From the NCBI GenBank assembly GCA_947585215.1, contig CANPWY010000003.1, positions 1 to 41,076 on the forward strand: 41,076 nucleotides of DNA, given 5' to 3'. This document shows positions 1 to 41,076 of this stretch, one piece after another. A program made the position numbers and the translations under genes. Source of the DNA: an uncultured Clostridia bacterium (GTDB taxonomy: Bacteria; Bacillota; Clostridia; Oscillospirales; JAAYOS01). The number at the start of each line of letters is the position of its first letter. Within the stretch, counting starts at the first letter, position 1. The notes beneath the pieces were generated by a model, which worked only from the letters and a program-made list of their open reading frames with translations, was not told the origin of the DNA and ran no database searches.

Positions 1-1
1 T

Positions 2-2626
2 ATGGCACGAGAACTCCCGAAGGCATACGAGCCTCAGGGCGTCGAAAAGCGCATCTACAAGATGTGGCGGGACGGCGGTTACTTCAAGCCGTCCGACGAC
101 CCCGAAAAGAAGCCCTTCACCATCGTCATACCGCCCCCGAACGTCACGGGTCAGCTCCACATGGGTCACGCCCTCGACGAGACGTGGCAGGACATCCTCG
201 TGCGCTTCAAGCGCATGCAGGGCTACGCCGCGCTGTGGGTGCCCGGCACCGACCACGCCGGCATCGCCACGCAGATAAAGGTCGAGGAGTATATCCGCGA
301 GAACGAGCACAAGACCCGCTACGACTACGGGCGGGACAAGTTCATCGACCTCGTCTGGGACTGGAAGCGCCGCTATGAGGGACGCATCCACGAGCAGCTC
401 GCGGCTCTCGGCTCGAGCTGCGACTGGTCGCGCGTCCGCTTCACTATGGACGAGGGACTTTCCCGAGCAGTGCGCGAGGTGTTTGTCAACCTATACAACA
501 AGGGGCTCATCTACAAGGGCAGCCGCATAATCAACTGGTGCCCGCACTGCCGCACCGCCCTCTCCGACGCGGAGGTCGAGTACAGCGAGCAGAACGGCCA
601 TTTCTGGCACATCCGCTACCCCGTCAAGGGCTCGGACGAGTACGTCACTATTGCCACCACCCGTCCCGAGACGATGCTCGGCGACAGCGCCGTCGCCGTT
701 CACCCGGACGACGAGCGCTACCGTCACCTCGTCGGCAAGACGCTCATCCTCCCGCTCATCGGGCGTGAGATACCTGTCATCGCCGACGAGTACGTCGAAA
801 AGGACTTCGGCACCGGCTGTGTGAAGATCACTCCCTGCCACGACCCGAACGACTTTGAGGTCGGCAAGCGCCACAACCTCGAGGAGATACTGATCCTCGA
901 CGAGGACGCGCGCATCATCAACGGCGGCAAGTACAACGGCATGGACCGCTACGAGGCGCGCGAGGCGATAGTCGCGGACCTCGAGGCCGGCGGCTATCTC
1001 GTCAAGGTCGAGGAGCACATCCACAACGTCGGCGAGTGCTACCGCTGCGGACACACCGTCGAGCCGATAACCTCCGCGCAGTGGTTCGTGAAGATGGCGC
1101 CGCTCGCAAAGCCCGCAATCGAGGCCGTCGAGAACGGCACGATACAGTTCATCCCGAAGCGCTTCAACCGCACCTATCTCAACTGGATGGATGGCATCCA
1201 CGACTGGTGCATCTCCCGTCAGCTCTGGTGGGGGCACCGCATACCCGCGTTCTACTGCGACGAGTGCGGAGAGGTCACCGTCTCCAAGGAGGACATCACC
1301 GTCTGCCCGCACTGCGGCGCGCCCGTTCACCAGGACGAGGACGTGCTCGACACATGGTTCAGCTCGGCGCTCTGGCCGTTCTCCACGCTCGGCTGGCCGG
1401 AGCAGACTGAGGACTTCAAGCGCTTCTTCCCCACCGACGTGCTTGTGACCGGCTACGACATCATCTCCTTCTGGGTGAGTCGGATGATATTCTCGTCGCT
1501 CGAGCACACCGGCCGCGAGCCGTTCCACACCGTCGCGATTCACGGCCTCGTGCGCGACGCACAGGGGCGGAAGATGAGCAAGTCGCTCGGCAACGGCGTC
1601 GACCCGCTCGAGGTCATAGCAAACTACGGCGCGGACGCGCTCCGCGCGTCGCTCGTCATAGGCAACGGCCCCGGAATGGACATGCGCTTCACCGACGAGA
1701 AGGTCTCGAACATGCGGAACTTTGCAAACAAGCTCTGGAACGCGAGCCGCTTCGTGCTGATGAACCTCAACACCGAGGACACGACCCTTCCCGCCGAACT
1801 CCGCCCGGAGGACAAGTGGATACTTTCGAAGCTCAACGCCCTTGCCGCCGACGAGACCCGCAACCTCGACCACTACGAGTTCGGCCTTGCCATGCAGAAG
1901 ATTTACGACTTCGTCTGGGGCGACTTCTGCGACTGGTATATCGAGCTCACGAAGCCGCGTCTCCAGTCGGAGGATCCGTCCGAGGGCGAGAACGCACAGC
2001 GCGTGCTTCTCTACGTCCTCGGCGAAGCGCTGAAGCTTCTGCACCCGTTTATGCCGCACATCACCGAGGAGATTTGGCAGTACCTCCCCGGCCGTGAGAC
2101 GCCGCTCATAGTCGCCGACTGGCCGCAGTTCCGCCCGGAGCTCGACTTCTCCGCATACGAGTCGGAGGTCGAGGCCGTCATGGACGCGATACGCGCCGTC
2201 CGCGCGCGCCGCGCCGAGATGAACGTTCCGCCGAGCCGCAAGGCGCACCTGCTGATAGTTGCGGAGAACGACGCGGTCTTCCGCGAGATGGACGCGCTCA
2301 CGAAGCGCCTCGCTTTCGCCTCCGACATCGAGTACGCCTCCTCCGCGCCCTCCGATTTGAAGGGCTATTCCACGGCAGCCACCCCCGCCGCGCACATATT
2401 CATGCCGACGGGCGACCTCGTCGATATAGCGAAGGAGCGCGAGCGTCTCTCCGGCGAGCTTGCAAAGGCGAAAAAGCAGCTCGAAAGCATCGAAAAGAAG
2501 CTCGCAAACGAGGGCTTTGTGTCGAAGGCTCCCGAGGCCGTTGTCGCGGCGGAGCGTGAGAAGGCCGCAAACGCCGCCGCGCTCATCGCCCGCCTCGAGG
2601 AGAGCCTGAAGGCGCTCGAGAACTGA
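2..2626 (+). CDS. valS: Valyl-tRNA synthetase
   Basis: Class I aminoacyl-tRNA synthetase that charges tRNA-Val with valine in the cytoplasm. The 874-residue product has the HIGH-type motif as HMGH in the N-terminal Rossmann part ([13 protein letters not shown]). It also has the editing domain with [10 protein letters not shown], Cys pairs typical of zinc-binding ValRS (CPHC, CYRCG, CDECG/CPHCG), and the KMSKS loop ([10 protein letters not shown]). The C-terminus is a charged coiled coil (from about residue 805) that in this family contacts tRNA. Length matches bacterial ValRS (about 870-880). The ATG at base 2 gives the usual ValRS N-terminus (ELPKAYEP), so the gene is probably complete although its upstream control lies outside the window. 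folC follows 55 bases later on the same strand, the valS-folC order common in Firmicutes. Confidence 0.97.
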
Positions 2627-2634
2627 CATCCATC

Positions 2635-2658
2635 GGGGAGCCGCCGGCGCGGCTCCCC
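2635..2658 (+). terminator. Hairpin between valS and folC
   Basis: An 8-bp perfect inverted repeat (GGGGAGCC / GGCTCCCC) has an 8-nt GC-rich loop. No T-run follows, so it is more likely a weak or partial terminator or an RNA-stabilising stem than a full stop. The folC ribosome site begins just after it. Confidence 0.5.
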
Positions 2659-2681
2659 TCTCAGCGAAAGGACGGGAAAGC

Positions 2682-3968
2682 ATGAACTACGAAGAGGCTC
2701 TTGAATATATACACTCGATAAAGAAATACAACACGAAGCCGGGTCTTCGCCGAATCGAAAACCTCCTTCGCGAGCTCGGAAATCCCGAGAAAAAGATGAA
2801 TTACGTCCACGTCGCCGGTACGAACGGCAAGGGCTCCGCCACCGCGATGAGCGCTTCCGTGCTCGAGGCGGCGGGGTACAGAACCGGCTCGTTCATCTCC
2901 CCGTTCCTCGAGCGGTTCAACGAGCGGATGCAGGTCTCGGGCGAGCCGATACCGGACGACGCTCTCGTCTCGCTCACAGAGCGCGTGAAAGCCGCCGCAG
3001 ACCGCATGGCGTCCCACGGCCTCACGCACCCAACAGAGTTCGAGTTTCTTACGGCGATGGCGTTTGAGTATTGGGCGGAGAGCGGGTGCGATTTCGTATC
3101 GCTCGAGGTCGGCTTGGGCGGACGGCTCGACGCGACGAACGTTGTCTCCTCCCCCGCCGTCACGATAATCGGCCCCATTTCCTTTGACCACACGCATCTG
3201 CTCGGGAACACGCTCACCGAGATAGCCTACGAGAAGGCTGGCGTGATAAAGCCCGGCGGCCGCGTCGTCTGCTACGTCGAGCAGGCGGACGAGGCGCGGC
3301 GCGTCATCGAAAGCGTCTGCCGCGAGCGCCGTGCGGAGTTCATCTCTCCCGACGCGTCAAAGATAGAGTACATCTCCGAGTCGCTGGGTTCAAACCGCTT
3401 CCGCTACGACGGGCTTGAGGTAAACCTCCCGCTCACCGGCCGCCATCAGGTGAAGAACGCCGTCGGCGTCATAGAGGCGATGAGAGTCCTCCGCCGCTCC
3501 GGGTACCGCATCACCGATGAGGACATCGTGCGCGGGCTGGAGCAGACGAAGTGGGTCGGGCGGCTCGAGACCGTCCGCCGCGACCCGCTCACGATAATCG
3601 ACGCGGCGCACAACCCGGACGCCGTCCGCGTCCTCTCCGAGAGCATCGACACGCTGATGAAGGACCGCAGGATAGTCGCCGTCATGGGAATGCTCGCGGA
3701 CAAGGACTATAATTTCTGCATCCCCGAGATAGCGAAGCGCGCGGACGCGTTCGTCGCGTGTACGCCGACGAGCGGGCGCGCGCTCGACGCGGAGGACGCC
3801 GCCGCAGTCGCGCGGGAGCACTGCCGCTCGGTCGAGGTCGTGCCGGACATCGGCGCGGCGGTCGAGCGCGGACTTGAGCTCACCGGCCGCGACGACATTC
3901 TGCTTATCTGCGGCTCGCTCTACGTCATCGGCACGGCAAAGACGCATCTGAGGACGCTCGACCGGTAA
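2682..3968 (+). CDS. folC: Folylpolyglutamate synthase / dihydrofolate synthase
   Basis: Mur-ligase-family enzyme that adds L-glutamate to dihydropteroate and/or to folates with ATP, giving polyglutamylated folate in the cytoplasm. The 428-residue protein carries the FolC P-loop HVAGTNGKGS near residue 45, followed by the SFISPFLERFNERM segment. The central ATPase core has the SLEVGLGGRLDATN motif, and the C-terminal Mur-ligase domain has TIIDAAHNPDA. Length is normal for FolC (about 420-440). The ATG is preceded by AAAGGA at suitable spacing. It lies 55 bases after valS and is probably co-transcribed with it through the intervening hairpin. Whether the enzyme has both activities cannot be told from sequence alone. 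Confidence 0.96.
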   Translation: MNYEEALEYIHSIKKYNTKPGLRRIENLLRELGNPEKKMNYVHVAGTNGKGSATAMSASVLEAAGYRTGSFISPFLERFNERMQVSGEPIPDDALVSLTERVKAAADRMASHGLTHPTEFEFLTAMAFEYWAESGCDFVSLEVGLGGRLDATNVVSSPAVTIIGPISFDHTHLLGNTLTEIAYEKAGVIKPGGRVVCYVEQADEARRVIESVCRERRAEFISPDASKIEYISESLGSNRFRYDGLEVNLPLTGRHQVKNAVGVIEAMRVLRRSGYRITDEDIVRGLEQTKWVGRLETVRRDPLTIIDAAHNPDAVRVLSESIDTLMKDRRIVAVMGMLADKDYNFCIPEIAKRADAFVACTPTSGRALDAEDAAAVAREHCRSVEVVPDIGAAVERGLELTGRDDILLICGSLYVIGTAKTHLRTLDR

Positions 3969-3981
3969 ATATTGCAATAAC

Positions 3982-4029
3982 ACATCACCCGAGGGCAAAG
4001 TTGTTCTTTTATCTGCCCTCGGGTGATGT
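3982..4029. repeat. Perfect 16-bp inverted repeat abutting the bgl promoter
   Basis: Arms 3982-3997 and 4014-4029 are exact reverse complements (core CATCACCCGAGGG) with a 16-nt loop. The right arm runs up to the -10 hexamer and contains its extended TG element. The transcript could fold into a stem that ends folC, since an AT-rich tract follows. The DNA could equally be an operator for a regulator of the beta-glucosidase. The sequence shows the symmetry; either role is inference. Confidence 0.6.
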
Positions 4030-4035
4030 TATAAT
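4027..4035 (+). promoter_or_regulatory. Extended -10 promoter for the GH1 gene
   Basis: TGTTATAAT is a consensus extended -10 (TG-N-TATAAT), 48 bases before the GH1 start codon. No good -35 lies at 17 bp spacing (TTTTAT there; a TTGTTC sits 23 bp away), which fits an extended -10 promoter. The TG lies inside the right arm of the 16-bp inverted repeat. Confidence 0.6.
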
Positions 4036-4082
4036 TATCGTAAACAGTACCGTGCAAATAAAAATCGACAGGAGGAGCATTC

Positions 4083-5345
4083 ATGAAACTGCCGGAGGGA
4101 TTTTTCATCGGCGCCGCGACCGCGGCGCATCAGGTCGAGGGCAACAACACAAAAAGCGACTGCTGGACGGAGGAGCACCTTACGCACACCAGCTACGCCG
4201 AACCGAGTGGAGACGCCGTCGACCACTACAACCGCTACGCCGAGGACATAGCGCTCCTTGCGGAGGCAGGTCTCAACGCCTACCGCTTCTCTGTTGAGTG
4301 GGCGCGCATCGAGCCGGAGGAGGGTCACTTCGACGACAGCGAGGTCGAGCACTACCGCAAGGTCATCGAGTGCTGCCGCAGTCACGGCGTGAAGCCTATA
4401 GTCACGCTCCACCACTTCTCGAGCCCCGCGTGGCTCATCACGCTCGGCGGCTGGAAGAGCGAGCGGACGCCGGAGCTCTTCGCACGCTACGCCGAATACG
4501 TCGCGCGCGAGCTGCTCGAGGGCGTCGAGTACGTCTGCACGATAAACGAGGCGAACATGGGCTTCCAAATTCAGAAGGTTATGGAGGACATGATGAAGGC
4601 GTCGGCGCGCGAGGGTGCGGTGCAGGTCGGCATCTCCACCGACATGGAGGCGATAATGGCGGGCGCGGTCGAGCAAGCGAACGCCTTCGGCGTCGAGCCG
4701 GGGAAGGTGAACACCTTCGTCTCCCCGCGCACGGCGGAAGAGGAGGAGCTTGTCATGCGCGCCCACCGCGCGGCGGTGAGCGCGATAAAGGCTGTCCGTC
4801 CCGGGATAAAGTGCGGGCTCACGCTGTCGCTTTTTGACTACCAGCCGCTCCCCGGAGGAGAGGAGCAGAATAACCGTCTCTGGCAGGAGGACTTCGGAAA
4901 CTATCTGCCCTTCATCGAGCAGGACGACTTCCTCGGCGTACAGAACTACTCCCGCAAGCGCGTGGACGCTTCCGGCGCGCTCGAGCCCGCCGACGGCGCT
5001 CCCCTCACCCAGATGGGCTACGAGGACTACCCCGCCTCAATAGCGGGAGTTCTGCGCCGCGTGGCAAAGCACTTCCGGGGTGAGCTCATAGTCACCGAAA
5101 ACGGCATCGCGACCTCGGATGACGCGCGGCGCTGTGAGTTCCTGCGTGAGGCTGTCGCGGGCGTCGCGGCCTGCGCCGCCGAGGGCATACCGGTGAAGGG
5201 CTACTGCTGTTGGAGCCTGCTTGACAACTTCGAGTGGCAGCTCGGCTTCTCGAAGACCTTCGGCCTCATCGCCGTCGACCGCGCAACGCAGACGCGCCAT
5301 CCCAAGGAGAGCCTGTCGGTGCTCGGGTCGCTTGCGAAGTCGTGA
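4083..5345 (+). CDS. Glycoside hydrolase family 1 beta-glucosidase-like
   Basis: Likely a cytoplasmic (beta/alpha)8-barrel beta-glycosidase that splits beta-linked glucosides or related disaccharides. No signal peptide is seen. The N-terminus LPEGFFIGAATAAHQVEG is the GH1 signature. The acid/base Glu is at about residue 156 in TINEAN, where the family normally has NEP. The nucleophile Glu is at about residue 339 in VTENG. The C-terminal SLLDNFEWQLGFSKTFGL is typical of the family. At 420 residues it is slightly short for GH1 (about 440-480). A strong GGAGG site precedes the ATG. There is no neighbouring PTS or sugar transporter, so the substrate cannot be inferred from context. The variant acid/base motif slightly lowers certainty about activity. 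Confidence 0.9.
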   Translation: MKLPEGFFIGAATAAHQVEGNNTKSDCWTEEHLTHTSYAEPSGDAVDHYNRYAEDIALLAEAGLNAYRFSVEWARIEPEEGHFDDSEVEHYRKVIECCRSHGVKPIVTLHHFSSPAWLITLGGWKSERTPELFARYAEYVARELLEGVEYVCTINEANMGFQIQKVMEDMMKASAREGAVQVGISTDMEAIMAGAVEQANAFGVEPGKVNTFVSPRTAEEEELVMRAHRAAVSAIKAVRPGIKCGLTLSLFDYQPLPGGEEQNNRLWQEDFGNYLPFIEQDDFLGVQNYSRKRVDASGALEPADGAPLTQMGYEDYPASIAGVLRRVAKHFRGELIVTENGIATSDDARRCEFLREAVAGVAACAAEGIPVKGYCCWSLLDNFEWQLGFSKTFGLIAVDRATQTRHPKESLSVLGSLAKS

Positions 5346-5379
5346 AGCTTTGCAGGGCGCGTCCCGAAAATAAACCTTT

Positions 5380-5421
5380 GACGGTCGGACGGTCGGAGAG
5401 CCGCAGGGCTTTCCGACCGTC
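5380..5421 (+). terminator. Hairpin after the GH1 gene
   Basis: The right arm TCCGACCGTC (5412-5421) can pair with either of two tandem copies of GACGGTCGGA (5380-5389 and 5388-5397), so two alternative 10-bp stems exist. An inner AGCC/GGCT pairing may extend the stem. No clear T-run follows, so it is a weak terminator candidate just ahead of the pepF promoter. Confidence 0.5.
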
Positions 5422-5429
5422 TCCTGTGA

Positions 5430-5458
5430 TTGACAGCGGAGCCGCCGTGTGCTACAAT
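5430..5458 (+). promoter_or_regulatory. Sigma-A promoter for pepF
   Basis: A perfect TTGACA (5430-5435) is followed by a 17-bp spacer and TACAAT (5453-5458), 49 bases before the pepF ATG. Confidence 0.85.
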
Positions 5459-5507
5459 CGTTGCAGATGTACGATTTTACCGAATTACAACGTAAAGGAG
5501 TTTAGTT

Positions 5508-7310
5508 ATGACCGAGAACAGAGCCGATATACCCGCAAAGTACAAATGGGACCTGAGTGCTATCTACCCCGACATGGACGCCTTCAACGCGGACTATGCC
5601 CGTGCCGAGGAGATGATAGCCGCGTTCCCCGCGCACGAGGCGACGATGACGAAGTCCGCCGAGGGACTTCTCGCCGCGCTCGAGGACTCGCAGGCGCTCA
5701 GCCGTCTTATAAGCAAGCTCTTCGAGTACGCGAGCCTCAATTCCGACCTCGACACCGGCGACAACACCTTCCTCGCCCTCTCCGGCAGGATGATGAACCT
5801 TGCAAACGCCGCGGGCGCCGCAGACTACTTTGTCTCCCCCGCCCTCATCTCCATTCCGGACGAGACGCTTGAGAAGTGGTACGCGGAAAAGCCCGAGCTC
5901 CGCGCCTACGAGCGGACGATATACGAGAGCCGCCGCTATAAGAAGTACACCCTCTCCGACGAGAACGAGAAGCTTCTCGCAAACCTCCGCCGCGGCATGG
6001 GCGGCCACTCCGGCATCCGCTCGGTCTTTGCGAACGCCGACCTCGACTTCGGCTATATCCGCGGCGAGGACGGCAAGAAGACCCACCTCACCGACGCGAA
6101 CTACGTCGCGTTCCTGATGAGCCCCGACCGCCGCGTCCGCCGCGCCGCGTTCACGAAGATGTACGAGACCTACAAGCAGTTCGGCAACACCTTCGCCGCG
6201 CTGATGAACGAGTACGTCAAGGAGCGCACCACCGTCTCGAAGGTGCGCGGCTACGACTCAAGCCTCCAGTGCTCCGTCTTTGACGACGAGGTCACGCCGG
6301 ACATATACAACAACCTCGTCGACACGGTGAATAAGAACCTCCCCGTCCTCTACGACTACTACAAGCTCAAGAAGGAGGTCCTCGGCCTCTCGAAGTACCA
6401 CCTCTATGACATCTACACCCCCCTCATTGGCTCGAGCACGAAGAAGTACAGCTACGAGGAAGCAGTCGAGGAGGTTCTCGACGCGGTGAAGGTTCTCGGA
6501 AGCGAGTATCACGACACCCTCGAGGATGGTCTGAAGAACCGCAAGTGGGTCGACGTCTACCCCAACAAGGGTAAGCAGAGCGGCGCTTACAGCGCCGGCA
6601 GCTACGACACTCAGCCCTATATCCTGATGAACTACACCGACACGCTCGAGGACGTGTCCACGCTCGCGCACGAGTCCGGCCACTCGATGCACTCCTACTT
6701 CTCAAAGATAAGCAACACCCCGCAGGATTCGCGGTACACCATCTTTGTCGCGGAGGTCGCCTCCACCGTCAACGAGCTTATCTTCTGCCACAAGAAGCTC
6801 CGCGAGTCTGCAAGCGACGATGAGAAGCTCTCCATTCTCAACCAGATAATGGAGACCTACAAGGGCACTCTCTTCCGCCAGACGATGTTTGCGGAGTTTG
6901 AGCGCGACATGCACGCCATGAGCGAGGCGGGCGAGACGCTCACGAAGGACCTGCTCTGCGAGAAGTACTATGAGATAGTGAAGCGCTACTTCGGGCCGGG
7001 CGTCGTCTGCGACGCGGACATCGCCTACGAGTGGATGCGTATTCCCCACTTCTATATGTTCTTCTACGTCTACCAGTACGCGACCTGCATCTCCGCCGCC
7101 TCGAGCATAGTTAAGCGCATCGAGAGCGAGGGCGAGGCTTATATCCCGCACTACCTCGACTTCCTGCGCTGCGGCGGCTCGAAGAGCCCGCTCGACAGTC
7201 TCAAGGTCGCGGGCATCGACCTCACTGACCCCGCCGTCATTGAGGACGCCATAGCCGACTTTGCCGACACCATAAAGCAGTTCCGGGAGATCTACAACGC
7301 CGCAAAGTAA
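5508..7310 (+). CDS. pepF: Oligoendopeptidase F (M3 metallopeptidase)
   Basis: Cytoplasmic zinc metallopeptidase of family M3B that degrades short peptides and supports peptide turnover or use as nutrient. The 600-residue length is typical of PepF. The zinc site is LAHESGHSMHSYFS, with the HExxH histidines at about residues 388 and 392. The downstream VAEVASTVNELIF supplies the third ligand Glu. The segment before the zinc site, YDTQPYILMNYTDTLEDVSTL, is also typical of PepF. No signal peptide is present. The start is supported by AAAGGAG seven bases upstream and by the consensus promoter. A long perfect hairpin separates it from the next gene. Confidence 0.96.
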   Translation: MTENRADIPAKYKWDLSAIYPDMDAFNADYARAEEMIAAFPAHEATMTKSAEGLLAALEDSQALSRLISKLFEYASLNSDLDTGDNTFLALSGRMMNLANAAGAADYFVSPALISIPDETLEKWYAEKPELRAYERTIYESRRYKKYTLSDENEKLLANLRRGMGGHSGIRSVFANADLDFGYIRGEDGKKTHLTDANYVAFLMSPDRRVRRAAFTKMYETYKQFGNTFAALMNEYVKERTTVSKVRGYDSSLQCSVFDDEVTPDIYNNLVDTVNKNLPVLYDYYKLKKEVLGLSKYHLYDIYTPLIGSSTKKYSYEEAVEEVLDAVKVLGSEYHDTLEDGLKNRKWVDVYPNKGKQSGAYSAGSYDTQPYILMNYTDTLEDVSTLAHESGHSMHSYFSKISNTPQDSRYTIFVAEVASTVNELIFCHKKLRESASDDEKLSILNQIMETYKGTLFRQTMFAEFERDMHAMSEAGETLTKDLLCEKYYEIVKRYFGPGVVCDADIAYEWMRIPHFYMFFYVYQYATCISAASSIVKRIESEGEAYIPHYLDFLRCGGSKSPLDSLKVAGIDLTDPAVIEDAIADFADTIKQFREIYNAAK

Positions 7311-7334
7311 ACGGCGCGACGGAGGCATCGAATA

Positions 7335-7364
7335 TCCGGCGGGAAGACTTGTCTTCCCGCCGGA
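7335..7364 (+). terminator. 30-bp perfect palindrome after pepF
   Basis: Two 14-bp arms (TCCGGCGGGAAGAC / GTCTTCCCGCCGGA) flank only TT, so in RNA the loop must open by a pair or more. No T-run follows, and the next gene's ribosome site (GAAAGGATG) starts within a few bases. It could be an attenuating or stabilising stem between co-transcribed genes, or a binding site for a dimeric protein. Confidence 0.5.
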
Positions 7365-7385
7365 CGACTGAAAGGATGTGACCCC

Positions 7386-8819
7386 ATGCAGACGGCCGAA
7401 AAGTGGCTCTCGCGCTGTTTTCTCGCGGCATTTCTCATAGCGGCGGCATCGCTTCTGCTCCGAAGCTCGGTCTGCGCCATAGCAAGCGTTCTGTGCGCCT
7501 TTACCGTTCTGCTGAGGCACCGGCCGAAGCACTTTACGCTGTGGCTCGCGGCGGCATGCGTACTTGTGCGGCTCCTCTCGGTGCTCGTTATATCGCCGCC
7601 GATAGTCTCGGACTTCGGGGCTCTGTATGACGCGGCGGAAGGTCTCACGCACGGCGACCGCTCCGCAATGGACACCGCATACTTCCTCCTCTGGGCGTAC
7701 CAGACGCCGTTTGTGCTGTTCGAGGCAGCGATCCTCACCGTCTGGAACGACCCGATGGCGATAAAGCTCGTGAACGTGCTTCTCTCCTCGGGAACGGTCG
7801 TACTCATGTATCGAATCCTCCGCGCATACGTCCGGCCGGCCGCGGCGGAGACCGCGAGCCTCGCCGCCTGCGTGTTCCCGTTTTTTGTGACACTGCCCGC
7901 CGTCCTCACAAACCAGATACCCTCGCTTTTCTTCCTTGTGCTCGCGGTGTGGCTCCTCATCTCGCCGGATACCGAAAGGCTCCGTATATGGCGCTTCCCG
8001 CTCGCGGGACTCGCCGCCGCCGTCGGCAACCTCATGCGTCCGGAGGGGCTTATCGTCCTTGTCGCGCTCGCGGCGTGGGCGCTCTTTAAGCTCCTCTCCG
8101 AGCCGTCTCTGCGGAAACGCGTCCTCGCCGGGATGCTTGCCCTCCTGCTTGTGTACTTCGCGGTGGGAAAGGGTGCGGACCTCGCCGTCCGCGCGTCCGG
8201 GCTCAATATCCACGGCACCGCAAACGAATATCCCGGCTGGAAGTTCGTGTGCGGGCTCAACTACAGCGGAGGCGGCGGCTATTCAAACGACGCATGGTCG
8301 CGCCTGTCTGCCACTTTCGACTCGGAGCACCGTCCGACCGAGGCGACATCTGTCCTTCAGAAGCAGATCATTCGCGAGAACCTCCCGAAGTCGCCCGCGG
8401 AGTGGGGCGCGTTTATGCTTCGCAAGGCCGACGCTCTCTGGACAAGCTCCGGGCTCAGTTGGGCGCTCGGACATATCGACCTCACAAGCTATGCAAAGAA
8501 CCTGCTCATAAGCTTCACCGAGACCTTCGACCGCTCGCTGTTTTTCACGGCGCTCGCGCTCGCCGCGCTCGGCCTTGCGGCAAGAAAGCGCTCGGCGGAC
8601 GAGCTGATGCCCTATTTTGTAGTGTTCGCGGCGTTTGTCGTGTTCCTCTTTATCGAGGTTCAGCCGCGCTATGCATACCTGCCGCAGATATTTGTGTTCA
8701 TGGGCATGGGTTTCGGGCTCGATTTCCTTGCGGAGAAGTTCGGCGGCGCCGTCGGGAAGACGCCGCCGGTCGAAGCTCCCCGGCTTCCGGAGGACGGCCC
8801 CGTGTCTTCGGAGAAATAA
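7386..8819 (+). CDS. Polytopic GT-C-type glycosyltransferase candidate (GT39/PMT-like)
   Basis: A 477-residue integral membrane protein with about ten or more hydrophobic segments and a soluble-looking portion around residues 265-350. The first extracytoplasmic loop holds an Asp in ISPPIVSDFGALYDAAEGL, followed by YQTPFVLFEA. This layout is typical of GT-C fold enzymes (ArnT/PMT/GT39-like) that move sugars from polyprenyl-phosphate donors. The C-terminal helices contain FIEVQPRYAYLPQIF, an Arg-Tyr motif often seen late in such transferases. I infer a role in decorating surface polymers. Donor and acceptor are unknown and no other cell-surface genes flank it. It may be transcribed with pepF, 75 bases upstream. 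A GC-rich terminator follows. Confidence 0.65.
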   Translation: MQTAEKWLSRCFLAAFLIAAASLLLRSSVCAIASVLCAFTVLLRHRPKHFTLWLAAACVLVRLLSVLVISPPIVSDFGALYDAAEGLTHGDRSAMDTAYFLLWAYQTPFVLFEAAILTVWNDPMAIKLVNVLLSSGTVVLMYRILRAYVRPAAAETASLAACVFPFFVTLPAVLTNQIPSLFFLVLAVWLLISPDTERLRIWRFPLAGLAAAVGNLMRPEGLIVLVALAAWALFKLLSEPSLRKRVLAGMLALLLVYFAVGKGADLAVRASGLNIHGTANEYPGWKFVCGLNYSGGGGYSNDAWSRLSATFDSEHRPTEATSVLQKQIIRENLPKSPAEWGAFMLRKADALWTSSGLSWALGHIDLTSYAKNLLISFTETFDRSLFFTALALAALGLAARKRSADELMPYFVVFAAFVVFLFIEVQPRYAYLPQIFVFMGMGFGLDFLAEKFGGAVGKTPPVEAPRLPEDGPVSSEK

Positions 8820-8830
8820 CGGCTTGCAGT

Positions 8831-8858
8831 GCGGCGGGCGCGACATCGCGCCCGCCGC
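8831..8858 (+). terminator. GC-rich hairpin after the glycosyltransferase gene
   Basis: A 12-13 bp stem (GCGGCGGGCGCG / CGCGCCCGCCGC) is followed by a modest T-rich stretch (GCTTTGCATCCCGTCCTTTTT). It is the probable terminator of the pepF-glycosyltransferase unit. Confidence 0.6.
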
Positions 8859-8901
8859 GCTTTGCATCCCGTCCTTTTTCGGCAGAATGACAAAATACGG
8901 C

Positions 8902-8930
8902 TTGCAAAAAGGCCGGCGTTAATGTATAAT
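8902..8930 (+). promoter_or_regulatory. Sigma-A promoter for the carboxylesterase
   Basis: TTGCAA (8902-8907), a 17-bp spacer and TATAAT (8925-8930). Transcription would begin near 8937, about 55 bases before the chosen start codon. Confidence 0.8.
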
Positions 8931-8991
8931 CGGTATAGTATTACGGCATCGCAAGGTGCAGGAAATAATTATCGGAGGAGGATCATCCGCA

Positions 8992-10551
8992 ATGGGAAAA
9001 ACCTTTGTATGTGACGAATCGACGACAGTAAAGACCAAGGCCGGTCTGCTCCAGGGCTTCAAGGTCGACGACATGTACGCCTTCTACGGCGTGAAGTATG
9101 CCGACTCGAAGCGTTTCCAAATGCCCACGCCGGTGGAGCCGTGGGAGGGCGTCAAGACCGCTCTTGCCTACGGCTACGTCAGCCCGATGCTCGGTCAGGA
9201 CAACCCTTCGAACGAGCTGCTCGTCCCGCACCGCTACTGGCCGCTCGACGAGAACTGTCAGTATCTGAACGTCTGGACGCAGTCCCTCTCCCCCGACGCG
9301 AAGAAGCCGGTCCTCTTCTGGCTGCACGGCGGCGGATACGCGGCGGGCTCCTCGATAGAGCAGATAGCGTATGAGGGCGACAACATGAGCCGCCACGGCG
9401 ACTGCGTCGTCGTCACGATAAACCACCGCCTGAACATACTCGGCTACCTCGACCTCTCCCCGTTCGGCGAGAAATACAAGAACTCCGGCAACGCCGGCCA
9501 TGCGGACATCGTCGCGGCGCTCCAGTGGGTGCATGACAACATCGCGCAGTTCGGCGGCGACCCGGACAACGTCACCGTCTTCGGACAGTCCGGCGGCGGC
9601 GGAAAGGTCAGCTGCCTGCTCCAGACCCCTGCGGCGGACGGACTTTTCCACCGCGGGATAATCCAGAGCGGCGTCGCGAGCGGAAGCCTCCTCGGCGGCG
9701 GCGAGCGCACCGAGGAGCAGAACGGCCGCGAGATAGTGAACGCCATGCTCCGCGAGCTTGGCCTGCCCGAGAACGACCCCGAGCCGCTCGAGACGATCCC
9801 CTACGCCGACCTCGCCGCCGCGTACAACAAGGCGGCTCCCGCCATCCGCGCGAAGGGCGGCTACACCGGCTGTGCGCCGATAGCGGACGACTACTATGTC
9901 GGCGACCCGATGATATACGGCTTCACCGAGCACGCAAAGACCGTTCCGATAATGGTCGGCACCGTCATGTGCGAGTTCCTCGGCTTTGCTCCCGCCGGCC
10001 CGAACGAGAACGACGAGGAGGCCACCCTTGCCGACATGAAGAAGATATTCGGCGAGTACGCGGATAAGGCGGTCGAGCTCTACCGCAAGGCGTTCCCCGG
10101 AAAAAAACTCGCGTATCTCGCGAAGCTCGACGGACTCTTCCGCAAGGGCTCGTGGGAGTACGTCATGAAGAAGGCGGAGGTCTCGAGCGCGCCCGCCTAC
10201 TCCTACATGTTTACATACGAGTTCCCCTACGGTGGCGGCAAGCCCGCGTGGCACTGCTCCGAGATACCGTTCGTGTTCCACAACGCGGAGCGCGTCGCGG
10301 TTTGCAGCGGCGGCGAGGACGTAGAGAAGATGCAGGAGAACATCTTCGAGTCGTGGATGTCCTTCGCGCGCACCGGAAACCCGGGTCATCCCGGCATACC
10401 CGAGTGGAAGCCCTGCACCGGTGACGAGGAGCGCTGCATGAAGATGGATAAGACCTTCACGCAGGACACGAACTTCGACCACGAGCTGATGGAGATATTC
10501 CTCGAGCACGGCCCGAAGTTCGGCTTCGGCGAGGTCAAGGCTGAGCACTGA
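8992..10551 (+). CDS. Type-B carboxylesterase / para-nitrobenzyl esterase-like
   Basis: Alpha/beta-hydrolase of the carboxylesterase type-B family, cleaving carboxylic esters. The natural substrate is unknown. It shows the oxyanion-hole motif LHGGGYAAGS, the nucleophile elbow GQSGG with Ser at about residue 200 (family usual GESAG), and the His region AWHCSEIPFVFHN at about residue 421. I use the ATG at 8992 because GGAGGAG lies about ten bases upstream. The ORF-track GTG at 8956 has no such site. The resulting 519-residue length fits the family. No signal peptide is evident, so it is probably cytoplasmic. It has its own promoter and is followed by a hairpin. Confidence 0.92.
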   Translation: MGKTFVCDESTTVKTKAGLLQGFKVDDMYAFYGVKYADSKRFQMPTPVEPWEGVKTALAYGYVSPMLGQDNPSNELLVPHRYWPLDENCQYLNVWTQSLSPDAKKPVLFWLHGGGYAAGSSIEQIAYEGDNMSRHGDCVVVTINHRLNILGYLDLSPFGEKYKNSGNAGHADIVAALQWVHDNIAQFGGDPDNVTVFGQSGGGGKVSCLLQTPAADGLFHRGIIQSGVASGSLLGGGERTEEQNGREIVNAMLRELGLPENDPEPLETIPYADLAAAYNKAAPAIRAKGGYTGCAPIADDYYVGDPMIYGFTEHAKTVPIMVGTVMCEFLGFAPAGPNENDEEATLADMKKIFGEYADKAVELYRKAFPGKKLAYLAKLDGLFRKGSWEYVMKKAEVSSAPAYSYMFTYEFPYGGGKPAWHCSEIPFVFHNAERVAVCSGGEDVEKMQENIFESWMSFARTGNPGHPGIPEWKPCTGDEERCMKMDKTFTQDTNFDHELMEIFLEHGPKFGFGEVKAEH

Positions 10552-10582
10552 GCGCGGCTCCCGAGCTTGTATTTTAACATCT

Positions 10583-10611
10583 GCCCCGCGGAAGCGGTCT
10601 TCCGGCGGGGC
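10583..10611 (+). terminator. Hairpin after the carboxylesterase
   Basis: Arms GCCCCGC-GGAAG and CTTCC-g-GCGGGGC form a 12-bp stem with a one-base bulge and a CGGT loop. Only TCTC follows, so termination strength is doubtful. Confidence 0.5.
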
Positions 10612-10660
10612 TCTCAATTCGGGCTGAACGTCGTTCCGCCCACGGGAAGGAAGAACGGAT

Positions 10661-10879
10661 ATGTTGGCAAAACTGAAGAAAATACTCAAGATAGCGCTCG
10701 AATATCTCACGGCGATACTGCTCCTCGTCGCGTACATCTTCGGGCACGTCTTCAACTGGAAGAACTCGCCGTGGCTCGTGCTCGGCGTCGTCTGGGCGTG
10801 CGTTGCGACGTGGGACCTCGTGCGTTTCATCCTCGCGGAGCGCAAGCTGAAGCAGGCCCAGGAAAGCATCAAAAGCTGA
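10661..10879 (+). CDS. Small two-helix membrane protein, unknown function
   Basis: A 72-residue protein with a basic N-terminus (MLAKLKKILK). It has a hydrophobic helix around residues 12-30, a short loop with NWKNSP, and a second helix around residues 37-58. A charged tail follows (AERKLKQAQESIKS). The likely topology is both ends inside. A GGAAGGA ribosome site lies upstream and a strong bidirectional terminator directly downstream, supporting a real small gene. I do not recognise the family. Position downstream of the esterase may mean co-transcription through the intervening hairpin. Confidence 0.7.
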   Translation: MLAKLKKILKIALEYLTAILLLVAYIFGHVFNWKNSPWLVLGVVWACVATWDLVRFILAERKLKQAQESIKS

Positions 10880-10910
10880 AATGGGACGGCGCAGACGCGC
10901 TGCCATTCTA

Positions 10911-10957
10911 AAAACGCACGGAGAGGCGATGTTGCCTCTCCGTGTGTTTTTTCTTTT
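10911..10957. terminator. Bidirectional rho-independent terminator
   Basis: An 11-bp stem (CACGGAGAGGC / GCCTCTCCGTG) with a GATGTT loop is followed on the + strand by TGTTTTTTCTTTT. On the - strand the stem is followed by a short T-run (the reverse of TAAAAACG). It ends both the + strand small gene and the converging - strand ABC cluster. Confidence 0.9.
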
Positions 10958-10973
10958 GCCCGCTTCCGTCGGG

Positions 10974-12706
10974 TCACGATTCCGTCACTATCCCGCTCTC
11001 GGTGAGACGGAAGTCGCTCACCGGCTCATCCGATACGGCGAATGTCTCGCCCGACTCGGTGTCAAAGCGCGTGAGGACGCCGGAGCGGTCCACGTAGAAG
11101 ATGCTCCGTCCGTCGTAGGCGACGTTGCGGTTTGTGGGAATGTCGAGCGGGCTCATCCTGCCCGTGCTTATCTCCACGCGGCGGCCGCCCGTGCCGAGGA
11201 CGTAGATATATTCGTCGTCCACAATGAAGTCCGACCGGCCGAGCAGATCCGGCGTGCCGCCGCCGATGTCTATTCCGAAGACCGTGGCTGAGTGACCGTC
11301 TCGAAGACGACCTCGGTTTTGAAGGTGTCCAGATCCACGCGCAGGAGCGAGGCGACATACGTCTTTCCCGAGTCGTCTGCAAGGCTCCAGCCGACGGACT
11401 CCGAGAACTCCCGTCGGAAGTAGACGTATCTGCCCCGGGCAAAGAAGGGTTCGATGTACACCGCGCCGTCCACCGGAGCGAGCGGGTCGAGCGGGAGCGC
11501 CGTGACATTGCCGTCCCCGTCGCGCACTACCGGCCGCCCGTTCTCCGACGTGACCGTGAGGCCGCCGTACTCGTATGCGGCGCTGTCGCGGCTGTTGTAT
11601 ATGACATCCTCCGGCGGCTCGGCGTCTCCGCACCCGCCGAGCAGGAGACACAGCGCTAGGCCGAGCGCGGCGGCCTTCGGCAAAGCCCCGCGCCCGCCGC
11701 CGATGGCGCCTCCGTACCGCCGTCTCAGCAGAAGCAGGCAGACGGCAATGACAAGCGCCGCGCCGAGTGAGACCGCCGCCGTCTGCGCCGCCGTCGCCTC
11801 GCGGAAGACCGTGACGGTGCCGCCCGAGGCGGCGTCTGCGGCATACTCACTGCCGCGAAGGAATCCCACCGGCATCATCAGCGAGGACGGGAGCGGGAGC
11901 GCGTACTGCGTCTTCTGCCCGAGCCCTATCCACGGGAGAACGGCGACGGCGCTTGAGAGGAACGCCGCGAGTGCGAACCGGCGGCAGTACGCCGAGATGC
12001 AGAGCGTCACCGCCGCGAGCTCGAGCGCGCCGAGGAGCCGAAGCGTCGCCGCGAGCGCTTCCGCGCCCGCGAGCGTCAGCGCTTTCTCCGCGCCGCCGAA
12101 GGCTTCCACACTCTGCATCGGGTAGTCCGAATGCGGGAGGCCGTACTTCGCGGCGCAGAACGCGAGGCGGATGAGGTCGGTCGAGAGTGACAGCGCGGCG
12201 GTTGCGGCGAGCGTGAGCGCCGTCTTCTGCAAAAGGAAGAGCCGCCGTCCGTTCCGCGAGGTGAGCACGAGGCTCTCCATGCCGCTCGCCGCCTCGCCGC
12301 AGTAAACCGGCACCGAAAGAAGTATTATCGCCGCCGCGAGCGGCAGGTCTAGCGCTCGGTCGCGCAGGAGAGACGCCCAGCCGTTCGCGTCGAGGAAGAA
12401 GCGGTTCTCCCTCCCCTCGTTCACATAGCGGTACTGCTCGTAGATGACGTCAAGGCCCTCGGCGTACCGTTCGTCCGCGCCGCGAGCGGCCTCGCGCTCG
12501 AGATAGTCCGCCTTTTCCCGCGTCCACGCGCCGTCCACCTGCTCGAGGTAGTGCAGGTACTGCTCGCGGTACAGCTCGGCGTCCGAATTGGCGGGAAAGT
12601 CGGTGAGGGCACAGAGAAGCAGCTCCGCCGCGAGGAACAGCGCCGCGATGACCGCGCCTCGGTTCGTTCGGAGCATCTTCCGGATCTCAAAATGCAGGAG
12701 CGTCAC
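10974..12706 (-). pseudogene. ABC-2-type permease fused to a lipoprotein-like domain, frameshifted
   Basis: Last gene of the ABC cluster. It starts at GTG 12706, overlapping the previous stop (GTGA) with a GGGGGTG-like ribosome site. Residues 1 to about 335 form a membrane permease with about six helices and one large N-terminal extracytoplasmic loop. The same frame then runs into LPKAAALGLALCLLLGGC, a good lipoprotein signal with lipobox LGGC (Cys near 359). A secreted domain follows. Near 11292 the frame breaks and stops at 11270. The other frame continues the domain (GIDIGGGTPD..., ending at 10974) with a beta-propeller/DUF5050-like look (YIYVLGTGGRRVEIS, SIFYVDRSGVLTRFD). One missing base restores a protein of about 577 residues. 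It may be a true pseudogene, a sequencing error, or truncated but functional. Confidence 0.75.
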
Positions 12707-13908
12707 GCGAGCACCCCCTTCCGTATGTTGTTCTTGCCGCCGAGGAACAGCGCGAGCGCGGCGGCGGTGAGTCCGAGGAGCGCAGACATAACGATCGCCG
12801 CCTGCCACGTGAGCACCGGCACGCCGAGGACGTTTATAAACTCCGTCCTGCCGAAAAGGAGCCGGTTTATGATGACGCAGTACGGGTTCGCGGCCTTGAG
12901 CAGGGCTTCGGATGAGTACCCCCACCGCACCCCCGCCGCCGTACAGAGCAGGAAAACCCCCGCGCCCGCGGCAAACGGCAGAAGTGCGTGCCGCCCCGCC
13001 TCGCTTATGAGCAGGAACACCATCCCAAGTGCCCAGAAGCCGAGGGCGCGCGTGAGGGCGCTCACCGCGTAGAAGCCGAGAAGCGTCATACCGACCGACG
13101 CCGCCGACATCGTCCCCTCCGCGTAGACGGGGAGTCCGTTCGCCTCCGAGAGATTCAGAACGAGCCCGAAGCCGAGATAGTCCACGGTGGAAAACCACAG
13201 CGGCACCGCGAGGGTGAAAACCGTCGCCGCCGCGAGCTTAGCGAGGATGCTCGACGAGCCTCCGCCGGGCGTCGCGAGCATCAGCTCGTCCATGCGGCAC
13301 TCCCTGTCCCGCGCAAACGTCTGGCACAGCGCGTAGAGCAGGATGAGGAGTGCGAGCACGGCGGAGAAGTCGTAGGTGAGAAGGAGCCTGTACCCCTCGG
13401 TGTAGCGAAACTCCGTGACGGCGCGGCCGGAGTATATCCGCGCGACGGCGGCGTTCATCCGCGCCTCATAGCTGCAGCCGAGGCGCGTGTACAGCGCCTC
13501 GTTCTCCCGCGCGAGGCGCACGACCGTCTCCGCGTCCCCGCGGCAGTTATAGAAGCGGCGCATTGGCGAGACGAAGTACCGCTCGAGCAGGTTGCGGTCG
13601 CTGTAATAGTTGCCGGTGAGCGTGCCCTCCACGTCGCTCCGCGTGGTGGCGGTGATGTCGTTTGTTATCCACTCGAGCGGCTTGTAGAGGTCGAGCAGTG
13701 CGTCTATCTTGTCAAGAGTTATCTCCCCGCTGTAATTGCCGTACTGCTCGCGGCAGACCCTTGCCCAGACCTCGTCAGTCCGCAGGAGAGAAGCGTCGTC
13801 CGCCACGGCGCGGATCTTCGCGAGGTCGAGGACGGTGAACACCGCGAGCGCTGCGAACACCGGCGCGCGGAGAAAGAGCTTTCGGAGCTCAAAGCGGAAA
13901 AGTCTCAC
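12703..13908 (-). CDS. ABC transporter permease
   Basis: A 401-residue membrane subunit. It has a cytoplasmic amphipathic start (MRLFRFELRKLFLRAP), a first helix around residues 14-28, and a large extracytoplasmic loop to about residue 170. Five or so further helices follow, including LLTYDFSAVLALLILLYAL, FYAVSALTRALGFWALGMVFL and the C-terminal one. This is ABC-2-type permease architecture, usually associated with export or with extruding a peptide or lipid. A cytoplasmic turn with CRMDELMLATPGGG after the second helix resembles the coupling segment of this class. The GTG start overlaps the ATPase stop by 4 bp and has GGGGAGG at good spacing, so translation is coupled. It probably pairs with the next permease domain as a heterodimer. 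The substrate is unknown. Confidence 0.85.
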   Translation of the reverse strand: MRLFRFELRKLFLRAPVFAALAVFTVLDLAKIRAVADDASLLRTDEVWARVCREQYGNYSGEITLDKIDALLDLYKPLEWITNDITATTRSDVEGTLTGNYYSDRNLLERYFVSPMRRFYNCRGDAETVVRLARENEALYTRLGCSYEARMNAAVARIYSGRAVTEFRYTEGYRLLLTYDFSAVLALLILLYALCQTFARDRECRMDELMLATPGGGSSSILAKLAAATVFTLAVPLWFSTVDYLGFGLVLNLSEANGLPVYAEGTMSAASVGMTLLGFYAVSALTRALGFWALGMVFLLISEAGRHALLPFAAGAGVFLLCTAAGVRWGYSSEALLKAANPYCVIINRLLFGRTEFINVLGVPVLTWQAAIVMSALLGLTAAALALFLGGKNNIRKGVLA

Positions 13909-14774
13909 AGTCCCGCCTCCCCGAAGTGCGCAAGGAACACGTCCTCAAGGTTCGGCTCCGCCGGGACTGCGCCGGGGTGTGGCTTTGCCCGCGAAACGAT
14001 GCGGAGCATCACGCCGTTCTCACCGCGCTGCATGTTGCTTATGATGGAGCGGTCGAACGGAGCGAGGTCAGCGTCCTCCGGCAGAGTCACCGTCCAGACG
14101 AGCCCCGCACACCCGCGCTCGAGCACGCGCGGGCTGTCCTTGCATATCAGCCGCCCCTCCTTCAGGATGACGACCTCGTTTGCTATGAACTCCACGTCGG
14201 AGACGATGTGCGTCGCGAGCAGTACCGTTCTGTCCTTCGAGAAGCGGGATATGAGGTTGCGGAAGCGTATCCGCTCCTGCGGGTCGAGCCCCGCCGTCGG
14301 CTCGTCGAGAATGAGTATCGCCGGGTCGGAGAGCATAGCCTGCGCTATTCCCACGCGCTGGCGCATACCCCCGGACAGCGCGCCTATCTTCTTCTCCTTT
14401 GCGTCCGAAAGATTCACTATTTTAAGAAGCTCGTCCGCGCGCCGCCGTCCCTCCGCCGCCGGGATGCCCTTCAGAGCGGACATATAGTCGAGGAAGTCGG
14501 CTACGGTGAAGTTGCGGTAGAACTCCGGGTACTGCGGGAGATATCCAATCTTTGCGAGGAACTCCCGCCCGAGCGTTTTCACGTCCGCTCCGTCGACCGT
14601 TATTCTGCCGCTGTCCGGACGATTGAGGCCGACGAGGATGCTTATCAGCGTGGTCTTGCCTGCGCCGTTCGCCCCGAGGAGACCGCAGACTCCGTCCCCG
14701 AGCGTGGCAGAGAAGTCGCGGAGGGCATACCGTCTGCGGTAGCTCTTCGAGATATTTTCAAATTTGATCTCCAT
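13905..14774 (-). CDS. ABC transporter ATP-binding protein
   Basis: Energy-coupling ATPase of the cluster. It has Walker A GANGAGKTT, the Q-loop in IGYLPQYPEFY, signature LSGGMRQRVGIAQA, Walker B LILDEPTAGLDP and switch His in LLATHIVSD. A short C-terminal domain follows the nucleotide-binding core, as in CcmA/NatA/BcrA-type exporters. The upstream GTG of the ORF track (14786) overlaps the lipoprotein stop but has no ribosome site. The ATG at 14774 is six bases after a GAGG and starts the normal fold (MEIKFENISKSY), so I use it (289 residues). It sits between the lipoprotein and two permease genes in one tightly packed operon. The substrate cannot be named from sequence. Confidence 0.93.
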   Translation of the reverse strand: MEIKFENISKSYRRRYALRDFSATLGDGVCGLLGANGAGKTTLISILVGLNRPDSGRITVDGADVKTLGREFLAKIGYLPQYPEFYRNFTVADFLDYMSALKGIPAAEGRRRADELLKIVNLSDAKEKKIGALSGGMRQRVGIAQAMLSDPAILILDEPTAGLDPQERIRFRNLISRFSKDRTVLLATHIVSDVEFIANEVVILKEGRLICKDSPRVLERGCAGLVWTVTLPEDADLAPFDRSIISNMQRGENGVMLRIVSRAKPHPGAVPAEPNLEDVFLAHFGEAGL

Positions 14775-14782
14775 GCCGCGCC

Positions 14783-16876
14783 TCACTCAAACGAGAGCAC
14801 AACGACCCGCGCGGGGACGTCCGCATAGCCGCCGAGCTTCACAAGGCACAGCTTGAGGTCGTCCACGAGCACCACGTCCGGCGCGCCGCCGAAGACGGCG
14901 CTGTCATCGTCTGTTATGGTGTACTCGAGGCGCAGACTGTCGTCCTCAGTGCCGTATATCCTCACCGTGAGTTCGCCGTCATAAGCGGTCGTAACAAAGT
15001 ACCCGCCGTCGCGCGAGACGTACAGGTCTCCCCTGCCCTCCTGCGCGGAGTGCTTGAAGACCGTGTACGACAGGTCGTTCATGTCCGCGATTGCCATCGC
15101 TCCGGAGGCGACGAAGAAGTTTTCGTTGAAGAACAGCTTTCCCCCGGCGTATCCCACCGCGCCCTGCGAGTCGAAGTCCTCAAACGACGCGCAGGCAAAG
15201 CCGCTTCCGTCAATGCCGACACTGCCGAAGCAGGAGCCGCCCGCAAAGATCACCCTCGAGGAATCCTCGTCAAACCACATATTTGTGACGAGCGCGAGGC
15301 CGCCGTTCTCCTCACGGTGCTCGGCGTCAACCGTGCGGAGGAGCTCCGCCTCCCCGCCGTCCCTGTTGAGAAGATAGATCCCTCCGTCCATGATGCTGAA
15401 CGCAACGTGTCTGCCGTCCGGAGACACGGCATAGCTCATGATGTGCCGGCCCTCGCCTGTGGGATCGGTGAGGGAAAGCCTGTCGGTCTCGGCAAGCGTT
15501 GAGTCCAGGAACACACAGACGGTTTCGCCGCGTTCACCCGCCCCGAGTGAGACGGAGGCCTCCCCGCCGCTTGCCGCCTCTCCTACGGCGCAGAACCCGC
15601 CCACCGTCGGGAAATACTCAGCGCCGGTAAGCTCGGGAAGTGAGCCTTCGGCCACGACCGTGCCGGAGGCAAGGTCGTAAAGGCACAGCCCGTCCGTCTT
15701 TCGTATCAGTATCTCGCCGCCCTCGCCGTACCACAGCGCGCGGACGGAGCCGTCCATGACCTCCTCGAGGTCGAGTGGCGTGCCGTCCGGAGACGCTTCC
15801 GCCGGCGGTGCGGAGACATCCGCGCCGCTCCCGCCCTGCCGCACGAACGCGAGAGAGCTGCTTTTTATGAACTCGGAGCGTCCCTCGCCGGATACGGCGA
15901 CGGCGTAGAAGGTCGTTATATCCTCAAGCTCGCTCACGCGGACGTCCGCTTCAACACGCGCGACCTTGCCCTTCTCGAGCGTTATCTCCCAACAGTCCGC
16001 CGTCCCGTCGCCGAGCGGAGCGTGATCCGCATAGAACGACACCTGTAAGGTTGTCCCCGGCACCCCGCAGAGCTCGAAAGCGACTCGGACGGAGTCCCGT
16101 CCCGTCGTATCGAGGTTGTCGTAGACCTTCTCGCCGTCGTAGGTGACAAACGTCATCACCTCGGTATCGAGCCGATCGAGCGGCGACTTCCCGCCCGAGG
16201 TCAGTCCTCCGCTTTCAAGGTTTCGCTCGATAAACTCCTCGGTCATGAGCTCGTTGGATACCGCGACGTTTTCGAGCAGTACGTCCGCCGGTGCGGACGC
16301 GCCGCCCTCCGGCGGGTCCGCGTTGAAAATGATGTCATATCCGGCGGACGCCGCGCCCTGATAGAAGCCGTAGCCGGAGGAATTTACCATGTCCGGCTTG
16401 AACTGCGGGTAGTAGATGCTCGCTACCGTCGCCCTCACAGTTTCTCCGGAGCTTCCTGCGGCGGGAATGAAGGACAGGTCGAAGCGGCGCTTCTCGTCGT
16501 CGTTTTGGAGATCGAAGATGTGCATATAGGCGTACTCGCCCTCTCCGTCTATCCGATAGGGCTGCGGGACGCCGTTCATGTACACGAGAAGGCCGATATT
16601 CTTCCCGGAACCGCTGCCGGTGACGTAGTAAGGGATGCTGAGCTCTCCGCCGTCGTACGTGACGACGCTCTCACCGCCGTCCGGGAGGTCGATGCCGTGA
16701 CCCATCGAGCCGAGCACGTCCGGCGGACCCTCGTAGTCGAAGGGGTTCTCCGCGGACGGCTCCGTGCTCTGCGAGGCGGGACTTGCCGACGGCCCCGTCT
16801 CGGCGGCGCATCCGCAGAGCAGGGCCGCGAGCACGCACGCCGCCGCAACTAATATTGCTATAACATTTGCTTTCAT
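14783..16876 (-). CDS. Large surface lipoprotein with propeller-like C-terminal half
   Basis: First gene of the ABC cluster. The N-terminus MKANVIAILVAAACVLAALLCGC is a lipoprotein signal (mature Cys at about residue 23), followed by a Ser/Pro-rich linker. The protein would therefore sit outside the membrane on a lipid anchor. Residues from about 60 to 340 form an all-beta-looking acidic region. From about residue 375 on, repeats such as SYAVSPDGRHVAFSIMDGGIYLLNRDGGEAELL resemble WD40/TolB-like beta-propeller blades. I do not recognise a specific family. Similar lipoproteins next to ABC-2 exporters are often sensors or accessory factors, which is inference here. AAAGGAG lies nine bases before the ATG. 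Its stop overlaps the region where the ATPase gene begins, consistent with one operon. Confidence 0.75.
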   Translation of the reverse strand: MKANVIAILVAAACVLAALLCGCAAETGPSASPASQSTEPSAENPFDYEGPPDVLGSMGHGIDLPDGGESVVTYDGGELSIPYYVTGSGSGKNIGLLVYMNGVPQPYRIDGEGEYAYMHIFDLQNDDEKRRFDLSFIPAAGSSGETVRATVASIYYPQFKPDMVNSSGYGFYQGAASAGYDIIFNADPPEGGASAPADVLLENVAVSNELMTEEFIERNLESGGLTSGGKSPLDRLDTEVMTFVTYDGEKVYDNLDTTGRDSVRVAFELCGVPGTTLQVSFYADHAPLGDGTADCWEITLEKGKVARVEADVRVSELEDITTFYAVAVSGEGRSEFIKSSSLAFVRQGGSGADVSAPPAEASPDGTPLDLEEVMDGSVRALWYGEGGEILIRKTDGLCLYDLASGTVVAEGSLPELTGAEYFPTVGGFCAVGEAASGGEASVSLGAGERGETVCVFLDSTLAETDRLSLTDPTGEGRHIMSYAVSPDGRHVAFSIMDGGIYLLNRDGGEAELLRTVDAEHREENGGLALVTNMWFDEDSSRVIFAGGSCFGSVGIDGSGFACASFEDFDSQGAVGYAGGKLFFNENFFVASGAMAIADMNDLSYTVFKHSAQEGRGDLYVSRDGGYFVTTAYDGELTVRIYGTEDDSLRLEYTITDDDSAVFGGAPDVVLVDDLKLCLVKLGGYADVPARVVVLSFE

Positions 16877-16942
16877 ATACAGACGCTCCTTTCCTGTGTC
16901 TGAGGTCTATCATAGAAGGCAAATGTCAAAAAACAGACAAAA

Positions 16943-16987
16943 TTTGCGGGCGGAGCCCGCCGCTTTGCGGCGGGCTCCGCCCGCAAA
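16943..16987 (-). terminator. Terminator of the ilv-leu operon (after ilvA)
   Basis: A perfect 21-bp inverted repeat (16943-16963 / 16967-16987, inner part GCCCGCCGC) with a TTT loop starts 13 bases past the ilvA stop. On the - strand it is followed by an AT-rich T-tract (ATTTTGTCTGTTTTTTG), as expected for rho-independent termination. It separates the amino-acid operon from the ABC cluster. Confidence 0.88.
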
Positions 16988-16999
16988 CCTCACGGAGTA

Positions 17000-18196
17000 T
17001 TACTCCGTTATCTTAAATCCTGCCTTTGTCAATTCTGCGCGGATTTCCTCTATCTGCTCAAAGTCGCGGGTCTCCATGCCTATCGTGAGGAAGCAGCTCG
17101 CTATCGCCATGTTGGCGTCCGAGCGCTCGTGGTGAACGCTCACGACGTTCGCACCGCACCTCGATATTATCTCGCTCACGCCGACGAGCTGGCCCGGCTT
17201 GTCCTCGAGCGCTATCTGGAGCGTGGCGTTCCTTCCGGAGGTCACGAGGCCGCGCGTTATCACGCGCGAGAGTATGTTCACGTCGATATTTCCGCCGGAG
17301 AGGACGCAGACTACCTTTTTCCCAGCTATCGGCAGCTTGTCAAACATCGCCGCCGCGACGCTCACTGCTCCCGCGCCCTCGGTGATGAGCTTCTGCTTCT
17401 CGATGAGCGCGAGTATCGCCGCCGCCGTCTCGTCCTCGCTCACGGTGACGATGTCGTCGACGTACTTGCCTATCATGTCAAACGTTATATCGCCCGGGTG
17501 CTTGACGGCGATGCCGTCGGCAAAGGTCTCCACCGCGCCGAGGGTTATCGGTTTGCCCGCGCGGCGGCTCTCGAGCATGCTTGCCGCGCGCTCCGCCTGC
17601 ACGCCGTACACTTTGACCTCCGGACGGAGGTGCTTTATCACATAAGCCACGCCGGAGATGAGTCCGCCGCCGCCTATCGGCAGAATAACGGCGTCGAGGT
17701 CCTGAAGCTGGTCGAGTATCTCGAGCCCTACGGTTCCCTGTCCCGCGATGACCTCGTCGTCGTCAAACGGATGGATGAAGGTCATGCCGGTCTCGTCGCG
17801 GAGACGGACGGCCTCGGCATACGCGTCGTCATACGTCCCGGGGACGAGTCGCACCTCAGCGCCGAGCGCCTTTGTCGCCTCGACCTTGCTTATCGGCGCG
17901 CCGTCCGCCATGCAGACGATGCTCCGTATGCCGTTCTTCGTCGCGGCAAGCGCCACGCCCTGCGCGTGGTTTCCCGCACTGCACGCGATTATCCCGGCGC
18001 GCTTCTGCTCCTCCGAGAGTCGGCTTATCTTGTAGTAGGCGCCGCGAAGCTTGAAGCTTCCGGTCACCTGAAGGTTTTCGGTCTTGAGGTATATCTGCGA
18101 GCGCGTCGAGAGCTTCTCCGAGTAGATGAGGTCGGTCTTTCGCGCGACCCCTTTCAGCACGAACGCCGCCTGATACACCTTGTCAAGTGTCACCAT
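17000..18196 (-). CDS. ilvA: Threonine ammonia-lyase (threonine deaminase)
   Basis: PLP enzyme converting L-threonine to 2-oxobutanoate and ammonia, the entry step to isoleucine. PLP-lysine motif TGSFKLRGAYYK is near residue 50 and the phosphate-binding glycine loop PIGGGGLISGVAYV near residue 175. A single C-terminal ACT-like domain (GRNATLQIALEDKPGQLVGVSEII onward) could bind an effector amino acid. The 398-residue length matches the short ACT-bearing type found in Firmicutes rather than the roughly 510-residue E. coli IlvA with two regulatory repeats. It is the last gene of the ilv-leu operon, three bases after the DUF815 stop. The ribosome site (AGGGGTTAGGA) lies in the end of that gene, so the two are coupled. 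Operon context supports a biosynthetic role. Confidence 0.94.
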   Translation of the reverse strand: MVTLDKVYQAAFVLKGVARKTDLIYSEKLSTRSQIYLKTENLQVTGSFKLRGAYYKISRLSEEQKRAGIIACSAGNHAQGVALAATKNGIRSIVCMADGAPISKVEATKALGAEVRLVPGTYDDAYAEAVRLRDETGMTFIHPFDDDEVIAGQGTVGLEILDQLQDLDAVILPIGGGGLISGVAYVIKHLRPEVKVYGVQAERAASMLESRRAGKPITLGAVETFADGIAVKHPGDITFDMIGKYVDDIVTVSEDETAAAILALIEKQKLITEGAGAVSVAAAMFDKLPIAGKKVVCVLSGGNIDVNILSRVITRGLVTSGRNATLQIALEDKPGQLVGVSEIISRCGANVVSVHHERSDANMAIASCFLTIGMETRDFEQIEEIRAELTKAGFKITE

Positions 18197-18199
18197 ATC

Positions 18200-19498
18200 C
18201 TAACCCCTATCCGAGTTTTTTGCCGCGAGCATATCCACAAACTGCTGAGCCGTCCGCCCGGAGACGCCTCCGTGGCGTATCTCCCAGCGGTTTGCCTCGA
18301 GCAGCAGAGTCTTCTCGTCCATGTCTATGCCGCGCCGCACGGCAAGAGTCCTCACTATTTCGTAGAACTCCTCGCGCGCGGGCGTTGAGAAGTTTATCAG
18401 TATCCCGAACCTCTCCGCAAGCGACAGCTTCTCCTCCATCGTGTCCGAGCGGTGGATGTCGCCGTCGTGCTCCATGTCGCTTCGGTCGTTCCACGTCTCC
18501 TTTATGAGGTGGCGGCGGTTCGACGTGGCGTAGATGAGGACGTTTTCCGGCTTCAAAGCTATGCCGCCCTCTATGACCGCCTTGAGGAACTTGTACTCGA
18601 CCTCGTGCTCCTCGAAGGACAGGTCGTCTATGAACACGACAAAGCGGTAGTTCCGCTCTCTCAGCCGGCTCATCAGCGGCGCGAGCATTCCGAACTGGTG
18701 CTTGTATATCTCCACTGCGCGAAGACCGCGCTCCGCGTACTCGTTTATTACGGCGCGGACGCTCGTGCTCTTGCCGGTGCCGCTGTCGCCGTAGAGAAGG
18801 ACGTTATTCGCGCTCCTTCCCGAGACGAATGCCTCGGTGTTTTCGACGAGCGCCGCCTTCTGCCGCTCACAGCCTACGATGTCACTGAGGCGCGCGGAAC
18901 CGTCCCCGCGAGCGGGGATGAGCTCTCCCCCGTCGCCTATGCGGAAGGCGCGGTCGAGCGCGAATATTCCCGCGCCGTACTGCCGGTAGAACTCGGTCAC
19001 TATGCGGTACGCTTCCTCCTCGTCCTCCGCCGCGGCCATATCGCGCGCGAGCGCGGTTATCCTCTCCCCCGACTCGCGCCGCTCCGCACAGCCCGCGGGC
19101 AGGCGGAAGTCGGACACGGCGGAGAAGCAGTCAAGGCCGAGCTCGCTTTCGAGCTTCGAGAAGTCGTACCGGAAGAGGCGCAGAAGGACGGCGAGGTCGC
19201 GCTTTGCAAGCCTCTCCGTGCCGCCCGCGCCCTCCGCGCCGCGACGCTCGCACGCGAGCGAGAACGGGTTCTCGTCGGTCGCTATCCTCAGCGCGAGGCA
19301 ATCCTGCCAGAGGTTTCCCTCGAGACCGCAGCGCACGGCGAGCTCCACCATACCGCGAACGCACGCGTTTATCGCGCGGACGACCGTGAACCTGTCCTCG
19401 CCGCGCTTCTTTGTCTCGAGCGCGGCGCAGAGCGCTTCGAGTATGCCGTCCCTGCGGCTGCCGCCGTAGAGCAGCAGCCGCGAAGTCTCCTTATACAT
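18200..19498 (-). CDS. DUF815-family AAA+ ATPase
   Basis: A 432-residue protein with an N-terminal helical region of about 200 residues and a C-terminal AAA+ domain of the DUF815 type. It has Walker A LLYGDSGTGKSTSVRAVINE, Walker B FVVFIDDLSFE, and the sensor-like YATSNRRHLIKE. A conserved tail contains EEKLSLAERFG and LINFSTPAREEFYEIV. The molecular role of DUF815 proteins is not established; the fold suggests ATP-driven remodelling of a partner. Here it is inserted between ilvE and ilvA, seven and three bases away, so it must be co-expressed with branched-chain amino acid synthesis. No clear strong ribosome site precedes its ATG, which suggests coupling to ilvE. Whether the link is functional or accidental is open. 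Confidence 0.9.
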   Translation of the reverse strand: MYKETSRLLLYGGSRRDGILEALCAALETKKRGEDRFTVVRAINACVRGMVELAVRCGLEGNLWQDCLALRIATDENPFSLACERRGAEGAGGTERLAKRDLAVLLRLFRYDFSKLESELGLDCFSAVSDFRLPAGCAERRESGERITALARDMAAAEDEEEAYRIVTEFYRQYGAGIFALDRAFRIGDGGELIPARGDGSARLSDIVGCERQKAALVENTEAFVSGRSANNVLLYGDSGTGKSTSVRAVINEYAERGLRAVEIYKHQFGMLAPLMSRLRERNYRFVVFIDDLSFEEHEVEYKFLKAVIEGGIALKPENVLIYATSNRRHLIKETWNDRSDMEHDGDIHRSDTMEEKLSLAERFGILINFSTPAREEFYEIVRTLAVRRGIDMDEKTLLLEANRWEIRHGGVSGRTAQQFVDMLAAKNSDRG

Positions 19499-19505
19499 GG
19501 TTTCG

Positions 19506-20570
19506 TTATTCCACCGTCGTTCTCCAGCCGAACTCGTCCGGGAGGACGCCGGTCTGGATTCCGGTCACTGTGTCATAGAGGCGCTGGCTGACGGGGCCGA
19601 TGTTCCCGTCGCCTATCTGCATGACCTCGTCCTTGAAGCGGAGCTTTCCGACGGGCGAAATGACCGCCGCCGTGCCGGTGCCGAAGACCTCCTCGAGCGC
19701 GCCGGACTTCTGCGCCGCGATGAGCTCGTCCACCGAGATCTTCCGCTCCTCCGTGGGAAGACCCCAGTGGCGGCAGAGGTGCAGGACCGAGTCGCGCGTG
19801 ATGCCGGGCAGGATACTGCCGTTCAGCATCGGCGTGACTATCTTCCCGTCTATCTTGAAGAAGATGTTCATCGCGCCGACTTCCTCTATGTACTTACGCT
19901 CCACGCCGTCGAGCCAGAGCACCTGAGAGTAGCCGGAGTCGTGCGCCTTGACCTGCGCCGCGAGGCTCGCGGCGTAGTTGCCGCCGGTCTTCGTGAAGCC
20001 GACGCCGCCGCGCACCGCGCGCACGAAGTCGTCCTCTATCCAGATACCGACCGGAGCAAGGCCGCTCTCGTAGTACGCGCCGCTCGGCGAGAGGATTATA
20101 ACGAACAGATAAGTCTCGCTCGGCTTTACTCCGAGGAACGGGTCGGTCGCTATGATGAACGGGCGGATGTAGAGCGAGGTACCCGCCTCGGTGGGTATCC
20201 AGTCCTCGTCCACCTTCACGACGGTCTTGACGGCCTGTACGAAGTCCTCCTCGGGGATAAGCGGGATGCAGAGACGCTCGTTTGAGCGGTTGGCGCGCTT
20301 CGCGTTCATGTCCGGGCGGAAGAGATAGCTCTTCCCGTCCGCGCCTCGGTACGCCTTGAGTCCCTCGAACATCTCCTGTCCGTAGTGGAACACCATCGCC
20401 GCCGGGGAGAGGGTGAAGTCCGCAAAGGGTACGACGCGCGGGTCGTGCCAGCCCTTCCCCTCGGTGTAGTTCATGACGAACATGTGGTCGGTGAATATCT
20501 TGCCGAATCCGAGCGGGCCCTGCGGCTTCGCCTTCGGCTTGTCGGTCTTTACTATCTTGATGTCAAGCAC
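19506..20570 (-). CDS. ilvE: Branched-chain amino acid aminotransferase
   Basis: Fold-type IV PLP aminotransferase that makes the last step to valine, leucine and isoleucine using glutamate. N-terminal block GFGKIFTDHMFVMNY, substrate region YGQEMFEGLKAY, PLP lysine in the GFTKTGGNYAAS segment, and C-terminal EVFGTGTAAVISPVG are all typical of the bacterial BCAT family with about 340-360 residues. The ORF-track GTG at 20579 overlaps a GAGGTGAT ribosome site. The next in-frame GTG at 20570 is correctly spaced from it, so I use that (354 residues). It lies 25 bases downstream of leuB in the operon. Confidence 0.95.
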   Translation of the reverse strand: MLDIKIVKTDKPKAKPQGPLGFGKIFTDHMFVMNYTEGKGWHDPRVVPFADFTLSPAAMVFHYGQEMFEGLKAYRGADGKSYLFRPDMNAKRANRSNERLCIPLIPEEDFVQAVKTVVKVDEDWIPTEAGTSLYIRPFIIATDPFLGVKPSETYLFVIILSPSGAYYESGLAPVGIWIEDDFVRAVRGGVGFTKTGGNYAASLAAQVKAHDSGYSQVLWLDGVERKYIEEVGAMNIFFKIDGKIVTPMLNGSILPGITRDSVLHLCRHWGLPTEERKISVDELIAAQKSGALEEVFGTGTAAVISPVGKLRFKDEVMQIGDGNIGPVSQRLYDTVTGIQTGVLPDEFGWRTTVE

Positions 20571-20595
20571 AACGATCACCTCAAATTCGGACTGC

Positions 20596-21666
20596 TTACA
20601 GTCTCTTTATTATCTCCCCGGTCATTTCGGTGCAGGTGAGGGCTTCGCCCTCGCCGACAAGTATGTCCGCCGTGCGGAGGCCCTCCTCGAGCACCGCGCC
20701 GACCGCGCCCTCTATGGCGTCTGCCTCGCGCGTGAGGCCGAAGGAGTAACGGAGCATCATCGCGGCGGAGAGCACCGTCGCGATAGGATTTGCCTTGTTC
20801 TGCCCCGCGATGTCCGGCGCGGAGCCGTGTATCGGCTCGTAAAGTCCCCTTGTCCCGCTTCCGAGCGAGGCGGAGGCGAGCAGGCCTATCGAGCCGGTTA
20901 TCTGGCTTGCCTCGTCGGAGAGTATGTCGCCAAACATATTCGACGTCACTATGACGTCAAACTTGGACGGGTCGCGGACGAGCTGCATCGCGGCGTTGTC
21001 CACGAGCATATCCGCAACCGTGACGTCCGGGTACTCCTCCGCCACGCGGTGGACCGTCTCGCGCCAGAGGCGCGAGGTCTCGAGGACGTTCGCCTTGTCG
21101 ATGCTCGTGACGTGACAGCGGCGCTTACGCGCCGTCTCGAACGCGACGCGCGCTATCCGCTCTATCTCGTAGACGCTGTACGCCTCGGTGTCGTACGCCT
21201 CCGGGCCGTACTTTCCCTCACGCCGGCCGCGCTCTCCGAAGTAGATGCCGCCGGTGAGCTCGCGCACTATCACGAGGTCGATGCCCTTACCCACGATGTC
21301 CGCGCGGAGGACGCACGCGTCCTTCAATGCGGGGTAAATCTTCGCGGGGCGGAGGTTCGTGAAGAGCTCCATCGCCGCGCGAAGGCCGAGCAGCGCCTTC
21401 TCCGGGCGGATGTCGCCCGAGAGCCCGTCCCACTTGGGTCCGCCGACCGCGCCGAGCAGGACGCTGTCGCTCTCAAGGCAACCACGCACCGTCTCCTCCG
21501 GAAGCGGGATGCCGAATTTGTCTATCGCCTCGCCGCCCGCGGGGTACGCGGTGAAGTGAAAGACGTGGCCGAACTTCTCGCCGACCTTTTCGAGCACCGC
21601 GACAGCGCTCTCCACTATCTCGGGGCCTATTCCGTCGCCCTTGATGAGCGCAATATTGTATTCCAT
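20596..21666 (-). CDS. leuB: 3-isopropylmalate dehydrogenase
   Basis: NAD-dependent oxidative decarboxylase that turns 3-isopropylmalate into 2-oxoisocaproate in leucine synthesis. N-terminus [15 protein letters not shown], substrate loop [18 protein letters not shown], active-site [11 protein letters not shown], metal-site [12 protein letters not shown] and NAD-binding [20 protein letters not shown] are present. The ORF track extends upstream into leuD. The ATG at 21666 overlaps the leuD stop (TGATG) and has GAAGG before it, so the 356-residue form is right and translation is coupled to leuD. Confidence 0.97.
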
Positions 21667-22166
21667 CAGTCCTTCGCCCCCGTCTGCTTTGCCTTGATGT
21701 ACTTCAGAAGTCCGCCGCTCTCGATTATCCCCTGTATGAACTCGGGGAAGGCGGCGGCCTTGAAGGTCTCGCCCGTCGTCTCGTCGGTGATGACGCCGGT
21801 TGCGAGGTCGACCGTGACGGTGTCTCCGCTCTTTATCTTCTCGGCGGCCTCCGGGCACTCGAGAATGGGAAAGCCGATGTTTATCGCGTTGCGGTAGAAG
21901 ATGCGCGCAAAGCTCGCCGCTATGACGCAGGACACGCCGCTCGCGCGTATCGCCAGCGGCGCGTGCTCACGGGAGGAGCCGCAGCCGAAGTTCGCGCCGC
22001 CGACCATGATGTCGCCGGGGTGCATCTTATGCACGAACTCGGGGTCGATGTCCTCCATGCAGTGGCGCGCAAGCTCCTCCGGGGAGGGCGAGTTCAGATA
22101 GCGGGCGGGGATTATGACGTCGGTATCCACGTTGTCCCCGTACTTGAAAACCGTTCCCTTGATCAT
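21666..22166 (-). CDS. leuD: 3-isopropylmalate dehydratase small subunit
   Basis: Swivel-domain subunit that joins LeuC to form isopropylmalate isomerase (2- to 3-isopropylmalate). The 166-residue product has [14 protein letters not shown] and the hallmark [15 protein letters not shown] loop, and the short form typical of the bacterial/archaeal LeuD2-type pair. Its ATG overlaps the leuC stop by four bases (ATGA) and is preceded by GAGGAGG, so the two subunits are made in step. Confidence 0.97.
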
Positions 22167-23437
22167 TTTGACGCCTCCTCAAGCTCATATGGCGACGCCA
22201 CGCATCCCGCGACGGCGCTCGCCGCCGCGACGGCGGGGCTCGCGAGTATGACTTCGCTCTTCGTGTGTCCCATCCTGCCGACGAAGTTGCGGTTAGTGGT
22301 CGTGACCGCGCGCTCGCCCGCGCTCATGACGCCCATGTGTCCGCCGAGGCAGGGCCCGCAGGTCGGGGTGGAGAGAGCGCATCCGCTCTTTATGAATATC
22401 TCCGCAAGTCCCTCGGTAAGGCACTGCAAATATACCTCCTGCGTCGCGGGTATGACGATACAGCGGACACCCGGGGCGACCTTCCTGCCCTTCAGTATCC
22501 CCGCCGCCATGCGCAGGTCGGAGATGCGTCCGTTCGTGCAGGAGCCTATGACGACCTGGTCGATGTGCAGTCCCTTCACCTCGTCCACGGTCTTCGTGTT
22601 CGAGGGGAGGTGCGGCATGGATACGGTGGGCTTCAAGGTCGAGAGGTCTATAGTGACCTCACGCTCATACTCAGCGTCCTCATCGGCTTCGTAGACCTTT
22701 ATCGGACGGTCGAAGCGTCCCTTAACATACTCGAGCGTCTTCTCGTCGACCGGGAAGATGCCGTTCTTGCCGCCCGCCTCTATGGCCATATTCGAGATGG
22801 TGAAGCGGTCGTCCATCGAGAGCGACGCGACGCCGGGGCCCGTGAACTCTATCGACTTATAGAGCGCGCCGTCCACGCCGATAAGACCTATCAGGTGGAG
22901 TATCACGTCCTTGCCGCCGACGTACTTCGGCAGCGTTCCCACGAGGTTCACCTTTATCGCGGAGGGCACCTTGAACCAGTTCTCGCCGGACGCCATTCCC
23001 GCCGCCATGTCGGTGGAGCCGATGCCGGTCGAGAACGCGCCGAGAGCGCCGTAGGTGCAGGTGTGCGAGTCCGCGCCGACGACGCAGTCGCCGGGGCCGA
23101 CGAGCCCCTGCTCGGGGAGCAGAGCGTGCTCGATGCCGACGGTTCCCACGTCGTAGAAGTGAGTGATACCGAAGCGGTGCGCGAATTCGCGCGCCGTGGC
23201 GCAGAGCTCCGCGGACTTTATGTCCTTGCAGGGCGTGTAGTGGTCGAGAACTATGACTATCTTGTCCCTGTCGAATACCTTGTCAAAGCCCGCCTCGTCG
23301 AATACGTTTATCGCCACGGGGGTCGTGACGTCGTTGCCGAGGACTATGTCGAGCTTGGCCTCAATGAGATCGCCCGCCTTTACGCTCGGAAGTCCGGCGT
23401 GGGCGGCGAGGATCTTCTGCGTCATTGTCATTCCCAT
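22163..23437 (-). CDS. leuC: 3-isopropylmalate dehydratase large subunit
   Basis: Aconitase-family [4Fe-4S] subunit of isopropylmalate isomerase. Cluster and active-site motifs visible are [36 protein letters not shown] and [14 protein letters not shown], supplying the three cluster cysteines. At 424 residues it is the shorter LeuC class that pairs with short LeuD, as seen next door. The start ATG at 23437 has AAAGGAGG nine bases upstream. That site lies within the last codons of leuA, so initiation is tied to leuA translation. Confidence 0.97.
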
Positions 23438-23441
23438 ACGC

Positions 23442-24983
23442 TTATTCCTCCTTTGCGGGCTCCGCCGCCATGCCCGCGGCGCGCATCTTGTTGAGCGCCG
23501 TGAGGTAGGCGGTGATGCTCGCCTCGATTATGTCGGTCGAAAGTCCCTTGCCGGAGTAGCTTCTGCCGCCGGCGGAAAGCTTCACCGTGACGTCTCCGAG
23601 GGTGTCCTTGCCCTCTGAAATGGAGTTTATCGAGTAGATGTCGAAGGTGTGCTCGCCCGGCTTCACTATCCCGTCTATCGCCTTGAAGGAGGCGTCTATC
23701 GGCCCGTCTCCGAGCGCGACGCCCTCGAACTTCTCGCCGTCGAGCTTGAGGCAGACGGTGCTCGTGGAGGTGGTGAAGTTGCTCGTGTGCGCCGCGAACC
23801 AGTCGAGCTCGTAGCCGGAGACGCTCTCGTCGGTGCGGGAGCGGTGCATGACTATCGCCTCGATGTCCGCGTCGTTTATCGACTTTTTCTTGTCGCAGAG
23901 CACCTTGAACTCCTCAAAGCAGCTGACGAGCTCCTCCGGGCCGAGATTGTAGCCGAGCTCGTGCAGGCGGCTCTCGAAGGCGTGCTTGCCGGAGTGCTTG
24001 CCGAGGACTATCGAGTTCGCGTGTATGCCGACGGCCTCCGGGGTGAGTATCTCGTAGGTCATGCGGTTTGCGAGGACGCCGTGCTGATGTATCCCCGCCT
24101 CGTGCGCGAAGGCGTTCTTGCCGACTATCGGCTTGTTTATCGGCGCGGTCTGACCGATGATGTTATAGACGAGCTTGCTTGCGCGGTAGATTTGCGTGGT
24201 GTCGAGACGGGTGTTCGCGCGGTAGACGTCCGGGCGGGTGTGGAGCGCCATGACTATCTCCTCGAGAGCGGAGTTTCCCGCGCGCTCGCCGAGGCCGTTT
24301 ATCGTGCACTCGACCTGCCTCGCGCCGCCGAGGACGCCGGCAAGCGAGTTTGCCGTCGCCATACCGAGGTCGTTGTGGCAGTGGACCGAGAACTCCACGC
24401 CGTCGGGATGCTCCACCCCGGCCATGACGTACTCGATGAGCGCGCGCATCTCCGCCGGCGTGGTGTAGCCGACGGTGTCCGGGAGGTTGATGACGGTCGC
24501 GCCGCACTTTATGGCGGCGTTCACTACCTTGCGAAGGAAGTCCCAGTCGCTTCTGGTGGCGTCCTCTGCCGAGAACTCGACGTTTTTGCAGTACTTCGCG
24601 GCGTAGGAGACCATTTTCTGCACCGTCTCGTACACCTCGTCCGGCGTCATGCGGAGCTTGTACTCCATGTGAAGCGGGCTCGTCGCGATGAAGGTATGTA
24701 TGCGCGGGTCTGCCGCACCCTTCACCGCCTCCCACGCGGCGTCTATGTCGCCGACGGTCGCCCGCGCGAGGGACGCGACGGTGCAGTCCTTGACGGTCTC
24801 CGCTATCGTCTTCACCGACTCGAAGTCGCCGGGGGACGAGATGGCAAAGCCCGCCTCTATGACGTCCACGCGCAGCTTCTCGAGCGCGCGCGCGACCTCT
24901 ATCTTCTCGCTGAGGTTCATGCTGCAGCCCGGCGACTGCTCGCCGTCCCGCAGGGTCGTATCGAATATTTTTACCTTATTCAT
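23442..24983 (-). CDS. leuA: 2-isopropylmalate synthase
   Basis: Committed enzyme of leucine synthesis, condensing acetyl-CoA with 2-oxoisovalerate. The catalytic TIM barrel begins [19 protein letters not shown], with metal ligands in [17 protein letters not shown] and the GLGERAGN motif. The C-terminal part (from about residue 390) is the LeuA regulatory domain that binds leucine in this family. The ORF-track GTG at 24992 overlaps a GAGGTGAC ribosome site. ATG 24983 is six bases beyond it and gives the standard N-terminus (513 residues). Feedback inhibition by leucine is expected from the family, not shown here. Confidence 0.97.
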
Positions 24984-24998
24984 CTTAGTCACCTCAAG

Positions 24999-26663
24999 CT
25001 ATACCGTAAGAATGGCGCCCTTGTCGGCGGAGGATACGAGCTTCGCGTATCTCGCGAGGTAGCCCGTCTTCACCTTCGGCTCGGGCGGCGTCCAGCGGGC
25101 GCGGCGGGCTTCAAGCTCTTCGTCGGACACCTCGATTGAGATCGAGAAGCCGCGTATGTCTATCGAGATGATGTCGCCCTCCTCAATGAGCGCGATATTG
25201 CCGCCCGCGGCGGCCTCCGGGCTGACGTGGCCAATCGCCGCGCCGCGCGTCGCGCCGGAGAAGCGTCCGTCGGTGATGAGCGCGACGCTCGAACCGAGCC
25301 CCATTCCGACTATCGCGGAGGTGGGATTCAGCATCTCGCGCATACCGGGGCCGCCCTTCGGTCCCTCGTAGCGGATAACGACAACGTCGCCGGGGTTTAT
25401 CTTCCTTGAGTAGATGGCGGCGATGGCGTCCTCCTCCGAGTCAAAGACGCGCGCGGGGCCGCGGTGCGTCATCATCTCCTCCGCGACGGCGGACTGCTTT
25501 ACGACGCACCCGTCCGGGGCGAGGTTCCCCTTGAGGACGGCTATGCCGCCCGTCGGGGAGAACGGATTTTCCGCCGGACGGATGATCTCCGTGTCGAGAT
25601 TCTTCGCGTCCTTCAGGTTCTCCTCCATCGTCCCGCCGGTGACGGTCAGGACGGAGAGGTCGAGCAGGTTCTTCTTTGTGAGCTCCTTCATGACGGCGTA
25701 GACGCCGCCCGCGCGGTCGAGGTCCTCCATGAAGGTGTCCCCCGCCGGGGCGAGGTGGCAGAGGTTCGGCGTGCGGCGGCTTATCTCGTTCGACATGTCG
25801 AGGCTTATGTCGATGCCCGCCTCGTGCGCTATCGCAGGAAGGTGCAGCATGGTGTTTGTGGAGCATCCGAGCGCCATATCGACCGTCTCGGCGTTGTGGA
25901 ACGCCGCCTCGGTCATGATGTCGAGCGGGCGGATGTTCCGCCGCACGAGCTCCATCACCTGCATGCCGCTCTTCTTTGCAAGCCGGATGCGCGCCGAGTA
26001 CGGCGCGGGGATCGTGCCGTTGCCGGGGAGCGCCATGCCAATAGCCTCCGCGAGGCAGTTCATCGAGTTTGCGGTGTACATTCCCGAGCAGGAGCCGCAG
26101 GAGGGGCAGGCGTTCTCCTCGTAGTCGGTGACGCCCGCCTCATCGAGCGTGCCCGCGTGGTAGGCTCCGACCGCCTCGAACATGTGGCTGAGGCAGGTGC
26201 GGCGGCCGTCCTTGAGGTGCCCCGAAAGCATCGGCCCGCCGGAGCATATAACTGTCGGGACGTTTATCCGCGCCGCCGCCATGAGCAGCCCGGGAACGTT
26301 CTTGTCGCAGTTCGGTATCATCACGAGGCCGTCGAACTGATGGGCTATCGCCATGGCCTCGGTGGAGTCGGCAATGAGGTCGCGCGTGACGAGCGAGTAC
26401 TTCATGCCGATGTGACCCATCGCGATGCCGTCGCAGACGGCTATCGCCGGAAACATTATCGGCGTTCCGCCCGCAAGTCGGATGCCGGCCTTCACCGCCT
26501 CCGCTATCTTGTCGAGGTGCATGTGTCCGGGCACGACCTCGTTATACGAGCTGACGACGCCGATTATCGGCCGCGCCATCTCCTCCTCGGTGAGCCCGAG
26601 GGCGTAGAGCAGGCTGCGGTTCGGAGCCCGCTCCACCCCCTGTTTGATATTCTGAGAATTCAT
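24999..26663 (-). CDS. ilvD: Dihydroxyacid dehydratase
   Basis: Iron-sulfur dehydratase that converts 2,3-dihydroxy acids to 2-oxo acids in valine, leucine and isoleucine synthesis. Cluster cysteines are in [11 protein letters not shown] and [35 protein letters not shown] and the C-terminal [22 protein letters not shown] are also characteristic. The 554-residue length is usual. The ATG follows GGAGGG at a short spacing, thirteen bases after the ilvC stop. Confidence 0.97.
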
Positions 26664-26676
26664 AATCCCTCCGCGC

Positions 26677-28228
<1,552 letters not shown>

Positions 28229-28239
28229 CTTCTCACCTC

Positions 28240-29946
28240 TCAGGAAACTATGAACTCGGTGATATGCGCGCCGCCGCTCACCATCGGGCGCACCATCTCG
28301 TCGGTATCTATAGCGCAGTCTATGACGTAGCCGTGGCCGTACTCCCGCGCCTCCGCTATAGCCCGCTCGAGCTCCGCGACGTTCGAGACCCTGCATCCCT
28401 TCAGCCCGTAGGCCTCCGCGAGCTTCACAAAGTCCGGCGCGAAGTCGAGCGTGGTCTGGCTGAATCGTTTGTCGTATATGAGGTTCTGCCACTGGCGCAC
28501 CATTCCGAGCGTCCTGTTGTCAAAGACGAAGGTTATTACCGGGATGTCGTAGTGCTGCTCGGTGGCAAGCTCGTTGCAGTTCATGCGGAAGGAGCCGTCT
28601 CCGGTGATGTGTATGACCGTCTTTTCGGGGTTTGCGACCTTCGCGCCTATCGCCGCCCCGAGGCCGAAGCCCATCGTTCCGAAGCCGCCCGAGGTGAGGA
28701 GTTGACCGGGATAGTCGAAGCGGAAGTGCTGTATCGCCCACATCTGGTGCTGTCCTACGTCGGTGGAGACGATGGTGTCCTGCGGCATGAGCCGCGCTAT
28801 GGCGGTGAGTATCTGCTTCGGGGTGAGGGTGTTGCCGCCCTCGTCGTACTCGGTCTCGGTCTTGAAGGAGAAGACGTACTTCTTCCACTCGGCGTGGTCC
28901 TGCGGCTCGAGGCGCTCGTTGAGTCTGCTCAGCACCAGCGCCGCGTCCCCGACGATGTGGTGGTCGGTCTTTACGTTCTTGTTTATCTCCGCGCGGTCGA
29001 TGTCTATCTGGACGATCTTCGCCTGCGCGGCGAAGCTCGAGGGCTTGAGCGCAACGCGGTCGCTGAAGCGGCACCCGACCGCCACGAGCAGGTCGCACCC
29101 GTCGCAGGCCATGTTGGAGGCCTGCGTGCCGTGCATGCCTATCATGCCGGTGACGAGCGGGTTCCGCCCGACTATGCCGCCCGCGCCCATGACGGTTATC
29201 GCCACGGGAGAATCTATCTTCTCGGCAAACTCGGTGAATTCCTTCTGCGCCCTGCCCCGGACGACGCCGCCGCCGCATATCAGGAGCGGCTTCTTCGAGG
29301 CGCGTATCATGTCCGCGAGAATGTTGATGTCGCGGTCGTTCGGCTCGGGCGCGCGGAAGTCGTGCGAGGCGCGCTTGATGAGCGCGGCGAGGCGTCCGTT
29401 GTTCGCGTGCTCGCTTCGCGGTATCGAGGTAAACTCCGCCTCCTCCGCCGTGACGTTCTTGAGTATGTCAATGAGCACCGGTCCCGGACGTCCGCTCCGC
29501 GCTATCGCGAACGCCTCGCGGACTATGTCCGCGAGCTGAGCGACGTCCCGCACGAGGTAGTTACACTTTGTTATCGGCATGGTGATACCGGTTATGTCGA
29601 CCTCCTGGAACGAGTCCTTGCCCATGAGGTTTTCGCTGACGTTGCAGGAGATGAACACCACCGGGGACGAGTCCATGTAAGCCGTGGCTATGCCGGTGAC
29701 GAGGTTCGTCGCGCCCGGGCCGGATGTTGCAAAGCACACGCCGACTTTTCCGGTGCTCCGCGCGTAGCCGTCCGCTGCGTGTGCGGCGCCCTGCTCGTGC
29801 GCGGTGAGGATGTGGCGGATCTTCCCGTCATACCGGTACATCTCGTCGTACACGTTCAGTATCGTTCCGCCGGGGTATCCGAAGACGGTGTCCACTCCCT
29901 GCTCGAGAAGACACTCCATCAGTATTTTCGCGCCGGTCATTCTCAT
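28240..29946 (-). CDS. ilvB: Acetolactate synthase large (catalytic) subunit
   Basis: ThDP-, Mg- and FAD-dependent enzyme condensing two pyruvates to acetolactate, or pyruvate with 2-oxobutanoate for isoleucine. The activating Glu lies in ILTAHEQGAAHAADGYAR, with the ATSGPGATNLVTGIATAY segment after it. The ThDP-Mg motif is HITGDGSFRMNCNELATEQHYDIPV. Three in-frame ATGs lie close together. The middle one (29946) is eight bases after AAAGGAGG and is the best start (568 residues). It is the first gene of the ilv-leu operon and follows a roughly 300-nt leader with peptide ORF and terminator. Confidence 0.97.
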   Translation of the reverse strand: MRMTGAKILMECLLEQGVDTVFGYPGGTILNVYDEMYRYDGKIRHILTAHEQGAAHAADGYARSTGKVGVCFATSGPGATNLVTGIATAYMDSSPVVFISCNVSENLMGKDSFQEVDITGITMPITKCNYLVRDVAQLADIVREAFAIARSGRPGPVLIDILKNVTAEEAEFTSIPRSEHANNGRLAALIKRASHDFRAPEPNDRDINILADMIRASKKPLLICGGGVVRGRAQKEFTEFAEKIDSPVAITVMGAGGIVGRNPLVTGMIGMHGTQASNMACDGCDLLVAVGCRFSDRVALKPSSFAAQAKIVQIDIDRAEINKNVKTDHHIVGDAALVLSRLNERLEPQDHAEWKKYVFSFKTETEYDEGGNTLTPKQILTAIARLMPQDTIVSTDVGQHQMWAIQHFRFDYPGQLLTSGGFGTMGFGLGAAIGAKVANPEKTVIHITGDGSFRMNCNELATEQHYDIPVITFVFDNRTLGMVRQWQNLIYDKRFSQTTLDFAPDFVKLAEAYGLKGCRVSNVAELERAIAEAREYGHGYVIDCAIDTDEMVRPMVSGGAHITEFIVS

Positions 29947-30004
29947 GCGCATTTCCTCCTTTGTTTTCCCTGCCGTCCCCGGCCGCTCCGCGCTTTTCCC
30001 GCAA

Positions 30005-30045
30005 ATTAAAAAGCCCTGCGGCCTAAAAGCTAGACCGTAGGACTT
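30005..30045 (-). terminator. Intrinsic terminator in the ilvB leader (attenuator)
   Basis: On the - strand AGTCCTACGGTC (30044-30033) pairs with GGCCGCAGGGCT (30023-30012) through a 9-nt loop. The stem has two G-U pairs and one A-C mismatch, and is followed directly by TTTTTAATTT. It lies between the ilv promoter and ilvB, 58 bases before the ilvB start, so it must be bypassed for the operon to be transcribed. Together with the upstream Ile/Leu/Val-rich ORF it forms a probable attenuator. Confidence 0.8.
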
Positions 30046-30100
30046 GCAAAAATCTCATTCATTCTGTCGGCTTTGAATATCCAACCGTACTTTTTGCAGT

Positions 30101-30196
30101 TCAGGCACAACTTTTAGCGCTATTTTCACATTTCGACTCGGAAAGGAAAATAACGGCTAGTAGAAGTATGGATATCGCGACAAAACCGAGAGACAT
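30101..30196 (-). CDS. Putative ilv-leu leader peptide (31 residues)
   Basis: Inside the transcribed leader, ATG 30196 opens a 31-codon ORF ending in TGA at 30101. Its middle reads AISILLLAVIFL, eight branched-chain residues in twelve, including back-to-back CTA leucine codons. CTA looks rare in the neighbouring genes. The ORF starts about 46 nt after the expected transcription start and ends about 56 nt before the attenuator stem. The longer version in the ORF track begins at or before the -10 box and cannot be made from this promoter. The ribosome site is weak (GGGCGG, eight bases upstream). By analogy with ilv and leu leaders elsewhere, stalling at these codons when charged Ile, Leu or Val tRNA is low would favour read-through into ilvB. 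The peptide itself need have no function. Confidence 0.65.
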   Translation of the reverse strand: MSLGFVAISILLLAVIFLSESKCENSAKSCA

Positions 30197-30216
30197 ATCT
30201 GATACCGCCCAAACCC

Positions 30217-30235
30217 GGAGACCCGTGGCGTCTCC
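30217..30235 (-). other. Hairpin near the 5' end of the ilv leader
   Basis: GGAGAC and GTCTCC pair over a 7-nt loop, starting about seven bases after the expected transcription start. It contains the only AGGAG in the early leader, so that site would be hidden and is also too far from the leader ORF to act as its ribosome site. Confidence 0.5.
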
Positions 30236-30248
30236 TGTTGTTTTTCGC

Positions 30249-30277
30249 ATTATAGCACGTCCCGGCGGCGTTGTCAA
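30249..30277 (-). promoter_or_regulatory. Consensus sigma-A promoter of the ilv-leu operon
   Basis: On the - strand a perfect TTGACA (30277-30272), a 17-bp spacer and a perfect TATAAT (30254-30249). Transcription is expected to begin near 30242 and run through the leader into ilvB. Such a strong promoter fits control by attenuation after initiation. Confidence 0.9.
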
Positions 30278-30540
30278 TAGTAATTTTATTCGCGGCAAAT
30301 CGCGCTCGCTTCGCTCGCTTACCAATTTGCCGCGAAAGCACCGTGCAGAGCTATGCTCTGCACGGTGCTTTGCGCTGCGCTACGCGCCGAGTTTTCCGCC
30401 TACGGCGGAAAATCGACGCACGCTACGCGATATGTGTTTTTTCCGACGTACACGCCGCCGGAAAAAACGGATTGGAATTTATTTCGCCGCTTACGCGGCG
30501 AAACTCTGCGAGGCGGACGCGGCCAAGCCGCTCCGCGCTG

Positions 30541-30683
30541 GTTCGCGCGGTTGATGTTGCCGCAGGCAACATCGCGCAGGCAAATCACATTCAAGGTCGG
30601 CTTTGCCCGCGAAGCGGGTAAAGCTCACGAGGGCTGAATATGTTCCGATGAGGAATATGTCGGCGCCCTCGTGTTCCGCGCCT
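30541..30683. repeat. 143-bp repeat unit, copy 1
   Basis: The unit begins GTTCGCGCGGTT, then holds a palindrome (GATGTTGCC-GCA-GGCAACATC). Next come ATTCAAGGTCGG, a CCCGC-GAA-GCGGG hairpin, and a long stem closed by CACGAGGGC / GCCCTCGTG with an inner GATGA-loop stem. It matches copy 2 closely from about 30580 onward. Confidence 0.75.
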
Positions 30684-30829
30684 GTTCGCGCGGTTAAAGT
30701 TGTTTGCCGAAGGCAAACAACTTTGCGGAGCCCAATCACGTTCAAGGTCGGGCTTTGCCCGCGAAGCGGGCAAAGCTCACGAGGGCTGAATATGCTTCGA
30801 TGAGGAATGTGTCGGCGCCCTCGTGTTCG
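30684..30829. repeat. 143-bp repeat unit, copy 2
   Basis: Same order of parts as copy 1, but the first palindrome has an unrelated, longer 13-bp stem (AAAGTTGTTTGCC with GAA loop). The following 95 bases are about 90% identical to copy 1 by eye. A G-U pair in the CTTTGCCCGC stem of copy 1 (G with T) is G-C here, a change that keeps pairing. Confidence 0.75.
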
Positions 30830-30834
30830 GGAGC

Positions 30835-30918
30835 GAGCATTTCAATCAAAGGGATCCCAAAGCGGCGTGAAACGCCGCTTTGGGAAAGCATTTCAATCGA
30901 AAGGGGTCCCAAACGGCG
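30835..30918. repeat. Tandem 32-bp direct repeat around two hairpins
   Basis: GAGCATTTCAATCAAAGGGATCCCAAAGCGGCG (30835 on) is repeated with a few changes about 51 bases later (AAGCATTTCAATCGAAAGG..., from 30886). Each copy leads into a hairpin starting TCCCAAA. A separate 17-18 bp repeat (GGCGAAACTCTGCGAGGC at 30497, GGCGAACTCTGCGAGGC at 30939) flanks the array. Confidence 0.65.
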
Positions 30919-30957
30919 CTTTGCGCAGTTTGGGATTTGGCGAACTCTGCGAGGCTG

Positions 30958-30986
30958 TTGACCGCTCCGCGCGAACGTGGTATTAT
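30958..30986 (+). promoter_or_regulatory. Sigma-A promoter of the MocR-like gene
   Basis: TTGACC (30958-30963), a 17-bp spacer and TATTAT (30981-30986). The -35 and spacer fall in sequence shared with the repeat array (CCGCTCCGCGC), so the promoter seems to be built on the array edge. Confidence 0.75.
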
Positions 30987-31029
30987 TGTTGTATCTTGTA
31001 ACATCAAAATTGGGAGGTCAGTTCTCCGA

Positions 31030-32127
31030 ATGAGATACACTATCGACAGGGCGGGCAAAGTCCCCGCGTACATCCAGCTCTACCGCGAACTGCGGGAGGA
31101 CATCGTGAAGGGCGTGTACCCTTACGGCAGTCGGCTCCCGTCCAAGCGGACGCTCGCGGAAGAGTCTGGCGTCGGGACGGTGACGGTCGAGAACGCCTAC
31201 GCTCTGCTCTGCGACGAGGGCTATGCGGAGCCGCGCGAGCGAAGCGGGCATTTCGTCATCTTCCGCGAGTCGGACGGCTTTGAGGAACCGGCAGAGAGTC
31301 CTCGCCGTGCCGCCGCGCCGAAGCCCTCCGGCTCCTACGCGCCGGAGTTTCCGTACACGCTCCTCGCAAAGACCATGCGCCGCGTACTCGGCGACCGTCC
31401 CGAGGACGCGCTCTTCGGGCGCGCCCCCGGCGCGGGACGCACCGAGCTCCGCGAGGCGCTCCGGCGCTACCTCGTCCGCAGCCGCGGCATAGAGGCGGAC
31501 ATCTCGCAAATAGTTATCGGCTCCGGCGCGGAATATCTGTACGGCCTTACGGTGAGACTGCTCGGGCGGGACAAGGTGTACGCCGTCGAATCGCCGTCCT
31601 ATCGAAAGATCGAGCAGGTTTACCGCTCCTCGGACGTGCGGTGCGAGCTGCTTCCGCTCGGCGCGGACGGCATAGAGAGCGCGGCGCTCCGGGCGTCCCG
31701 CGCAGACGTGCTGCACATCACCCCCTACCGCAGCTTCCCGAGCGGCGTCACGGCGTCCGCCTCGAAGCGCCACGAATATCTCCGCTGGGCGGAGGTTGGC
31801 CGGATAATAGTGGAGGACGACTTCGAGAGCGAGTTTTCGGTATCCCGCAAGCCGCAGGAGCCGCTGTTCTCTACCGCGCCGGACGGCCGCGTGATATACA
31901 TCAACACCTTCTCGCGCACCATCTCCCCCGCCCTGCGCATCGGCTATATGGTGTTGCCGAAGCGTCTCGTCCCGGAGTTTTCGGAGAAGCTCGGCTTTCT
32001 CTCCTGCACGGTGCCGACATTCGAGCAGCTCGTCCTCGCGGAGCTTATCACGAGCGGCGACTTCGAGCGGAACATCAACCGCGTCCGCCGGAAGAAGCGC
32101 CGCGAGCTCGCGGAAAAGCAGGTGTGA
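31030..32127 (+). CDS. MocR/GntR-type regulator with degenerate, truncated aminotransferase domain
   Basis: N-terminal GntR winged-helix DNA-binding domain (residues about 5-75, YPYGSRLPSKRTLAEESGVGTVTVENAYALL) fused to a fold-type I aminotransferase-like domain, the MocR layout. Conserved parts include IVIGSGAEYLYGLTVRLL, HITPYRSFPSGVT and the PLP-nitrogen Asp in IIVEDDFESEF. Two oddities stand out. The Schiff-base lysine of the usual TFSKT motif is Arg at about residue 296 (TFSRTISPALRIGY). The protein also stops at residue 365, about 90 short of typical MocR proteins, right after FERNINRVRRKKRR. I found no matching C-terminal piece in other frames downstream. It may not bind PLP covalently and may bind a different ligand, or be decaying. 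The ATG at 31030 follows GGGAGG by twelve bases; the ORF-track extension upstream is in the repeat array. Targets are unknown; the divergent ilv operon and downstream MATE gene are candidates. Confidence 0.82.
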   Translation: MRYTIDRAGKVPAYIQLYRELREDIVKGVYPYGSRLPSKRTLAEESGVGTVTVENAYALLCDEGYAEPRERSGHFVIFRESDGFEEPAESPRRAAAPKPSGSYAPEFPYTLLAKTMRRVLGDRPEDALFGRAPGAGRTELREALRRYLVRSRGIEADISQIVIGSGAEYLYGLTVRLLGRDKVYAVESPSYRKIEQVYRSSDVRCELLPLGADGIESAALRASRADVLHITPYRSFPSGVTASASKRHEYLRWAEVGRIIVEDDFESEFSVSRKPQEPLFSTAPDGRVIYINTFSRTISPALRIGYMVLPKRLVPEFSEKLGFLSCTVPTFEQLVLAELITSGDFERNINRVRRKKRRELAEKQV

Positions 32128-32157
32128 GCGCGTCCGCGTCCGTTGGCACACGGGCGA

Positions 32158-32192
32158 GGCTCGGATCTTTCCTGCCGGCGCAGATCCGAGCC
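32158..32192 (+). terminator. Hairpin after the MocR-like gene
   Basis: Perfect 11-bp arms GGCTCGGATCT / AGATCCGAGCC with a 13-nt loop, 30 bases past the stop. No T-run follows directly, so it is a likely but not strong terminator. Confidence 0.5.
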
Positions 32193-32285
32193 GAAGCACG
32201 TTAAAATATGCGCCGCGAGGCTTCCCTTATATTGTATAAATTTAACAAAAGTGGGGCATGGAGCGGCTTTCGGAGCCCTCCGGCG

Positions 32286-32314
32286 TTGAAATCGCTCCGA
32301 AACGGTGATATAAT
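32286..32314 (+). promoter_or_regulatory. Sigma-A promoter of the MATE gene
   Basis: TTGAAA (32286-32291), a 17-bp spacer and TATAAT (32309-32314). It lies 66 bases before the MATE start codon. Confidence 0.7.
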
Positions 32315-32380
32315 TGTTTTTTGCAAGTATATTATAACCCGGCCATGGCGGCACGGGGTCAAGTTTCGGAGTGATTTGAT

Positions 32381-33811
32381 ATGGGCAGTTCGGGCAGCCG
32401 TCTCGGAGGCATAAGGGAATACCTCGGGGACAAGGAATTCTATCTCAACATCGCAAAAATAGCGATACCGATATCGCTTCAGCAGCTCATCACGGTCGGC
32501 ATAAACCTCATGGACACCGTGATGCTCTCGAGCATGGGGGACGCGCAACTCTCCGCGTCCAGCCTCGCAAGCCAGTTCATCAACCTGTTTCAGATATTCT
32601 GCATGGGCATTGGCATGGGCGCCTCCGTCCTCACCGCCCGCTTCTGGGGCATGCAGGACAAGGAGGGTCTCCGCAAGGCGGTGACGATAATGCTCCGTAT
32701 ATGCCTCGCGTTCGCGTCGGTCTTCACCCTCGCGACGATAATTTCCCCGGAGCTCATCATGCGGATATACACCGACAGCCGCGTGACGATAGACTACGGC
32801 GTGTCCTACCTCCGCTGGGTGCTTCCGACCTACTTCTGCATGGGTCTCTCACTCACCTGCACGATAATCCTCCGGAGCGTCGGACAGGTCAAGATCCCGC
32901 TCGTCAGCTCTATCATCGCGTTCTTCATAAACATCTTCTGCAACTGGGTGTTCATCTTCGGCAAGCTCGGCGCACCGCGCATGGAGATAGCCGGCGCGGC
33001 GCTCGGAACGCTCATCGCGCGCATCTTCGAGCTCGTCTTCATCTGCGGCTACTTCTTCTTTAAGGACAAGCGGATAGGCTACCGCTTAAAGCACCTCCGC
33101 ATGAAGTGCCGCGACATGACGGGTGAATATCTCAAGATAAGCATACCCGTCCTGATAAGCGACGGGCTTCTCGCCCTCGGAAACAACTCGGTCGCCATGA
33201 TAATGGGACGCATCGGGGATGCGTTCGTCGCGGCAAACTCGGTGACGATGGTCGTCCAGCAGCTGAGCTCGGTGCTGACGCAGGGCATATCGAACGCGAG
33301 CGGCATCATCACCGGCCACACGATGGGGCGCGGCGAGTACGAAAAGGCGCAGAAGCAGGGCTACACCTTCCTCGGCCTCGGTCTCGTGCTCGGACTCGTC
33401 GCGGCGGGGGTCATACTTCTTCTGCGCGGGCCTATCATCAACTACTACAAGGTCACGCCGGAGGCGAAGACGATAGCGTGGGAGCTGATGGACTCGATAA
33501 GCTTCATCATAATCTTCCAGGCGATGAACTCGATACTCACCAAGGGCGTCCTCCGCGCGGGCGGCGACACGCGCTTCCTCATGGCGGGCGACATACTGTT
33601 CCTGTGGGTGGCGTCGATACCGCTCGGCGCGCTCGCGGGGCTAGTGTGGCACTGGTCGAGCTTCTGGATATACACGATGCTCAAGATAGATCAGATAATA
33701 AAGTGCTTCTGGTGCTTCTTCCGTCTGAGGAGCAGGAAGTGGATGAAGAAGATAAACTCCGCCACGGCGCAGGAACAGCCCGCGCCCGCCGTGCCCGAGG
33801 CGGCGGAGTAA
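32381..33811 (+). CDS. MATE-family efflux transporter
   Basis: A 476-residue inner-membrane protein with about twelve helices in two MatE halves, the typical MATE length. Family features are IPISLQQLITVGINLMDTVMLSSMG near the N-terminus and its counterpart in the second half (ISIPVLISDGLLALGNNSVAMIMGRIGD). FINIFCNWVFIFGKLGAPRMEIAGAALGT is also typical. It likely exports cationic or other toxic compounds using a sodium or proton gradient; the real substrate cannot be read from sequence. A CGGAGTGA ribosome site precedes the ATG. It has its own promoter and follows the MocR-like regulator on the same strand, so that regulator may control it. A bidirectional terminator follows. Confidence 0.93.
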   Translation: MGSSGSRLGGIREYLGDKEFYLNIAKIAIPISLQQLITVGINLMDTVMLSSMGDAQLSASSLASQFINLFQIFCMGIGMGASVLTARFWGMQDKEGLRKAVTIMLRICLAFASVFTLATIISPELIMRIYTDSRVTIDYGVSYLRWVLPTYFCMGLSLTCTIILRSVGQVKIPLVSSIIAFFINIFCNWVFIFGKLGAPRMEIAGAALGTLIARIFELVFICGYFFFKDKRIGYRLKHLRMKCRDMTGEYLKISIPVLISDGLLALGNNSVAMIMGRIGDAFVAANSVTMVVQQLSSVLTQGISNASGIITGHTMGRGEYEKAQKQGYTFLGLGLVLGLVAAGVILLLRGPIINYYKVTPEAKTIAWELMDSISFIIIFQAMNSILTKGVLRAGGDTRFLMAGDILFLWVASIPLGALAGLVWHWSSFWIYTMLKIDQIIKCFWCFFRLRSRKWMKKINSATAQEQPAPAVPEAAE

Positions 33812-33900
33812 GCGGGGTCTCGCTCCGCAGGCGTCGAGACGTAGCCGCCGACATTTGTCTGCGGCGCACCCATGCGGCCGCACGATTCCTTGCAAAACAA

Positions 33901-33938
33901 AACCTCCCCTGCGCGACATCGCGCAGGGGAGGTTTTTT
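33901..33938. terminator. Bidirectional rho-independent terminator
   Basis: A perfect 15-bp stem (AACCTCCCCTGCGCG and its complement) with an ACAT loop, followed by TTTTC on the + strand. An A-rich tract lies on the left side, giving TTTTGTTTTG on the - strand. It ends the MATE gene and the converging MMPL operon. Confidence 0.92.
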
Positions 33939-33952
33939 CACGACAGATATTA

Positions 33953-36106
33953 TCAATACCACCCGAAGAGCCGCAGGAGCCTCTGCCAGAAGTTCAGCTG
34001 CTCCGTCTCCTGCACGGGCGCGCTGTCCTCAGACTCGACTGTTATCGGCTCGGTCTTGATGACAAACTGCACGCTTTCGACGTTCGTGTTCTCGTCCGAC
34101 ACGAACGAACCGGTCTCAGCGTCCCCTCCGGTGAAGGACGCGAGGAGCGAGTCTATCTTTTCGTCTATCGTACTGTCGATGCCGGTCGTGGCCTCACGGA
34201 GCGCCGCCGTGCCGTCCTTGAGCTCGGACACGCCGTCGTAGAGCGTGACCGTTCCCGCAAGGAGGTCGCGCGCGCCGCCCGAAAGCTTCGACGCTCCGCC
34301 GCCGAGTTCCTTTGCGCCCGCGCCGACCGCGTCCACGCCGTTAAACAGCGCTCCGGCGTTCTCGACGAGCGCCGCCGCGCCGGTGTGGAGCGCGCCGCTC
34401 GCCGAAGCAAGCTGTTCCGCGCCGGAAACTACCTGCGCATACCCCGCGGCTATCTGCTTCACGCCGTCGGTGTAGCCCGCTATGCCCGCGTCGAGCGTGG
34501 CGTACTCCGTGACGAGCGTCGTCACCGCGTCCGCGAGCGGCGCCATGTTGACGGCTAGGTTTCCGAGCAGGTCGACAAGCCCCGCTATCTGCTTATCGAA
34601 GGCCGCATAGCCCTCCGCGAGCTGCTTTGCGCCGGTCTCGAGCGCTTCGGCGTTCTCTCCGAGGGTGTTAAGATACGCCTCCGCGCCGTCTATCGCGCCG
34701 CCGTTCGCGCCTATCAGCGCGATAAGTCCCTCAAACTGCGCTATCTGCGCCTCGAGCGACGAGGTGTCCGCCCCGGCGCGCTTCAACGTCTCCGCCTGCG
34801 TCTTCAGCTCCGTGACCGACGCAGTGAGCTGCTGCACTGCAGCGGCGTTCTGCTGCTTCAGCGAGTCGATGTCGAGCCCGTTCTGCTTCATCGCGGCCTT
34901 GTACGCCTCAAAGCTCAAGGCCTCGCGAAGCGCCGCCGCACCGGAGGCGAGCTGTTCCGCCGCCGACTTTATCTCGCCGGACGCCGCCGCGAGTGCGGAG
35001 AGGTCCTGCGACGTGACGGTGACGCCGTCGAGCGCCGTCTGGAGCTGACGCAGACCCGCGAGGAAGGCCGCGGAGCCGCCCTTCAGCGTGTCGGACTGCG
35101 TATCGAGCGCGTTCAGCGCCATCTGTATCTCGCCCGCGCCCATGTTGAGCTGCTTTATGCCGAGGTCAAGCTGTTCCGCGCCGGAGACAAGCTGTTCCGC
35201 TCCGCTCCTGAACGCCGTCGACCCGGCCGTCACCTGCTCCGCCGCGCCCGAAAGCTCGGCCGCGCCGCTCGCGAAGGTCGTTACACCGCCGCTGAGCTGT
35301 TCCGCGCCGCTTTTTAGGGCTCCGACGCCGTCGAGGATGCTTCCCGTGCCGTCGTCCAGCTCGGCTATGCCGCTTTCGAGCTCTCCGAGACCACCGAGCT
35401 CGCCCGCGACGTCCCCGAGGTCGAGCGAGAGGTTCAGCGGAACGCCGTTTATCGAGACGCCGTCCATCTCAAAGTCGGTGACGTCCGCCGTTATGACTAT
35501 GTCCGCGCCCTGCCCCGGAAGGATGGTGTAGGTGAGCTGTTTGGAGCGTCCCGCGTTCGCTATAGTCGCGCCCTCCGCCGTGATGTTCGAGCACTTCCCG
35601 GTGTCGAGCGTGAGCGACGTCTGGAGCGCGAACGCGTCAAAGAACGCCCCCTCACATTCGGGGTTCTCGGTTATCTTCATTGTTATCCGAAGCGCCCCGC
35701 TTCGTCCCGCGAGCGACTGCGCGTCGGTCTCCTCTCCGTCGAGGAAGTAGTGTATCGAGATATTCCACGGCAGCGAGGGGTCGGTCATCTTTCCCTCATA
35801 GTAGAGTTTGTCCGCGTTCGTGTCGACGCTCACCGCGCCGCCGGAACAGCTTATCGGGTCGGTGGTCGTCATGTTCCGGACGCTCTCGTAGCTGCCGTAG
35901 TCGACGGCGCGTCCGTTTTCGTCCGGGTAGAGGATGTTTACAACGTTCACCTCGAGGAGCTGTCCGTCGCCCGCGAGGTTCGCGTAGACGACCTCCTCCT
36001 TCTCGGTCGCGGGCTCCGCCGCGTTCGTCGGCGGAGTGAACGCGAACACGCACATTATGAGCACGAGCGCCGCGGCCGTCACGCGCAAAAAGTTCCGATT
36101 TTTCAT
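33953..36106 (-). CDS. Secreted Leu-x-x-Gly heptad-repeat protein, MMPL partner
   Basis: A 717-residue exported protein. A signal peptide covers residues 1-29 (RVTAAALVLIMCVFAFTPPTNA-AE), followed by about 210 residues of beta-rich sequence. A very long stretch from about residue 245 to 665 is made of repeats like LKSGAEQLSGGVTTFASGAAELSGA. This is the x-x-x-Leu-x-x-Gly heptad repeat known from YhgE/Pip-type and related surface proteins. The C-terminus ends in FWQRLLRLFGWY, an amphipathic aromatic tail, with no obvious cell-wall anchor motif. Its ATG overlaps the MMPL stop by four bases, so the two are made together. I infer that it works beside the MMPL pump in the envelope; its exact job is unknown. 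Confidence 0.82.
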   Translation of the reverse strand: MKNRNFLRVTAAALVLIMCVFAFTPPTNAAEPATEKEEVVYANLAGDGQLLEVNVVNILYPDENGRAVDYGSYESVRNMTTTDPISCSGGAVSVDTNADKLYYEGKMTDPSLPWNISIHYFLDGEETDAQSLAGRSGALRITMKITENPECEGAFFDAFALQTSLTLDTGKCSNITAEGATIANAGRSKQLTYTILPGQGADIVITADVTDFEMDGVSINGVPLNLSLDLGDVAGELGGLGELESGIAELDDGTGSILDGVGALKSGAEQLSGGVTTFASGAAELSGAAEQVTAGSTAFRSGAEQLVSGAEQLDLGIKQLNMGAGEIQMALNALDTQSDTLKGGSAAFLAGLRQLQTALDGVTVTSQDLSALAAASGEIKSAAEQLASGAAALREALSFEAYKAAMKQNGLDIDSLKQQNAAAVQQLTASVTELKTQAETLKRAGADTSSLEAQIAQFEGLIALIGANGGAIDGAEAYLNTLGENAEALETGAKQLAEGYAAFDKQIAGLVDLLGNLAVNMAPLADAVTTLVTEYATLDAGIAGYTDGVKQIAAGYAQVVSGAEQLASASGALHTGAAALVENAGALFNGVDAVGAGAKELGGGASKLSGGARDLLAGTVTLYDGVSELKDGTAALREATTGIDSTIDEKIDSLLASFTGGDAETGSFVSDENTNVESVQFVIKTEPITVESEDSAPVQETEQLNFWQRLLRLFGWY

Positions 36107-38166
36107 TTTACTGTCGCCTCCCGCGATTCCTTGTGTTTCTTTCGTATGATGAAGCGGTCAAAGAGCATCAGTATCCCCGGCAGTACGAACAGGACTATCA
36201 CGAGCGAGAATATCGCGCCGCGCCCTATCAGCACACCAAGCTGTGCGATAAGGCGGTTCGAGGAGAAAATACCGAGCAGGAAGCCCGCGACCGTGAGCAC
36301 GCTCCCCGACGTGAGTATCGACGCGAGGGTGTTCGAGACAGTCATCACCACCGCCTCCCGCTTATCGAGCTCCGCGCGGTTCTCACGGTATCGGTCGGTG
36401 AAGAGTATGGCGTAGTCGACCGTCGCGCCAAGCTGCATCGAGCTGATGATAAGGTACGCTATGTAGAAAAGCTGTGAGCCCGCGAAGTACGGCACTGCGA
36501 GGTTTATCCATATAGCCGTCTCTATGCACACGACGAGTATCACCGGCAGCGCTATCGAGCGCATCATGAGCAGCAGGACGACAACTACCGCGGCTATCGC
36601 GACTGTGTTCACCTTGAACATATCGCTCGTGACCGTCTGCTTTAAGTCATAGGTGCTGACGCCGTTGCCGACGAGGTAGTATTCGTCGGGATAGAACTCC
36701 TGCGCCGTGTCACGTATCTGCTGAACGAGCGCGAAGGTCTCCTCGCTCTCGACAGGTACGCCTACAGCAAGCACCATCCTGCTGTAATGCTCGCTCTCGA
36801 GCTGGCCGAGCGTCGCCTCGTCGAGGAACTCCGGCGGGATCTCCGCGCCCGCCATATCCACATACGAAACTATGCTGTTCATATAGGGCAGAGACTTCAG
36901 CGCCGTGGAGAGCTCGGTCTGCTTTGCCGTGTCCCCCTTCGGGACGAGCAGGACGAAGGTGTCGTTCCTGCCGAAGATGTCGTCTATGGCCTCGGTGTCA
37001 CGGGTGTAGCGGCTGTCGTCGCTGAACATCTTCGAGGAGCCGTAGAGGAAATCGTTCGCGTTCGAGGCGAGGCAACTCGGAACGATAAGCAGGACGAATA
37101 TGCAGACCATCGGTATCGCCGCGCGGCGGATGAACCGTCCGAAGCCCTTGAAGCTCGGCAGGAGCGAGCGGTGGCGGGTCCTGTCCATCAGCTTATAGCA
37201 GGCGAGTATCAGCGCCGGCATGAAGAGGAAGACGGTGATAAGGCTTATCGCTATGCCCTTCGCGAGCGCTATGCCGAGGTCGGGGCCGAGCCCGAACTGC
37301 ATGAGCACGAGCGCGAGGAAGCCTATCACGGTCGTGAGTCCGCTCGAGAGTATCGACGAGGCGGACTTGCAGAGCGCGTCCGTCATGGCGCTCTCCGCGT
37401 CCTTCCCGCCCGCGCGGCACTCCTCGAAGCGGTGTATGAGGAACACCGAGTAGTCAAGCGACACCGCGAGCTGTAGGACACTGCCCGCCGCGTTCGTCGC
37501 AAATGACACCTCGCCGAATATCGCGTGCGTGCCGTTGTTGATTATTACCGCGACGCCTATGCCGATAAGCACGAGCACCGGCTCCGCCCAGGAGCGGGTA
37601 GTCACCGTGAGCACGGCAAGCACGAACAGCACCGCTATCACGGTTATTATCTGTATCTCGGCGGCACTGCCGCTCATCGCGTCCGCTATCGACACGGCGG
37701 CGCCTGTGACGGCGTTCGAGTCGCCTATGACCTCGCGGATGCCCTCGACGGCCTCTATCTCCCGCGCGTCGGCTATGGTGACGGTGAAGAGCGCGTCGCC
37801 GTCCTTGTAGTAGCTCTCGAGCGTGCCCTTGTCCATGGTGGAGAGCGGCACGGCGATGTCCGCCGCGTCGTCAAGCCACATCACGCTCGTGACGCCGTCC
37901 ACCGCCGCGAGACGTTCCTTGTACTCCAGCGCCTCCGGTATGCTGACGCCGCGCACCATCACCCGCGCGTTCGGTATGCCGCTCGCGAACTCCTCCCGCA
38001 TGACCTCGAGGGACACGGTGGAGTGCGTCCCCGCCGGCAGGTACTCGTCCATGGCGTAGTTGACCGAGACCGTGTTCTGGAGTACGAGGCAGACGACGAA
38101 CAGCACGGCAAATATCACGAGCATCAGCTTTCTGTGCCCGACCGTCCATTCAAAGAAGCGTCTCAC
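36103..38166 (-). CDS. MMPL/RND-type membrane transporter
   Basis: A 687-residue polytopic protein of the MMPL (RND superfamily) type, with two matching halves. Each has one helix, a large external domain (about residues 33-165 and 370-530) and five clustered helices. Sterol-sensing-like helices include SLDYSVFLIHRFEECRAGGKD and, in the second half, QLGATVDYAILFTDRYRENRAELDKREA, where the Asp of D-Y is the probable proton-relay site. It likely exports lipids, glycolipids or lipid-like compounds. The GTG start at 38166 has GGAGGGAGG upstream and overlaps the stop of a short upstream ORF. It forms an operon with the heptad-repeat gene. Length is modest compared with mycobacterial MmpL (over 900) but usual in Firmicutes. 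Confidence 0.93.
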   Translation of the reverse strand: MRRFFEWTVGHRKLMLVIFAVLFVVCLVLQNTVSVNYAMDEYLPAGTHSTVSLEVMREEFASGIPNARVMVRGVSIPEALEYKERLAAVDGVTSVMWLDDAADIAVPLSTMDKGTLESYYKDGDALFTVTIADAREIEAVEGIREVIGDSNAVTGAAVSIADAMSGSAAEIQIITVIAVLFVLAVLTVTTRSWAEPVLVLIGIGVAVIINNGTHAIFGEVSFATNAAGSVLQLAVSLDYSVFLIHRFEECRAGGKDAESAMTDALCKSASSILSSGLTTVIGFLALVLMQFGLGPDLGIALAKGIAISLITVFLFMPALILACYKLMDRTRHRSLLPSFKGFGRFIRRAAIPMVCIFVLLIVPSCLASNANDFLYGSSKMFSDDSRYTRDTEAIDDIFGRNDTFVLLVPKGDTAKQTELSTALKSLPYMNSIVSYVDMAGAEIPPEFLDEATLGQLESEHYSRMVLAVGVPVESEETFALVQQIRDTAQEFYPDEYYLVGNGVSTYDLKQTVTSDMFKVNTVAIAAVVVVLLLMMRSIALPVILVVCIETAIWINLAVPYFAGSQLFYIAYLIISSMQLGATVDYAILFTDRYRENRAELDKREAVVMTVSNTLASILTSGSVLTVAGFLLGIFSSNRLIAQLGVLIGRGAIFSLVIVLFVLPGILMLFDRFIIRKKHKESREATVK

Positions 38167-38204
38167 AGCGCGCCGCCTCCCTCCGTCATATCCGATATGT
38201 ACAT
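38163..38204 (-). CDS. 13-codon upstream ORF coupled to the MMPL gene
   Basis: ATG 38204 has an excellent ribosome site (AAAGGAG, seven bases upstream). It opens a 13-residue ORF (MYISDMTEGGGAL) whose TGA overlaps the MMPL GTG start (GTGA). The MMPL ribosome site lies inside this ORF. It looks like a translated leader that feeds ribosomes to the MMPL start; a function for the peptide itself is not implied. Confidence 0.5.
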   Translation of the reverse strand: MYISDMTEGGGAL

Positions 38205-38258
38205 ACTCTGTCTCCTTTCTTTTTCCGCAGACAGATTTACGATACTCCTATAAATATT

Positions 38259-38287
38259 ATTATAACACCCGCCCGCGCAAAAAGCAA
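38259..38287 (-). promoter_or_regulatory. Sigma-A promoter of the MMPL operon
   Basis: On the - strand TTGCTT (38287-38282), a 17-bp spacer and TATAAT (38264-38259). The transcript would start near 38252, about 48 nt before the short upstream ORF. Confidence 0.7.
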
Positions 38288-38320
38288 CGCCGTGTATTCT
38301 TATTCGGGGCTATGTTATGC

Positions 38321-38349
38321 TTGAAAATGCTCACGGACGGTGTTATACT
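38321..38349 (+). promoter_or_regulatory. Sigma-A promoter of the moxR operon
   Basis: TTGAAA (38321-38326), a 17-bp spacer and TATACT (38344-38349), 44 bases before the moxR-type ATG. It is divergent from, and about 34 bp away from, the MMPL promoter. Confidence 0.8.
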
Positions 38350-38392
38350 GATTTTGAAAGCTATACAATTTTAATAAAGGAGTTGTCTGTAT

Positions 38393-39367
38393 ATGGAAAT
38401 CTCCGGTATTACCTCCCTCGCCTCCAAAATATCGGAAAATATCGCAAAGGTCATCGTCGGCAAGAACGACGTGATAAAGCTCGTCACGACCGCGCTCCTC
38501 GCGGGCGGTCACGTCCTGCTCGAGGACGTTCCCGGCACCGGAAAGACGGTACTCGCAAAGAGCCTTGCCCGCTCGGTCGCGGGCGACTTCCGGCGCATAC
38601 AGTTCACCCCCGACCTCCTGCCGAGCGACGTCACCGGAACGAGCGTCTTCGACCAGCAGAAGCTCGAGTTCGAGTTCAAGCAGGGGCCGGCGTTCACGAA
38701 CATCCTTCTCGCCGACGAGATAAACCGCGCCACGCCGCGCACGCAGTCCGCCCTCCTCGAGTGCATGGAGGAGCGGCAGATAACGGCGGACGGCGAGACC
38801 ATGCCCCTCCCCGCCCCGTTCTTCGTTATAGCCACGCAGAACCCGGTGGAGATACAGGGCACCTTCCCCCTGCCCGAGGCGCAGCTCGACCGCTTCCTTA
38901 TGAAGCTCTCGATGGGCTACCCCGAGGGCGCGGACGCCGTCACGCTCATCGACCGCTTTATAGAGGCGAGCCCGCTCGAGGAGATAACCTCCGTCGCCAC
39001 GACCGAGGAAATTCTTGACGCGCAGAGGAGCTTTTCAAAGGTACACGTCTCCGCGCCGGTGCGCGAGTACATAGCCCGCCTCGCCTCCGAGACGAGGAAG
39101 GGCGCGGACGTCTCGCTCGGCGTGAGTCCGCGCGGCGTGCTCGCGATGCTCCGCGCGGCGCAGGTCGCCGCCGCCGTCGAGGGACGTGCCTACGTCCTGC
39201 CCGACGACGTGAAGATGCTCGCCCCGCACGTCTTTACCCACCGCATGATAATGCGCGGCGGTCTCTCGATGGGCGCGGCGAAGGCGCGCGAGCGTATCGA
39301 GCAGATACTTGCGAACACTCCCGCCCCCACCGAGGACCCGTCGCTCACCGGCATGATCGAGGCGTAA
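38393..39367 (+). CDS. MoxR-family AAA+ ATPase
   Basis: A 324-residue AAA+ chaperone-like ATPase of the MoxR type. It has Walker A LLEDVPGTGKTVLAKSLA, the MoxR signature RIQFTPDLLPSDVTG, Walker B ILLADEINRATPRTQSALLE, sensor 1 in FFVIATQNPVE and arginine-finger region LPEAQLDRFLMK. The lid domain carries the GVSPRG sensor 2 motif. Such proteins help assemble or activate partner proteins, often with VWA or DUF58 proteins. AAAGGAG precedes the ATG at about ten bases. It is the first gene of a MoxR-DUF58-membrane protein operon, eleven bases before DUF58. Confidence 0.95.
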   Translation: MEISGITSLASKISENIAKVIVGKNDVIKLVTTALLAGGHVLLEDVPGTGKTVLAKSLARSVAGDFRRIQFTPDLLPSDVTGTSVFDQQKLEFEFKQGPAFTNILLADEINRATPRTQSALLECMEERQITADGETMPLPAPFFVIATQNPVEIQGTFPLPEAQLDRFLMKLSMGYPEGADAVTLIDRFIEASPLEEITSVATTEEILDAQRSFSKVHVSAPVREYIARLASETRKGADVSLGVSPRGVLAMLRAAQVAAAVEGRAYVLPDDVKMLAPHVFTHRMIMRGGLSMGAAKARERIEQILANTPAPTEDPSLTGMIEA

Positions 39368-39378
39368 AGAGGCGCAAA

Positions 39379-40500
39379 ATGGGCATAGTCTGGTTCATTT
39401 TGATAGTCGGCGCGCTTGTGCTGATACAGATGGAGTTCTTCCACCTGTTCGTGCTGAGAAAGGTGGAGTACCGCCGCTACTGGCAGAAGAGCGAGGTCTA
39501 CGAGGGCGACAAGAACGAGATGGTTGAGGTGCTCGAGAACCGCAAGAGTATCCCGATACCGTGGCTCCGCGTCGAGAGCCGCATTTCGCCGTACATCCGC
39601 TTCGGCAAGGAAGTGAATTACGACGTACTGCACGACCAGTTCCACCGCAGCTCGTTCTTCCTTCGCGGCTACAAGCGCATACGCCGCCGCCACGAGGTCA
39701 CCTGCGTCCACCGCGGATGGTACGTTCTGAGGCAGGCGTCCCTCACCGGCGGCGACCTCTTCGGGCTCATGCGCCGTTCGCGGGAGATCGAGGGCGAGAG
39801 CGAGCTCTACGTCTACCCCGCGCCGATCTCCCCCGGGGAGAGCATCGAGTCGCTGAAGTTCCAGGGCGACATCACGATGCGGCGCTGGATACTTCCCGAC
39901 CCGATACTCGTGAGCGGCATCCGCGACTACCTCCCCGGAGACCCGCAGAAGGACATACACTGGCGCGCCACCGCCCGCGCGGGAAAGCTCCAGGTCAAGG
40001 TGCGCGACTACACCGTCTCGCCGAAGGTGCTCATTATATTAAATGTGCAGTTCAGCGAGATACTCTGGGGCGCGATGGAGCCGGAGCAGCAGGAGTTTAT
40101 CGAGCGCGGGGTGCGGATAGCGTCCTACCTCGCGACATGGGCCGTGGAGAGCGGCATGGAGTGCGGCCTTCTCTGCAACGGTCAGCGTGCAGACGACCGC
40201 GAGCACACAATAGACATTCCCATTGCCGGCTCGCGCTCACAGCTCGACGAGATAATGCACGCGCTCGCAAAGCTCGAGATAGTCTGCCACACCACCTTTA
40301 CCACATATCTTGACAGCCTTATCGAGTCTGCCGAGAGCGGCCTTGACATAGCGATTATCACGGCCTACGAGTCGGACGCTCTGCGCGAGCGCGCGGAGGC
40401 TCTGCGGCTTCTCGGCAACAGCGTACAGTTCATCCCGATAGTATCCGAGGCGTCGGAGGAAAAGGAGGCGGAAGGCGTTGACGAAGAACAAGCCGTTTAA
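39379..40500 (+). CDS. DUF58 domain-containing membrane-associated protein
   Basis: A 373-residue protein with one N-terminal membrane helix (MGIVWFILIVGALVLIQMEFF). A beta-rich segment of about 100 residues follows, then the DUF58 core, marked by YLPGDPQKDIHWRATARAGKLQVKVRDYT. The rest has a von Willebrand A-like fold by family relation (PKVLIILNV). DUF58 proteins go with MoxR ATPases and often with transglutaminase-like membrane proteins, and the same order is seen here. The cellular role is not established; cell-envelope function is inferred. Start ATG follows GAGG. The end overlaps the next gene by 23 bases. Confidence 0.92.
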   Translation: MGIVWFILIVGALVLIQMEFFHLFVLRKVEYRRYWQKSEVYEGDKNEMVEVLENRKSIPIPWLRVESRISPYIRFGKEVNYDVLHDQFHRSSFFLRGYKRIRRRHEVTCVHRGWYVLRQASLTGGDLFGLMRRSREIEGESELYVYPAPISPGESIESLKFQGDITMRRWILPDPILVSGIRDYLPGDPQKDIHWRATARAGKLQVKVRDYTVSPKVLIILNVQFSEILWGAMEPEQQEFIERGVRIASYLATWAVESGMECGLLCNGQRADDREHTIDIPIAGSRSQLDEIMHALAKLEIVCHTTFTTYLDSLIESAESGLDIAIITAYESDALRERAEALRLLGNSVQFIPIVSEASEEKEAEGVDEEQAV

Positions 40501-41076
40501 TGAGGCGTTCAACGCCGTCATGACGGCGTTGATAGTCCTGCCGATGCTTGTCACGATAGAAAAACTGCTCATGCCGGACGCGGCTCCGTGGATGGGCGTC
40601 CTCTCGCTCCTGACGACGTTCGTGTGCTACCCCGTCGGGCGTCTTCTCCGAAAGAAGGACCGCCAGACGGCGCTCACCGTCGGCGTCGTCGTGAGCGCGT
40701 TCACTCCTCTCCCCGCACTCATACTCTTCACGGCGAGCATAAATATCTTTTCGAAGGTGGCGCTGTACCTTCTCACTGTGCTCAGCGCCATGACGGCATT
40801 CCTCATCCCGCTCATTCACGGAGGCTCGCTCCCGAACGGAAAGTGGTTCATCGCGGGTATCGGAGCCTACGTTCTCGCGATAGTCATCGGAGGGGAGAAT
40901 GCCGCGAGCTACTCCCTCGCGCTCAACATCTGCTCGGTGATTCTGCTCATCACCACCCTATTTGTCTTCAACATTAAGGGTCTTGCGGACGCCACATCGC
41001 CCGGTCAGCACCGCGTCCGCTTCCCGAAGGGTATGCGGCAGAGCAATATGCTGATACTCGCGTTCTTCGTCGTGCT
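40478..41076 (+). CDS. Polytopic membrane protein, third gene of the MoxR-DUF58 operon (partial)
   Basis: Not in the ORF track. A TTG at 40478 has AAAAGGAGG nine bases upstream and opens a frame with no stop to the window end (199 codons). It starts MTKNKPFNEAFNAVMTALIV and shows about six hydrophobic helices in 200 residues (for example LLTTFVCYPVGRLL and ALTVGVVVSAFTPLPALILF). An early GKWFIAG lies in the fifth of these. In MoxR-DUF58 operons the third gene is commonly a membrane protein with an external transglutaminase-like domain. The visible part fits its N-terminal membrane region, but the diagnostic domain would lie beyond the window, so this is inference. The 23-bp overlap with DUF58 indicates translational coupling. 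Confidence 0.8.
   Translation, partial: MTKNKPFNEAFNAVMTALIVLPMLVTIEKLLMPDAAPWMGVLSLLTTFVCYPVGRLLRKKDRQTALTVGVVVSAFTPLPALILFTASINIFSKVALYLLTVLSAMTAFLIPLIHGGSLPNGKWFIAGIGAYVLAIVIGGENAASYSLALNICSVILLITTLFVFNIKGLADATSPGQHRVRFPKGMRQSNMLILAFFVV

Follow-up and report, generated by a model that had tools for sequence, protein, structure and literature searches.

A dispersed, modular hairpin repeat, probably mobile, in an uncultured Clostridia bacterium and its relatives

The window analyzed here is a 41,076-nucleotide stretch of contig CANPWY010000003.1 from an uncultured Clostridia bacterium of the order Oscillospirales (assembly GCA_947585215.1). Between the ilv genes and a GntR gene lies a region of about 670 bases (30289–30955) that is without genes and in which inverted repeats cover nearly every base, as the initial annotation had stated. 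This raises the question of what kind of element such an array is, and how its symmetry is kept while the sequences of its stems differ. The annotation's count of about a dozen hairpins was right, but only about half of them are perfect triloops as it had described: six perfect stems of 9–17 bp have 3-nt loops, one perfect 9-bp stem has a 4-nt loop, and the remaining hairpins have imperfect stems or long loops.

Chance is ruled out as the source of the symmetry by the folding scores and by the excess of triloops over shuffled sequence. The single-strand folding z-score against shuffled sequence was −7.0 for the core of the array (as RNA) and −10.6 for the entire array (as DNA). Perfect triloop stems of at least 9 bp numbered 239 in 546 kb of the same genome, a sample picked to take in repeat-bearing contigs, versus 2 after shuffling.

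The array starts with a core element:

30289–30514, plus strand: core, 226 bp, kept at the locus in four congeneric species according to the orthologous alignment
30289–30336, plus strand: hp1, 12-bp stem TTCGCGGCAAAT with a 24-nt loop; a stop codon precedes hp1 in most copies of the family
30335–30371, plus strand: hp2, perfect 17-bp triloop hairpin; most other copies have a bulged A (CCGG-A-CAGAGC)
30392–30412, plus strand: hp3, perfect 9-bp triloop hairpin TTTTCCGCC-TAC-GGCGGAAAA
30436–30468, plus strand: hp4, 13-bp stem with the conserved 7-nt loop TACACGC and an A.C mismatch at the third pair from the loop
30469–30481, plus strand: single-stranded linker GGATTGGAATTTA, kept in other families
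30482–30503, plus strand: hp5, perfect 9-bp inverted repeat TTTCGCCGC-TTAC-GCGGCGAAA with a 4-nt loop
30502–30514, plus strand: core tail AACTCTGCGAGGC, a recurrent 3' breakpoint of the repeat family

It is followed by a block of tandem copies of a unit of about 143–152 bp plus two T hairpins; the 143-bp unit noted initially is present as a degenerate tandem repeat with spacings of 143–152:

30515–30955, plus strand: extra block, 441 bp, not in the congener G001 at this site
30553–30573, plus strand: W hairpin, perfect 9-bp stem, loop GCA
30600–30624, plus strand: Y hairpin, loop GAA, imperfect by one G-T pair
30626–30673, plus strand: X stem CACGAGGGC...GCCCTCGTG with a conserved loop of about 30 nt, as read in the sequence (repeat D1)
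30696–30724, plus strand: W hairpin, perfect 13-bp stem, loop GAA
30752–30776, plus strand: Y hairpin, perfect 11-bp stem, loop GAA
30778–30825, plus strand: X stem, second copy, loop of about 30 nt
30855–30885, plus strand: T hairpin, perfect 14-bp stem, loop GAA, preceded by the linker GAGCATTTCAATC
30907–30935, plus strand: second T hairpin, imperfect, as read in the sequence
30943–30955, plus strand: second tail AACTCTGCGAGGC (repeat family D5), which closes the block

The array is a copy of a dispersed family, so it is not unique to this assembly, the outcome that would have told against the initial annotation. A BLAST search of its own genome (2.02 Mb, 222 contigs) with the array gave 148 matches with recurrent breakpoints, and self-comparison of the 546-kb sample revealed 79 repeat regions, 34 kb in total, some of which belong to a second family. 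For the core's conserved 3' half we built a covariance model, R1 (its match in the window spans 30436–30514, with 101.8 bits), and scored 150 candidates per genome. With R1, the window genome had 111 copies, and three congeners had 88, 107 and 112; a fourth, G003 (93% complete), gave no match, nor did four genomes from other genera of the same family. Among the carriers tested outside this family but within the order, copies numbered 3–144. BLAST with the core matched 28 of 394 genomes of the order, and R1 matched 9 of 291 genomes of the class. A named carrier is Vescimonas fastidiosa (Oscillospiraceae), where a copy lies 3' of nhaC. The search of the whole genome and relatives that the initial annotation had proposed therefore revealed dispersion, with more than 100 copies in the genome itself and others in relatives, and a patchy presence among related genomes.

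Of the stretches read, L031:5580–8930 of the window genome (contig C8) has the repeats of this family most densely clustered: repeat arrays lie just 5' of rpsF and 3' of rpsR and, by eye, two tRNA genes adjoin; the rpsF-ssb-rpsR group was named from reading the sequence.

Across the family, the order in core orientation is hp1, hp2, hp3, hp4, linker GGATTTGAATTTA, hp5 and tail AACTCTGCGAGGC, the tail often being followed by T (TTT in 22 copies). The 7-nt loop of hp4 is TACACGC or CACATGT, and the third pair from this loop is a conserved mismatch, A.C or C.C in 47 of 64 copies. The optional modules W, Y, X, T, Z and D each consist of a fixed linker plus one hairpin, and the linkers differ between modules.

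The ilv/GntR intergenic region was aligned in four congeners, whose GntR proteins are 94–98% identical to that of the window; the GntR orthologues of three congeners come from rabbit (“Lapin”) MAGs. The core is kept in all four species, while hp1–hp5 differ between them as whole units in various combinations and the linkers stay. Stems are exchanged likewise at two further orthologous pairs. This four-species comparison points to an exchange of hairpin cassettes, and it shows that single hairpins are replaced as whole units with their linkers kept. At the position of the extra block, by which the window is longer than G001, G004 has a different, shorter insert and G002 an apparent deletion remnant; the window alone among the four species has these 441 bp, bounded by the repeated AACTCTGCGAGGC. 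The best reading is that the core at this site is old and that the block was joined at the tail later.

Turnover of this kind is not limited to one locus. Twenty-nine orthologous repeat sites were compared between the window genome and G001, with flanks mostly 90–98% identical, and several differ by presence/absence or largely in length, so that one species carries a repeat where the other has almost nothing. Copies are gained and lost rapidly at such sites.

The early remark that stem sequences differ while symmetry is kept proved correct, and the covariation that the initial annotation suggested looking for is strong. Among 64 aligned copies, two-sided change was found in 16 of 19 pairs, and 166 cells had such change; the figure was 37 for shuffles (0/500) and never above 50 for slid controls. 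Within hp4, 12 of 13 pairs show compensatory change. The stems of hp4 occur as a few discrete alleles common to different loci and species, without significant linkage to the hp5 alleles (p = 0.11, n = 48). Because much of the covariation consists of these few alleles, exchange of ready-made hairpins is a better reading of it than compensation step by step.

The loops follow a rule of their own. Among the perfect triloops, 191 of 239 are purine-N-A or its complement TNY, and the closing pair is mostly C-G. The loop class is fixed per slot: TNY in hp3 (38/39 copies) and hp5 (33/42), purine-N-A in Z (21/21) and W (46/67). When hairpins with a single mismatch were oriented to the purine-N-A strand, the wobble-type mismatches were G-T in 24 cases versus A-C in 7 (p = 0.003), a bias which favors folding as a single strand, with a polarity that differs between the slots of one element. 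Triloops of the form C-(GNA)-G are exceptionally stable in DNA, for example in d(GCGAAGC). Such GNA-loop DNA hairpins are in use in published work.

In 48 of 57 copies, a home-made gene caller placed a co-directional gene 5' of the core, and about 20 of 28 copies with a co-directional upstream gene start at −4 to +14 nt from the stop codon or nearer. The repeat mainly sits just 3' of co-directional genes, to which the window copy is an exception, as it fills exactly the space between two divergent promoters:

30249–30277, minus strand: ilv-side promoter TTGACA-17-TATAAT, abutting the element
30958–30986, plus strand: GntR-gene promoter TTGACC-17-TATTAT, abutting the element

With this placement, no known transcript crosses the array. 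The initial view that termination does not explain it holds for the window site, whereas the copies of relatives are often flanked by duplicated host terminators. Of 23 copies parsed from other families within the order, 9 have repeats of 18–35 nt on both sides, mostly the host terminator hairpin. As to terminal inverted repeats, the flanking ends of other-family copies resemble CTGTCGAAAAA...TTTTTCGATAG. A host intrinsic terminator was seen on both sides of the element at L213, L227, L229, L224, L269 and L274, all in other families of the order, and the flanking copies at L224 are inverted with a flipped loop. These paired terminators suggest a putative terminator-targeting transposition with long target duplications. 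At L266, the 24-nt flanking repeat has one mismatch and is apparently not palindromic, which argues for a true target duplication. Within the genus of the window, no relevant target-site duplication and no terminal inverted repeats were seen at the copies.

Taken together, the array probably belongs to a BIME/BOX-like repeat that is mobile but non-autonomous, occurs in many copies and exchanges hairpin cassettes between them. Insertion is indicated by the presence/absence differences and by the duplications that flank the copies of relatives. The conserved core (hp1–hp5 and the tail AACTCTGCGAGGC) carries optional modules, each a short conserved linker with one hairpin slot. According to this model, an enzyme may insert copies near gene 3' ends or terminators, after which recombination or gene conversion at the common linkers could swap cassettes among the more than 100 copies. 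The symmetry would be kept because the hairpins act, or are copied, as single-stranded DNA, in which C-[purine-N-A]-G triloops fold very stably; effects on the host, such as 3'-UTR hairpins or insulation of neighboring genes, would be secondary.

Among known systems, REP/BIME elements prefer the 3' ends of genes. They form intergenic, high-copy, palindromic mosaic arrays with short loops in enterobacteria and pseudomonads (PMC2817692, PMC3116915, PMC3733652). The present family shares all of these features, including dispersed intergenic palindromes in mosaic arrays and the location at gene 3' ends. Unlike REP/BIME, it has a 226-bp core whose five hairpin slots come with linkers and a conserved 7-nt loop; it also exchanges whole-stem alleles, and no RAYT was found in its genus. 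The mosaic REP/BIME-like element proposed at the outset was therefore the best of the guesses offered, since the repeat is modular and palindromic, occurs dispersed and mostly lies at the 3' ends of genes; no RAYT was found in the window genome or in four congeners. BOX of Streptococcus pneumoniae is described in part of its source (PMC3049150) as a high-copy composite whose flanking modules enclose internal ones in varying number, with predicted stem-loops, linked to an insertion sequence through similarity of terminal inverted repeats. By that description alone, the composite modular build, stem-loops and high copy number are alike; in the genus of the window, however, no terminal inverted repeats were found, and swapping of hairpin alleles is not met in that part of the source (PMC3049150). 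Bacterial MITEs are non-autonomous, short, structured and intergenic (reviewed in PMC10969869), as is the present family, some copies of which have apparent target duplications in other families of the order. In contrast to MITEs, neither terminal inverted repeats nor duplications were found in the genus, nor a partner transposase, and the duplications of relatives are unusually long (18–35 nt), mostly whole terminator hairpins. In kind, the family seems akin to Escherichia coli REP/BIME and pneumococcal BOX without having been described before; a search of open-access papers, among which most subscription papers are missing, gave no earlier account of it.

Several known identities were rejected. 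An IS110/IS1111 derivative was discarded since the DEDD transposase (PF01548) had no match over the cut-off in the four carrier congeners and was found in only some other carriers. A group II intron or retron remnant was rejected because reverse transcriptase (PF00078) had no match over the cut-off in the genus, and an IS1202/ISNCY-derived MITE, which would account for long target duplications, because the ISNCY transposase (NF033594) was found in none of 12 genomes. Judged on anatomy alone, the array has no characteristic part of a group II intron, attC/integron or CRISPR. A known structured RNA was dismissed, as Rfam 15 gave nothing above the gathering score, with sub-threshold chance matches only. 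A phage or plasmid origin was also rejected, the repeat not being viral: five weak matches were to unannotated fecal “phage” scaffolds and one to a Vescimonas replicon, and the one exact-pattern match in 2.9 million viral contigs shared only an 18-mer as seen.

Some observations speak against mobility. Sequence gain could also stem from recombination, transposition being what we infer; conservation of the linkers and the hp4 loop between families could instead mark selection for an RNA function or for protein binding; and no Y1, IS110, RVT_1 or ISNCY match over the cut-off was found in the genus. It is conceivable, if somewhat unlikely, that an unrecognised non-RAYT machinery acting on single-stranded DNA moves and rewrites individual hairpins as cassettes: it would insert at terminators, swap whole stems among more than 100 sites and impose a C-(purine-N-A)-G loop whose strand is fixed per slot.

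The core may instead be a selected structured 3'-UTR RNA that stabilizes or terminates the transcripts of the upstream gene and has spread through its usefulness, which we consider unlikely. The sense orientation 3' of stop codons, the conservation of loop and linker across families, the strong covariation and the tail often followed by T all agree with it. However, the window copy lies where no known transcript runs, the favored loop strand differs within one element (hp3/hp5 versus Z/W), which is awkward for a single transcript, the near-complete G003 does without the repeat, and Rfam offers no match. A candidate chromosome-organization site for gyrase, a nucleoid protein or replication termini, by analogy with some BIMEs, would suit the many intergenic palindromic copies, but their orientation relative to genes (48/57) and, again, their absence from G003 make it very unlikely. 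Equally palindromic, mosaic and placed at 3' ends are true REP/BIME systems moved by RAYT (Y1 HUH transposase), which would also fit the single-strand polarity, the bulged A of most hp2 copies and the A.C mismatch of hp4; yet PF01797 had no match in the window genome and its four congeners (G000–G004) with positive controls, so the REP-associated tyrosine transposase proposed elsewhere in the genome is absent and this explanation is highly improbable. An assembly artefact or collapsed repeat, conceivable since the MAG is a draft in 222 contigs and contains many near-identical repeats, is hardly credible because orthologous arrays occupy the equivalent site in three other MAGs, with the same core and unique flanks, while the array lies mid-contig and copies occur in a named Vescimonas record.

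Other elements were noticed along the way. A second dispersed family, up to about 1 kb long, has GC-rich hairpin arrays around a conserved center of about 550 bp, which in L042 holds one open frame of 211 codons; its copies are at L042:2463–3518, L063:107–1082, L059:17025–17925, L053:8203–8907 and L055:529–1269, and those at L042:2463 and L063:107 are missing at the orthologous sites of G001. A 111-bp palindromic insert at L039:6921–7022 has the ends GTATAATAG/CTATTATAC and is missing in G001 (gap of −1); it may represent a further family of small elements located next to promoters. Within the window, a 697-codon ORF on the minus strand (14783–16876) has no Pfam match.

Proteobacteria and streptococci have well-studied interspersed palindromic repeats. 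With more than 100 copies per 2-Mb genome and whole-hairpin exchange between sister species, the present repeat offers a comparative system for how perfect palindromes retain symmetry under sequence change, a long-standing question for REP/BIME-type repeats, for which RNA selection, template switching and cassette recombination are candidate causes. Being spread through a common gut order, the repeat also forms a large unannotated share of the intergenic DNA there.
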